Assembly (NCBI GenBank): GCA_008729055.1
Contig: SDUX01000007.1
Span: forward strand, 3,361,590-3,425,589
Source: Pyropia haitanensis
Lineage: Eukaryota; Rhodophyta; Bangiophyceae; Bangiales; Bangiaceae
Length of the DNA stretch: 64,000 nt
Reading direction: 5' to 3'
Shown piece by piece: positions 1 through 64,000 of the stretch. How positions within the stretch are numbered: the first letter of the stretch is position 1; the number at the start of each line of letters is the position of its first letter. The position numbers were made by a program, and so were the translations under genes. Under the pieces are notes generated by a model. It ran no database searches. It was not told the origin of the DNA and saw only the letters and a program-made list of their open reading frames with translations.

Positions 1-146
1 AGGCAGGACATGGCCGTATCCGGGGTTGTGCGTTGCAGCGGAGGAATGCATGTATTAACTTCTGCGTTATGCATGTCTGTGGTGTTCGTGCACTTTGCTT
101 TTGCGTGGTTGTGGCTTTGGTTGCCTGACTGTGGGGCATGCTGCAG

Positions 147-2045
147 ACGTCCCAAGCTAGCTGGGAGCAGAGCGTCCTCGGTGCGGACGTTTCGGGCTCC
201 TCCCGGCGCATGCGAATTACCGTGACGTGCCCGGACCGGTCCGTGCGTGTCTTCCTGACACAACGGGATGACTACGAAGCATGGCTGGATGCTTTGCAGA
301 AGGCTTCCTCCAGAAGGATTGAAGAGCATTACGGTGCGTTAGGCGGCGGTCTGATGCGCGGTGCGAATCTTCTGCCTCACCCTTGCCGCTGTGACGGCAG
401 GTCAGAGCGCCTGCTCGTGGCCGTTTTTTTGTTCATCATGGCCGGAGCCGATACCGTGCGTGCTTTTTGGGTTGCAGGGTACTTGGACGGTGGCCACTTT
501 TTTCCTGGTCATCGCCTCATCGGGCCTCGTTGGCGTACCACTGTTTGCGTCCTCCTGGCAGCGCTACAGTGACTAACCGGTCCAGAAAGCGCATGTGTTC
601 TCTCTCCCTACGTTGCGATTTTATTTTGTTTTTTGTCATGTCTGGACCTCGTACAGAGCTGGGATCCTTGCTTGGGGAGGGCGCCTTTGCGCGAGTTGTC
701 ATGGGCCTGGACCGCACCACCCTTCAGCAGTATGCGGTTAAGGTTATTGAGAAGCAGTCAGATGACGCGCAAGGCCTTGAGTTTATCTGGCGGGAGCTGA
801 ACGTCATGAAGGCTGTGAACCACCCCAACATTGTGCGAACGTACGACATTTTTGACACGCGGTCCCGCCTGTACATTGTGCTCGAGTACATGCCGGGCGG
901 GACGCTGGCGGACCTGCTCAAACATACGGGTCGCTTCACGGAGGCCCAGGCACGGCCTGTTTTGAGAGACATTCTGCGGGGGGTGGCCTACTTGCACTCC
1001 AAGTCGGTGGTGCATAGGGACTTGAAGCTGAAGAACATCCTCTGTGACCGGCGCGAGCTGCCCGTGTCGGTCAAGTTGGCAGGTGCGTGTTGCGTTGTTG
1101 TTGGGTGGGGCTGGGTCGGGATGTTTGAGGTGTGGCGGAGTTGCTGGTCCGAGACTGAGGCCGCTGCATGCGTTTTCTGGCTGCCCGCTGCACTGCGTGT
1201 TCTTTTTGCAGAGGTTCCATGAGTCCTGACCAGGAGACTGATGTCGATTGTCCCGATGTGGTTGTATTGCCTTGTGCGCTCTTGATGACTGCACTGTGTC
1301 TTGCATTTGGCGGTTGTGGCTTCTTGGTGACTTTCAGACTTCGGGTACGTCTTTTGTGACAGCCTCGGTTGGAAGGATGACTCTCAGCTGGCTGTTTCTG
1401 TTTCTTGCGTGGGACAGGTTGACTGGTACGATGGGTGCTCTTGGTGTTCGCGACTTGTTGATGGTTACTAACGTCCGCATGCCGTTTCTTCTTGCTCATC
1501 TTGAGCAACCGCCGCCTGTGCTCTCCCTGCATCGTTACGTTCCTTCTCACAGGTTGGCCAATTTTGTTGGCGTCCGCACCCAGTCCCGTATTGTTCTGCA
1601 GTCGCAGGTCGGGAGTCCCCACTACGTATCCCCGGAGGTGTTGCGCGAGGAAATGTACGGACCGCCGGTGGATCTGTGGGCCTGCGGTATCATCATGCAC
1701 ATCATTCTTACGCGGCGGTACCCGTTTGCTGGTGAGACCATCCAGGAGACATTGGAGCTGGTGTGCAAGGGCCGCTTCTCCCCCGTCGGTGCCGAGTGGG
1801 ACCGTATCTCATCGGACGCCAAGTCCCTGCTGCAGGGACTCCTCCGCGAAGACCCCGCGGAGCGCCTGACGGCGGAAGAGGCGCTTCGTCACCCGTGGCT
1901 GACGTCGGACCTGATGGACTCGCCGTCGGGGGTGTCCGTATCTAACGTGTCTAGTCGCACAGGGGGGCGATCTGGCGCGACCGTCTCTTCTAACGATCGG
2001 TCGGCCAATGGGGGTCGTGCGGCACAGCGCCGGAGCGCGACATAG
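147..2045 (+). CDS. PH domain-protein kinase fusion, 5' partial
   Basis: Serine/threonine kinase of CaMK-like type, preceded directly by the C-terminal half of a PH domain. Exons placed from frame and splice signals: 147-333, 657-1082, 1338-1344, 1553-2045. The first exon ends a PH domain (DYEAWLDALQKA with the conserved helix Trp). The kinase then shows GEGAFARVV (P-loop), AVKVIEK (VAIK lysine), HRDLKLKN (catalytic loop), DFG, GSPHYVSPE (activation segment/APE), DLWACG and HPWL. Introns begin GTGCGT or GTACGT and end CAG. The DFG motif comes almost entirely from the 7-nt exon at 1338-1344. A Ser-rich tail of about 45 residues follows the kinase. The start of the PH domain must lie upstream of the window or in an exon I could not place in 1-146. 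The PH part suggests recruitment to phosphoinositide membranes (inference). Convergent with the kelch-Hint gene. Confidence 0.85.
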
Positions 2046-2168
2046 TCTGCCGTGTGTGTCTTTTCCCGCCTGCGCGTTTGTTGACATGTGTCTACAGTTT
2101 TTTCGATTTTACGCAACGATTGCCCTCGCTCAAGCCGCATGCATCGGTGCCCCCTCACCCGATCAAGA

Positions 2169-4427
2169 CTACGCCTTCCCTACCCCCCCCAGCGCCCACG
2201 TCACTGCCCGACGCACCCTAGCCCCACCCTCGGCGCCCACCCCTGCGAGCATCCCGCCCGTCACGTCCCGACGCCCCCCGCCCGCCACGGTCCACACTGC
2301 CCGCCAGAGGGCCAGGCCCGCGGTGGCCACGACCGGGTGCAGCGCCGTGGTCGTGTCGGCCACGGCCACGCCATCGACGACCAACAGTGCCCCCGACGTG
2401 GCCACGTGGGGGGAGTACAGCCCGGTGGGCGTCGTCGTGTGGGTGACTGCCGAGACCGTGGAGGGTGTCATGGCAGCGGCGCACACGGCGGCAGCGGTCG
2501 CCGTCACGCCCAGACCGTCGGTATCGCCATCCATCGACGCCTCACACAACGCTGACGAGAGGGCGCTGCGGTTACTGGCGCCCCCCCCCAACGGGCTCAC
2601 CACGTACACCGTGTCGCCAACGCGCACCGCCGCCGCGGGCGTCAGTGCACGCCGCGGGCCGACAGGCAGCAGGTGCCCCGGCGTCAGCGTCAGGCGAGCC
2701 CCTGCCATGTCCTCTCCCCTGACAGCAGACGAGCCCCATCCCCCTACGGTGAGGCGCACGTATTCCGCGCCTGCCACGGTCGGGTCGGCGTGGGACCACC
2801 CCATCAGGGGGGACCAGCCGACAGCCCCGCTGGGCAACACGACACGGAGAGGGTCGCCGATGTGGATGTCCGCGAGGCGGACGGCACCCGAGGGAGTGTC
2901 CACGACCGCGTCACCAGGGAAGCAGGCGGGCTCGTCCGCCCCCCCAATGTTGCCGCCACTGCCGCCGCTGCCGCCGCCGCTGCCGCCGCCGCTGCCACCG
3001 CTGCCGCCGCCAGTACCATTGCCACCGGGAGTCACAGCTGAGAGGGTGCAGGTGGGGAGCTCACCCCCGCCCACGACCAGCGCTTCGACGGAAAAGACGG
3101 GTTGTCCGCCGCCCTGCTTGCCCGTCCCCGCCGCTACAAATGCGGCGCCGCCACACGAGACCGCCCCGATCCCGTGGCGCGCGTTGGACATTGGAGCCAG
3201 GTTGGCCCACGCCCAGGTGCCATCGGCGGAGCGGGTGAGGTGGGAGGCAGTCGCGTAGGCCTGGCCATTGCCCTCACCGCCCACGACGAGCACCCCGCCG
3301 GCCAGGTTGGCCGTGCCGGAGCCGGCACGGGGGGAGGGAATGGGGGGAGCGGTGCCGTCCGGCAGCCACGTGCCAGTCGTCAGGTCCAAGATCTGCGGGT
3401 CAAGGGGAGGGAGGTCGGGGGGGGAGGAAAGAAAGCGCGAGTGGCCCCACAGGTAGGTCAGTGCGGGCCCCTCTCAATCGTAGACATGGGACGGCGTGTC
3501 GGTTGATTCCCAGCGGCCGTCCGTCGGCCTGGCGGCTGAGGACGGCGGGTGCCTCCCCACTCCCCCATCCCCATTCCCAGCCGCTCACAGAGCGCCCTGC
3601 CACCATCTCCCCCCTCGCCCATCCCAGGGCACCCACAGACCCCCCCCCCCCCCCCCCAAACGTACGTCCACCTCGGCAATGTTATTGTTGAAAAAGTTGG
3701 ACGTCCCTCCGTTCCGCCCGCCCGCCACCACCAGCCACCTGCCGTCCACGACAGCGACGCCCACGTGGTCACGCGGGTGCGGCACGGGCGGTAGCGTCGA
3801 CCAGCTCCCCCCCCCTGACGGATCAAACACGTCGATCGCGTCCTGCACCGCCGACTGCGGGCCGTGGCCGCCGACGTTGCCCGTCACAATGTACAGCCGC
3901 CCGCCGTGCCACACCGCCCCCGCACCGCCGCGGGGGCGCGGCTCCTTGCCGCCGGGAACGAGCGCCCACGTGTTGTTGGCCGCGCAATAGGTGTACAGCG
4001 CGCCGACATTCTTCTCGTTGGGGTAGCCGCCCGTAAACGCGCCACCCACCCACACGCACCCGTCCGGTCCGGTGGTGGCTTGGAAGTGGTGGATCTCGAG
4101 CGGTGGCGGGGCGCCCTCAGACCAGGTGTTGCTGGCCGTGTTGTAGATGGCCACCGGCTTGATGGAGCGCCCGCCAATGACGCACAGCAGCGCATCTCCG
4201 CAGGCGGCCATGGACGTCTCTTCGCGGCCGCCAGATGGCATGGTCCCGGTGGGGAGGGTGCGCCACGTGCTGTTGGCCGCCTGGGCGGCGCACAGGATAG
4301 CGGCGGCAGCGGCGGCAAGGACTATCACGGTTGACGCTGCGACAGCAGCAGCCATCCGTGGGACAGGCGTGCCGCGGCGCAAACGCACACGCGGGCGGTG
4401 CACCACCAACGGTGCAGCCAAAGCCAT
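2169..4427 (-). CDS. Membrane-anchored kelch-repeat/Hint (hedgehog-intein) domain protein
   Basis: Two exons, 3666-4427 and 2169-3392, joined in phase 0 (donor GTACGT, acceptor CGCAG); 661 aa. Residues about 25-50 form one Ala/Val/Ile hydrophobic segment, likely a signal anchor. Residues about 55-375 carry kelch-type blades (repeated VGGR/VVAGG/VVGGE with W and Y spacing). A Gly/Ser linker follows, then a Hint domain from Cys411. It starts ACFPGDAVV, contains the TPGH block expected of the TxxH catalytic motif, and ends with GLYSPH...LLVVDGV, the typical last Hint strands. Hint domains catalyse an N-S acyl shift and self-cleavage, so the kelch domain would be released or modified at its C terminus (family knowledge; activity here is inferred). 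The kelch/Hint order is N to C, as in hedgehog-like secreted proteins. Neighbours give no functional clue. Confidence 0.85.
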
Positions 4428-5307
4428 GACCGCTACACGGCGTTGAACCGGTCGACGGCTGGAGAACGACCCGGATCGCTGCCGTTGGCAGCGTCACAGG
4501 GTACGCAGGAAGCTACCCGTGGGGAAGAGCGACGGCAATAAGACCGTACGCGTTCGGCTGACCAAGCGCTTGCTAATACATGAAAACACCCCACCTTGGC
4601 TTTAGCAAGGCACACACACCCGCAGCAGGGGTGCAGACGCACCGTTTGTCTTGGCGCGGCCCCGCGGGGTGGCAGCCGAGCGCGCGGCTGTGCGACCCAC
4701 CTTGTGTACTGCACACACACATGCGCGAGGACCACACGCTGGAGGTGCACCCAGCTTGCGCTGGACTCAATTGTACGCGCACGCGCGCCAACGTATCAGC
4801 ATGGCCTCACTGCAGCCTGGCGGCCTCCACGGGTCCATAGCTCTAGCCCAATCAATGGTCCATGCTTATTCACTGTCACGCTGTACACTCCGGTCAAACA
4901 TCATGTTTTCTTGCTGTCCGCCTGGCACACTGTGTAACCGTCACCATTCGAGGTACTCGAGACTGGAGCCCAGGCGAATGGGACCTGCTCCGGATTTGTG
5001 GGGCGCCGTTTCAGCTCCGCAGCCCAACCCTCCTTGCACGCGCTCTCCCTTGTGTGCGCGTGCCCCCCACTGTTCCCTGACCCACTCTCCTTCTTCTCGC
5101 TGTTTGTGGTGTCTCCATGCTTGAATGGAGCACCGTTTCAGCCTGGAATGTGTCCGATGGCATCTTTCCTTCCGCCGGTCTACCCGTCGCTTCCACGTGC
5201 GCGGTATGCGAGGAGCACTCGACGTGTCAACGGCAGCGGCTGGCCTGGTGTGCCGCGGGGCCGGCGTTGCTCTTCACCTACTGCTGAGCTGACAGGCGAG
5301 AGCATCA
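4428..5307. other. Intergenic region upstream of the kelch-Hint gene
   Basis: No recognisable gene. Base composition is more balanced than in the flanking genes. It presumably contains the promoter of the kelch-Hint gene, which reads leftward from 4427. No repeat longer than simple CA runs was seen. Confidence 0.4.
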
Positions 5308-5690
5308 CGCAGCCGTTGAAGCCGTTTCGGCTTGGGTCGTCTGACCTCGCATGTCTGCGAGACTAGCTACTACGTCGACGAGCCCGATGTCATCCGGCTG
5401 CTAGAGGCGGCTTCTTCTGACCACCTGCTGTCGATGCGGCCCTCTCGGATGGGCAAGACGCTCCTGTGTAACATGCTCGACGTCTTCTACGACTACAAGG
5501 GAGCAGAGGACTTCCCTGTGCTGTCTGATGGGCTTGCTATTGCTCACCACAACTCCCCAAACGAGTCCCAGGTGCACGTGCTGTACCTATCCTTGTCGCG
5601 TCCTCCTTGCGGACGACTCACGATGGAGTCTGGCTTCCGGGCCATGCACCTTACCAACGGAGCGGTGAAATCTGGTGGCCAGATGTGCAT
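5308..5690 (+). pseudogene. Degenerate AAA-ATPase-like (PF09820-type) fragment
   Basis: The translated fragment resembles the N-terminal part of the AAA-ATPase-like family that is usually coupled to a PD-(D/E)XK nuclease. One frame gives PLKPFRLGSSDLACLR and then hits a stop. The neighbouring frame continues TSYYVDEPDVIRLLE and a Walker A-like RPSRMGKTLL, then CNMLDVFYDYKG. The two pieces abut near 5350-5365, so a frameshift separates them. No G/C homopolymer sits at the break, so this looks like true decay rather than a base-calling artefact. No start, Walker B or nuclease part is visible. After about 5690 the similarity fades. These families are often dispersed and short-lived in algal, oomycete and chytrid genomes (general knowledge). 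Confidence 0.6.
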
Positions 5691-6359
5691 CCAGGACGTC
5701 GTCGAGGCGGGGCAGCGGCAGCTGAATGGCATCCATGGCGATACGAAGCTACACGCCACTACGAGTCGTCTTCCCTCATGTGGCACACCTTGGCGGCTAA
5801 CCTGGTCGTCGCCTCGGAGGCAAATTGATTTGGGAGTGTCCCGCCTTGCGTCCCGGCACGGCGCCCCGCGACGTGCGCCTCCCCCAGCGCGGTCACGCGA
5901 TGCTCTGGTCCGCCGTCGTTGATGACGGCGCTGCAGCGGCGGCGACGCTCGCCGACGTGCGTGACGCGTAGGGGGGCGCCATCTGCCGCGCGGCGACGAC
6001 CAGGTTGGCCGCCAAGGTGTGCGCGCTGCACGGCGGCGGCGCCTGTTCGCGAATGGGGAGGCGCCGGCGACGGCTGTGCTTGAGTCAGTGCGTGGCCGTG
6101 AGGGGGGGCGCTGCGGAGGGGAGGACGCGCCACCACCGCTGCTGCTGTCGCCACCTCAGCCGTTGTCGTCGCCACTCGGGCCGCGGCCGTTGACGCCAGA
6201 CTCTTTTATATGCGGCCTGTGCGCGCATCCGCCGAGCGAGGGGGACGAGGAGGAGACAGCGTCCGTGGGGGGCGGGGGAGGAGGCCGAGTAACTATTCCC
6301 TAGGCGGCGGTTATGGATGGAGCGGCGGCCGCGATGGCAGCGGTGGCCGCCCACCCGCA
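5691..6359. other. Spacer between two pseudogene fragments
   Basis: No supported gene. The sequence is GC-rich with short Gly/Arg- or Ala-rich readings in every frame. It may include unrecognisable remains of either flanking pseudogene. Confidence 0.3.
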
Positions 6360-6905
6360 GGCGTTTACCAATGCCTGGAGGTTCCGATCGTGGCGCTCAC
6401 CACCCCTCACGCCGAGGTGGCGCCTGGCGAGGCGGGGGAGCTCCTCTTCCGCGGCCCCGCGCTCATGGTGCGGTACGGGTACGAAGGTAACCCCGCCGCG
6501 ACGGCGGCGACCACTGACGACGACTGCTGGCTCCTTGCCAGCGACCTGGCGTGGAGGGACTCGCCAACGGAGACGGTCCGGCTGCTCGACCGGCTGACGG
6601 ACACCATGGACGTCGTCGCCCTGAACGCGTCCCCGGTAGAGTTCGAGGCTGCCCTGCGCGACGCGCCGGGAGTGGCGGACGCCGCCGTAGTCAGCACCCC
6701 GGTTACGGTGCTCGCGTAGGTGCCACAGGCGTTCGTGGTTGTGGCGGCGGGCACCCCTCAGCTGCGGGCTGCCGCCAGCGTGTTGGCGTGGGGGGCGTCG
6801 GCGCAAGCAGGGCTCAAGCCCCAGCGGCTCGTCACGTTTGTGGCGACCGTGCCCGCGTCACCATCTGGAAAAGGTGTCGGAGGTTGCGTCAAAGGTTCCG
6901 TTGCT
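6360..6905 (+). pseudogene. C-terminal fragment of an acyl-CoA synthetase/AMP-binding ligase
   Basis: This fragment matches the last third of the ANL (acyl-CoA synthetase/4CL) family: GEAGELLFRGPALM (motif before the hinge), YGYEGNPAAT, a degraded WLLASDLAWRD in place of the usual W-x-TGDLA, LLDRLTDTM, then PVEFEAALRDAPGVADAAVVS and AFVVVAAG. The C-terminal VPASPSGK carries the catalytic Lys context. A TAG at 6717-6719 interrupts the frame between TVLA and VPQAFVV. After SPSGK the frame no longer gives the expected RR-rich end. No adenylation core (the A3 motif) lies upstream. With one in-frame stop and no N-terminal two thirds, it is a decayed copy. Its neighbour is also a gene fossil, so 5.3-6.9 kb is a small graveyard. 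Confidence 0.7.
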
Positions 6906-6949
6906 CGTCGATGACGTAACCCCTGAACCAGTGCAAGAAGTACCTCTGA

Positions 6950-7190
6950 CTTGATCGTTAATCATTCAACTCGATGTTAATTTGTGATAACACGGGTTGG
7001 TTTAACATCATAAATTATATACTTTCATGAGTCGGTTCTTCGAAGTCAGCCACTGCTCTCGGCTCACCACGTCCGCAGCATCGGATGCTCGGCGTCGGTC
7101 GGGGCGGCCCGCTGCGTCTTGTTGCCGCCGGCGTAGTGCCGCCTCTCCAGTCCTCTGCTGCCCACTCCCCTCCCTCCGATTGCCCCCGCC
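6950..7190 (+). promoter_or_regulatory. AT-rich upstream region of ADSS
   Basis: Positions about 6950-7025 are strikingly AT-rich (runs such as TAAATTATATAC) inside GC-rich flanks, 165-240 bp before the ADSS start. This is the obvious place for core promoter elements. A TATA-like TATATA lies near 7015-7021. Assignment is by position and composition only. Confidence 0.4.
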
Positions 7191-7265
7191 ATGGCTTCCC
7201 CGTCGCGGCCTGTGGCCATCCCGACAGGCTCACCAGCCCCCCCCGGGGAGGTGCTGGTTGTCCTG

Positions 7266-7298
<33 letters not shown>

Positions 7299-8585
7299 CT
7301 CATTGACCTGCTCGCCTCTCGCTATGACATGGTTGCCCGCTGTGCGGGCGGATCCAACGCAGGCCACACTATTGTTGTAGACGATGTGAAGTACGCTTTC
7401 CATCTGCTGCCGTCGGGGCTGCTCAACCCCCACGCCACCGCCGTCATTGGCAATGGCGTCGTCGTGCACGTGCCGTCGCTGATGAAGGAGCTAGCCTCCC
7501 TCGAAGCACAGGGCATCCCGCACCCAGCCTCACGGGTGCGGTTGTCGGACCGGGCTCACCTGCTCTTTGACTACCACCAGGTGGTGGACGGTCTCCGGGA
7601 GGTGGAGCGGGGGGCGGCCAAGATTGGGACGACCAAGAAGGGCGTGGGTCCGGCCTACTCGTCCAAGGCCAACCGCACCGGCCTACGGGTAGGGGACCTG
7701 CGCAATTTCCGCTCCTTCCCCGCTGCCTTTCGCCGCTCCTTGGCGTCCAAGCACAAGCGCTTCCACGCGTTTGACTATGATGTGAAAGCCGAGGTGGCGC
7801 GGTATTATGAGTACGCGCAGACGCTGGAGCCCAACATTACCGACACGGTGGCATTGATGGCCGACGCCATCACCGGCGGGGAGCGGGCGGTCGTGGCGGC
7901 GGGAGGGGGCGCCACGCCAGTGCCGTCGCCGTCTGCGTCGGTGCTCGTGGAGGGGGCTAATGCGGCGCTGCTGGACGTTGACTTTGGCACCTACCCGTAC
8001 GTGACGAGTTCCAACTGCACCATTGGCGGCGTGTCCACCGGCCTGGGCATCCCACCGAGGCACGTTGAGCATGTGGTCGGCATTGTTAAGGCGTACACCA
8101 CCCGGGTCGGGGAGGGCCCATTCCCCACCGAGCTCCTCAACGAGCAGGGCGAGAGACTACAGCGCGTCGGCCACGAGTACGGCACGACGACCGCGCGGCC
8201 ACGGCGGTGTGGGTGGCTGGACACGTTCATGCTGCGGTACACCAACTCGGTCAATGGCTACACGGCGGTCGGGCTGACCAAGCTGGACGTCCTGTCCGCG
8301 TTTGAGACGCTCAAAATCGGGACGGGCTACACCGTGCGCGGGCGCCGGTGCGCCTACTACCCAGCCAGCTTGGAGACGATTGGAGAGGCAGAGGTGGTGT
8401 ACGAGGAACTCCCAGGCTGGGAGGGTGTGGACATCACTCAGACTCGCACCTGGGAGGCGCTGCCCGAGAACGCACGCAAGTACGTGGAGCGGGTAGAGCA
8501 GCTGATGGGGGTGCCGATCCAGTGGATTGGTGTCGGGCCGGGCCGTGACGCGGTTATTGTGCGGAGTCCAGCACCGGCCTCCTGA
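7191..8585 (+). CDS. ADSS: Adenylosuccinate synthetase
   Basis: Catalyses GTP-dependent condensation of IMP and aspartate to adenylosuccinate, the first committed step to AMP (EC 6.3.4.4). The 464-aa single-exon frame is full length for the family. It shows the P-loop-like GAQWGDEGKGK near residue 28 with the catalytic Asp, GGSNAGHT (second catalytic His), IGTTKKGVGPAYSSK (IMP loop), NCTIGGVSTGLG, and the GTP-binding KLDVLSAFE. The first 20 residues are Pro/Ser-rich and lack an obvious transit peptide, so the enzyme may be cytosolic (inference). The start at 7191 lies in a good context (CGCCATGG). The AT-rich stretch just upstream is the likely promoter. Confidence 0.97.
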
Positions 8586-8924
8586 GCAGAGTTGGTGACG
8601 CTGCCGGCGGTGGGGGGGGGGGGGATGAGTAACGCCGTCTGGTGTCCCTTTTCTTTTTTTTTTCTATTCTTGAGCTATCCTCTTTTTTTTGTTTTCTGGT
8701 GCCGGTTGACCATTGTGTCTTCTCGACTTCGACCACTAATTGCGGGTCACTCTTGACCTGTGGGTGGCCCCTGTGTGTGTATGAACACCCGCCTGGGCAA
8801 GCAGCCAGCAGCCGTGTCTGTGACGAGTCGCCCCTCTCTGTGCACCCACCCTCCCCTTGCCCCCGCGATCCTCCCGGTCTCTGCCCTCTTGCCCCCCCTT
8901 CCACGCCGCCCTCGCTCAATGCCC
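8586..8924. other. Convergent 3' intergenic region (ADSS / cyclin)
   Basis: Contains a G-run, T-rich stretches near 8648-8692 and no coding signal. It is bounded by two gene 3' ends, so it probably holds both 3' UTRs and polyadenylation signals. Confidence 0.4.
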
Positions 8925-9771
8925 CTAGCTCCACTCCAAGAGGCTCCGAAACAGCGTCTGCAGCCGGGCGTCGGCAACGAACAGGCGCCACTCGAGTGCG
9001 ACGCACAGGCCCACCTCCCGGGAGCGGAGGACGGTCGCCTCGGCGGCGAGGGCGGTGACGACGGCGGCGCGCCAGGCGGCCTCGTCCTCCGCCTCGGTCG
9101 CGGCGGCCGCGGCGGGGGGGGGGGGCGCCCCGTCTCCCTGAGCGGTGGTGGCCACCGCGTCGCCACTGGAAGGCCGCGGCCCGACAACCTCCGCCGCCGC
9201 CGCGGCCACCCCCACTACCTCCGCTGCCGCCGCGGCGCCCCTGTCCGCCGCTGCCGCCGCTTTGCCAACGCCTGCCCTCGCCCCGTGGCCGGTGGGTGTT
9301 GACCCTGTCACCGCAGCGCCCGCTGTCACGACCCGCTCGACCGCCGCAGCCGTTGCCGTCGCCGCCGTTGCCGTCGCCGCCGTCGCCGCCGCCGCCGCGG
9401 CCACCGCCGCGGCCTCCCCCCCCACCGCGGCCGCCTCCACCGCGTCGGCGAGGAGCACCGCGGCAGCGACGCGGGTGACCCCCCACGTCTCCGCGCCGAG
9501 CCACTTACACGCGAGCACCACCCCCGCCGCCACCATCCCGCGCACCGTCCCGGCCGTGACACGCGCGCGGCCGCCCACCTGCGACGCGTCAATGTAGGCA
9601 ATGGCGAGCGCCAGTGGTGCGTCAGCCAAGTCGAGGGCGCCCACGAGCGCCGACAGCCACGGGCCAACGCTGGGCAAGAGGAGGGGGGCGGGGAGGGCGG
9701 TCGGTGCCCCACTGCCACTGCCATCGCCGCCGCCACCGCCGCCGCCATCGCCGCCGCCACCGCCGCCGCCA

Positions 9772-9809
<38 letters not shown>

Positions 9810-10253
9810 GCCACCATTTCTACCCCTGCCGCCGCTGCCATCGCCATGGTGATCGTCACTGTAGCCGCCTCTGCCACCGCCGCCGTCGCCACCGCCGCCG
9901 CCACCGTCCCCGCCCGCCACGGCCGCCACGGCCGCCGCCCGGGCGGCCGCGGAAAACACCCACCCGACCGGCGGCGGCGCCAGCGCGGCGGTCACGTCCG
10001 CGTTGCCATCGGCGAGGGCGTCGAGGAGCGCGACGACCGCGGCCAGCAGGCGACGGCGGTGGCGGCGGCACGCGGCGGCGCCCGCGGGGGCCCCCACCCC
10101 CGCTAGCCGGTGGAAGTGGCGCGGTGCCGACCGCTGCGCGTCGGCGAAAAGGGGGGGGGGGCCTGGCGCCGCCGCTGCTGCCGGCGCCCACCGGTGGCGG
10201 TGGCGACGCTGCGGGGGGGGGGTGGGGGGGGCGCCGCCGCCGCCGGCGGGCAC
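8925..10253 (-). CDS. PHO80-like (P/U-type) cyclin with large Ala/Gly insertions
   Basis: Cyclins of this class activate PHO85/CDK5-like kinases. The frame (442 aa if started at 10253) carries a cyclin box in pieces. LLAAVVALLDALADGN is helix-like and resembles the entry helix of PHO80-type boxes. Then PSVGPWLSALVGALDLADAPLA and IAYIDASQ match the L-x-L-x-YIDR helix, followed by VAAGVVLACKWLGAETW (the usual A-x-KF-D-D helix). After a long Ala-rich insertion comes REVGLCVALEWRLFV, equivalent to the conserved E-x-x-FL-x-x-L-x-x-L-x-V end. A poly-Gly tract of about 70 residues splits the box. The true start is uncertain: the first 40 residues are low-complexity, and an acceptor-like GCGCAG inside the frame could mean an upstream exon. 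Confidence 0.65.
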
Positions 10254-10931
10254 CCATATGTGGGCGCGGACGGAGCGGGGGGATGGGGGGGGGAGGCGCC
10301 GGGCTCGCCCCGCCGCCGGCGCCGCTGTCGGCCACGGTCCATGGCAAGAGGGGAACGGAGGGACAGGAGCAGGGGGAGGGGGACTGAGGGGGGGGGCAGG
10401 GGGATGCTACGACGGTGACGCTGCAGAGCGGGAGGATGGGGCCGGCAAGAAACCAGCCGGGGCGTCGAGGCCTCGTCAGCGCGGCTGAAGAGAGAGGGGG
10501 AAAAGGGGGCGGACGCCGCCGCCGACGCCACCCTCTGCTCGTGGGGTCGTTGCGGCGGGAGCTTGCGGGGGTGTCGGGCAGTACGGTGATGGCGTAAGGC
10601 GGCGCGCCCGGCAGCGGCGGCGGCAGCGACAGCGGCAGCGGCGTCGGCCGCGGCGGTGGCGCCGGCAGCAGCGGCAGCGACGGCAGTGGCAGCCAGGGTA
10701 GCTGTCCCCGCTGTGGGTGGCCGCGGCGGGGACGACTCCCCCCTCCGCAGGTGGGAGCGGAGAGGCACGTCGGATGCGGGAGGGGCGGTCGCGGCCGCGG
10801 CCGCCCCGACCGCCGCCCACCGCCGACCCCCCCCCCGTCCTCCCCCTGGCGGCCGTCACCCGTCATGCCAACCCCCTTCCGCCGTCAACCCCCTCACCTC
10901 CCCGCCACCACCGTCGCCGACGCCGCCGTCA

Positions 10932-10978
10932 GCCCGCCCGCCCGCCCGCCTGTCTGCCCGCCCGCCCACCCGCCCATC
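10932..10978. repeat. (CCCG)n microsatellite, imperfect
   Basis: About eleven CCCG/CCCA/CTGT tetranucleotide units in tandem, with substitutions in the middle. Confidence 0.7.
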
Positions 10979-11523
10979 CAGTGGCCGTGCGGGCCCAATT
11001 GGTTGGGTGCGCCTCCCCTCCCCCCACCCCCAACGCTTCACCCTGCCCACTCCATTTCCCCCCGCGGGCCGTCTCTGCCACAGCAGACAGGGTTCGGTCG
11101 GGCGGGTCGGAGAGGGGGGGCCGGGGGATGGGGTGGAGTGAGGGGGAGAAGCTCCAGGGGAGAGGGTGCGGGCGGGTCGGGGACGAGGGGGGAATACTGG
11201 GGAGTTCGCCGTCGCGACGGTCCACGGTGGTGGTAGGGCGGGGCGTGCGGGCGGTCGCGGTACGGCAGGGCGAGGGACAGGGCGGACGACGCGTGACGTG
11301 GCAGGGCGAAACGGGGGTGCGGGGGTGGGGGGATGGGGTGCGCTTCCAATTGGGCCGGATGGATGCGTGGCGCGCCGACCGCTGGCTCGCGCGGCCGCGG
11401 CGCGCCGCCGCCGCCCCCACAGCACGCAGGGCGGGGCGGGGAGGTTGGTGTTCACCGCGACGACAGAGGCGGAGCGCCAGTGGCAGTGGCGGTGAGGGCG
11501 GCGGCAGTGGAGGTGGAGCCGTC

Positions 11524-11589
11524 GCGGCGGGGGCGGCGGGGCGGGCGGCGGCGGGGGCGGCGGGGCGGGCGGCGGCGGGGGTGGCGGCC
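11524..11589. repeat. 24-bp GC minisatellite, about 2.5 copies
   Basis: A G/C-only 24-bp unit occurs twice perfectly and then as a diverged partial copy. Confidence 0.65.
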
Positions 11590-12065
11590 AGGGCGACGTC
11601 GGGGGCAGGGGAGGAGGCCCCCCGCAGCCCTCGTCCTGCCCCCCTCCCGTCAGTGGCAGACCCTTCCCACAGGGCCGTGAAGGCACGTGGACGGGGGGGG
11701 GGGGGGGGGTCGGCCCGGGTGCCACCGCGTCCCCTGCGGGGGTTGCCCTCTGGGATATGGTGTATGCGCGGGGGGGGGGGGCGAGAGGGAGGGGCGGCGG
11801 CCCGTGGCGTGGCGGCGGTGGGCAACCGCGGACGCCCAGGGACGGCACGCACGCACGGGGGAGGGTTTGAAGAAAAAAAAAAAAGAAAAAAATGCAGAGC
11901 AGCCCGAGACAAGAACATCCTCACGCTCGCGTCACGGTCGGGGTGAGAGGACTTGGGGGTTGGGCGGAGGGGGGCGCGCCGTGGCGCCAGCCCCACTCCG
12001 CCCGCCCGCGCGCTCATCCCGGCCGCGCGGTCGAGCCTCCGCTCCACCACGCGGGCGCACGCCGG

Positions 12066-13850
12066 TCACTTCCATAATGGGAGCCACTGCCGCGCGAGGT
12101 GCTGCTCGGCGGTCAGCGGCGCCGCGTATACCCACGGCGACCAGTAGACGTACGCGGCGGCCATGCCAGCAATCCCCCCCGCCGCGAGGCCCGCCTTGAC
12201 CACCCGCCACGGCAGCAGGTCAAACACAACGACCGCGGTGGCTTGCGCAAAGAAGAGGCCCGGCAGGAACTGGTAGAGCTGGCCGTACCGGTAAAAGATC
12301 ATGGTCGGCAGCATAGAGCCCGCCCAGCCAAGGAAGAGCACCGACGCGCGCCGCAGGCCGTCATTGACCCACACCGGCGTCGCGCGGCAGTAGCGGTAGC
12401 GGACGGCGTAGAAGAGGACGAGCACAAACGCCAGCAGCAGCACGTCAACAATGACAATCATGGCGGGGTTCATCAGCGCGTAGATGATGCCCGCCATGGT
12501 CGGGTCGGCGCCGTCTGGTGTGGGGCCCCGGTAGTAGAGGGTCCCCCGATAGTTGATGAGCCACTGATACCACGGGGAGCCATTGCTCGAGTCCCCGCGG
12601 ACGCCCTTGGAGTAGTTCATGATCAGCCGGTTGAGCTCTACAAACTTAGCCCACGTGGACAGCGTGCACACCGCACCGCCATCCGCGGAGGTGGGCGACG
12701 CAGCCGCCACGCCCGCTGCTGCCACGTCCTCCGCTGCCTTGGTCGCGTTCTTCAGGCAGTCCTGGAAGGGGACGCTGACAAAGGCGTCGCCTTCGCCCGA
12801 CAGGGGGACGAGCTCAAAAAACGCGCCGAAAACGACAAAGTAGGCGCCAAAGAGCACGACAAAGAGGGCGGCCAGCTCCCAAATCGACACGGGCGCGGGC
12901 AGGAAGGGGGACACCCCAAACGCAGACACCACCAGGATCAGCATCGGCGTTGCAAATGACGTCCAGCGGGTGGCCAGCGCGAGGCCTGCCCATGTCGACG
13001 TCAGGCCCATGTATACCACCACGTGCGCCACATCCAGGGCGCGCAGGGAGCCCGCCGCCGCCTTGGCCGTCGCCACCCGCTTGGCGTCCCAAAACATCAG
13101 CGCACAGTAAAAGGACGCCTCGCACAGAAAGACGAGCAGCGCCTCAGGCATGATCAGGCGGGACTGTACGACGGAGAGGGTGTCGAGCAGCACAAACGCC
13201 GCACCAAGCACAGAAGCGGACCGCGACAGCCGCAGCTGCCGGCACACACGGTACAGCAAAGGAACGGCGAGGGTGCCAAACAGGGCCGACGGCAGGCGGG
13301 CGGCCCAGGCCAGGTCGGCGGCAGGGAAGGCCTCCCCAAGGTTCCCAAAGTTGAACGCGTTCGGGTCAAAGCCCGCCAAGGAGGCAATGCCAGCCAGCAC
13401 CAGCTTGCTCAGCGGCGGGTTGACGTCAAAGAAGAAGCGGTGCGTGAGGGTCCAGTTGAGAAACTTGCCATAATGGTACTCGTCATACACGACGGCGTTG
13501 GGGGAGGACAGGCCGCGGAAGCGGAGGATGGCGGCCAGCACGGCCAGCAACAACGTGACGCCCGTGTCCACCCACGTGATGCCAGCCAGAGAGAAGAGGT
13601 CCGTGGTCACGGGCGTCGGCGCTGGCGATCGCCGCGCGGCCTCCCGCTTGGCGGGCGTGGCGGCAGGGTTGGCGCTGCCGCCGGCCACAGCGGGGCGGGG
13701 CGCAGCCGACGCGGCGGCGGGGTCGGCCACAGCTGCGGGCGCCTCGGCCTTGCCGCCACGCCGCTGCCGCACCGTACCCGAAGTGGGAGTCTTGGCACCG
13801 CTGGCCTTGATACCCCCAGCCTTGGCTTTGCCACCACCACCGCCCGCCAT
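12066..13850 (-). CDS. PMT: Protein O-mannosyltransferase (PMT family) lacking MIR domains
   Basis: ER membrane GT39 enzymes transfer mannose from dolichyl-phosphate mannose to Ser/Thr of secretory proteins. The 594-aa single-exon frame starts at 13850 (MAGGGGGK). After an 80-residue Ala/Lys/Pro cytosolic tail and a first TM comes VVYDEYHYGKF, with the catalytic Asp-Glu pair at residues 123-124, and then FFFDVNPPLSK (canonical FDVHPPLxK). Many hydrophobic segments follow. NGSPWYQWLINYRG corresponds to the HPWYSWP-like motif, and MIFYRYGQLYQFLPGLFF is a late conserved segment. Fungal and animal PMTs carry three MIR repeats in a long central luminal loop. Here that loop is only about 95 residues, Ala-rich, with one CLSTW-like patch, so MIR is absent. 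An upstream in-frame extension to 14063 is poorly structured and was not used. Confidence 0.9.
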   Translation of the reverse strand: MAGGGGGKAKAGGIKASGAKTPTSGTVRQRRGGKAEAPAAVADPAAASAAPRPAVAGGSANPAATPAKREAARRSPAPTPVTTDLFSLAGITWVDTGVTLLLAVLAAILRFRGLSSPNAVVYDEYHYGKFLNWTLTHRFFFDVNPPLSKLVLAGIASLAGFDPNAFNFGNLGEAFPAADLAWAARLPSALFGTLAVPLLYRVCRQLRLSRSASVLGAAFVLLDTLSVVQSRLIMPEALLVFLCEASFYCALMFWDAKRVATAKAAAGSLRALDVAHVVVYMGLTSTWAGLALATRWTSFATPMLILVVSAFGVSPFLPAPVSIWELAALFVVLFGAYFVVFGAFFELVPLSGEGDAFVSVPFQDCLKNATKAAEDVAAAGVAAASPTSADGGAVCTLSTWAKFVELNRLIMNYSKGVRGDSSNGSPWYQWLINYRGTLYYRGPTPDGADPTMAGIIYALMNPAMIVIVDVLLLAFVLVLFYAVRYRYCRATPVWVNDGLRRASVLFLGWAGSMLPTMIFYRYGQLYQFLPGLFFAQATAVVVFDLLPWRVVKAGLAAGGIAGMAAAYVYWSPWVYAAPLTAEQHLARQWLPLWK

Positions 13851-14719
13851 GACAGGGCGGGCGGTCCGACTGACGACGGCGCGCGCAAGGGCAGGGGCGC
13901 GCGGAGGGGGGCGGGGTAGGGGGTAGCCACAGGAGAGGGAGCAGCGTGGAATCGGGGGGGGAATGGGTCCAACCACACGGGCGGTCACAGTGGATGACCG
14001 CCACGACGGCACGGCGCCGTCCAACGCTGCTGTACGCCGGGAGACAGGCCGAGCGGGTCGCACCTTTGGCGAGGACCACGGTGGGGCCGGACTACACGGC
14101 CTTCATCTTCCCTGACAGTGTCGACTCGATGCCCGAACAATTTATCCATCGGATCAAATGACCTGTGCCGAGTACTTCCCAGCGACAAAAAGTATACAGG
14201 TCATGCCCCGTGCAACGTGGCAAAGCTTGTCCATGCATCGCACCGGCACGGCTGCGTCGGCAGCACTGCGGCATCAGCTCGGGCATGTGCCCGTCCACCT
14301 ATGGCAACGGCTGCGACCAAGGAGGCACAGGTGAAACAGGTGTGGGAAGCTCAGGTGTCATGTGTGCGCGCACCGCAGAGTTGGTGCGCATGGACTGGGG
14401 CCGCCCGCCGAGGTAACTGGCTTGCCATGGGAGGTCGTGGAGGGCGTCGGGGGCGCAATCAAACGTCGAGCCGTTAACCGTCCGCAGCGCTTCTGCTACT
14501 ACAGTCTACTGTGGCCAACCGACGAGCTTTCCAAGATGCAACAGCTGCTCAGCTGTTGTGGATTCGCCTCGTCATAGCCGCGGCCTGTCACAACCGCCGG
14601 TTGCAGCGTCGCGGGACCGGTGGCGCCGGCGGCGAGTGGCCACTCCACGTTTCTTCCCAAACACTACACACCGTCACTCTTGGAGCCACCCGGCGGCCAC
14701 TCTCAGCGTCCTCCTGAGT
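13851..14719. other. Intergenic region upstream of PMT
   Basis: No gene seen. A more AT-balanced stretch at about 14100-14220 is a plausible promoter region for PMT, which reads leftward from 13850. The other end is the 3' flank of the DUF202 gene. Confidence 0.4.
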
Positions 14720-15442
14720 TTACGCCATCACCCCACCGACGACGAGACTGCCAGCGATGACGAGCCCCCCGCCCCCCACCGCCAAGCCCCACACCACCCA
14801 CCCCGCCGGACGCACCTCCCCCTTGCACACCGCCGCCACGTTGACCGACCGCCGCCAGGTCGCCGCGCCCACCGCCGCGGCCGCCGCCACCGCCACACCG
14901 GCCGCGTACGGCGCGCCACCGTCCAGGCGGAGGAGGGCGGCTGTCGCCGCGCCCGCCGCGAGCACCGATCGCATCCACGCAGACGCCGTCCGCTCCACCG
15001 CCCGCACGTCCCGGTCATCCCACAAGGGCGCGGGGGGAAGGGAGGGTGGGGGGTGGGAAGGGGGGCAGCCGGCCGGCGAACAGTCATGCGCGTCTGCTGG
15101 GCATGCACCGGCCGCGGCCGTCGCGGTTGCAGTCGCACAGCCCGTCGTGGGGGACCCCTGCACGTCGGGGTCGGGGGCGAGGGGCGGGTAGGGGCGGCGC
15201 GGTCCAACTGGTGCACCGAACGGAGCCGGGGGGTGGTGCCCCTGCTTGGATGCGGCGGGTGGGGGCGTGACAGTGGCGGCGGCGGTGGCAGCGTCGGCGG
15301 CGGCAGTGACTGCCGCGGCGCCGGCAGTGGTGGCGGTAGGGGGCGTGGGCGGCCACGCCTCCACGCCAAAGTCGTCGTCCGAGTCCGACGAGCTGTCCCG
15401 CGCAAGCGCCTCAATGAACGGGTCGTTGCGACAGGCGTCCAT
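14720..15442 (-). CDS. DUF202-type small membrane domain protein
   Basis: 240 aa, single exon. The N terminus is MDACRNDPFIEALARD, followed by an acidic Ser/Asp cluster (DSSSDSDDDFG) that looks like a CK2 or sorting-type motif. An Ala/Pro linker leads to a C-terminal domain from about residue 145. It reads ERTASAWMRSVLAAGAATAALLR, then two more hydrophobic helices separated by WRRS. This fits the ERTFLAWLRT-type start and three-helix layout of DUF202, the small membrane domain also found at the C terminus of VTC polyphosphate polymerases. SPX or VTC catalytic domains are absent here. The function of free-standing DUF202 proteins is not established. Confidence 0.6.
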   Translation of the reverse strand: MDACRNDPFIEALARDSSSDSDDDFGVEAWPPTPPTATTAGAAAVTAAADAATAAATVTPPPAASKQGHHPPAPFGAPVGPRRPYPPLAPDPDVQGSPTTGCATATATAAAGACPADAHDCSPAGCPPSHPPPSLPPAPLWDDRDVRAVERTASAWMRSVLAAGAATAALLRLDGGAPYAAGVAVAAAAAVGAATWRRSVNVAAVCKGEVRPAGWVVWGLAVGGGGLVIAGSLVVGGVMA

Positions 15443-16336
15443 GACGACGGGGGCCGGCGGGCGGCACGGAGGCCAAGCAAGGAAGCGGAGGCGGAAGCAG
15501 GGGGAGGAAGAAGGGAGCAGAGCGAGGGAAGAGAGTGAGAGAACGCGAGAGCGAGCGAGAGACAGAGTGAGGAGGCACAGGAGAACGTGCCACCACCAAA
15601 AGTGGGCCCCTGGCTGGACGCCGCAGACGTCCCAGCCCGGTCGAGCGTCGGCCGGGGGCTTGCGGGGGCGGCTCGCACCGCTGGTGACGAGGCCGTGGCG
15701 GTGTGGCTCGCGAAGCCGGCCGGCGGCCCGGGCTTCCGGCGCGGTGTCGCGCGCGCACCGCGTGCACGAGCGCGCGCGGGTGCGGCAGCGGAGCCCGTTC
15801 AGTACCTGCACGAGCGCGGCGGGGCGCGCCAACAACACACCAGAGCGGCGAAGGGGGGAGGTGGGAGGGGGATGAGCACACGCAGTGCAGCGGCGAGGGC
15901 GGCGTGCACGGGCTGGCGGGGTCTCCCGCTGGGCTATGGCGGTGCTGCCGGCGGGACCGACCCGGCTGGCGCGAGGGCGATGGCGGAGGCGGTAGCGGCG
16001 GCGGTGCCGGCGACGGGGACGGCGGCGGCGGTGGGGGTGGGGTGGCCGCGGCGGTGACGGTGGCAAGGACACGGGTGGGGCGGGTCGTGCTGCAATGGCC
16101 GCGTGGAGTTGAAAGGGACGCACGCGCGTGGCCGCCTCGGCCACGTCACGTCGGGCGGCCGCTCGGGGCAGCAGTCGGCTCAGCAAGTCACGGATGCAGG
16201 AGGGAGCCTGGCCGCCGAGAGCGTGGGGGCGCTCAACTGCCCCTCGGTCGGCAGATGAGATTGACAAGATACACGCCTCCTTCCACTGCAACGAGCTGAG
16301 TGTCTCGGTCCCGCATCTCGAGCTACCGAGCATGCC
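15443..16336. other. Upstream region of the DUF202 gene
   Basis: Strong purine/pyrimidine strand asymmetry at 15470-15570 (GA-rich on plus, CT-rich in the direction of the DUF202 gene), probably the 5' UTR or core promoter. The remainder is GC-rich with no recognisable gene. Confidence 0.4.
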
Positions 16337-16342
16337 TGCGCT
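16337..16342. repeat. Target-site duplication, left copy (TGCGCT)
   Basis: Perfect 6-bp direct repeat abutting the left inverted terminus of the element at 16343-17543. Confidence 0.7.
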
Positions 16343-17543
16343 GTGGGTGCTAAACCGTCTCAAAAAAAACCTGCTTTTTCGGTTGCGGGGCCCCTTGCGG
16401 GCTTGCGTGGGATCTTGCTTTTCCGCAAGCCAGTCTGCGTGGACAAGCAAGATTTTTGTGCGGAGTCTGCTTGCGTCCGCAAGTCTGTCATTCTTGCGCG
16501 GCCCTTTGCGAAAATCTCCCACGCTGCGACTGTCAACAACCGTCGGAAAGTATCCAATCAGAGGCCGGGACGGAACAGGTGTTCGAAGCCCTGGGCCGTC
16601 TTGGCTACCTGGACCAGCGCCGAGTACTCGCTCTTCCGCTGAGACAGCAGCTGCTCGTTTACCTGCAACAGCACCGCAGTGGAGCCGCACACTTCAAGGC
16701 GGAGTATCACCACCACCTGCGGCAGACAGCTAGAGGCCGGCTTCTACGCCTCAGCGGATGCCGCTTCCATCGCGATACCTACCGTCGAGAGTGAGCGGGA
16801 AGCGCAGGAGAGCTGAGGGGAGAGGGAGGCGGGAGAGAGCGCTACTATCGGCTGAAGCGAAGTAGACGGCGGGCACTATCCCCGCGCCGCGCCACAATTT
16901 CCAGTCACAACAGCCTGCAGTAGCTGCCGCTCCGCAGTGCCTCAAAAAGCCGTCATGACTGCGGCACCCGCGGACGAGAACGGGGGGGGAGCGGACGGGC
17001 GTGGGGGAGTAAAGGTGAGGGGGCCACCAGCAAGCAGAGAAGCGGGTAAGTGGAGTGAAGGGGGGGGGGGAAGAGAGAGCCACCCCTCAAGCATACGCCA
17101 TCCACCCTAGCCGTGTCGTCAAGCGCGTCCTCAAAGCGTCTCCCTCCACGTCACTTTTCTTACTCCCGGGGACTGCAGAGTGCGGGAGATTTTCGCCGCA
17201 ATGGCCCATGCATAGGCGTTTCCGCAAGGTACTCTGCGGCGGCCCGCAAGCCACCTTGCGGTCGTTGGCAACCTTCCCAGACGCGGATTGCATGGAGCCC
17301 TACAGTGAAGCGTTTCGGTCCGTTGACATGGGTGATATTGTAGGCCCAGACAGCTCAGCTCCAGACGCTTCTTTTTGTATGAGATGCACTCCGTCGAAGG
17401 TCCGAAAGGCACCCATGTAAGTCAAAAACAAAAAAATCGAAAAAAAGCAGGCCTCACACTGTCAAAACAGGCGTTGACAACCGCTTGCGGGCCGGGCCAA
17501 GCAACGGAAAAGCAGGTTTTCTTTGAGACGGTTTAGCACCCAC
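16343..17543. mobile_element. 1.2-kb TIR element (non-autonomous DNA transposon)
   Basis: The left end 16343-16386 and the right end 17501-17543 are inverted copies about 43 bp long. Both begin GTGGGTGCTAAACCGTCTC and differ by one indel and one or two substitutions. A perfect 6-bp direct repeat TGCGCT flanks the two ends. Beyond the TIRs the subterminal regions share imperfect inverted blocks, for example a GGGAGATTTTCGC block near 17180 matched in reverse near 16510, plus many CTTGCG/CGCAAG motifs. The interior is less GC-rich than the flanks and contains A-rich stretches. It has no transposase-like frame, so mobility would depend on an enzyme elsewhere. A 6-bp duplication excludes Harbinger, Mariner and hAT. 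It would allow IS3EU/Dada-like or Polinton-derived mobilisation (inference). Confidence 0.8.
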
Positions 17544-17549
17544 TGCGCT
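17544..17549. repeat. Target-site duplication, right copy (TGCGCT)
   Basis: Second copy of the 6-bp duplication, directly after the right TIR. Confidence 0.7.
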
Positions 17550-17940
17550 GATGATGGAAGCTGGGCTATGGGAGTCACATCCGTGCCGACACTTGTCCAG
17601 AAAGACTTGATCTAATGTATTGGCTGTCACTGAAGCGACACTCAGTATCTCTTTTTTCCCATGTCAGTTCCAATTCGCACAGGGAACGCGGCCGCGTCAG
17701 CACACGTCGACGCACCGGGATCGCCCGCGTTCGCCGCGTGCGTGCGTCGGCGGACAGTCCGCATGTGCCCGCTGGAGAAGGGCTCCTCTGCACCAAGGCG
17801 AGACCTGTCGCACCGGGCCGTCACTCCCCGAGTCCGTCCAAGCTCACGGTGTATCTTTCCGTTTCTTATCACCCCCCTCTCCCCCCCCCCTGCGCACCAA
17901 GACCCGCCCTTGCACCAAGGCCCGCCGCCCTCCCACTAGG
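17550..17940 (+). promoter_or_regulatory. Upstream region of the FAM98 gene
   Basis: Includes a pyrimidine-rich acceptor-like stretch ending TGTCAG near 17667, which could end a 5' UTR intron, and a C/T-rich leader at 17860-17935. No coding signal. Confidence 0.35.
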
Positions 17941-19236
17941 ATGATGGACGTGGAGGTGGGCGCCGACGCCGTGGCGCCCCCCCCCCCCCCCACCCTCGCG
18001 TCCGCGCTGACGGACACGCTCACTGACCTGGGCGTTTTCATCGAAGGCCAAGGCCTCGACCTCACCACCGCCGCGGGCGTCCGCGAGACGGCCGCGACGG
18101 TGGCGGAGGAGGTAGACGCGGCCGCGTTCCGCTCCCGCCCCAGCGACGCTGCCGAGCCGGCGGCCGTCGACGCACGGCTGGCCGCCGCCGCGGCGGCACG
18201 CGGCCACGTGCCACCGCCGGTCGCGGCGGGCGACGTCGGGGGGGGGGGGCTCCCGCGGCTCGCGTTCTTCGCCGCCGACCTCGCGGCGGCGCGTCTCGCC
18301 GCCACCGCCGCGGCGGGGATGCCGGCCGCCCCGGCGGCGGTGGCGGCGGCTGGCACACCCGCTCTGGCGGCGGCGGCGGCCACCGCCGCCGCGAGCGACG
18401 AGGACGCGCAGCTGGCGGCGGCGGTGGCCGCCCTATCGGCCGCCCTTGCTGGCGGCGGCGCTTCCCCACCCCCTGGCACTCCCGCGGCGGTGGCGCACGC
18501 GCTGACCGCCGCCGCCGGCGTGGCGGCGGCAACGCCCGGCCTACCCGCGTCCCGCCCGCCCATCCTCGATGCCGCCACCGTCGGCGGGCTGACCGCCGAC
18601 CAGGCCGCGGCGGTAGACGCGCTCGCCGCCCGCCTCGACGCCGAGTACGCGGAGCGGGTGGCGACGCTCGTGCGGCGGGCGGCCACCACTGTCGCGGCCA
18701 TGGGCGGCGGCAGCGGCCGGGGTGGCGGCCGAGGCAGGGGTGCCGCCGCCGCGGGCGACGCCACGGCGACCCCCCCCCCCATCGCGTTGCCCCCCTTGGA
18801 CGGCGGCGCCGCCGCGCGGCTGGCGCCGCTGTCGCTCGCCGACGCGGCCGCCGCGACCGACACGCTGCTGGTGGTGGAGCGGGTCAGCGCCCGCGGCGGC
18901 GCGCCCGCGGGGGCGGACGTCAAGCGGGCGCTGATGGGGCCCGTGCCGGACCGGGGCGGGCGCGTGGATGGCGCTGGGGAGGGGGGGGGTGGGTGGAGGG
19001 GGGGGGCGGGGGCGCGGTGGTTGGGGGCGCGGTGGGCGTGGGCGGGGGCGGTGGCCCAAGCGCGGCGGCCGTGGCCGCGGGAGGGGGGGTGGGGGGGGGC
19101 AGTAGCACGCCGCCCGCCGCCGGGGGTTTGGGGGAGTGGGGGGTGGGGGCGGAGGAGGATGGCTGTGGCGCTGGCGGCATCGGCGCCAGTCACACCCCAC
19201 CCCGTTCCCCTCGCCCCCCTCTTTGGATGTGGCTAG
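17941..19236 (+). CDS. FAM98: FAM98 homologue (tRNA-ligase-complex-type subunit)
   Basis: Animal FAM98A/B/C associate with RTCB, DDX1 and CGI-99 in the tRNA splicing ligase complex. From 17941 the frame shows the family layout. An N-terminal helical part (ALTDTLTDLGVF, like the LDxLEDLGY start) comes first. LPRLAFFAADLAAARLAA parallels the LLLLTYLISELEAARM helix. A second helical block with DALAARLDAEYAERVATLVRR corresponds to the AINxAIxxEYExRRKLLVKR segment. The signature ALMGPVPDRGGR matches VLMGRVPDRGGR near 18925-18960. A Gly-rich tail follows, as in FAM98, but runs through long G tracts and the 3' end is unsure. The listed end is the first stop in frame. One missing base in a G-run would instead lead into an RG-rich C terminus in the next frame. 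Confidence 0.75.
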   Translation: MMDVEVGADAVAPPPPPTLASALTDTLTDLGVFIEGQGLDLTTAAGVRETAATVAEEVDAAAFRSRPSDAAEPAAVDARLAAAAAARGHVPPPVAAGDVGGGGLPRLAFFAADLAAARLAATAAAGMPAAPAAVAAAGTPALAAAAATAAASDEDAQLAAAVAALSAALAGGGASPPPGTPAAVAHALTAAAGVAAATPGLPASRPPILDAATVGGLTADQAAAVDALAARLDAEYAERVATLVRRAATTVAAMGGGSGRGGGRGRGAAAAGDATATPPPIALPPLDGGAAARLAPLSLADAAAATDTLLVVERVSARGGAPAGADVKRALMGPVPDRGGRVDGAGEGGGGWRGGAGARWLGARWAWAGAVAQARRPWPREGGWGGAVARRPPPGVWGSGGWGRRRMAVALAASAPVTPHPVPLAPLFGCG

Positions 19237-19810
19237 CGCTCTCCACCCCTCCCGGGGGGGCAAGAGCGACGCGGCGCTGCGCCGGCCGAGGCCGGCGCAG
19301 CCGAGGCAGCTACTCGCCGTGCACCCGTGCTCGCCCGCTGCGCAACGGCTGGAGCCGCCTCGGCATCCCGACCGCGGGCCGTCGACGCCTGGGCTGGCCA
19401 ACCCTTTTCGCAGACCCGAAATTAGGATGTTGCATCTTTCATGTTGACAAGAGACTCGTGCACGTCAATGGTACGTCAACCAATGGTAGGCGCACGTGTT
19501 ATGGTGCAGCCAATGAGATGCTGTTTCAAAACCGCTCCTTTTCTCCACACGAGAAGATTCGTGCAAAACGCCAATCTACAAACTGCGTTCGGTCGTGACC
19601 TTGGCGAGTGACTGCAGCACCACCGCACGTGTCTGTGGTTGACAGCGGTCGCCGTCCCCCGCACGCCCACTTGCGACCACTGCCTTGACCCAGTCGTCTC
19701 CCCCCCCGCTGTCTCCCCCTATCGCCGCCCATCCTCCGCCACCCCCCCCCCCCTGCCACGCGCTTTCCCCTCCTCTCGCCCTTGCGCCCCCCGCCCCCGC
19801 TGCCGGCACC
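19237..19810 (+). promoter_or_regulatory. Intergenic/promoter region with CCAAT motifs
   Basis: A more AT-balanced island at about 19410-19590 contains two CCAAT motifs on the plus strand (near 19478 and 19510), 300-330 bp before the DUF3429 start. No gene seen. Confidence 0.4.
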
Positions 19811-20718
19811 ATGCAGGCCGCGCGGGTGACCGCGCGCGGCGCCGCCGCCGCTGCCCGGTCGGCGGCCCGCGGCGGCGGCGCGGCGCGGGCTCGGGCGCCG
19901 CCGCCGCCGGCCGTGGCCGTTGGGGGCTTCCCCTGCGGGCCCGCCGCGGGTGTCGGCCGGCGCGGCGTGGCGACGGAGCCCCCGCACTCTGCCGCACCCC
20001 CTGCACGCCCTCCGCGACCCGTCGCGGCAGCGTCCCCCGCTGGGCTCACCGGCGACGGTGTGGACGGGGCGGGTGCAGGTGGTGCGGGTGGGGGTGGTGG
20101 GCCGGTGGACTCCGCCGCCTCCTCCCCCCCTCCCCCGCGCGCCGACGCCATCCCCACCACCCCCCTGGTGCTCGGCGTGGCGGGCGTTATCCCCTTTGCC
20201 GCCGCGGCGGGCGTGTCGCTGGGCGCCCCCCCCGCGGCCGCCGCGGCGGCCACCGCCGCGGGCATTGCGTACGGCGCTACCATCCTGTCCTTTCTCGGCG
20301 GCGTCCACTGGGGGGTGGCCCTGACGACGCCGCCGCCGCCGCCGCCGCCGCCGGCCGCGTCGGCCGGTGGGGGCGCGCCGGCGGCGGCGGCGGCGCCCAC
20401 CGCCGCCGCGTCGTACGTCTACTCGGTGTGCCCGCCGCTGGCGGCGGCGGCGATCCTCCTCGCGTCGGATGACGCGACGGCGGCGGCGGCGCTGTCGGCG
20501 GGGATTGCCGCCGCGGGCGTGCACGACGCGGTGGTGTTTGGGGTGGGCGCCCGGGGGGGCGGTGGCGGCGGCGGCGGCGGTGGCGGCGGCGGCAGCACTG
20601 GCGGGGGGGGGGGGCGGCGGGGGTGCCGCCGTGGTACGGGCGGCTGCGGGTGGGCCTCGGCGCCGCGGCGGCCGTGTGCATGGCGGGGGTGGCAGCGGGT
20701 GCGGCGACGCGCGGGGAG
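19811..20718 (+). CDS. DUF3429 (TMEM69-like) membrane protein
   Basis: The N terminus is Ala/Arg-rich without acidic residues for about 55 residues, consistent with a mitochondrial or plastid targeting peptide. From about residue 118 come the family hallmarks: PLVLGVAGVIPFAAAAG, IAYGATILSFLGGVHWGVAL (the diagnostic segment), SYVYSVCPPLAAAAILL and HDAVVFGVGA, each a TM helix. The last expected segment, PPWYGRLRVGLGAAAA, lies in the next frame after a G12 run (20603-20614). One extra base in that run restores it. A donor-like GTGTGC at 20719 may end the exon, and the C-terminal residues could not be placed. Function is unknown in the family; mammalian TMEM69 is a mitochondrial-predicted membrane protein. 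Confidence 0.75.
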
Positions 20719-21414
20719 GTGTGCGAATGTGGGCAGGTGCACGGGCCAGAGGGGGGGGCGTCGCCGACGTGGGTGCGGGGGGGGCGGGGGGGGGGGGGGG
20801 CGGCACCGCTTGAGAGGAGATGGGGCGCCGGGGGAAAGGGGGGATGCGCGACGCCCGGCGTGCCGTGGGCAGGGAGGGGGGGGGAGCCGAGGAGCGGGGG
20901 AGCCGACGGCGTCGCCTGTATCTGGACGTGTTCCGGGCTTGGTGTGGGGGGGTGGGGGGCGGGGTGCTGCGACTGTGCGCCGCATCGCCCCGCGGGCAGT
21001 GGGACGGGCGGTGGGCTGGCGGCGGCGCGCCGCCGCCGCCGCGGCGTGGCGTGTGGGCCGTGCCGCGCACCGTCCCCCGCCTGTGCGACGGGCGCCACGG
21101 CGGCCGGCCGGCGGGCGGCTGGTGTTGCGGGCGACAGTCGCGGCGGCGACGCGGGCAGTGTTGCCGGCGGACGGCGAGTGGGGGGGCGGGGGGCGGCGCC
21201 AGCGGGGGGCGGCGCCCGCGCGGGCCGCCCGCCACGGCGGGTGCGTCGCGTTTTTGTTGTCGGCGGGCGGGGGCCCGCGGGGGGCGCCGCGCCGCGCAGG
21301 GGCACAGCCGCCTCCCCTGGTCGCCGTCTTCGCTGCTTGGCCGGCCCACCCCCCCCGCCCTCCCCACAGTCACTCCCCTCCGTCCTCTGTTCACCCCTGC
21401 CCAGCCGCACCTAC
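20719..21414. other. 3' region between the DUF3429 gene and VPS4
   Basis: GC-rich, with a high density of G runs on the plus strand. Open frames are present but show no family features. It may hold a last exon of the DUF3429 gene. The VPS4 gene ends at 21415 in the opposite orientation. Confidence 0.3.
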
Positions 21415-22667
21415 TTAGCTCCCATCCTGGCCGTACTCGCGCGTCCACCGGCGGTGGCGCTCCACGTCGCCTCGCCCTACGCTCGGCCGCCCCGCGCGCA
21501 GCGCGGCCGCCACGTCCGCCGCGCGCAGCGGGCGGACGGACAGGCGGGCCTCTGGGAGGGCGGCGGGCTTGAGGCCGGGCACCGCCCGCGGGTCCCCAGC
21601 CGCGCACGGCACGTAGCGGCAGTGGGGGGGCGGCGGCCGGTGGCGCCAGCCGCCGTCGCCGCCGTCGCCGTCGCGGGGCTCGGCGGGCCGCAGCGCGGCG
21701 GCGCGGACCACTTCGCGCAGCGGCGCCAGCGCCGCGTCGCGGGCGGCGACGCCAATGTCCGCGCCCGACCAGCCCGCACACGCGTCGGCGAGCGCCTCCA
21801 CGTCGGCGGGGTGGATGGCGCACCCGCCGCCGCCGGCGGTGCCCAGGTGGGACCGCAGCAGCGCCGCGCGCGCGCGCGCGTCTGGCAGCGGCACGTGGAT
21901 GCGGCGCTCAAAGCGGCGGCGGAGCGCGCTGTCGAGCGCCCACGGCACGTTGGTGGCGCCCAGCACGAGCACCCGCGACGAGGGACTGCCCGCCGCCGCG
22001 TCGGCGGCGGCCTGCATCTGCACGAGGAGCTCGGTGGTGACGCGGCGGCCAACGTCACTGCCACCTCCACCGCCGCCCCCACCCCCCCACCGCCGCCCCC
22101 ACCGCCGCCGCCGCCTCCCCCGTCCCCCCCCCCTGCCGGTCCGACGCGAGCGCGTCGACCTCGTCCAAGAAGAGCACGCACGGGGCAATCGCGGCGGCCG
22201 CCATAAACACCTCCCGCACCCGCTTCTCCGCGTCGCCCACGTACTTGGACATGACGTCGGCGGCGGAGATGGGGAGGAGGGGCAGGCCGGCCTCCCCCGC
22301 CGCCGCCGCGGCCAGCGCCGTCTTGCCCGTCCCGGGCGGCCCGTACAGCAGCACCGCCGACCACGGGCGCACCCGGCGCGACGCAAAGTAGGCGGGGAAG
22401 CGGGCGGGGAGGGTGACCGCCTCGGCGAGGGCGGCCTTGGCCGCCGCCAAGCCCGCAATGTCGGCCCAGCGGGCGGGCGGGGGGGGCGGCCGCGGCAGAG
22501 CGGGCGGGGGCACCGCGCCCGGCGCCACGCGGGGCGGGTACTCTTTCCCGCGTCGCGCCGGGTGGGGCGGCGCCCCCCTGGCGTGGGCCACGCGGGCAGA
22601 CACCCCCCGCGTGGGCGCCCCCCAACTCGGTGCGGCCAGCCGGTGCTGCGAGGCGCGCCGCCCGAGG

Positions 22668-22707
<40 letters not shown>

Positions 22708-23489
22708 GCGGGCGCCCCCGCCGGCCGCCGGCCACGGGCGCCCGCAGCGGCGGCGGCGGCGGTGGCGGCGGGCCACCCAGCAGCGCGCGGAGGGCCGCCG
22801 CGCGGTCGAGGAAAGTGTCGGCGAGCGTCTTGACCGCCGCCACCGCCGCGTGGCCGCCGCGGTGGCCGTCGACGCCCGCGTCGGTGTCGCGGAGGGCGCC
22901 GAGCAGGAGCGGGATGGCGGTCATGTAGGCTGCACGCCACAGAGCGGGGGGGAGAGGGGTGGGGGCGAGGAAGCATATGCGTGGCGGGAGGCGGGAGGCA
23001 AGATGGGGGGGCAGGAACACCCAGGCCACTCGTGACCCGTGGGCAACACGCTAGGCAGGACGCAACAGCGTGAGCCTCTCTGGCGTAGCGGGCTCCCGCC
23101 CCCCACTAGACGAGGGCCGTGCACCCGCGGCGGGGCGCACGCGTCCCGGTGGCCACGCCGTTCACACCCCTGCGGCGACGCGTCCCGCCCCCCCCCCAAC
23201 CCATGCCGCTCGTCCCGTACCGTCGCCCCCCTCCCCCCCCACCACAACGTACCGCCATAGGCATCGCGCAGCAGCGCCTCCCGGCGGGCCCCCCCCCCGC
23301 CGCCTCCGCCCGAGCGTCGGCGCGCGCCGCCTCGGCCGCGGCGGCCACCGCCTGGGAGAGGCCGCCGCCACCGCCGCCACCCCCGCCGCCGCCGCGGCGG
23401 TCGCCGCCACCGCCGCCGCTGGCGCCACTACCGCCGGCACCACCACCACCACCGACACGACGCGGGCGTCCTCCGCCACGGCGGTCCAT
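21415..23489 (-). CDS. VPS4: VPS4-type AAA ATPase (ESCRT-III disassembly)
   Basis: VPS4 disassembles ESCRT-III filaments during multivesicular-body formation and membrane scission. Exon 1 (23253-23489) starts MDRRGGGRP and, after poly-Gly, encodes the MIT first helix (SQAVAAAAEAARADA). The intron 22930-23252 uses donor GTACGT. Exon 2 resumes YMTAIPLLLGALRD and FLDRAAALRALL, completing the MIT domain. The AAA core shows ARWADIAGL, PPGTGKTALA (Walker A), LFLDEVDALASDR (Walker B) and TELLVQMQ, then an arginine-finger-like RRRFERR. The C terminus, RYVPCAAGDPRA ... REYGQDGS, corresponds to the VPS4-specific beta domain and FGQEG-type end helix. Frame breaks occur at a C10 run (23289-23298) and within C-rich 22080-22135. 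Each is repaired by added bases in homopolymers. The internal Gly-rich insertion after Walker B is unusual. Confidence 0.88.
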
Positions 23490-23849
23490 CCGCACACCCC
23501 CCCCCCCCCCCCCCTCCCTCGCTCTGGTGCTTGCGGGGTACTGCGGGCAGACGGGGCGGGCGGGCGGGTTGATGCACGAGAGGGTGCAGGGCCGGGGCGG
23601 AAGGTGCGAGCTGTTGCTGGGGGGAGGGGGGGGGGGGGGGGTGGGGGATGAGGGGTGCCCACAACCGAGCGGGCCGCGGCGGATGGTACGAGGTGCGGGC
23701 GGCGGCGGTTTGGCGCGCCGCGGCGGGGAGCGCGGGGAAAAAAGGCGAGGGGGGGGGGGGAGCGTGCGCCGCCAGGCGGCGGTCGCCCTCGGCCGGCAGA
23801 CGCCGCTCGCCGCCGCCGCGGCGACAGCACGAGGCGGCGGTGGCGGCCC

Positions 23850-23884
<35 letters not shown>

Positions 23885-25211
23885 CACACGACCTTGTCAC
23901 GCGCGCGGTGTGGGAGGGGGGGGGGGAACCGTCGGTAGACCGGCGGGCCGCAGCGGGCGTCGCCTGCAGAGACACACAGCCCCCCCGGACACGGGTCTTT
24001 GGTGCTGGCCCGACGGGGCCAAGGCGTGCGGCGGGGGGGGGGGACGCCTGGTGTAGGGGGGAGATGTGGTGGCGGGCGCGTGGTGCGGGCGCACGCACGC
24101 ACCCCACATCTCGTCTGGGTGTGGCGGCGCCTCGCGGCAGGCCCAGCAAGGACCCCGCTGGCGCGCCTGTGCGCCCACGGGCGTGTGGCAGGGGGGGGGG
24201 GGGGAGGGGGGAGGGTGGCCGGCGGGCCCCCCCGCCGGCGGGCCCCGCCCGCGGCGCCCGCCGCCGAGCCGTGCCGGCGCTACACCGTCGGGCGGGCTCT
24301 GCCCAGCCATCCACCACCCCCCCCCCCCCCGCCCGCGTGCGGCGGCCGCCGCGGCCGCCGCCGCGCGTCGGCCGCCGCGGGCTTTTTTTGACGCTGTCGC
24401 CGGCGGCCGCCGCGGGTGTGGGGGGGGGGGGGGGTGGAAGGGCCGCCGCCGCCGACGGCGGCGGCGTGACGACGCGCCGCGGCCGTGGCCGCCGCGGCCG
24501 CTGTCGCCGCCGCCGTGGCGGCGTCGCCGTGGCGGCGTCGCCGTGGCGGCGGGTGCCGCCGCCGTCGCTTCTGTCGCGCGGCGGGGGTGGCGGGGGGGGG
24601 CGGGGGGGGGAGGGGGAGGGGGCGGCCGCCGCGGCCGGCGGCGGTGTCGGCGGACCCCGCGCGGCGCACCGGGGGGGAAAGGGCGGGGGGGGGGGGAGGG
24701 GGGGGAGCGCGGCGGCGACGGCCAGACGGCCGAGCGGGCGACGCGCTGGACGACCGCGTCACGATTTCCAGACGGTGGGCGCCACCGCGCGCCCCCGCCG
24801 ACGCCGCCTGCCCATCCGAGGCGAGCCCATCGTCGACGGCGTGGCGCTGTAGGGAGGAGGGGCGGGCCGCTGCCGCCGCTGTCCACAGGCCCCGCCCTGC
24901 GGAGCGGTGTGCTACACCCAGTCGACAGAGTGGGGTGTTGCGTGGGCGACCGCGTTGCCCTCTTGGGGAGGGGGGGGGTGAGGGGCAGCCCCGCGGCAAC
25001 GGCGTCCACGTCCCCGACGCGCCTCCCCACAGCGGGTGACCCCCTGGGACGACCTTGGGGTGGCACCGCTCTACCAGACCGCTTGGGTAGCCCCGTCCCT
25101 CACCGTCAGACGCCCCACTCCCCACCACACCCACAGGGTTATAAAAAAAAAAAAAGCATAATCACGCGCCGCCAGCGGTGCGCCGCGCACCACCGCCGGC
25201 GTGGCGGCCTC
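23490..25211. other. GC-rich intergenic region
   Basis: 1.7 kb upstream of VPS4. It contains extreme G/C tracts, a tandem GTGGCGGCGTCGCC-type repeat near 24520-24550 and an A13 tract near 25142. Long open frames exist on both strands but give only Arg/Pro/Gly-rich readings. No gene is supported. Confidence 0.4.
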
Positions 25212-26973
25212 TCATCGAAAGAAGGGCAGCGCAAACCGCATGGCGGTGACTTCCGGAATCCCCGTGTTGACGTGGAGCCACCCGCTCATCCGCTCCGCGG
25301 AGCGCATCGTCTCGGCGAGCGCCTGCAGGTCGTCCACGCAGTCAATGTCCGTGCCTTGCAGCCGCCGCACCGTGTCGTCCACCTTGTGGGCGGGCTTGCC
25401 GGCGAGGGCGTCGCGGACAAACGCGCCCACGTCGCGCCCCGCGTACGTCGCGGCGAGGTCCTTGACAATGACCGGCGGGCTCTCGCCGCCGTCACCGCCG
25501 CCGCTGCTGCTGTCGCCACTGCCGCCGCCGCCGCCGCCGCCACCGCCGCTGCCATTGTCGCCGCCGTCGTTGCGGAGCCACGGGTGGTGCGCGGCGTCCT
25601 CGAGGGATAAACGAGCTGCAGGGTCCACGACGAGCAGGTGGCTGATGAGGTCCTTGACCGCGCCGCCCATCCCCGGCGGGTAGGGCACCTTGCACTGGAC
25701 GAGGAGCGCCAATAGCCGCCGCGGGTCTTCGTGGTGGAAGGGCAGGCTTCCCGTGAGCATGACAAACAAGAGGACGCCGCACGACCACGCGTCCACCTTG
25801 GCACCCGAATAGCCCGCCTGAGCGCCGCCGAGCACCTCGGGCGCGCAGTAGTAAGGCGTGCCGACGGCGGTGTAGAGGAGGTCACCGCCCGTAATGGAGG
25901 ACACGCCAAAGTCGGCAATCTTGAGCACCCCATGCTCGTCCAGCAGCAAGTTCTCCGGCTTGATGTCCCGGTGGTAGACCCCCCGCCGGTGGCAGTAGAC
26001 CATGCCGTCGACGAGCTGCGCAAAGTAAGTGCGGGCGGTGGCTTCGTCGAGCCCACGCTCCCGGTCGATGAGGTCGAAAAGCTCGTTGCCGCCCAGCTCC
26101 ATCACAATGTACAGCTTGGTGCGGGAGGCAAGCACCTCCTTTAGCTTGACCACGTTGTCATGGTCGAGTGCCTTCATGATGGCTATCTCTCGCCGGACGG
26201 CGATGGTCAGCTCCTGCTGCTTGATGGCGCACTTCTCCAAAATCTTGACAGCTACCTCCTCCCCCGTGTCATCCCGTCGACCCCGCTGGACCCTCCCAAA
26301 CGTGCCGACGCCTGCGGTGGTGACAGGGGAGGGGGGAGTGAGAGGGGCGCACGCGCGACACGCCCACCGCGGTCGGCAGGAAAGAAGCACGCAACTATCC
26401 AAGAACGGGGGGTGCTACCGTCAGGGACGAGCCGCCTCGCGTCAGCGGTTGCTCGCTTCAGCACTCGGCAGAGGCACCACCCTCACGAACACTGCGGGTG
26501 CACCCCCCCAGCACCCCCTTCCGCCAAGACAGAGCGTTGGTCGGTCCGCCCACCCACCGCCCCCCTCCCCGGCCCCCGTTCAGCCACAGTCAATCAACCC
26601 TCTCCCATCAGTTACCGCCTCCAATGAGCCATTGCCTACCACCCGCGGGCACCCCCACGTACCTAGCGTGTCTGTCAAAGTGTAGGGGCCTGCGCGACGC
26701 TCCTCATCAGCTCCAGGGGCGGACCGTCGGGGGCGGGGCCCACCACGGCCTCACCGAGGAAACACAGGAACGAACAGACGAGGGTAGCGTCAGTGCGTGC
26801 AGGGTACCAGAGGGCAGCAGCAGAAGACACGACGCGTTTCCCCTACCCTCCCCCTGCTGCTCCTCCTCGTCCTCCCCCACTTCCGAAGCTCCGCTCGCAA
26901 CCACAGCTCTGCCCTCACCCCTCTGGCGCCCACCTGTCCAGTCCGAGCCCGTTGACGTACCGACGCGGGACAT
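25212..26973 (-). CDS. SNF1/CAMKL-type protein kinase A with conserved C-terminal domain
   Basis: 379 aa from three exons: 26961-26973 (13 nt coding, MSRVG), 26663-26689 (27-nt microexon, PYTLTDTLG) and 25212-26311. Donors are GTACGT and acceptors CAG; introns are phase 1. The kinase core includes GVGTFGRVQ, AVKILEK, RREIAIMKAL, HRDIKPENLLL, DFGVSS, VGTPYYCAPEVL and DAWSCGV, typical of AMPK/SNF1-related kinases. A Gly/Ser linker of about 35 residues leads to an 84-residue C-terminal domain (about 296-379) shared with kinase B at 48524-50540. It has no KA1, UBA or NAF signature that I can see. The activation-loop Thr (AVGTPYYC context) is retained, so upstream phosphorylation is expected. Paralogue of kinase B with identical exon structure. 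Confidence 0.92.
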
Positions 26974-28973
26974 CGCCACGACCCCTCCCACCCACCCCAC
27001 GGCACCCCGCCGCCGAGCCCCCGTCTCAGAAACCGTGGCCACCGACGGCCCGCCTTCGTCCTCCCCGTCAGTCCACGCCACCGCCACCGCCGTGGCCGCG
27101 CCGACCTCTGCCACCCGCAACACTTTCGTCCCCCCCGTCAGCCTTATCTCGGCCCAGCAACGCCTGACTGCGACAGACCAAGACGCGGGGCGGGCAGCCG
27201 CACCGCCGCCGCCGCCGCCGCCGCCTCCCCCCCTTACTGTGGCTGACAGGGCCCGCGGCGGTGAAACCCTCGCCACTCACGCGAGGGAGGGATGTGCGCG
27301 CAGCGAACGGGAGAAAAGAGGGGTAGGGTGTGGGAGCTAGCAGTAGGGTGGGTACTGCCGGGAGGGGACCCGCCGGGGTCTCCCCCCGCCTCCCCCCCCC
27401 CCCCCCGCCCACCCTTCGTGCCGAAGGCCGCGCCGACCCGTACGGCGGCGACTTGCAGTGACCAGGTGGCCCGTGCGTCGTCTTGGCGACTCGTTGACGC
27501 CAGCCAACAGACGGCTGGGGGGGACCGGCTGCCGACGCAGGGGCGCCACGTGTACAGTGCAGTCAGGCCCCAGGTGCGGGTCGGTCTGGTGGGCCGATGG
27601 AATGGGACGGAGCGGCATTGATGGAGTGGGGCTCGCGCGAGGGGGGATCTGGGTGCCTGACGGTCGGTGTCCTGTCTCTCCGAACGGGAAGGGCGCGCTG
27701 CGCGGATGCTGCTTTGTAGCAAGCAGCGGGCTGAGAGCGCGTCCGGGGCGCTTCCCCTGCGCACCCCCGATACAATCACAACGGGCGAAAGACCACTGCC
27801 TAGCATGGTCACCGGCATCCAGAGGGATTGACGACATCCGGATTGTGTCTCGCAGGGCACACGCCACTGTGGCTCCGATAGCGACCGCGTGGACGAAGCC
27901 GCAGCGGGAGGCAAGCGGTTGTCCGTTAACAAGTGTAGTTCTCGCCAGGTAGGCAGGCTGGGCTGGTCCGCGCCCCTTCTCACGGGACGTGCGAGGGCCA
28001 TTGGCGACTCAGCCCAGAATCTGGTGCAGGAGAAACGGTGTCTTGGATGAAGGTCGTCCCTCCCACATAGGGGGTGCAGTACGTTGCTTGCTCGCGGAGA
28101 GTGGGACCTTGTCTGCGACGCAGGTCCGTCGATAAGAAAAAAAAGGCAGCGTTGACTGAAACTAAGAGAGAAAGGATTGGCCTTTATCGTGGGTGGGGCC
28201 GCGTGGCGCTCGTCCGACGCGCCATGCCTCCCCCCGACGAGCCGCCGCGGCGCGCGCAGTGCCCCACCGGTTGGACGTGGGGGAAACGTTAGCCGCGTCG
28301 AGTGAACCCCCCCTGCTGACTGTACCAGCGTCGCACGGTCACAAGCGCGGGAAGGGGAGAGAAGTCGGTGCTGGTAGCGGCGCCCGCCGTTGCACTCTCG
28401 TGCAGAACGGAAGCTGATAACCCAGCGCAACGCAGAGACCGCCGCCGTCGCACTGTTTCACAGCAGAGCGGCGTGACCGCAAGCGGTCGCGTCCTGGGCG
28501 ACAACGGCTGTGTCGCCGGCAGCGGCGGCGGCGTCGGCAGCCGCAGCGACAGCACCGACGGTAGAGAGGCCCTGGGAAGCACAGGGTCGTGAGAGATGGC
28601 GGGAAGAATGGCGCGCCTCCGCTGAGAGGGAGTGAGGAGATGGCCCGGCAGACCGCCGCGCCGCCGCGTGCATCCGCGCCTGCGCGGACTCACGCGGTGG
28701 GGTCTCGCGTCGGCGCGTCAGCCACGCACTACAGACAGCGGCCGCCCTTCATTCACGCCCCACCCGATGGGTGGCGGGCAGCGCGGCCAAGAGGCAGGCG
28801 GCACCCCACCACCACACAGGCGCGCGCGCTGCCACACCCGGAGCCCACCGTGGCCGACCGCCAGCGGGTGTCACCCTCCGCCTCCCACAACAAACTCCCC
28901 CCAGTCTGCTCACCTCCCCCCCGCCCCCCCCAACTCGTTCTTCTCCGCCATGCCCATTTCGCACCGCCCCCAT
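26974..28973. other. Intergenic region
   Basis: 2 kb with no recognised gene. The longest frame (27234-28430, minus, 398 codons) has no domain signature. Its composition (Ser/Arg/Pro/Cys) looks like chance reading through GC-rich DNA. The promoter of kinase A should lie next to 26973. T-rich or A-rich islands at 28130-28190 are the only compositional breaks. Confidence 0.4.
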
Positions 28974-29324
28974 TCACAGCAGCACTGGCGTGACCTCGAC
29001 AATCGTTTCCCCCGCGGCGACCTGCTGCAGGATCTCAATGTTGGGGTGCACCCCCCCGTCGCCCACCGCCTCGGCGTAGAGCTCCAAGCCGCGCGTCGCC
29101 TGCGGCGCCGCAATGATGCTGTCGTCGGCGATCGCGGCAAAGATGGCCACCGACGCGCGGCTGCCGTCGGCGTTCTCGATCGCCGCGCGGGCCACGATGG
29201 GCGTTGCCGACATCGCGGCGGTGATGATCAGGTCTAGCCGCGCAATGTGGTCGGTTGACGGCAGCGCGGCCACGTTTTCCGCAAGCCCCGCAGTGGGGAT
29301 GGTGATGGTGGCGGGCGTCGCTGC

Positions 29325-29355
<31 letters not shown>

Positions 29356-29483
29356 GCAAGCCGGCCGGCACGAAGCGGCGAGGACAGGGGGTGGGGGAGG
29401 AAAGGGGGACGGTCACAGAGGGTGGAGATAACGCCCCGAGGAGGTGAAGGGGGGGCGACGGCCAGCGGAGGGAGGAAAGCCAT
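28974..29483 (-). CDS. DUF2322-like small protein, possible organelle targeting
   Basis: 169 aa if started at 29483 (MAFLPPLAV). The first 45 residues lack acidic residues apart from one Asp, are rich in Pro/Ser/Arg and end in poly-Ala, as a transit peptide might. The following domain reads LAENVAALPSTDHIARLDLI, then SVAIFAAIAD, RGLELYAEAV and a clear GVHPNIEIL near the end. From memory, this order (LP..DH...L.LI, VY..LA, GL.LYAEHT, HPNID.L) matches the bacterial DUF2322 family of about 100 residues. A bacterial-type family with an apparent leader suggests organellar or horizontal origin (inference). An upstream exon instead of the 29483 start is possible. Divergent from ALG14. Confidence 0.5.
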
Positions 29484-30047
29484 GAGGAGAGGGGCGGCGG
29501 GGACCGGTGGAACGGGGGGGTGGATGGGGTGAGCAACAGAGAAGAAAAGAGGGGCAGCGGTTATCAGCGAAGAGCAGTGGAAGTAGGGAGGGTGAGGGGC
29601 AGCGGCAGCCAGCAACCAGCCGTGAAAGTGGGGAGGGTGGATGGGTAAGTCGGTGGCGTGCTGATGATGAGGGCAGCGGGGTGGGCGATGCGCTGGGGAG
29701 GGTAGGAGACGGGACTTGGCCTCGATCATCCCCGAGGCGCCCCAGATCCGCGGATCTACCTCACCGTTGGGCTGCGAGGGTGGCCACGTTTCGATCGCGG
29801 CAATTTGTCTCAAGGCCGGACGGGATTCCCTTCTGCTTCGGCGCCCACACCAAGTGAACCAACCCACTTGGCTAACAGCGCTGCTGCCGTTTCGTCTGCC
29901 AATCGAGCTGTTCCATGAAGCATCACGCAATCGCGCCGCCACTCCCACGCCACCGCCCCTCTTGTTCTTCTCTCTGTTCAGCCCTCTGGCGGAACGACGA
30001 CACTTCACCCGCCGCTTTCCCATCCTCGCCGCCTCGCCTTCGCGGCC
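29484..30047. promoter_or_regulatory. Divergent promoter region, DUF2322-like gene / ALG14
   Basis: 564 bp between two outward-reading genes. A less GC-rich island at 29720-29960 is the likely shared promoter. No separate gene seen. Confidence 0.45.
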
Positions 30048-31123
30048 ATGGCCTCCGCCGCCACCACCGCCGTGTTGCTGGCCGCCATTGCCGCCGCTGC
30101 CGTTGGCCTGTGCGTGGTGCTGGAGCTCGTCGCCACCGCCCGTCACCGCCGCCGGTGCGCACGGGCGGGTCGGGAGCGCCCACCGGTGGTGGCGGCGGCC
30201 ACCAACGACAACGTCGCCACCGTCGACTCTGCCGCCGCCTCTGACGGCGGCAGCGGGGCGTCGGCACCGGGGGGAAGCACTGCCGCCACGGGGGTGCCGC
30301 CCGCCCTTCGCCGCCGCCGGCCTGGGGCCGCCCCTCTCCCCCCCGCCCATGATGCGGCTGCCGCCGATGCTGCCACCCCCCCCGCCACCGGCCGTGATGC
30401 CTCCCCTCCAGCCGCCACCGCCGCTGCCGCCGCCGCCGCCGCGGCCGCCGGCGTCCCCCCCCGCGGCGGCACCACCCTCCTAGTCCTGGGCAGCGGCGGC
30501 CACACGGCCGAGATGCTCGCGCTCGTCGCGTCCACACCCGACCCCGCCGCGCTCCTCCGCTCCGCGACGGTCGTCGTGGGCGCCACCGACGACCACAGCG
30601 CGGCCAAGGCGGCGGCGCTGGCGGCCGCCGTTGGCGCCCCGCCGCCGCCTGTGGTCGTCCTCCCCCGCCCGCGGGAGGTGGGGCAGGGCGTCGCCGGCTC
30701 GGCCGCCGCCACCGCCCGGTGTTTGGTCGCGGCGGGCCGGCTGTGGGGCGGCCGGGGGGGGCGGACGTGGCGGCGGTGGTGCTCAACGGGCCCGCGCTCG
30801 CGGCGGTGGTGGCGGCGGTTTTTTTTGGGCGCAACGCGCTCCGCCGGCTGGCGGTGCCGCCCTTGATGGGGGACGCTTCCCCACCGGGAGGTGGTGGCGG
30901 GGCGTGGCTGCTGCCCCCGGAGAGGGGGGAGCCAGCGGTGGTGGCAGCGGCCGCCGCCACCGCCCCGCGGGTGACCTCCACCCGCCTCATTTACGTGGAG
31001 AGCGTCGCGCGGGTGCAGAGTGTGAGCGTCAGTGGCCGCTTGTGTTACTGGCTGTGCCACCGCTTTTTGGTGCAGTGGGGGGAAGGGAAGGGAGGGGTGG
31101 AGTGCTATGGCCGCCTCGTGTAA
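30048..31123 (+). CDS. ALG14: ALG14, UDP-GlcNAc transferase membrane subunit
   Basis: ALG14 anchors ALG13 at the ER and the pair adds the second GlcNAc of the dolichol-linked oligosaccharide. The N terminus (MASAATTAVLLAAIAAAAVG) is a membrane anchor, followed by a 100-residue Ala/Pro/Ser linker. The catalytic-partner fold then shows LVLGSGGHTAEMLAL, the phrase REVGQG, VVLNGPALAAV, and at the end RLIYVESVARVQSVSVSGRL and FLVQWG, all diagnostic of ALG14. The first and second halves lie in different frames. The break coincides with a G8 run at 30755-30762 and one extra G joins AAGRLWGG to ADVAAVVLNGP. The protein would be about 358 aa, longer than most ALG14s because of Ala-rich inserts. Confidence 0.88.
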
Positions 31124-31775
31124 GAGGGGGGCGGTCAAGGAACGGGGGGGGGGTTGACTGCCTGCGGGGAAGCTGGGTGACCACCGAGGGAGGGAAGGTG
31201 TAGGTGAGGACTGGAGGGGGAGAGAGGGAGGCGGCACTCCTCAGCCCCTCTCCACAAGCAAACTAGAGTCCCTTCTCGTCTCGCGCGGACGCCCCTAACC
31301 TCGGGCCAGGACCCCCAACGCAGCCGCCCCGCTCAATGTCGCCCCCCCTCAACAAAGGCGTCACCGCCCACCAGGGCACGTCCATCTCCCCACCAGACGG
31401 ACAGCCGCAGGGGGCCCCCAGCACGGAGCACGTTCCGCCGTCCCGAGCCGCCATGAGCGAGCGGGCTGCCGCCGCTCGGCGTCACCACACGGGTGACACG
31501 GCCACCCTCGCTGCGCCGCGTGCAACCGCCCGTGCAAACAGCAGCCAACGCCCTGCGCTTGCCCGTGGGCGTCAGCCGCCCAGGCATGCCTCTGCCTGCT
31601 TCGCCACACCCCTCGGATCCCCCAGTCCCCTGACGCCAGCCACCGCCGTTCCCTCGTGCACCCTCCCGTGTGCAGCCTACCACCCCAAGCCCCTCCCGCC
31701 CACCCCGCTCCACCGCCGCGAACCGTCCAGCCGCCCTTCCCCTCCGCCCCGCCCCTTGGCACCCCCCCTACGCGC
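31124..31775. other. Convergent 3' intergenic region (ALG14 / DAD1)
   Basis: 652 bp bounded by two gene 3' ends. Pro/Arg-rich chance frames only. No gene or repeat recognised. Confidence 0.4.
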
Positions 31776-32167
31776 TCAGCCCACAAAGTTGAGCACCGCC
31801 AAGTGGAGGACCAGCTGGCACACCAGCCAATCGGCGAGCGCGCGCACCGGGCTTTGCCCCCCCCCCGCGGCGGGCACCCCCCCCCCCCCGCGAGCTGCAT
31901 GCGGAGGCCCACGCCCAGCACAAAGCTCCCCACCGCCGACAGGAAGGCGCCGAGGAAGGCGTTGAAGGGGAACGTCCCCACCGCCGCCGCGTACGCAAAC
32001 GTAATCACCCCGGTGGCGAGGACGTACGCAAGGTACGCGTCCACCGCCGCGACGCCGGGGGGGGTGGCCGCACTGTACGCCGCGTACAGCTGGGAGAGGG
32101 TAGAACCAGACGAGACGGGGGGGGCGGCGGGGGGTGGGCGTGCCACGCCCGAGCGGGAAGAGGACAT
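31776..32167 (-). CDS. DAD1: DAD1/OST2, oligosaccharyltransferase subunit
   Basis: A small conserved membrane subunit of the ER N-glycan transferase. Start at 32167 (MSSSRSGVARPPP). Diagnostic segments: LSQLYAAYSAATP, VDAYLAYVLATGVITFAYA, VGTFPFNAFLGAFLSAVGSF (VGTFPFNSFL in animals) and LRMQL. The end, SPVRALADWLVCQ ... HLAVLNFVG, matches the invariant SPERAFADFL...LHLVVMNFVG C terminus. The last third lies in the next frame. The break falls in C-runs at 31857-31866 or 31877-31889 and needs one extra base. Length (about 131 aa) is close to the family norm of 113-115 plus a Pro/Gly insertion. ALG14 next door works in the same pathway. Confidence 0.93.
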
Positions 32168-33001
32168 GATGAAGGGGGGAAGAGGCCCAGGGGGGGAGGC
32201 GGGTGGGATGGAGTCGGATGCACCGCTGAAGACGGCCAGCGCCGGAACAGCGGGGGAGGGGGAACCGCAGCGACGCGGCAGCCGCCGTCGCGGGAGGACG
32301 GGCCAAACCAGTCGAGCGAGGAAGAGCCGAGGACGCAGCCGCAAAGCCACCGCCGGGGGTGGTCGGCGTTGAAAGCCGCGGACCGGGCAAGATCGCTGCG
32401 AACTGGGATGGAGGCGGGCGGGGGGGGGGGGGGGTGGGACGGAAGGGGTGGGGGGGGGGGGGTTGGGACGGAAGGGGTGCGACTGCCCACGACGAAAGGC
32501 GCGTCGTGACCGCGGTGACGAGTGTTGAGGGCGATCCGGCGCCGCTTCAAACTTACAGTCCCTCCCCCCAGTTGGCAGCAACACCCAAACTGCGACGCGG
32601 CCGGGGGCAGCAGCTACTCCAGCCGCCGCATTTGGCTATGGCTATGACGTGGGGTGTGCCCCCAGAGCGAATCGTCCCCTGCGGGACGCCGGCCGGCAGT
32701 GACGTCCCCCCCGTACGGTCCGCCTACCCCTCCCCCCAGCATGGCCACCCGCGTCTGCGCCCTGCGGTTTTTCTGGCGCCCCCCGGCGCCACGGTGGGCA
32801 CCACGACGGCGGTGCGGTGGGGTAGAGGGCCGCTGTTTTTTTTTTTGTTTGCGTCGTTCCTCCTGTCTAAGCCCGCCGCGCGGGGCTGGGTGAGGGGGGG
32901 GGGTACGCCCCCGCGGCAGCCGCCACCTCGGCGGGCGGTGACGGCGCCACGGGCGCGCGCGCGCACGGCCACCGGAGCAAAGGCACCCCTCCCGTGTCGC
33001 C
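32168..33001. other. Upstream region of DAD1
   Basis: Contains two long G tracts near 32420-32465 and a T9 tract near 32837. No gene recognised. Confidence 0.35.
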
Positions 33002-35906
33002 CTAGGTCGCCGCCGCAGACGCCGCCGCCGCCGCGGACGCGCCCATCACCGCCGCGGGGGCGCGCCGCGGCAGCGCCGGCGGCGCCGGCGACGGCGGCGG
33101 TAGCCACCAGCCGCCGGCCGGCGGGGACGGCCGCGGTGCGCAGCCGCCGCTGCCGGGTCGGGGGGGGGGGCGGGAGCAGACGCCCACGGCGGCGGCGGCA
33201 GCGGCCGCCGTGGCGGCAGCCGCCCGCGGGGGACCTCCCCACGCCGGCCGCCGCCGCCACCGCCCCTCTCCCCTCCCGGTGGGAAAACCCGCGGGCGCCA
33301 TGACACCCGCCGCCGCTCATCCCCTGCCGCCGCGGCCGCGGGCGGGGCGGCAGCGACGGCGTCGCTCCCGCCCCTCCCCCTTGCCGCCGCCGCGGGGTCA
33401 CACGGGGCGGTGACGCCGCCCCACAAGCGCGCCACGGCTGCGGCGGCGGCGGGCGCGACCGCTGCAAGCGCCCGCCGGGCAGCGGCGGTCACGACGCCAG
33501 CCGCCGCCATAGGCACCCCCGCCGCGGACGACCTGCGCGGCACCCCGCCGCCACCGCCACCGCAACCGCCGCCACTGTCCTCGTGGCGGCGGCGGCGGCG
33601 GCCCACCACCGGGGCGGCGGGCGCGGCGTGGGGCGCGGCCCGACGGGCGGCGGCCGCCGCCGCCACCGCGGCAACAAGACGGCGCCCCCGCCGCGCCACG
33701 GCGACAGCACACACGGCCGCCGCGACGGCGGCGGCCGCCCGCGGCACCCGCGCGGCGGCGGCCGCCACCGCCGTCGCGAGCGCCGGGGGCTCGGCGTCCG
33801 CTTCCGCCGCCGCCGACGCGGCCGACGCCGCCGCCGCTGCCGCCGCCGCCGTGGATGCCACCGCCGCGGCGGCCAGGCTGCCCGCGGCACAGGCGACGGC
33901 GGCGCCAGCGGACGCGGCACCAGCAGCGGCCGCGGCGGGGGGGCGCGGGCCCCCCACGGCGGCGCGGCGCGCGTCGGCTTCCCCTCTGCGTACACCTGGC
34001 CCCCCCACCGCGGGCCCGCGGCGCGCCGCGGCAGCAGCGACGACGGTGGTCACGCCCAGCCGTACCGCCGCGGCGGCCGCCACCGCCGCCACGCCGCCCG
34101 CGACGGCGACCGTGCGGGGGACGCCGGGCGCCCCCCCCCCGCCCTCTGCGGCCACATCAATCGCGCTGTTGGCTGCGGTGGTCGTGGCGGCGGCAACGGC
34201 CCACGCGGCGGTGGCGGCCGCCCACGCGGCGCCCTCGGCGGCGGTCGCGGCGGCTGCGGCGAAGCGGTGCGCCCTCCTCCCCCCCACTCCCCACCCCTGC
34301 CCCCACCCGCTGCAAGCCGCCGCCGCGGCAGCCCGCCGCGCGGCCGCAACCCCCCGCCAGCCGACCACATGGCAGAGCCGCACCGCCGCGACCGCCGGCG
34401 CGACGACCGTCGACACGGTCGCGGCGGCGGCGGCAACGGCGGGCGGGCACCCCACCGCCGCCGCCGCCGCGTCGACACGCGCCCAGCGGCGCGCCGCGGC
34501 GGCAGCGGCGCCAACGACGGCCGCGAGCACCGCCGTCACCACCCGGCGGACGCCGCCGGCGAGCGTGGGACGGGCGCGGGGACGCCCGCCGGCTCCGCCC
34601 TCTTCCCCGCCACCACCGCCGCCGCTGCCGCCGCCATCACCGTCGCCGCCGCCCGCCGCGTCCAAGGACAGCGTCCGGAGGGTGGCGGCGGTGAGCCAGC
34701 GGGTGGCGATGACCTCGCCGCCCCCCCCTTGTCCCCCTTCGTCCGCGTCGCTCCCCCGCAGGCGCACCTCTGCCGCAATCCGCCGCGCCTGCGCGCGGGA
34801 GACGGCCGCGCGCAGGCGCGCCACGTCGGCCGCCGCGACCGCGAATGCCTCGGCCGCCGCGGCGGTGCCGGCTTCCGCCGCCGCACCCGCCGCGGCGAGG
34901 CGGTCATCTACCGAGGCGGCGGCGGCGGCGGCCAGCCGCCGCCATGCGAGCGAGGGGAGAGGGTGGGGGGGGGGGGGGCCGCCGCTGCCGCCGGAGGGGG
35001 ATGACCACCGCTACTGGTAGTGGTGCTGGCGTCGGCGACAGTGGCGGGGGTGGCGGCGGCGGCAGTCACTTCCGCTGCCGCCGCAGAGTCAGCGGCCGCC
35101 GTGGCTGGCCCGGCCGTCGCCGGTTGCGAGACGGGCGCGGGGGCGCCCGCCGGCGCCACCCCCCCCGCCGCCAACGCCGCGCCGACCGGTGCCGCCGCCG
35201 TCCTTGCTGCGGCCGCCGCGGCGGCCGACACCGGGGCGCTCGCAGCCGGGCGGCGCGGCGCAACGCCACGCACCCAAAGCCGCCGCAGGCCCGCTCGGAG
35301 CAGCGGGTGCGCGTCGGCCGCCGCGCGCCGCGCGTCCGCCTCACCAGTGGCGGGCCGCCGCGGCGGGATGGGCGTCGCGGGGTAGGCGGCGGCGGGCGGC
35401 CACGGGGACGTGGTGCCCCCACCCCCAGCCTGCCGCACCGACGCGGTGACCACCAGCAGGACCGCCGTGGCGGCGGTGGCCGCCACGCCCACCGCCGCCG
35501 CCGCGCGCGCGCGCCGGCCCGCTGTCCGCCGTGGCGGCCGCCACCCCACGGCCGCCATGGCGGACGCCGGCGCCGGCGCCGCCGCCGCCGCCGCCGCCGC
35601 TGCAGCCACGGCCGCCGCCGCCACCAGCACGGGCGCGGCGCCGTCTCGGCCGCCCGCCGTCACGGGGGTCTGGCGTGGGTCGGCCGGCCACCGCCGCCAC
35701 CACCGCCACAGCCAAGGCCACCGGGCAGCCGCCCGCGCCGGGGCCGCCGCGCCCACCATTGTGGCAGCGCCGCCGACGCTCTTGTCGGCACCGCTGCCAC
35801 CGCTGCCGCCGTCGCCGCCGCCGTCGACACTGTCGCGTCGAGCAGCGGCGTCCCCCCCCTCCACCGTCACCGCCACCGCCGCGTTACCATCCCTGCCCGT
35901 GACCAT
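33002..35906 (-). CDS. Large Ala-rich probable membrane protein, unknown family
   Basis: Two overlapping minus-strand frames make one coherent reading if one C is added in the C13 run around 34964-34976. The proposed start at 35906 gives MVTGRDGNAAVAV. A first TM-like segment (VGVAATAATAVLLVV) lies near residue 140. About residues 310-390 form a heptad-like coiled coil (DDRLAAAGAAAEAG, ADVARLRAAVSRAQARRIAA). Several Ala/Val hydrophobic segments flanked by Arg follow, for example RRVVTAVLAAVVGAAA and VPRTVAVAGGVAAVAAAA. The C-terminal 100 residues are Pro/Arg-rich and of doubtful frame. I recognise no family. The antisense frame 33410-35020 is as long but lacks heptads and reads as Ala/Thr/Arg noise. 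Treat as a hypothesis. Confidence 0.35.
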
Positions 35907-36182
35907 GGTGCGGTGTGTGCGGCGTGTACGGGCCCCCCCCCACCGCCACCGCCCGCCCCTCCGCCACCACCGTTCCGTTGACGGCGCGGCCGCCCGTGGC
36001 AAGCCCCCAACCAGCCGCCGCCGCCGCCGCCGCCACGGCCGCCTCTGCCGTCGGGTCACCCGCAGGGAAAGTGCGCCGGTGGCGGACCCCGCCTTTGCCC
36101 GCCACCGTCCCGGGGTGGTTGCGCGCTTCACGGGGCAGTGAGGGGGCGAGCTGACAACAATGCAGGCCAGACGTCCACCACC

Positions 36183-36252
36183 ACCCCCCCCCCCCCCCCC
36201 CTCTCCCCCCTCCCTCTCCCTCCGTCTCTCCCTCTCCCTCTCCCTCCTCTAC
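36183..36252. repeat. Polypyrimidine tract, (CCCTCT)n-like
   Basis: A C17 run followed by repeated TCCCTC/CTCCCT units on plus. Confidence 0.7.
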
Positions 36253-37452
36253 CGCGAACGCCACTGCAGTGCGCGCGCCGCCGCCCCCCCACCAGAGAGC
36301 CGCCGCGAGCGCCGCGCGGCAGCCACCCGCCCCAGCGACAAGTCCCACACCACCCCCCAGCGTCGTCCACCACCGCTCCTCCCCAACGGTCGCGGTACCG
36401 TACATGCGGCGGCCCCGCCGACAAGCACCAGGCCGCCACGACCGGGCGGCACGGGCGGCGTCACTGAGCAAAGCAACGGCAGAGCAGGGGGGAGGGGCGG
36501 GGGGGAGGGGGAGGAGGGGAACGACGCAGACGGGGCTCCTTCCCACCGCATACCCACCCCCCGCCCCCGCCCGTCGCCGCCACCCCTTTGGTCGTGCCAT
36601 CGGGGGGCGCCGCGACGGCCGTCGACGCGCGGCGCCACGTGCGGGCGGGCGGCGCTGGTGGGTGGCCGCGCGGGCGCGCACGGGCGTGTGGACGGGCGGG
36701 CAGGTGGGCGCGGGGGTGGGCGGGCGGGCGGGCCGCTCCAGCCGACGCCCGCACCCTTGGTCCCCCGCCCGTGGCCAGTGGGTGTCGCCAGTAGACACGC
36801 GGCGCGCGGGGCCGTTCCCCCCCCCCCGCGTCTTCGCCCCTCCCAGACCCCCCCCCGCCTCCCCCTGCATCCAGTGCGCAAACCCCCCCGCCCGCCCAGT
36901 TGGACGCCCGCGACGTGCCCGCGTCTGCCAGTGGGCCGCCCTCTCCTCCACAGGAGGTGTGGCCACGCCGGCCGCGACGCGCGCACCGCCGCCTCGACAC
37001 ATTCACATCGCAAGCCTCTGAGCGGCGCCCCGCCGCTGGCCGCGCGGGGCGGTGCGCGGGCGCCCCTGGCCGCGCGCGCGACCGCTGGGCCACAGGTTCT
37101 GGCCACGCGCCCGCCGGCCAGCGCCGCGGCAAACGGGCGCGGCGGGCAGCGCCAGTTGGATTGAGGCAGGCAACCGCCGCCGCCACCCCGCCGCGCCGCG
37201 TGTGGTGAACCTGAGGGAACACTGCTGCGTGGCCCGACGTGGCGGACAAGGGGTCGTGTGGGGGGGGCGGGTGCGCTGCCCCCCGCCGCCGCCGCCCCCG
37301 CCGCCGCCGCCCCCACGCTCGGCAGTGGGACGGCGGCTGGGCCAGTGCACCCCTGTGCCGTGTCGGGGCGACCGGCCTCGGTGGGCGGCCACCCACCACG
37401 AGGCACCGCGACGGGCCGCTGCCTGCCGACAGCGGTCGCCACAGTGGCGGGC

Positions 37453-37454
37453 GA

Positions 37455-37493
<39 letters not shown>

Positions 37494-37497
37494 CGCC
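37453..37497. repeat. (GCC)n trinucleotide repeat
   Basis: About fifteen consecutive GCC units, nearly perfect, outside any recognised gene. Confidence 0.75.
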
Positions 37498-40183
37498 GCT
37501 GTTGCCGTCGCCATCGCCGCGACCGCCGTCGCCGGTCGACGCGGCGGGAACGAGCGTTGGCGACCAGGCAGCGCACCTCAGTGGCGGAGCCTCGGCGGCG
37601 GACGGCGGCCCGCGAGGCGGCGGTGGCGGTGGAGGCAGGAGGCGTTGGCGACGGTGCGCAGCCGCGCTGTTGGTCTGGCCATGAGGTGGGCAGCGCGCGG
37701 CGGGGCAGAGGTGAATCTCGCGCGCGTGGGGAGTGGAGGCTGTCCACTGCCGCTGCCCGAGGGCGGGCCCGCTGCGGAGAGCAGTTCCAACGGATCACTG
37801 CAGCGCTGCAGCTGGCCCCGGAGCACGCCACGCGTGTCGCAGGACTCGACGAGGAGATTGTGAGAGGGGAAGCGCAGAACCCGACGATATTGTTTCCAAA
37901 GTCATACTTATCAGTCGTCACTCAACGAACTCGTGGCACAGTCTCTCCGTTTTGGGTGTCGATTTGGACATCCAACAGCCTTGTTTGAAATAAAAGCAAC
38001 TACTGATTCAGAGCGCAAATGTGAATTGCAGTGTGGACGCCAGTCGGAGCTCGGAAGCCGCATCCACCCATGGCAGGACGTTGCGGCGGCGGCGGCCGCC
38101 GGCCCATCGACGGCGCACGCTTCTTGCCGCCGCCGACACTACCCCGCTGCCGCCGGCTGCCCCATGCCTCCAACGGCGCGACCTCGCCGCCGGTGACCAC
38201 CCCTTGCTGCCGCCGCCCCCCCCCTGCCGCCGACGACCGCCTGTTGCCGCCACGGCGGCCGCCCCGCCACCGGTGGCCGCCCCATCATGCCCTCTCGGCT
38301 CCAACGCCAGACACTCCGCCGCGCCAGACGAGGGGCAGCGCCGGCGGCTTTGGCCATCGGCGCCGCCAGCCCGTCTCGATAACAGAACCTCAGGTAGTGG
38401 AAGAGTCGATGCCCAGGGAGAGAGCAAAGACTGAGGTCGGAGGGGGTCAGGAGCAGTGCCCAGGTCCAAGTTGGTTTTGATCGGTCAGTGCATCGCAGTG
38501 AATACTCTTCTAAATTTAGGTCGTGCCTACGGGTTGATGCAGAATTACTTGACCAGCGGCCGCAAGCACGTCAAGTGCCACGTAGAAAGCCGCCCGATGC
38601 GACGTGAACGCACCACAGGCCTGCCTTCCCGCCGTCCCGCTCCGCCAGAGCTGCCCCCTTCCGCAATGAGTGGGGTTGTTCTAGTATTCCCTCCTCGCCG
38701 GCGATGACACGGCCGATCGACGTCTGCCGATGATCAGCCCGCGCTTGTGTGGTGGACCATTCGCGCCGTCGTGCCTTTCCTTCTCGCCCGCCGTAATTGT
38801 GGACAGGTTGGCCGCTCGATGAGTGTCACAGCGTGTCGGGTAGCTCTTGAGCGGTACGTTTTGTTTTTGTCTTACGGTGTGCGCTGTTACGACCCGCTGT
38901 GGGTCTTTCTTCCCTCCCTCACTTACGACCCACCTCCCCCCTCCCCCCCCCGCCTGTACCCTCCCGTGGCCATCACGAGGTGGTTGGCGCGAGCATCGTG
39001 GGATCCCATGAAGAGAGAAGCATACGGGCGGACTTAGCGATTGATAACCGCGGTGCTGAGACATGTATGTACCAGGCGCTGCGTTGTTTTGGGCGTCGTC
39101 GTGGGTGCCTCTAGGCTCCCACGCCGGCGCTCCGCGCTGTTGCCTTTGTCAGAGGGTCCTGCACTTTTTGTGTTGGGGGGGCGTTGGGCGGAGAGTTGGC
39201 TTGTTGGCTCCCTCCCCTCGCCGATGGCCATCGCGGCGGATGGGGTTCGCCCCGCTGTGCGGGTGATGCGGTGCCTAGTGCGTCTTAGGACGTTTGGCGA
39301 GGAACTGACGTGTTTTTCGGGCTTGTTCTGCTGCTATGTGGTGGCTGGTGTGGGAGTTTCCCACGGTTCGCAGGGAGGGTGGCGCGTCGCGATGCGGTGA
39401 CCGTCTGAGGGTGGGTGACCTTGGTGTGCCGCTATGTGCTGCCGTGGCAGTCTGCCTGTTGGTTGCAATTCGCCGTGCGCCGGTGGTCGTCGCTCGCCCG
39501 GTCGAGCTGTGTCTTTTTGGCGGTGGGATGTATTGACACGCGTGGCGTGGCATTGCATCTCTGCCATTCCGTGGGTTGTCTTTCCCTTCATAAGGAGTAC
39601 ATACCCCTGTGTTGGTTGTCCCCCATGCCTGTATAGGCTTGTTACGTTCTGTGGCGCGCCGGCCAGCGTCGTCCCGATGAGTCAGCACCTAGTGAGGTAG
39701 GCCACCGAGCCCCAACCTCGGGTTTGTTCGGGGCTGTTTCGGGTTGGACACTGGAACACGGAGCGCACTCCATTGGGGCATCCGACCGTCTCACCGGTAC
39801 CATGCGGACTACGAAACGCAACGGAGAGAACGTCCGACGGTTGCACCTCACCAGGAGTACGGTCGAGATTATTGAGCAGTGGCGAGGAATAGCACAGCAA
39901 ATAAAAACGGTGCAAGCGTCATTGACTTGCCGTCCAAAGGGAACCGCTGGGGAGGCAGAGGAACACCGGGCGGGGAGGGGAACACCAGACCGACCGGCTG
40001 ATGACGACGACCATGCCGCAGTGACCAAGAGGATGCATTCAAACGAAAAGAAAAACAACAAAAGTGCAATGAAAAAGAGAGAAGAAGGAAAGCACGACAC
40101 ACCATACACCACTGCATGCACGTCCGCACGCACAAGTACCTGTCGAGATAGAAGCGAGGCCAGCTGCACACCATCGGCGCCGC

Positions 40184-40887
40184 CTACGCCTTCGCATAGG
40201 TCGGGAAGCAGAGCTCAAAGGTAGACTTGGGGTGTTTGCTTTCGGCGTGCTGACGCAGCGACGCTTCCGCCATGGTGCACATAAAGGACTGAAGACCAAT
40301 GACAAGCCAAGCAAAAGAGAAGGTGCACCGTAACGCGGGGAAACAAATTTGGAGCATCGGCCAAGCAACAGCGAGAGCAACAACAAGGCCGTCAGACAAG
40401 GCACAGGTCGAGACTGCAAGGCGAGGCGGGAAAATGGTGGCGAACATACACAGTCGAGCAGCAGAGCATGAACAAACGCCATCTGTGCACGCACATACAC
40501 AGATACGAGACTGCGTAAAGCTCCAAGGACTTCCCAAAAGACAGTGGCAACCACTCTTGGCCACGGTTGATAGCGTCACGGCCATAGACAAGGGCCATGA
40601 CGTCACAGCAACTGCTACAGGCAGAGAGCTACCAGAACCCGCGCACAAACACATGTAAGCCAAAAGAGTGCCACAACAAACACGGGGGCGACCGCCAAGC
40701 CGTGCCGGCGCAACCAAATGCACGACTCGCAAGAAAGCACAAAAGAACGTACCTGCTTGCACACGGTACAGATAATGGACATGGCCTTCAGGTTCGCACC
40801 CAGCTGCGACGACTTGCCAGCCTTGGCGGTCTTGGTCGCGTTACGTTCCCGCTTCGTCTTGGACTTGGCGCCGTTGCCGCCACCCAT
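40184..40887 (-). CDS. ZNF706/4F5-like small zinc-finger protein
   Basis: 79 aa in two exons, 40753-40887 (45 codons, phase 0) and 40184-40288, with donor GTACGT and acceptor TTCAG. The N terminus is Gly/Lys/Arg/Thr-rich (MGGGNGAKSKTKRERN), like the 4F5/SERF-type basic head. The C terminus carries a single C2H2-like finger split by the intron. IICTVCKQ gives the two Cys (C-x2-C) and LRQHAESKHPK the two His (H-x4-5-H), exactly the arrangement of animal ZNF706 and plant At2g23090-like proteins. Members are small nucleic-acid or translation-associated proteins of poorly defined role. The 464-bp intron exceeds the coding length. Both exon ends and frame agree, so the model is firm. Confidence 0.93.
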
Positions 40888-41916
40888 GGCTACCCGGTCG
40901 GCCGGACGCGCTGGGCGACCGAACGGACAAGAGGGGGTCCGGCAGCGGGAAACGCAAGCGGAGAGAAAGAAGACGTCCAGCACACAGGAGGCGGGGGGGG
41001 AGGGTGGCACAGCACCTATCTGCACAGTCCACCGTTCACGGGATGGCACGCTCTAGTGGCAGCGGCGGCAAGACAGCGGGGGTGCGCACGACGGGGGGCT
41101 CGTCCGCGCAGGTTGAAACGGCGCGGTACGCCGCCCACAAGTGTTGACGACGCAAGCTTGTGTAAGACACGTTCTGAGAACCACTCAAGACATCCTCCTT
41201 ACAGTAGGCCACCGAGTCTGCGTGGCACTACCCGAACGTGGCATCAACGTGGGACAACAGCAGAAGACTTCGCCATGTCGGTGTCCTGTTGTCGTGTATA
41301 ACAACTGGAGCACGACACGCAGCCTGCAGCTCAGCCATCCATGGACTGAGAGGACGCAGTGTAGCGCACTTGTAAAGAAGGCGCTGGCGATCCTTGCGGC
41401 CCAGGGCATGGACAGGGGGGGGAACCATGGACCGGTTGGCGACGCCACAGGTCGCCGCACACCACTTCGCTTCAAGTCTGAACAACATGTGGTGGGTACT
41501 CTGCTTCCGCTGGCTGCCGCCGTCGCCCTCCACGAAGCTTTTGAGCCTCACTTCGGCAGCTGCTGCCAGGTCTCCAGCCGCTGCGGAGTTGCAATCCTGG
41601 CGACGGTGACCAGGTCAAGCGAAGTCCCCGGGTGGTCCACTATCCCATCTGAAGCTTTAGGCCCTTTGCGACGCCGCGCTCACCAAACACAAGGAACGAA
41701 GGCATCCATCATAGTGTACACCCCACCCTGCACTTCAACAGCGGCAAAGCAAACACGAGATAACCCAAACCACAAAAAAAACAGTCGGTCCCATACATGC
41801 CATCAAATGCCGGTCCCGGTGAAACCATACAGGAAGACACCATCAGACACAAACAAAAAAAAAACCAACTCAAGACACAAACAAAAGAAGCCACCGGTCG
41901 GTCGCCGCAACGCGCA
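40888..41916. other. Region between ZNF706-like gene and AdoMetDC-ODC
   Basis: 1 kb. It should contain the promoter of the zinc-finger gene (reading leftward from 40887) and the 3' UTR of AdoMetDC-ODC next to 41917, where A-rich plus-strand sequence (41770-41890) would be U-rich in the transcript. No other gene recognised. Confidence 0.45.
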
Positions 41917-44900
41917 TTACGCGTGCGATGGGGGCGACGTGACGTAGCGGGTGCGGAAATGGTGGCCAAAGCCATTGAAGGAGCTCGCCGCAGACGCAGC
42001 ATAAGCGCCCATACCGCAAAACACCAGCACATCACCCACGTTAAGCAGCGGCAGGAACCCCCCCCAAACTCGATCAAGACTGTCACAGGTGGGCCCAAAC
42101 AGCACGGACGGGAAGCAGCCGCGACCGGGAGGGACCGCGCCCAGTGGCGACGCCGACTGGCCGCCCAGCAGCACCCGGTTGAACGCCCCGTACACCCCGT
42201 CGTTGAGGTAGTAGAGGACCGACGACGGCTCGGGGGTACTCACAGGCCCTCCGGCTGTGACGGATCCCGGGTTGCCTTCGCTGACACCCCCATCGCAACC
42301 GCCGGCGCGACAATCCCCACCGCCACCACCACTGCCGTCCCCCCCTTCCTCCGCCCCCGCAGACTTCAGCCGCCGCGCAATGACCGTCACGGCGAGCGTG
42401 ACAGCCTCGCCAACCACAAATGGGGCGGCGCCCGCAGAGATATCACCCATCACATCCACAGCCTTGCACAGCGATGCCAGCAGCGCTGTGGACTGGTCAG
42501 AGAGGAAGCCGCCCGACAGGTGCACCTCCAAAGGCGGCAGAGCCCGGCCATTCTCCCCACGCGCCACCCGAGACATGGCAGACACGCACGCGGCGGCACG
42601 GCGCAGGCCCGCCACGTCGGCCGCCGCCGGCGCGTCGACGCGCAAGCCGACGAGCACTAGCCCCGCGGCGACCGCGTCAGCGGCGGTGGCAAGAGACGAA
42701 GACACCGCTGAGGCGCACACCTCCACCTCAACGCCCACCCCCGGCAGGTAGGCAGCCACTCGCTCTATCGTCGGCCGATCCGCACCCACGGCCAGTGTCA
42801 CAGTGCCTGCTAGCCTCCCCACGGCAGTACGGGCAAGGAGCTTACGCGACAGCCCGACGGCGGCGAGCGTCACCCGGGCGGGCGTCACGCCCATCGACGC
42901 GAGGAGCTCCAGCTCGGCCAGGCCAGACGCCTCAAAATCCGCGCCAAGCGCTGCCAAGAGTGACACCACCGCCCGGTCAGGGTTGCACCGCACCGTGTAG
43001 CGGAGGCGTGCGCCGGTAGCAACAAGCGACCAGTATCGGTCGGCAACGGTCGAGAGACAGACTGCAAAAGTCGGCTCCTCCAGACGGGCGGCAGTCTCGC
43101 GAGCAACGCGAGCCCCATCGCTGGACGAGACGGGGATGGCGCCATAGAGGGCTGCGACGTTCGCCACTGCCACGTCAAAAGCAAACTTGGAAACGCCCCC
43201 GCCTCCGCCGCCGCCGCGACGCACGTTGCAGACTCCGGCCTTGTCAGCCAGCGACTTTCCGTCGCTAGCCCAGCAGCTGATGGGCGGTGGCAGTCGCTGC
43301 TCCTCCTCATCATTCCCAATACGGCACCCACCAGAGGTGGACACATCCAATGGACATGCCACCGCACTGGAAACCTCAGACGCCGGGAAGGTGGCGCCCA
43401 CCCCCTCAAGCGCTAGGGCGTAGGTGCACACCGACGCCACGTACAACCCCCCGCGAACGGTGGCCAACCGCTGCCACACGGGCGCGCCGGTGGCACCGTA
43501 GCCTGCCCGACGAGGAGCGTCCCAGTCCAGCGGTGCCGCCTGGTTATCAGCCACGGCCCCTTCGCGCCCGTCGGCCAGAACTGAGACGGTCACCCGGCCC
43601 GGTCGAAAGACAGACAATATACCCTGCAATAGAGGCGTCAGGTCCGCATCATCCACATTGCACTCAAACGACACGTAGCTGCAGTGCGACTCAGGAGTGA
43701 TGTGAACCGTGTAGTACGTGCCACCGGCCGCAAGGCCGTTCATGCTGTAGCCGCACGGCTCAAAGTTCCACGCGTCAACCACAGTGCCAGAGCAGAGGAG
43801 GGTGTCCAAACGGCAAACGCGGGTGGTGACCTCGGCGGCGCAGTCAGGAGGGCGGGTGCCCACCGGCGGGCTTCCACCGTCGCCGTCATTGCCGCCGCCG
43901 CTACTGCCGGCAGATGCCATCACTGCGGCACCATCGGCCGGTGACCCGCCGTCGGCGGGTGGCACGGTGATAAAGTGCGCCATCACCGTCGGGTCCAGGT
44001 CAAACATGAACACCTCGAGCGTTTGGGCTGAAGCTGCTTGCGCGGTGGACTCGTCCTCCCCCGACGGCGGGCGACCCGCCACGTACAGGTGCCAGCCAGC
44101 CACCCCATCGGGGGTGCCCAACACGGAAGCTTCGCCATGAAAAAACCGATCCAGGAACGCCACCTCGGCTGCCCACGAGGTGTGCGGGTAGAGCTGCTGC
44201 TTGGGATACGTAAACGCCGTCCGAGAATAGGCCACTGCCGCTACGTTCAGGAGGCGACAAGCGGCCAGCCGCAACAGCCGCGGGATGGCACGCAGCAGCG
44301 TCGTGGTCCCGCACGTCTTGATCAGCACCTGGCGGGCAAAGACGAACAGCGACGACTCGGACAGAAGATAGGCGTCGCAATCGGCACTGCGCTTCACCGA
44401 CAGCACCGTGCAGCGGGCGTCCGCCAGGACAGCGTCCCACTCCTCCCGCGAAGCGCTGCGGAGATCATAGGCGGCGCCCCCGCGGGCCTCGTCGGCACGG
44501 CCGCCCTCGCCGCGGCCAACACCCCCGTCGCCATCACCGACCAGCGGACGTTCCTCAGCGCCAGAACCGCGGTTGCCGCCAGGTTTGCCGGCATCGTCGA
44601 AAAAGTCCGCCGAGCTGCCAGAGTCTCTGTCTAGCGTCGTCCGGCCGTCAAAGTGGGTCAGCACGTCGGAGCGAGTGTAGCTGAGGGCAGTGGCGTCGGT
44701 GGGGTCCTCGGAGAAGCTGCTGCTGCCGCCGCTGCTGCTAGTATCGTCAGCGTCCTCGGCGACGGTGCCGCGGTCGGCAAAGTCGTCAATTGAGTGGCGG
44801 AGGACGGTCGACGAGGGGTCCCGGGCAGGCGACACCATCGGATCAAACGAGAGGACCAGCTTCTTCTCAGGGCCTTCAAACACGTCCAGCGGCTCGGACG

Positions 44901-45030
44901 GCGCGCCCGAGGCGCTTACCACGTGGGCATCAGCGGACAGCGAGGGCAGCGACTGGTTGCCATGGCTAATGTCCTTGTTACTCGCGTCCGGGGACAGAGC
45001 TGGCATTTCAGTACGCCCGGACTGCTTCAT
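41917..45030 (-). CDS. AMD1-ODC: AdoMet decarboxylase-ornithine decarboxylase-like fusion; ODC half lacks PLP-site residues
   Basis: 1037 aa, one exon. Residues about 48-545 are S-adenosylmethionine decarboxylase: FEGPEKKLVL (substrate Glu pair 52/55), YLLSESSLFV (proenzyme cleavage E225-S226, pyruvoyl Ser226), IKTCGTTTLL (Cys240), FEPCGYSMNG (Ser429), YTVHITPE (His443, Glu447). An acidic/Ser insertion of about 130 residues follows the first motif. Residues about 610-1037 have the ODC/alanine-racemase fold: YTVRCNPDRAVVSLLAALG (K69 of YAVKCN is Arg681), LYYLNDGVYGAFN, FGPTCDSLD (C982/D983), GMGAYAASAASSFNGF. The GGG phosphate loop, His197 motif and EPGR loop are lost. AdoMetDC makes the aminopropyl donor for spermidine. 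The ODC part probably regulates rather than catalyses (inference). Start at 45030 is chosen over 45129 on context. Same domain order as the Plasmodium bifunctional enzyme. Confidence 0.93.
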   Translation of the reverse strand: MKQSGRTEMPALSPDASNKDISHGNQSLPSLSADAHVVSASGAPSEPLDVFEGPEKKLVLSFDPMVSPARDPSSTVLRHSIDDFADRGTVAEDADDTSSSGGSSSFSEDPTDATALSYTRSDVLTHFDGRTTLDRDSGSSADFFDDAGKPGGNRGSGAEERPLVGDGDGGVGRGEGGRADEARGGAAYDLRSASREEWDAVLADARCTVLSVKRSADCDAYLLSESSLFVFARQVLIKTCGTTTLLRAIPRLLRLAACRLLNVAAVAYSRTAFTYPKQQLYPHTSWAAEVAFLDRFFHGEASVLGTPDGVAGWHLYVAGRPPSGEDESTAQAASAQTLEVFMFDLDPTVMAHFITVPPADGGSPADGAAVMASAGSSGGGNDGDGGSPPVGTRPPDCAAEVTTRVCRLDTLLCSGTVVDAWNFEPCGYSMNGLAAGGTYYTVHITPESHCSYVSFECNVDDADLTPLLQGILSVFRPGRVTVSVLADGREGAVADNQAAPLDWDAPRRAGYGATGAPVWQRLATVRGGLYVASVCTYALALEGVGATFPASEVSSAVACPLDVSTSGGCRIGNDEEEQRLPPPISCWASDGKSLADKAGVCNVRRGGGGGGGVSKFAFDVAVANVAALYGAIPVSSSDGARVARETAARLEEPTFAVCLSTVADRYWSLVATGARLRYTVRCNPDRAVVSLLAALGADFEASGLAELELLASMGVTPARVTLAAVGLSRKLLARTAVGRLAGTVTLAVGADRPTIERVAAYLPGVGVEVEVCASAVSSSLATAADAVAAGLVLVGLRVDAPAAADVAGLRRAAACVSAMSRVARGENGRALPPLEVHLSGGFLSDQSTALLASLCKAVDVMGDISAGAAPFVVGEAVTLAVTVIARRLKSAGAEEGGDGSGGGGGDCRAGGCDGGVSEGNPGSVTAGGPVSTPEPSSVLYYLNDGVYGAFNRVLLGGQSASPLGAVPPGRGCFPSVLFGPTCDSLDRVWGGFLPLLNVGDVLVFCGMGAYAASAASSFNGFGHHFRTRYVTSPPSHA

Positions 45031-45846
45031 CAACGAGGCGACAAAACCTCCCAGCTGCCAAGGACGATCACAACGGAACAAGCAAGCGCGACAGGGGGCG
45101 ACACGAACAGGGGCGACGCAACACCGCAATCAAATAGGAAGGAAGAAGATGGACTGGGAGCAAACACGGTCGCCTGCGCCCTGCTAGCTAGGTGCCTTGG
45201 CAGTGAACCCAAACACGTCTACAGCAGGGGGGAGGGAAGCCTGGAGGGACGACACGCTCAGGTGGACAGCACACGTGCGACCAATCTGCATTGGCGCCAG
45301 GCTGGGCGGAGGCCCGGCTCGGCCCGCGACGAACAGGCCGGCAAACGCAGGGGGTAGGACGGTGAAGGAAGGAGGAGCGGGGGGCTTGGCGGCAGCGAGG
45401 AAGAGGGGAGAGTCTTGTCGCCGCTGGACCCCTGCAGACGCACACCGCAATGCACCAGACGTGACCGCTTGGAGGATGACCGCGGACGACGGCGAAGGAA
45501 GAGGGATCGGCAACGGACCAGCCGTCACTGGCCCAATGCTGTCGACTGTCCCGATTGGTGTAGGGTGCCGCCGGCGGACGAGGGGTCGCAGGCGATCCCG
45601 TGGGCGACCTCACCCACATCGGGTTACACGGCAATTTCAATTCACACGAGTGACTCGGAACCCTCCCTGGTGCAGCACTGCCGCGCGTCATTGGCCAGGG
45701 CGGCCGGCCACGTCTCATTGTTGGCGGCCGGCGCTGTCCTCGTGCTCGAATTCCCAAACAGATTTCGCCGGTAGCCTAAACTGTTCAAAGGATCATCATT
45801 GTAGCCCCCTACGTCCATAAGGCGGTAAGTTGTCTGCAGTTTCGAT
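45031..45846 (-). other. 5' leader/intergenic region upstream of AdoMetDC-ODC
   Basis: Reading leftward, 45184-45528 is a 114-codon frame (MTAGPLPIPLPS ... VFGFTAKAPS) ending 153 bp before the AdoMetDC start. It may be an upstream ORF or chance. The stretch 45040-45140 is pyrimidine-rich in the gene direction, like a 5' UTR or an intron end (CCTTGGCAG). 45600-45840 is AT-balanced. The probable last exon of RPA12 abuts at 45847. Confidence 0.35.
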
Positions 45847-47151
45847 TTACTCACGCAGTCCAGCATCCATTGTCTCATTTCTTGCGCGGAGGGGACAGAC
45901 CGACCGCCGGCTCTGGCTTCAGTGCAAGATTGCTCTTATCTGGTGTCATACGGATACCTCTCACGTGGCACCAGCAGGGCGGCTGGTGGCGGCATGAGTG
46001 CCCGCCGCGGTACCGGCTTGACGCCAAGACTGGTACATAGAGTTTGTGGCAAGTAAAACAAAAGAGCGGCCGCAGCCGCCTTATGAGTTGTGGGTGAACT
46101 TGTACCTGTGACACACCAATTGGGGAACCGCAGCGTCGGGACAGAGAGGGCAAGCGCCGGAGCTCCCCATGCGCGGCGAGCCACACGGCACACCAGAGTT
46201 CCGTCAGTCATCCGCCAGTGTACACCACAGATGCCTCTGATGCCGCTTGCAGACACCACCAGCTGAGCCACTAGACGCAGCCAGACCCCCACACGACACG
46301 CAGTCCACCCAACCACCAGTCGCTGGACGAGCCCCTGTCGTTCTCTCCCGTGGCAATGCGCGGCACCCACCACCGTGTTCACGTACTTGCACTTGAGACA
46401 AGTGTAGAAGATGGTCTGGCCCTCGTCGGCAGACCGAAGCTGTGCCGTGTGGAAAGACATCTTGTCGTTCTTGCACTGGGGACACGTCTCGCTAATCTGC
46501 ATGCCGCATCACGCCGCCGTCGACGAGCCCAGAAAAAAAAAAAGACATGTCCAACAAGAGACAGCCACGGGGGCGACAGTGCAAACAACGAGCGTAGCAG
46601 AACGCATCGACGGTAGCCGTGGCGTCAGAGACGCTTCAGCGTACCCCTCATCAACAGGCGAGAAAAACCTATCATGATGAAAAGCTTCCCGCAAGCTTTC
46701 TCCGTACCCAAGCGCTTGCATGTCATGCGGTGGGCACGCGTCAAGAGCGCGCCCCCCTCCCCACCCCCCCCCCCCGCCCCCACCAAGCGCACGTCACGAC
46801 GGTGCGGCATCTACGCCGCCGCCGCCCTCCCCCCAGCCACCCCCACTTGGCCGCCAACCCACACGACTCTCTCTCTCTCCCGAAACGCCACGCCCCCCCC
46901 CACCAGCCTCCCCGCACGCAACTCCCGCAACGTACGACGGCCTCCTGGGCGCCGCCCACATCCGTGGCCGCCTCGGTCAGCTGGCGCAGCGTCTCGGACG
47001 GCGCTAGCCGGCGGCGGGTGACTAGCTTGAGGCCCCCACCGGCTTCCTCATTGGGCAAAGACGAGCCACACACGTCGCATGCGGTCGCGCCGCCGGCGCA
47101 AAGGAGGAGGACCGCGCCACAAGCACCACAAAACTCTGACGACATGTCCAT
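45847..47151 (-). CDS. RPA12: RNA polymerase I subunit RPA12 (A12.2)
   Basis: A small TFIIS-like subunit that supports RNA cleavage by Pol I. Exon 1, 46936-47151 (72 codons), encodes the N-terminal zinc ribbon: EFCGACGAVLLL and TACDVCGSSL, two CxxC pairs. Exon 2, 46387-46496, encodes the C-terminal ribbon: CPQCKNDKMSFHTAQLRSAD followed by EGQTIFYTCLKCK. The RSADEGQT loop contains the catalytic acidic pair and is diagnostic of RPA12/TFIIS. Introns start GTACGT. The final exon is tentative: 45847-45880 would add ten residues and a stop, giving 119 aa, the usual family size, but its acceptor is AAG and the end lacks the usual KF-x-x-N. Divergent from POP5 with 384 bp between starts. Confidence 0.88.
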
Positions 47152-47535
47152 GGCTGGTGCCCGCAGCGCGAAGAGGAGGCGGTCAGAGCAGTGTGGCGGA
47201 GAAGAAAGGGGGAGAGGAAGTGCAGGAGGACGTATGGGTGCGCACCTGGTGCGGGGGGGAGACCAAATCGTCGCAGGCTGCCGGTCGGTCGTGAGGCAGC
47301 GGGGGCGGGATGAAACGGCAGGCTCGTAGCAGCGACAAGATCAAGCGAAGCCGACGCCGTCGGCAACACACGGTGCTTGCGGATCAAGGGCTAATTAAGG
47401 AGTTGTTGAACGTCTTGTTCACGGCAGGCTTGTACGCCATCCCACCCTCCCGGGCCGGCAGCGCTGCTGTCTGGTGTGCGTCTCCCACTCGTCTACCTTG
47501 TTTCCAGCTCCCACGGCCCACCAAGAGTCGCGCCA
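47152..47535. promoter_or_regulatory. Divergent promoter, RPA12 / POP5
   Basis: 384 bp between two outward-reading RNA-metabolism genes. A more AT-balanced patch around 47370-47430 is the best core promoter candidate. No motif was recognised with confidence. Confidence 0.45.
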
Positions 47536-47877
47536 ATGCCGCCTACTGGCGGGCTCGCCCCCCCCCTCACCACCAAGCCGCGGTCTGCCTTTGTCCGGCT
47601 GCGGGCGGTGACCCCCCCCCCCACGCGCCGCCCGCCTCGGCGGCCGACTGGACCGCCCTCCTCGCTGCCGCCCTGCCCGCCGCGTTTGGCGACGCGGACG
47701 GCGCGCGGCTGGCGTATCGCGTCCTGTCCACCGCGGCCGGGGAGCGCCCCGGCGAGGCGGTTGCGATCGTGCAGGTGCGGGCGGGGGAGGAGCGGCGGGT
47801 GTGGGCGGCGCTGACGCTCGCGACCGCCTACGCCGGCCGGCCGGTGCGGGTGGACGTGGTGGGCGTCGCGGCGTGGG
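47536..47877 (+). CDS. POP5: POP5, RNase P/MRP protein subunit (3' end unresolved)
   Basis: POP5 is a core protein of RNase P (tRNA 5' maturation) and RNase MRP. The start MPPTGGLAPP leads to KPRSAFVRLRAV, equivalent to the KPRYLLVEL beginning. A C11 run (47612-47622) then breaks the frame; one more C continues into ADWTALLAAALPAAFGDADG (the GDFG-like segment), RLAYRVLST, and then EAVAIVQVRAGEERRVWAAL, matching AIVRCxRxxxRxVWAAL, followed by VRVDVVGVA. The usual SGTIRxCQ segment should come next but is not visible in any frame. It may lie in a later exon beyond a G-rich stretch around 47878-48030. The end given is the last residue I can align. Confidence 0.75.
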
Positions 47878-48523
47878 GGATGGGGGGGGGGGTGCTCGGC
47901 CGCCGCGTTGGGTGGGCCCCCCTGGCGGCGGCCTCGGCGCCGCCACCGGGGGGGGGGGCGGCGCGGCGCCCGGCGCGGGGGTGGAGATGGATGTGGGCGG
48001 CGTGTGAGGGGGGGGGGGGGGGCGCGGGCGGCGCAGGCGAGCGCGGCTCGGCGTTGGGAGTGCGGGCGGCGCGGCTGTGGGCGGCGTGGCGGTGTGGGGT
48101 AGGGCCATCGCGACGGCGTTGGGTTGGCTGCCGCTGGGGACCCGCCCCTGCCAGTCGCCGGGCCCTCGTTGGCGCGCCGCATTCAAGCCACCGAGCTGGG
48201 TCTGGGGGCGCCCCAGGCGCGGCTGGCCGCTGTATTGGCCACCGCCCTCTAGAGGTGGGCCCTTGTGTGCGCGGTGGGCAACCTCGAGCGGCCATAGACG
48301 TCCGCAAGACCCAGGTGGCAGATGTCTGCCGGCCGTGGTCCACCATCACCGACCCGCCGGTGGCAGGCACAAGCGTTGCTTGTGGGGTCGCTTGGAGAAA
48401 AGAGCTCAGTCTGATAACAACCAAAGGACAGGGGCAGGAGCGCACGCACCACCACCATACACGCACAACACGTGCGCCCACAGACCCCGGGTGCGGCCAC
48501 CTGCGCGCCTCGACGACCCCTCA
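47878..48523. other. Region after POP5
   Basis: G-runs on plus, then GC-rich sequence without a recognised gene. It may include the missing C-terminal exon of POP5 and the 3' UTR of kinase B. Confidence 0.3.
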
Positions 48524-50540
48524 TCAACTGTAAAACATTTTGCTGACGCGCATGGCAGTGATGGCAGGGATCTTGGGGTTTTCCTCGAGCCACTTGGTCA
48601 GCTTGTCGGCGGTCCCCATCATCTCGGCCACCACCTGCATGTCGTCCACGCAGTCAATGTCAATGTCCTGCAGCCTGCTCACCACGTCGTCAATCTTCTT
48701 CTGCGGCTTGCCGGGCAAGGCGTCCTTGACAAACACGTCCAGGTCTTGGCCGTCGTACTTGGACGCCAGGTCCCTGAGGCCGCTGCCGCTGCTACCGCTG
48801 CTACCGCCGGGGGCACTGCGGCTGCTCGCGCCAGAGGCCACGCTGTCACGGGACCGGTTGCCGTGGCCCGAGCCTGTCGACGGGATGTGGTCACGGCTCC
48901 TGCCCGTGCCGCTGCCACCGCTGCCGCCACCAGAGCTCGACGAGTTCTTCCGCGTGCGCGACTTGGACCGTTCCGAGCTGGACCCAAACGACCGCCCCGA
49001 ATCCCCCAACGCGTCCCCAGTGTCGTAGTCAACGAGGAACCACGAGTGCTTCTTCACATCCTCCAACGAGTACCTCTTCTCTGGGTCTTTCACCAGCAGG
49101 TGACAGATCAGATCCTTGGCGTCTCCGCCCATCCAGGATGGGTAGGGCACCTTGCACGCGTTGATCAGTTCGTACAGCCGCGTCATGTCGTCGTGCTGGA
49201 ATGGCAACACCCCCGTCAGCAGCAAGTATAAGATGATGCCGCAGGACCAGGCGTCGATCTTGACGCCCGAATAGCCCTCCTCGGCCCCATTGATGATTTC
49301 GGGGGCGCAGTAGTAGGGCGTGCCGCAGGCAGTGTAGAGGAGGTCCGACCCGACGCCTCCCTTCATGGAGGACACGCCAAAGTCGGTGATCTTGAGGACC
49401 CCATTCTCGTCCACCAGCAGGTTCTCGGGCTTGAGGTCCCGATGGCAGACTCCCCGCCGATGACAATAGTCGATGCCGTCTATGAGCTGCTGAAAGTACT
49501 TGCGCGCGAGCGCCTCGTCCAGCTCACCCTTCCGCTCGATCATGTCAAACAGCTCGCCGCCACGTACCAAGTCCATGACGATGTACAGCTTGCTCTTGGA
49601 GGACAACACTTCCCGCAGGTTCACAATGTTTTTGTGGTTCAGCGCCTTCATGATGGCGATCTCCCGCCGGACGTTGACGGTGAGCTCATTCGCCTTGATG
49701 TCCCCCTTGTCCAGGATCTTGATGGCGTACTCCATGCCCGTGTCCGAGTGCTTGGCAAGCTTCACCTTGCCAAAGGTGCCCTGACCTGAGTTCAAAAGGA
49801 TGGAAAGGCGAGTCGCGAGTGGCCGAGCGCAGGAGCAGCGTCAAGTAGGGAGCCACATGTCAGTGTCATGGCATCGCACCACATCAATAAGGGGCGCCGC
49901 CACTTTGCGAACCGATTGCCGGTCCAGGGGGCTCAACCGGTACACAGAAGCACAACGGTGGGATCCTCACTCGTAACCGCACGCCTATCCACCCCCACAC
50001 ACAGCTACACACACAATCGCCAGCACACCAGCTCAGCAAGACACACGTACCCAGCGTGTCGGTCACAATGTAAGGTCCTGTGCAACGCAAACGCCGCAAC
50101 AAACAAGGGAGGGAAAACAAAAAAAACAGCCAAGGCAGAGCGACAGACTCGACCACGTCAGTCCCTGACACCCACCAACGGCAGCTACGAGGCACGAAAT
50201 GCGTTCCCGCTGAGCCGTCGTCGCCGAAAGGTCCAACGCATGGCTCCTGGGCATGCTCGGCTGGACGCGCAATCCTCCGGGTACGTTCCATGTGCCCCAG
50301 AAAGGTCCATCAAAGACCCCGAGCAAGCCATGAGCATGCTCCAAAAAGGCCCTGAGAAGCAGTGGTCGAGCCAGGCGCCCCCCCTCCACCGTCCTGCCAG
50401 GCTCCACTGCCGCCGCACCCTCCCCACCCCGCAAAACATCCTCCTCCCAGCTTCCCAACGTCCCCGCTCCCCAGATGGCCTCCAAGTTCTCGCCGCAACA
50501 GTGCGCATCGCAGCGACCAAAACACACCTACACGTGCCAT
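48524..50540 (-). CDS. SNF1/CAMKL-type protein kinase B with conserved C-terminal domain
   Basis: 433 aa from three exons: 50528-50540 (13 nt, MARVG), 50051-50077 (27-nt microexon, PYIVTDTLG) and 48524-49785. The coding total of 1302 nt is divisible by three. Core motifs: GQGTFGKVK, YAIKILDK, RREIAIMKAL, HRDLKPENLLV, DFGVSS, CGTPYYCAPEII, DAWSCGI and a HSWF end. A Ser/Gly/Arg-rich linker of about 80 residues (275-349) is likely phosphorylated and disordered. The last 84 residues (350-433) align without gaps to the end of kinase A, 43 of 84 identical by hand count. They include RLQ-x-x-DIDCVDD and a WL-x(5)-IP-x-x-TAMR motif. The activation-loop Thr is conserved. Lower codon extremity and a fully intact frame contrast with many neighbours. 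Confidence 0.95.
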
Positions 50541-52877
50541 GATGACGGCAGGCACTTGGACGCGCCCGCCGCAGCGCGGTGCACAAACAAGCAAGGCGGG
50601 GGCACCCGACGCGGAAAGCACGCCACGCCACAACGGTCGGCTGCAGGGAAACAGTTGCCCCCCCCCGCACACCGCGCATCGGCCGTCCCACCCACCCGGC
50701 GGGGAGAGCAGCGGCGGAAACCACAGGAAACCGCTGCGGCGGAAGGGGACACGGCTTGGCAGGGACGGCAGGGACGGCGTCGGAATGGCCGGCTGTCAAC
50801 GCAGTGTGGAGCGGAGGTGGAGGGGGCTCACAAAGTCGCCACACGCGCCGCGACGGGCCACCCTATCCCTGTACCCAGCTACCACCAGGGCGGTCGCCGC
50901 GGACGAGCGCACGGTGCACCCCCGCCCCACACCCACCCACACCGCCCCGTCACCCGCCCACCCCCTCACCCCCCCACCCGCCAGGGAGCACCACCGCCAG
51001 ACCGCGGCAAGCACACGGGAAGGGCTACCAGCAGGGAAGCTCCCGCAGCGAGCCCGCGACGGCCGACGTGCCGGCCCCGGTGGCGGCGGCGGCCGTCCGA
51101 CCCACCCCGTCCCACCAGTGAATCCACCGCCGTCCAGAGCCGAGCACAAGAGAAAGTGACGCCAGGGAGACCCACAGCCTGCCCTCCTCGCGTGCGAAAG
51201 GGAGTGCGCGCAACGTCGTGACCACCGTCCTGGAGTATCCCCTGCACGCGCGACGCCCAACGGCCCTGCCCCAAAGCCCACAAGCACAGCGAGGTCGACG
51301 CGGAGACGCCGTGGGGGAGGGCCGACGCGGGGTGGCTGCCCAGCGGGGGAGGAGGGAACCCAGAGTGCTCCGGGGGCAGAATGGGAACGCAACGTGGGGC
51401 AGCGCGGTGGGCGTCGCCAACGACGCCACCGGCCAAGCCCACCCCGGCTCACCCCCCCCTCCCTCCGCCCACCACCCCCTCTCCCTCCCACTCGCCGGCT
51501 GGGTGGACAGGACAAAAGCAAGCGCCCAGAGCGGAAGGGCTGGTGACCAAACGCAACAGCGGCGGGCCAGCCAAAACTCAGGGGGGGAGGGAGGGGCATG
51601 GAAACGGTCGCCGTCCACCTTCGATGGACGGCGGCCCGGGCCGCCCCCGCGGGGGAGCAGGCGCGTGTCGCGGTCATGCCGTGCAAGCGCCGGGCGAGGG
51701 GGCGAAACGCAGTTCCATCGCGCACCGCAGCGGGCACCCACTCCGGCGCTGGCACGACCCCTCCCCCCAAACACGAGGGCAAGGCGGGTGCCAAGAAGAA
51801 CAGGCAGGTTGTGACTCTGGGGCGGGAGAGGCGAGCGGGGGCACGGAGGCAGGTGCGGGGCGGGTAGTGGTGGTGGTGAGGGAGGTGAAGCGCGAGCCGC
51901 TCCAAAATTATTGCGGGACCCCGCCAGGGACTTGTGGTCAACACAATCCCCTGACAGGCAGGATCAATCAACACACGAATAACTCATTTCATGTACATAA
52001 GTAGTAACTCTTACCTGTTTACCTGACCACGTTTGTGCGCGGTGTCACGATTTGGGATGCAGTCCACGCTGTTCTCGCAGCGGAAAACGACGTGCATGCC
52101 CTCCGACCATACAGTCAAGGTCCAGTACGAACACCAGGACACGTCTCCATGTGTGTGTGTGGAGAGAAAAGTGCTCTGGAGCGCCTGCACGGACGAATGA
52201 GCGGTGATATAGGGCGTAGTCCCAGATAATCGGCCTCTGGGAAACCGTAGAGGGGGGTTTGCACGCCGCTGCACGCCCGCGCACGCCCGATTCCGACCAA
52301 GATTTTGCTCCCCAGAGGTTCACGGGCTTGGTAGCCCTGCGGAGCCGACACCGAGTCCTTCCTGCCCTGTTGGTGTCGCGTCCCACCCACTGTCCAATCA
52401 CAGTCTGTTCGCCGACGAGGCGTGGAAGCAGTATCCACTCGGTCTGAGGGGACCACCCCCCCCCCTGGATTGCCTGGAATCGGCCCCCCCCCTGGTCCCC
52501 TGGGATCTGGCCTCTAAGCGTCAGGGGACCAGCTGATTCAAGTCCACATTAGCAAAGAACTTGGCCGTACATCGGAACATGACCCCTCCAGTCCCGCTGT
52601 GGAGCCCGGGGTGTGGCGGGTGTCCAACAAGTGCGACGAGCCGACTTCACGGTGCCACGAGGCTCCCGCGTAGGCTGGTCTGCTGGCATTGTCTGCACCA
52701 AGGCAATCGCTGGTTCTGGCCATTGGGGGGGGGGGGGGCGTGCACAGCTCCGCTCTCGGCCGTCTTTCCCCCCCCCCCCCATCGTCTGTGCGCTCGCCGC
52801 GCCCTCGCAGCGCTGAGGAGCCCGGCACGCCCTCCCCCCCCCCTTGGCGGCGCCCTTCCCCGGCCGCGTCTCACATT
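50541..52877. other. Intergenic region upstream of kinase B
   Basis: 2.3 kb. The largest frame (50796-51974, minus, 392 codons) shows no domain and reads as Arg/Gly/Pro noise. 51895-52020 is an AT-rich island. 52455-52510 contains two 26-bp direct repeats, each starting with a C-run and CTGG. No tRNA or snRNA signature was recognised. Confidence 0.4.
52455..52508. repeat. 26-bp direct repeat, two diverged copies
   Basis: Two adjacent C-run-CTGG...GG units differing at about six positions. Confidence 0.5.
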
Positions 52878-52913
52878 CCCCCCCCCCCCCCCCCCCCCCG
52901 CCCCCCCCCCCCC
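52878..52913. repeat. Poly-C tract (C22-G-C13)
   Basis: The longest homopolymer in the window. It lies just 3' of a possible minus-strand coding fragment. Confidence 0.85.
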
Positions 52914-52915
52914 GG

Positions 52916-53145
52916 CGCGCCGGCGGGTGGGCGACGAGCGGCGGGAGCTCCGCGGCGGCTGCCTCGGCCGCCGTCGCCGCCGGCGACGCGGCCGCCAGCC
53001 GCTCCACCGCCCCCACCACCGCGGCTGTTGCGGCGACCTCCTCCTCCCGAGCGGGCGTCCCCAGCGGGGCGGCCGCCGCGACGGCGAGACCATCGACGAG
53101 CTCCGGCGCGGCGGCGGCGACCCCCCCCGCCGCCCCGCCCGCCAT
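52916..53145 (-). CDS. Possible coding fragment, unknown
   Basis: The minus-strand frame starting MAGGAAGGVAAAA shows a coherent amphipathic helical reading: ELVDGLAVAAAAPLG, REEEVAATAAVVGAVERLAA. Its spacing loosely recalls the first helices of PAP/fibrillin plastid-lipid proteins, but no downstream LxGxWxLxYT motif is found. It runs into the poly-C/G tract. Could equally be chance. Confidence 0.2.
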
Positions 53146-56100
53146 CGAGCACATCGGGGCGGCGCTGGCGCCGTCGGGTGCCGGGGGCGGGGTCCGGGGG
53201 GGCCGCAACCCGGAGTGGGGAGTTGCGGTGGGTGGTATGTGGGGGGCGGTAGTGGCCGTGGTGGGGGTGGGGTGCGTGGTGGCCGTGGCCGACGCGCGGT
53301 GACGGTACGGTGGGGGGGGGCGGGGGGGGGATGAGGGGAGGGGGCGCGGGAGAGGAGGGAAGGATGGAAGATGACGAGGGGGGGAGGAGGCCGCGCGAGC
53401 TGCCGGTGGGCAGCCGGACTGCGCGGGGCGGGCACAGGCTGACGCGCTGGTAGCGGCAAGCGGTGAGGGGGACGACGCGGCCGCAGATGGGGGCGGGGCG
53501 GCACCTCTTGCGTGAGACGGTTCAACACCGCGGTGCTCACGTGGGGTGCCCCCCCCGCCGTTGTCTGCGGCTGCCAGTTCCACCTCTCCGACGAGCCGCA
53601 ATGCGGGTAATTGTCGGATGTTCATTATCTCCGGAGATGAGAGTCTTGGCGAGAGCGAGGATTTTCACCGAGGGGTCGGTCCCCTGCCGGCGGTAAGTTG
53701 CCCCCCCCCGCCCTCCACTCTTCCCAACACCCGCGCAGCAGCGCAACGCCACGGCGTTGGGACGTGACCGGCCGCCACACGGTGGCCCCGGTGACCGTCG
53801 CCTACACGCGGCGCGGCCTCGCCAGCCGCAGGCGCCACGACTGGATCAGGGCCGCCCGCCCTCCCCGATTTCCCGCGGCGCCCCGCCCGCGGAGATGAAA
53901 AAACCGCCCCGCTCCCGCCCGCCCCCCGCGCGCCGCCGCCGCCCCAGAGGCCGACGCGCGCGGCCCAGGCGGTGCGCCGGTTGGCTGCCTCCGTGGCCCA
54001 CCGCGGCCTGTGTGCACCGGCGGGGCGGCCGCGGTACAACACGCCTGTGTCAGCACTTCAGGCCCAAAGTGGTGGCGAAAGGTGGGGAAAAAGGGTGTTG
54101 CCGGCCCTGGCCGTGCTGTTGCCTGCCGCGTGCCAGAGTGCGGTTGTGCGTCGGCTGTCTCGGCGCGTCGCCCCTCTCTGCGCCGCCTCACACCGCACTC
54201 TTCCCACCCCGCGTCGGTGGCATTGGCGTCGTGTATGCCGATGCTTCCCATTGGCTGACGCTCATCGCTGTGGCCACTGGGCCGGCCAACGTCACTGCGC
54301 CCCACTGGAGCGCCCCCCACGTATCGCCGTTTGATGGGGGTGGAGAGACCCCAGAACGGGATCCCGGTGGAGACGCCCATCCCCTTGCGAGCTGGTGTTG
54401 CTGCGTGTCTGGTGCGGGCTGGCGTTGGGGGCAAGGTGCGGAGGCGGCGGGCCGCGACCAAACCCCCTTGCGCCTCGGACGGGCGCGGCGGCGCCAGCGC
54501 CGGCGTCGCTAGGGACTGCCACCGCGCGGCCTCCCGCCAAGCGCCGCCTCGGGCAGGCAACGCGGTGGGCGGTCGGGAGCGGGCGCCGCCCACCCCGCCA
54601 ATGGCCAGCGATCCAGAGCCGCCACCCCGTGTGGCGCGGCCGCCCAGACACGCCGCCGACAGCCGCGGATTCTGCTGGCCGGCTGGTCTGTGCGGCCGCT
54701 CCGTGCGCGCGCAGGGGGCGGCGGGCGGGCCACTGGCGCCCACGTCAGCTGTCCGCGTGGCGACACCGCACGGTCACTCGTCGCTCACTGCAGGGGAGGG
54801 CAAGAGCGAAAACCAGCAAATCCACCCGCGTCGGCCGCAGTGGCCACCGACACCGCGCCCCGAGGCGGGCGGCCGCCCCCCGCCACCGACCACCCTCGGT
54901 TGCCTGTGTGGCGGAGGGGGCCACGACGCTACCCCTCTGCCGCGGCTCTTTTTCGGCCCCGCCCTGCCAGTTCGTAGCCCAGCCGCGGTGGGGGCTTTGG
55001 CGTCGTGGGGCCTGACTGCTCCTCCCTCCCCCCCCTCCAGCACTCCCCTCCGGGCACCTCCCCCTGCTCTGATGCCGTCCCCTCGTGCCGGATGGAGTGG
55101 CCACCCTCCCCACCCCTGCCCTGACGCGGATGATGCAAGCATGTGGCGAGCGCCGCCCGCCCAGTACGTAGACGCCCGTTTCTGTGTTGAGGCTGCGGCG
55201 CGGTGGGCTGCGGGGGGGGGCTCCCCGCGCCGGCCCCGCCATGCGTTTGGGGCGCGCGCGGTTGTGCTTTGGTGCACACCCCCGCGGTGGGGGGCGCCGC
55301 GCCGCCGCGGCGCCGCCAGCCGCCCGCCGGCGCACGCCGCCGACCCGCGGGCGTGGGGGGTCGGCCGCCGCCGCGTCGGGGGGGGGCCACGGCGGCTGCG
55401 GATCAGCCGGCGGGCCCGGCGGGGGGGGGGGGCCCGGCCGGCCGGCCCGTCGGCACGCCGCGGCCGCCCGCGCCGCGACGGCTGACGCGCCGTGCGCACC
55501 GGCGGCGGGCGCCGCACGCCCCCTGCCCCGCGCGGCGGGGACGGCGCGCCGCGGCCGCCGCGGCTGTTCAAGGGCGCGCGGCGGGGGGGGGGGAGGGGGG
55601 ACGGGTGCGCGCACCGCCCCCCACCGCGCCGGCGGGGTGGAGACGGCGTGGTTGGGGTGTGTGACTCCCCCCCCCTCACCCCCCGCCTCTGGTCGCGCGT
55701 GTGTGGTGGCCGCGTCGGCCGCGGCAGCCGGTGCACCCGGGCGGTGGCGCCCCCCCTCCCCCCCCTCCCCCTCCGGTTGTCTTCCGCGCCGCCCACCCAC
55801 TCGGCGCGCCACCCCCGCCCACCTCGCGCAGGCACCTCGGTCTGTGCGTGAACCGGGACGGGGCCGCCGCCTCCACCACCCGCGCCGGCGGGTGCCCCCC
55901 TCCCGCCGGTGCCGGCCGCGCGCGCAGCTGCAGTGGACCTCCTGACGTCACGCCATGAGGCGGTGACAGCCAACTGGGCGGCGGCGGCGGAGCGGGGGGG
56001 GCGGGGAGAGGGGGGGGGGGCCCCGCGCCGCCCGCAAACCCCCACCGCGCGACGGGTCGGCCGCACGGGCGGTTGCGTCGGCGGCGGCGCCGACACGCCC

Positions 56101-57155
56101 ACCCCCTCCTCCCCTCTTCAGCGGGCCCGTTGCGCACCCCCCCTCCTCCTCCCGCCGCGCGGCGCGTCCACCACCACCGCGTGCCGCCCGGTGGCCGCGG
56201 CCGGCCGGGGCCACCGCGGCAGCCACAGCCGCCGTGTCCCCGCGGCCGCCGCCGCGGCCGCCGCCACCGCCGACCGACGGCCGCGGGGTGCGCACTTCCA
56301 ACAGGGGCGGACGGGGGGGGGTGGGGTGGGCAGCGCCGCCGCCGGCCGACTGCCCGCCCGGTCAGGCCCGCCCCCCGCCGCGCTCCCCGCCACGCACCGC
56401 ACCGGCGACGCCCCTCTACGCGCCCGCCGCGTGGGCACGCAACGGGACTGGGACGCCGTGGCGGGTCCGCCGGTGGGACGGTAGCCGCGAGGGGGGGGGC
56501 GGGGGAAGGGCGGCCGCGGCGGCCCACTGGCAGGCGGGTGGGGTGGGCGAGGGGCGGGCCGCGCGCGGCCGGCGGCGGCGGCGTCGGCGGGGAGGGGAGC
56601 AACCGCGCGCGTCCCCCGCGGGCCGCCCGCCAAACGCGCCCGTCCACGAGCGTGCGCCTCCTCCTCGCTGCCGCCCCCCCCCCCCCCACCGCCACCACCA
56701 CCACCACCGCCGCCACCGCCGGCGCCCATGATGGCGCTCCCCCCCGGCGGTGGTGGCGGCGACCGCCGCCCACCCGGCGGTCCCCCCCCGCCACGGTGGC
56801 CGCCGCCGGCGCCGCCGGCGCTGTCCCCCCCCCGCCCGCGCCGCCGCCGCTGCCGCCGCTCGCGCCGCGCGCGCCGCCGCCCTTCCTGCCCCGCCCGCCG
56901 CCGCCGGCCAGACGGCCCGACGCGGCCCCAGACGCCGCCGCCGCCGCTGGCGCGCCGCGGCGGCACGTCCCGCTGCCGCTCCCCCACCCGCGGCTGCCGG
57001 CGTCGCCACGCGCGCGTCAGCCACCCCCACCACTACCCCCACCACCACCGCCACCGCCACCACCACCACCCGTGGCGGCGGCGATACACCCCCCACCCCC
57101 GCTCCCGCCACCTTCCCCCGCGTGCCCGCCCTCCCCGGCGTGGCACCAGCGCACC
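53146..57155. other. Gene-poor region before the zinc-finger gene
   Basis: 4 kb. Frames on both strands are long but low-complexity. 53560-53650 and 54000-54350 are more balanced in composition without a recognised gene. From 55200 onward G/C tracts dominate. I could not support a coding region. Confidence 0.35.
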
Positions 57156-57918
57156 ATGGCGGGACACTTGGCCGCCGCCGCCGTCGGCGCGGGCGCCGAC
57201 GCCGGCGCGCCGCCGCCGCCGCCGCTGCCGCCGCCGCCGCTGCCGCCGCTGCCCAGCCTGTACGGCTGGCCGGCCGACGCGCCGCCGCGCGCGCCCGCCG
57301 CGCCGCCCGTGTCCCCACTGACGGGCTTGACGGCCGCGGCGGTGGCCGCGGCGGCGGCGCCGCCGCCGGGGGGGCGGCCCACCCCCGCCGGCGGCGGCCG
57401 CCTCCCCGACCGCCCACCCCCGACGCCGCCGCCGCTCCTGCCGCCCCTGCGCTACACGCCGGTCCACCCTCTGTCGGCGGCGGCGGCGGTGGGCGGCCCC
57501 GCGCCGCGGTCCGCCCCCGCCCGCACCCCCGACGCGGGGCGGTCGGCGACGCCGCCGCGGCGGACGTGGTCGGCCGGGTCGGCGCGGCCGGCGTGGGCGG
57601 CGACGCCCCCCGCTACGCCGCCCGCGTGGGCCACCGGCGCCGGCTGGGCCGGCGCCACCGCCGCCGCCGCCGCCACCGCGGCGGCGGCCACGCCGCCGCC
57701 GCGTGGCCGGCCGGCGGCCGCCGGGCGCGCCGCATCCCCCGGCGGTGGCCCGCCCGCCGCCCCGTCGCCGCGCGTCGTTGTAACGGCACGGGCGGCGGCG
57801 GCCGCGGCGGCGGCGGCCGCCGCCGCGGCGGCAACCGCCGCCGCTCCCCGCACCGCGTCGGCGCCGGCGCTCGGCAGTCGTGACGCGCGGATGGCCATCG
57901 CGTCGCTCATCCACCACG

Positions 57919-57978
<60 letters not shown>

Positions 57979-58267
57979 ACGGCAGCGTGGACGGCTGGCC
58001 CCGCGACGGCGGCGCGCAGCCGCCACCGCAGTACCGCGGCGGCCCGGCGCGCACGCCGCGGCCGGGCGGCGGCGGCGCGGGCGGCGTGCACGGCGGCGGC
58101 TGGGCCACGCCGTCGCCGTCGCCGCCGCCCGCCGCGGGGCTGCCATTCCCAGCCGCTGGGGGGGGGACCGCCCGCCCGTGGGCGCTGCCGCCGCCCCCCC
58201 TCGGTGGCGGCGGCCGCTCCCGTAGCTTTACGCCCTCGGCTGCCAGTCGGGGCGCCCCTCCCCACGT

Positions 58268-58310
<43 letters not shown>

Positions 58311-59016
58311 GGCCCCCCCCCTTGCCCCTGGGCGCCGCCGCGGCGGCCACCGCCACGGCGGCAGCGGCGGGCGCGGCGGCGTCGGCGTCCCCCTCCCCCC
58401 CACCACCACCCCCCGCGGCGAAGGGCGCTACGTGTGCAGCGTGTGCGGGAAGCGGCTGTCATCCAAAACCAACCTGCGGCGGCACAACAACAAGCTCCAC
58501 GGCAACGGCGCCAAGCTCGTCCGCTGCCCCGTCGGCGGCTGCGGCGCGTCCTTCCTCTACGACTGCCAGCTCAAGACGCACCGCGATACGGTGCACCTGC
58601 GGCTCCGGCCCTACGCGTGCAGCCGCTGTGCGAAAGCGTACGGCACGCTCGGGCACCTCAAGGAGCACGTTGCGCTCGTCCACGACAAGCAGCGGCCGTT
58701 TACGTGCGACGCGTGCGGCCAGCGGTGCCGGACGCGGGGGCACCTCAACCTGCACCACCGGCTGAGGCACCTCGCGCTGCGGCCGTTTGGGTGCACCTGG
58801 CCGGGGTGCGGGCGCAAGTTTGGGTACCGCAGCCACCTGGGGCGCCACGAGCGGGACGTGCACGGGATGGGGGGGGGCGCCGGCGGGGGCGCCACGACCT
58901 CCGCCGCTGGGGGGGCGGCAGCGGCTGCCGCCGCCGCCGCCGCCGCCACCGCCGCCGTCCCCAGCAGTGGGGCTGAGGGGGGGGGGCACTGGCAGGTGCC
59001 GGCCCGGCCGGTGGGG

Positions 59017-59048
<32 letters not shown>

Positions 59049-59270
59049 GGGGTCGTGGCCGTCAAGGGGGAGGCCGCCGAGAGGCGGGACGACCACGAGC
59101 CGACGCCCACCGACGACGACGCGACGCTGACGGACGACGAGGACGAGGAGGGGGAGGGGAGGGCGGGGGAGGAGGGGGGGGAGTGGGAGCGGGACGGCGC
59201 GGCCGAGCCGCCGGCGGGGCCGGCGGGCGGCGGCGCGCCCACCATCCTCGGGCGCCGCCGGCGGGGCTAA
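57156..59270 (+). CDS. Five-finger C2H2 zinc-finger protein with Ala/Pro/Gly-rich N terminus
   Basis: Probable DNA-binding regulator. The start at 57156 (MAGHLAAAAV) sits in CACCATGG. The N-terminal 390 residues are Pro/Ala/Gly-rich with islands such as SLYGWPADAPP, RYTPVHPLSAAA and MAIASLIHHD. Five consecutive fingers follow at 58433-58865: YVCSVCGKRL...HNNKLH, VRCPVGGCGASF...HRDTVH, YACSRCAKAYG...HVALVH, FTCDACGQRC...HHRLRH, FGCTWPGCGRKF...HERDVH. The mix of CxxC and CxxxxC fingers resembles TFIIIA-type arrays. An acidic tail (TDDDATLTDDEDEE) ends with a basic GRRRRG. The frame changes at C9 (58313-58321), C7 (58395-58401) and G10 (58977-58986). Adding one base at each gives one continuous reading. 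Confidence 0.75.
57919..57976. repeat. (GGC)n coding repeat, poly-Gly
   Basis: About 19 tandem GGC codons inside the zinc-finger gene. Confidence 0.85.
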
Positions 59271-59518
59271 CGCGTAAACTATGGCGCCGTGCCGCGGCGG
59301 CACGCGCAAGACACAGCCGTTGTACACGCCTGGGCCAGCGAGAGGGGACCCGCAGACCGAGCAAAGAAGCGGAGCCGCGCCGCGCGTGCCTCGCCGGTGG
59401 TGCCGTGTTAGTGCCCCCCCCCCCCCTCTGCCCTCCCCCCCCCCCTCCCCCATAAACCTCCGCCCCGCCCCCCCGCACAGCAATCCGTGCCCCTCACGGC
59501 CCCCCCCCAGCGCACCCC
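59271..59518. other. Convergent 3' region, zinc-finger gene / ABM-domain gene
   Basis: Short convergent spacer with C-runs; likely 3' UTRs only. Confidence 0.4.
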
Positions 59519-60246
59519 TTACGCCCTCGCCACCAGCTCGTAGCACTGCCGCATAATGGACACGGCGGCCAGGTGCGGCGCGGCGGCGGTGCGGAACGCG
59601 GCGCGGCGGCCGTCCTCGTGCGCGCGCAGCGCGGCGGCGGTGCCAAACAGCTCGACGGTCTTGAAGAAGGAGGGCGACGTGACCGACTGGAGGACAAAAA
59701 AGGCGACGGCCGGCGGCGCCGCGGCGGGGGTGGCCACCGGCGGGGGGGCACCGCCGCCGCCGCCACCGCCACCGCCGCCGCTGCTACCGCCACCGCCGCC
59801 GCCGGCGCCCGTCGACTCCTCCGCCGCCGGTACAGGCACGGGCACGTACTCGTCGACGCGGCACAGCGGGTCGTCGTCACCACCCCCGCCGGCGGCGTCG
59901 TCCCCGCCACCGTCGCTCCCCCCCCCGGCGTGCAGCCCACGCTCTCCCGCGCGTACGCCAGCAGCACCTCCCGCAGCGCCGCGACCGCCCCCCGCTTGGC
60001 CCAGTTGGCATTCACATAGTCACACGCGACGATGCCGGGGCCGCCCTCCCCCCTCCCCCCCCCCCCCCCCATCCGCCCCAACGGGTGGCCCAAACGCCGC
60101 CACCGCCGCCGCCCCCGCCAGCCCCACATCCCCATACGCGCCCACACACGCGTACTCGACGGTGTAGGGCGGGTGCGCGCCGGCCACGTCGCGGCCCATC
60201 CGGGCGACGGCGCCGACCCAGGCGCGCGTCGCCGCCACGCCCGCCG

Positions 60247-60286
<40 letters not shown>

Positions 60287-61111
60287 GGCGTCGGCGGCGC
60301 CATCCCCGTCGGTGGCGCCCGCCGCCGTCGCCGGCGCGGCCGCCACCTGCCGCACCACGTAGCGGGGCGGGGCGGGCACGAGGCCGGCGTTGGCGCCCCA
60401 GGAGGGGTTGGCCACCAGCCGCAGCACCCAAAACGGGTCGCCCGTCGCGGCGCGGCCCGCCGCGGCCGCCGCCGTCGCCACCGCCGCCGCGGCGGCCGTG
60501 TCGGCCGCCGCCGCCGCGTCCGCGGCGGCCTCATCCCCACCGTCGGCGGGGTTAAGGGTGGCGGCGGCAGCGGCGGCGGTGCCGACGGCGGTACCGTCGG
60601 CGGCGGTGCCGGCCGCGGCCGGCGGCGCCGAAGCCGCCGCCGCCGCCGCCGCCGCGGCCGCCGCCGCCGCGGCGGCCGCCGCCGCCGCGGCACGCCGCCG
60701 CGCGGCAACGTGGCGGCCGACGGCGGCCTCAAACGGGCGCGCCATCTCCACGCGCACAAACACCTGGTGGTGCGCCTCGACGCACAGCCGCGCGCGCGCC
60801 GTCGCCGCGACGGCGGCCGCCTCGCGGATGTCCACCGCGCCGGGCGCCGCCGCCGCCGCCGCCCGCTGGGACCACTGGGTGGGGATGAGCGTGTCCGCGT
60901 CGGCGCCGGCGTCGGGGGGGGGGGGGGTCCCCGCCGCGCCGGCTGTGCCGGCGGGCGTCACAGCCGCCGCCGCCGCCGCCGCCGCGGCAGCGGCGGCGGC
61001 GGCGGCGGCGGCGGTGCCCTCGGGGGTACCCGTCGCGGAGGCGGCAATGGCGGCGGCAGCCGCGGCGGTGGCAGCAGCGGCATCGACGGGCAGAGTGGAC
61101 GCATCGACGGG

Positions 61112-61161
<50 letters not shown>

Positions 61162-61618
61162 CGGCCGCGCCCCCGTCCGCGTCATGGTCAGCACCCGCGG
61201 CCGCGTCGCCGGCGGCGGCGGCGGCGGCGGTCACGCCCGGCGCGCCCCCCCGCCGCCCACGCCGCCGGCCGTGGCCGCCGCCCACAGCGGCGGCGGCGGC
61301 GGCGGCAGCGGCCACCGCACCGACGGCGGCGCCCCCCCCCAGCGGCCGTCGCGGGCAGACGGGCGTGAGCAGCCACGCGCGACGCGGGCGGCGGCGACCG
61401 CCCGGGGCGGCCAGGCTGGCACGAGCGGCGGCGGCGGCGGCGGCGGGGGCGACGGCCGGCGTGGGGGGTGGCAACGCAAACGCGGTGGCCGCGCCGACGA
61501 TGGCGGTGGCGGCGGTGGCGGCGGTGGCGGCGGCGGCGGCGGCGGCGGTAGGTCCAATGGCGGCGGGAGCGGGGGGGGAGCGGCCGCCGCGGGGGGGGGG
61601 GGGGCGGCGCGCGTCCAT
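59519..61618 (-). CDS. ABM-domain (dimeric alpha/beta barrel) protein with large Ala insertions
   Basis: About 700 aa, start 61618 (MDARRPPPPRGG). The N terminus is basic and Ala/Pro-rich, then poly-Ala/Gly for 200 residues. Structured islands follow: DIREAAAVAATARARLCVEA, HQVFVRVEMARPFEAAVGRH, DPFWVLRLVANPSW, YTVEYACVGAYGD. The C-terminal 130 residues look like an antibiotic-biosynthesis-monooxygenase domain: VNANWAKRGAVAALREVLLAYARES, FFVLQSVTSPSFFKTVELFG, AAALRAHEDGRRAAF, equivalent to the F/YE-x-Y...ALxAHxxS pattern. Small ABM proteins are monooxygenases, haem-degrading enzymes or of unknown role; no catalytic residue can be assigned. Frame changes occur at C-runs 60048-60070 (two runs) and C9 at 59918-59926. 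The upstream half may be a second diverged copy of the fold. Confidence 0.5.
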
Positions 61619-62745
61619 GACGGCGTGGCGTCGGCGCCGCAGGGGGGGGCCCGTTGGGCGTTGGCAGAGGCAACGGCGACGATAGACCGCCGCGGAGATA
61701 AGCAGGGGGGGGAGGGTGGCCCCGGTGCGCGACGGTGGCCGCCGTGGGCGGCCGCCCGCGCGGCGACGGAGCGGGGACGCGGCGAGCAGGGCAGCCGGCG
61801 GCCGTGGCGGGCGCCGCCGAGCGGGCGCGGGGCGCGGTGACTGGCAGCCCCGGGCGGGCGGCGGCGCGCCCCGCCGAGGGCCAAACCCCGCGCCCCGTGA
61901 GATCACGCGGCGGGGCCCCCCTGCCGCCCGCCGGCGGACACCCGTGGAATACAGACGATGCGGAAAATATGGGGCCGAATGGGGGTGGGCCCCCGTCAAA
62001 TGGGGGATGGTCAGGGTCGGGGAGGCGGGACCGCGACCGACCGCCGGGGCAAACACGCCGACCACGGCGGCGGCCGCGGGCCGCCACCGCCACGCCGCCG
62101 CCCGCCGCCCACGCCACGCCGCCGCTGCGGCTGGCGGCAGCGGTAGACGCCCCGCCGCGGCCTCACTAGCTACGCCCCCCCCCGCGACAGCGCATGGGGC
62201 GACGACCAGAGGCCCGCCCAAGACCGACCGCCAGCGTCGCACGGCGGGCGGCGTGGCCGCCCGGCACGGCCGCCGCGCGGCTCGCGGCAAGCGGCCGTCA
62301 CCGCGCCGTCCGCCAGTCCCCCGCCGGCCGGCGGCGGCGGCGAGTGGGACGGCCGCCGCGCGTGTCGCACCGTCGCGGCACGCCGTGGGCGCCGGCGTGC
62401 CGTGCTCGCACCGGCCGCGCGCGCGCGGCGCGCGCGTCGGCCGCCGCCGCGGCGGCCGCGCAGGTCCTGCGGGGGGCGGGGGGGGGGGGGGGGGGGAAGG
62501 GCGCGCCGCCACGGTGCGCGCCCCCGTCGCCCCGCGGCGAACAGACCCGCCCGTGGGGGAAGCGCGCAGAGGCGGGACCGTCGGTGGGCTGCGGCTGGAC
62601 GCGACGGCTGTGGGACGGGGCTCACCCCGCGGCGGCAAGGCCAGCACAAGCCCAACCCTCTGTGCCCGACGGCGGCGGCCGCAGCGGCGGCCGGCGCGTC
62701 GCCGCAGTGGCCGCCCCCACACCCCCTCCCCCCTCCGAGCCCCAC
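61619..62745. other. Intergenic region
   Basis: GC-rich. An AT-richer patch at 61945-62035 is the best candidate promoter of the ABM-domain gene. Long Arg/Pro chance frames only. Confidence 0.35.
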
Positions 62746-63369
62746 TTACGCCTCCCCCACCGACGCAGCCACGGTGACAGAGCTCGCCCCCCGCCCCCCC
62801 CCCCCCGACCCAGACACGGCCACGGGGCTCACCCCCCCTGGCGCCCCCCCCCCCCCCCCCCCCCCCGCCGCCGGCGGCACGTTCCCCCCCCCTCCCTGCG
62901 TCACCCACACCGCCGCGGCGGCGGCGAGCAGCTCCGCCACCACCGCCGACGCGTCGACGCGCGACGCGACCACCGCGGGCGGCACGGCCAGCCGGCACCG
63001 CGCCTGCCGGATGCGCTCGTGGAGGCCGCCGAGCGCGTCGGAGCGCCACTCGGGGAGGAGGCCCATCAGCAACGGCGGGGGGCGGCGGCGGCGGCGGCGG
63101 CGGCGGCGGGTGGGCGCCCCAGGCCGGCGCCCCAGTCGTCGGCCGCGTCGACGGCGGCGGCCACGCCGGCGGCGGTGCCATCCCCACCGCCGACGCCGCC
63201 GCCGCCGCCGCTGTCGGGGGCCGCGGGGAGGGGTGCGGCGCCCGAGTGGGGGGGGGGAAGCGACGAGCCCACCGTCGACAGCGGCGGGGGGGGCCAGCCA
63301 CCGAGCGTGGCGGTGCTGGCGGTGCTGGTGCTGCGGTCCGCCCCGTCGCACGGGGCGGACGGCGGCGGC

Positions 63370-63401
<32 letters not shown>

Positions 63402-63775
63402 TCCATCGCCGCCGCTGCCGCGGGGCGAGCCCACCGTGAACGGGTCCCCCCCAGCACCCGCGCTGCCGCCGCCGCAACGCCGGCCGGCCGTCGCCGGGTA
63501 AAACGCCGGCGGCAGGGCGGCGAGCGGTCCCGACCCGCCCGCCCCGTCGGTCGAGACGGACCGCCGCACGTCCGCGTCGCCCAGCGGTACCGCCCCGCCG
63601 GCGGCGGCGGCGGCGGCGGCGACCCCCCCCGACGAAACCGCGTCGCCGTCGACGCCGCTCACCGGGGAGCACGCGCCGAGCAGGCCCGCCGCCGACGCGC
63701 ACGCCGTTGCCGTGGCCGCTGCTGCTGCCGGCGGCGGCGGCGGCAGCGGCAGCGGCGGCGGTGCCACCGCAGGCA

Positions 63776-63816
<41 letters not shown>

Positions 63817-64000
63817 ACCGCCGTCGGCGTTGGCAGCGGCGGGCGCCCCCCCCCCGGCGCGCCGACGCGCACCTCGAGCGTGACGCGGAGGGTGGCGTTG
63901 AGGAGCGACTCTTGCAGCAGCGCCGTCCGCGTGACGGGCGCGCCGCGGCGGGCGGCGGCGTCGGCAACGTCGAGCTCCACCACGCCCAGCCGCTCGTGCG
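62746..64000 (-). CDS. NT-C2 (EEIG1/EHBP1-type) domain protein, 5' partial
   Basis: The gene enters from beyond the window end. The first visible residues, HERLGVVELDVADAAA, then TALLQESLLNATLRVTLEV, match the second half of an N-terminal C2 domain (PF10358 type: GxVEINLAxY ... LLxxSKxNATLKxxIE). Such domains bind membranes or cytoskeletal partners in EEIG1, EHBP1 and plant PMI-like proteins. A 230-residue Pro/Gly/Ser-rich spacer follows. The next frame then resumes with LLMGLLPEWRSDALGGLHERIRQA and VVASRVDASAVVAELLAAAAAVW, a helical C-terminal region. The switch coincides with a G/C run at 63076-63082. The stop is at 62746. The spacer includes perfect (GGC)n runs coding poly-Gly and poly-Pro. 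Confidence 0.55.

Follow-up and report, generated by a model that had tools for sequence, protein, structure and literature searches.

An AdoMetDC fused to a pseudo-ODC in Pyropia haitanensis, a candidate supplier of half an ODC active site

Here we describe a gene of the red alga Pyropia haitanensis, located in the window (the whole 64,000-nucleotide stretch of DNA analysed), that joins an AdoMetDC to an ODC-like domain with a broken PLP site. The best explanation, and in our judgement quite probably the right one, is that this AdoMetDC-pseudoODC protein forms a heterodimer with a stand-alone ODC of the same genome, P0002, and that the heterodimer contains one hybrid ODC site; binding, activity and ornithine as the substrate are what we infer. 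Besides working as an AdoMetDC, the fusion would contribute one half of an active site for ODC.

The residues that matter here are divided between the two subunits of ODC. According to PMC3543441, Cys'360, Asp'361 and Tyr'323 of the T. brucei enzyme come from the other subunit, with Tyr331 and Asp332 written unprimed. Modelled ligands in human ODC lie in a cradle built from Phe397 of chain B together with Tyr389 of chain A (PMC11912471). A salt bridge links K169 in one ODC chain with D364' in its partner (PMC3289617). The last source also reports that mixing two dead mutants of Entamoeba ODC, K57A and C334A, yields 29% activity via a heterodimer.

The fusion gene and the stand-alone ODC of the same genome

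The fusion gene (41917..45030, minus strand, as are all its features below; 1037 codons counted from the ATG) is a single unbroken frame encoding AdoMetDC and then the ODC-like domain, which agrees with the original prediction of an AdoMetDC joined to an ODC fold with Arg for the Schiff-base lysine. The frame stays open beyond the ATG, up to a TTG at 45129; the relatives P0003-P0007 start at most one codon from the fusion ATG or, in the case of P0005, downstream of it. A structure prediction for the full-length protein fits the AdoMetDC fold and the ODC fold alike.

The AdoMetDC domain occupies 43408..44886 (ORF residues 82-574). The fusion matches the PF01536 profile with 285.7 bits (curated cut-off 22.2) and TIGR00535 with 241.5 (curated cut-off 233.15). 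In a 40-protein alignment E85, E88, E258, S259, C273, S462 and H476 are invariant and E480 is found in at least 90% of the sequences, so that all the AdoMetDC active-site residues picked out beforehand are in place; their roles we take from general knowledge of the enzyme. The invariant Glu-Ser proenzyme processing site, E258-S259 (44353..44358), presumably corresponds to E67-S68 of human AdoMetDC. This half of the fusion is active-looking by its residues, and a six-frame family search of the genome found no further AdoMetDC match.

The pseudo-ODC domain (41929..43152; ORF residues 660-1067) has the barrel and sheet domains of fold type III PLP-dependent ODC. Its PLP site had been called dead, and the alignment of active-site columns bears this out: R714 (42988..42990) stands at the Schiff-base lysine K69, a lysine present in 1 of 22 red algal fusions, and D88, R154, H197, S200, E274, G276 and R277 are replaced as well. 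The four residues that ODC lends to its partner subunit are all present, Y323 as Y980 (42190..42192), the catalytic Cys and Asp C360-D361 as C1015-D1016 (42082..42087) and F397 within F1051-N1052-G1053 (41971..41979), a loop equivalent to F397-N398-G399. D364, the partner of K169' in the salt bridge across the interface, is D1019 (42073..42075). In the predicted model pLDDT falls below 50 at residues 1052-1056 and throughout a glycine-rich, low-confidence insert between both ODC subdomains (42238..42357; ORF residues 925-964).

Identity to P0004-P0007 is 91-93% in the C-terminal ODC domain and lower, 81-88%, in the AdoMetDC. The pseudo-ODC barrel is 85-90% identical, the linker and the insert (residues 926-962) 62-78%, and the lent loops 100% in all four comparisons. 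On sequence grounds the pseudo-ODC does not give the impression of a relic in decay.

Bifunctional AdoMetDC/ODC of Plasmodium has an N-terminal AdoMetDC and a C-terminal ODC on one chain, and each half is regarded as active. The Pyropia fusion shares this order of domains; unlike the Plasmodium protein, it appears not to carry both activities on one chain, since the PLP lysine is missing from its ODC half, and ODC is also encoded by a gene of its own. The original prediction proposed a genome search for a stand-alone ODC, and this search gave one close match, P0002 (G000:C7; 597 aa from the ATG), which is the sole close stand-alone ODC of the genome. The ODC N-domain family hit five places including P0002 and the fusion, and a Galdieria ODC as query hit the identical five; the other three are a diaminopimelate decarboxylase on C3 (387.7 bits; cut-off 297.9), a diaminopimelate-decarboxylase-like protein on C2 (203.1 bits, under the cut-off of 297.9) and a piece from contig C116 (12 kb) that is bacterial-looking by eye.

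Two stretches of P0002 align with the mouse and human ODCs (E 1.3e-84 and 1.3e-83), and its predicted model matches ODC. It keeps every PLP-side residue checked, its PLP site including K217, H350-S353, GGG, EPGR and Y575, and retains Y323 and D361. The GPTCD motif of ODC is replaced by GPTND, with N546 at C360, and FNGF is missing, with I583 at F397. P0002 is the mirror image of the fusion: its PLP site is intact and C360 and F397 are lost, and the fusion shows the opposite. Judged by their residues, the lysine-less fusion and the cysteine-less P0002 form a complementary pair like the two Entamoeba mutants.

In addition to these genes, the genome contains two spermidine-synthase-family frames, an agmatine deiminase match and an OKR_DC-type frame with a lysine within S-x-H-K, which we take to be the OKR_DC motif. 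Given the OKR_DC-type frame and the agmatine deiminase match, putrescine may have a source besides ODC.

Reciprocal losses in red algae

We compared residues in 168 of 269 proteins, with fusion and stand-alone groups read off the tree and not defined by C360. The 22 red algal fusions are the window's own and 21 of 31 matches; Pyropia vietnamensis, Porphyridium, Rhodochaete and Agarophyton chilense are named, and the others are red algal by tree position. The 41 red algal stand-alone proteins are P0002 and 40 of the 120 matches listed, among 6304; here Pyropia vietnamensis, Gracilariopsis chorda, Gracilaria domingensis and Palmaria palmata are named, and the others are again assigned by tree position. 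Reference intact ODCs (46 fusions and 33 stand-alone proteins) were hand-picked mostly for intactness and serve as a yardstick, not a sample. P0030, which has no ODC part, and P0003 and P0034, which are the window genome's own proteins again, were dropped; P0014 is missing only from the trees, and no group includes the aberrant P0175, P0202 and P0231.

The two groups have lost opposite sides of the site. Fourteen PLP-side residues are kept in 104 of 308 cells in the red fusions versus 572 of 574 in the stand-alone proteins, and the four lent residues in 80 of 88 cells versus 79 of 164. Protein by protein, the PLP side is broken and the lent side complete in 19/22 fusions, while the PLP side is complete and the lent side broken in 37/41 stand-alone proteins; three more of the latter are complete on both sides and one, a fragment, is broken on both. 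C360 is found in 20/22 fusions versus 7/41 stand-alone proteins, three of these seven having all four lent residues, and K169 in 0/22 versus 41/41. The fusions also keep D361 (20/22), Y323 (21/22) and the F397-N398-G399 loop (19/22); among the 41 stand-alone proteins, D361 is kept in 33 and Y323 in 27, and F397, N398 and G399 in 12, 9 and 13, respectively. D364, the other end of the K169-D364' bridge at the productive site, is present in 22/22 fusions and also in 41/41 stand-alone proteins.

The same picture emerges from 64 family-invariant columns, nearly constant among the reference ODCs. Six of them, C360, N398, F397, G399, Y316 and Y323, are kept in the fusions (at least 0.8) and relaxed in the stand-alone proteins (at most 0.7). 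Three are lent active-site residues, N398 and G399 belong to the F397 loop, and Y316 is the sixth; the hypergeometric value for lent residues among the six is 0.0018, calculated as if the sequences were free of kinship. In the opposite direction, kept in stand-alone proteins and relaxed in fusions, go 33 of the 64 columns.

Red stand-alone proteins without C360 have R, N, G, Q, L or H in its place, a variety to be expected from relaxed constraint and not from a single new function; a Fitch count gives 4 changes between C and non-C at this position in the stand-alone clade of 57. Three of the 22 red fusions, P0009, P0014 (Porphyridium) and P0017 (Rhodochaete), have lost lent residues, and our searches found no stand-alone ODC partners for them. 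Pairs that surely come from the same species are those of the window genome and of Pyropia vietnamensis (P0007 with P0039).

A proposed hybrid ODC site and its alternatives

In the heterodimer that we favour, the pseudo-ODC, unable to hold PLP, would dimerise with P0002 and lend it Y323', C360', D361' and F397', and P0002 would provide the PLP site made of K217, H350-S353, GGG, EPGR and Y575. A homodimer of either chain would function poorly; the heterodimer would have one hybrid working site and one dead site. D332, which binds substrate from the PLP-side subunit, is kept by none of the red (41), cyanidial (13) or glaucophyte (3) stand-alone proteins, and the substrate may therefore not be ornithine. 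Putrescine supply would thereby be tied to the amount of AdoMetDC, and both spermidine-precursor enzymes would be held in one complex. The original prediction had seen a dead ODC carried in cis, analogous to prozyme and possibly an allosteric module. The analogy survives: the fusion's ODC half, by its residues, is a dead paralog of the prozyme type beside the stand-alone P0002 in the same genome. The allosteric role fares worse, since the fusion keeps the trans-acting residues and P0002 lacks C360 and the F397 loop, which argues for reading the dead half as half an active site rather than as allosteric cargo.

Several known systems resemble this arrangement in part. Serine palmitoyltransferase LCB1/LCB2 is a PLP heterodimer in which one subunit has no lysine yet helps to form the site, as proposed here for the Pyropia fusion; unlike the Pyropia pair, it belongs to another fold type and pathway and is not known to be fused to a neighbouring pathway enzyme. 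The AdoMetDC/prozyme and DHSc/DHSp pairs of Trypanosoma likewise combine an active polyamine enzyme with a catalytically dead paralog, and what the paralog brings about is activation, for AdoMetDC by relief of autoinhibition (PMC3663545, PMC5201418); the dead chain of Pyropia, in contrast, is part of a fusion with a further pathway enzyme and would contribute catalytic residues. The Entamoeba mixture of K57A and C334A, with the same two-residue complementation and one working site per heterodimer (PMC3289617), differs in that its point mutations were engineered and the Pyropia losses are natural and spread over two genes. Ivanov et al. 2010, who treated recurrent inactive ODC homologs, suggested homolog-ODC heterodimers (as cited in PMC5518511). 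In the openly licensed PubMed Central literature (titles and the starts of abstracts) we found no description of such a pair or of reciprocal decay of two ODCs.

Activation of polyamine enzymes by dead paralogs is established in trypanosomes (PMC3663545), and the pseudo-ODC might similarly be a prozyme-like activator or scaffold whose binding switches or stabilises the stand-alone ODC, with no catalytic residue being lent. The precedent of AdoMetDC and DHS, both activated in this way (PMC3663545), speaks for this idea, as does the barrel, which is also conserved (85-90% against P0004-P0007), and yet we consider it unlikely, because it leaves unexplained why the fusions keep the trans-lent residues and why the stand-alone ODCs have lost C360 and the F397 loop. 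Somewhat less likely still, in our view, is a stand-alone homodimer with a new chemistry or substrate and a dispensable C360, the C-terminal loops of the pseudo-ODC then serving folding or AdoMetDC regulation. It draws on the replacement of D332 and the surrounding stretch in all 57 of these stand-alone proteins, and on the absence of C360 from 34/41 red ones. However, the D332 change occurs also in stand-alone proteins that are otherwise intact, including the cyanidial ones that retain C360 and F397; the red algal proteins have six different residues at 360 and not one new one; and F397, N398, G399 and Y323 are relaxed along with C360.

The suggestion, made at the outset, of an antizyme-inhibitor-like decoy or an antizyme-responsive degradation module strikes us as very improbable. 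The antizyme family PF02100 gave 0 matches in the genome, as it did in 14 control genomes. Animal antizyme inhibitor is not known to have an AdoMetDC domain. Its action is to bind antizyme (PMC5518511). As for an artefact, with a misassembly or two genes read as one, the gene is known from DNA alone, and even so we give this hardly any credence in view of the single unbroken frame, the near-identical protein P0003 from another source and the two-domain architecture common to the other 21 red fusions.

If the hybrid-site reading is true, two genes have decayed in opposite directions until neither works alone, a natural version of the mutant-mixing proof that ODC sites are shared between subunits and a novel means of linking two polyamine-synthesis steps. 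The products of red algal "ODC" genes would then need a protein annotated as AdoMetDC in order to form an enzyme. One red algal ODC, that of Grateloupia imbricata, has been cloned and its expression followed (PMC4337235).

Other lineages and the spread of the fusion

The stand-alone ODCs of red algae, cyanidial algae and glaucophytes cluster together with support 0.999, the red ones forming a clade of their own (0.995). The red fusions form another (21 in the tree; 0.998), and they group with the glaucophyte fusions and with a further clade of six fusions, P0158, P0160, P0162, P0163, P0165 and P0229 (0.947). From the stand-alone and fusion groups in the tree, the fused and stand-alone genes appear to have separated long ago. 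In the P0158-type clade the PLP side is kept in 21/84 cells and the lent side in 24/24; the split-ODC reading, if true, predicts that the stand-alone ODC of these hosts lacks C360.

The four glaucophyte fusions (P0154, Gloeochaete wittrockiana by taxid; P0155; P0156, whose tag we take to be Cyanophora; P0010; clade support 0.399) all have a broken PLP side and a complete lent side. S200 is changed in 4/4 and D88, K169 or H197 in some, with K69 present in 4/4 and 8 of 56 PLP-side cells lost, and because of the retained K69 and this small loss a homodimer may be possible. All three glaucophyte stand-alone proteins have a complete PLP side and keep F397, and all have lost C360 (Y, H or N instead). 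By these residues glaucophytes are a milder version of the red algal pattern. In the cyanidial group (7 of 13 proteins named; clade support 0.554) 13/13 stand-alone ODCs are complete apart from D332, C360 and F397 included. Among the matches listed, many of them unnamed and with short unfused proteins outside the length limits, no fusion is named as cyanidial.

We entertain, as a tentative idea that we do not quite favour, that an ancient split ODC is common to red algae and glaucophytes, the fused and the free copy having each lost the opposite half of the active site, with ODC activity only in the AdoMetDC-welded complex, and that AdoMetDC dimerisation together with ODC heterodimerisation builds a larger assembly fixing the ratio of the two spermidine precursors. 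If the hybrid-site reading holds, the evolution of an obligate heteromer becomes testable, because possible intermediates survive as intact proteins, half-decayed glaucophyte pairs and varied red pairs.

The original prediction placed AdoMetDC-ODC fusions only in Plasmodium-type parasites, and this is contradicted by fusions with an intact-looking ODC half in Closterium, the fern Adiantum, Bryopsis, Nephroselmis pyriformis, Vitrella and others. Outside the lineages described above, fusions intact at all residues checked are common. Among proteins longer than 600 aa, 84/96 are canonical at all 18 columns, although P0192, counted among the 84, does not qualify as an AdoMetDC fusion according to its Pfam list. 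The fusions are not one clade, as 33 other ODCs fall among them (support 0.211), and the intact fusions mix with other ODCs instead of joining the red and glaucophyte fusion clade (0.211). For Micromonas pusilla one accession is tabled for both ODC and SAMDC in PMC6356823, which we read as a fusion.

A second clade of pseudo-ODC fusions and the stand-alone ODCs

Judged by sequence, six AdoMetDC-ODC fusions outside the main set (P0158, P0160, P0162, P0163, P0165 and P0229) form a second clade of pseudo-ODC fusions, that is, of fusions whose ODC fold carries a broken PLP site. The Schiff-base lysine K69 (ODC reference numbering) is replaced by arginine in four of them and retained in two, while R277 is lysine in all six; despite these changes, the GPTCD and FNG motifs, which hold the residues lent to the partner subunit, are complete throughout. 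In P0026 from Agarophyton chilense column 69 is Lys, yet most other PLP-site residues are gone.

Judged from primary structure, the substrate loop is unusual in the unfused, stand-alone ODCs that come from red algae, Cyanidiales and glaucophytes: in all 57 proteins examined another residue takes the place of D332 in the LYDHA stretch, mostly inside an F(K/R)D..L-type stretch, and this includes cyanidial ODCs that are otherwise intact.

Neighbours of the fusion gene

No pathway link to the fusion gene was seen among four neighbours in the window, namely adenylosuccinate synthetase (7191-8585, plus strand), a protein O-mannosyltransferase (12066-14063, minus), a TFIIS-type zinc ribbon (45936-46502, minus) and an Rpp14/Pop5-family frame (47310-48533, plus).

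Other decarboxylase-like sequences in the genome

Besides the lysA (diaminopimelate decarboxylase) gene on contig C3, a second lysA-like gene lies on contig C2 (L003:937-2580, minus strand). Its 547-aa product scores 203.1 bits against the lysA profile, under the cut-off of 297.9, and by eye EPGR is replaced by EFGRS. Contig C116 (L004; 12,253 bases) holds an ODC-family match with an internal TGA, adjoined by an Lrp-like frame; the contig looks bacterial by eye, and its source is probably an associated bacterium rather than the alga. Finally, an OKR_DC_1-family frame with long runs of glycine and alanine on contig C8 (L012:460-2196, minus strand) is possibly an ornithine/arginine decarboxylase of the kind reported from other algae (PMC6356823).
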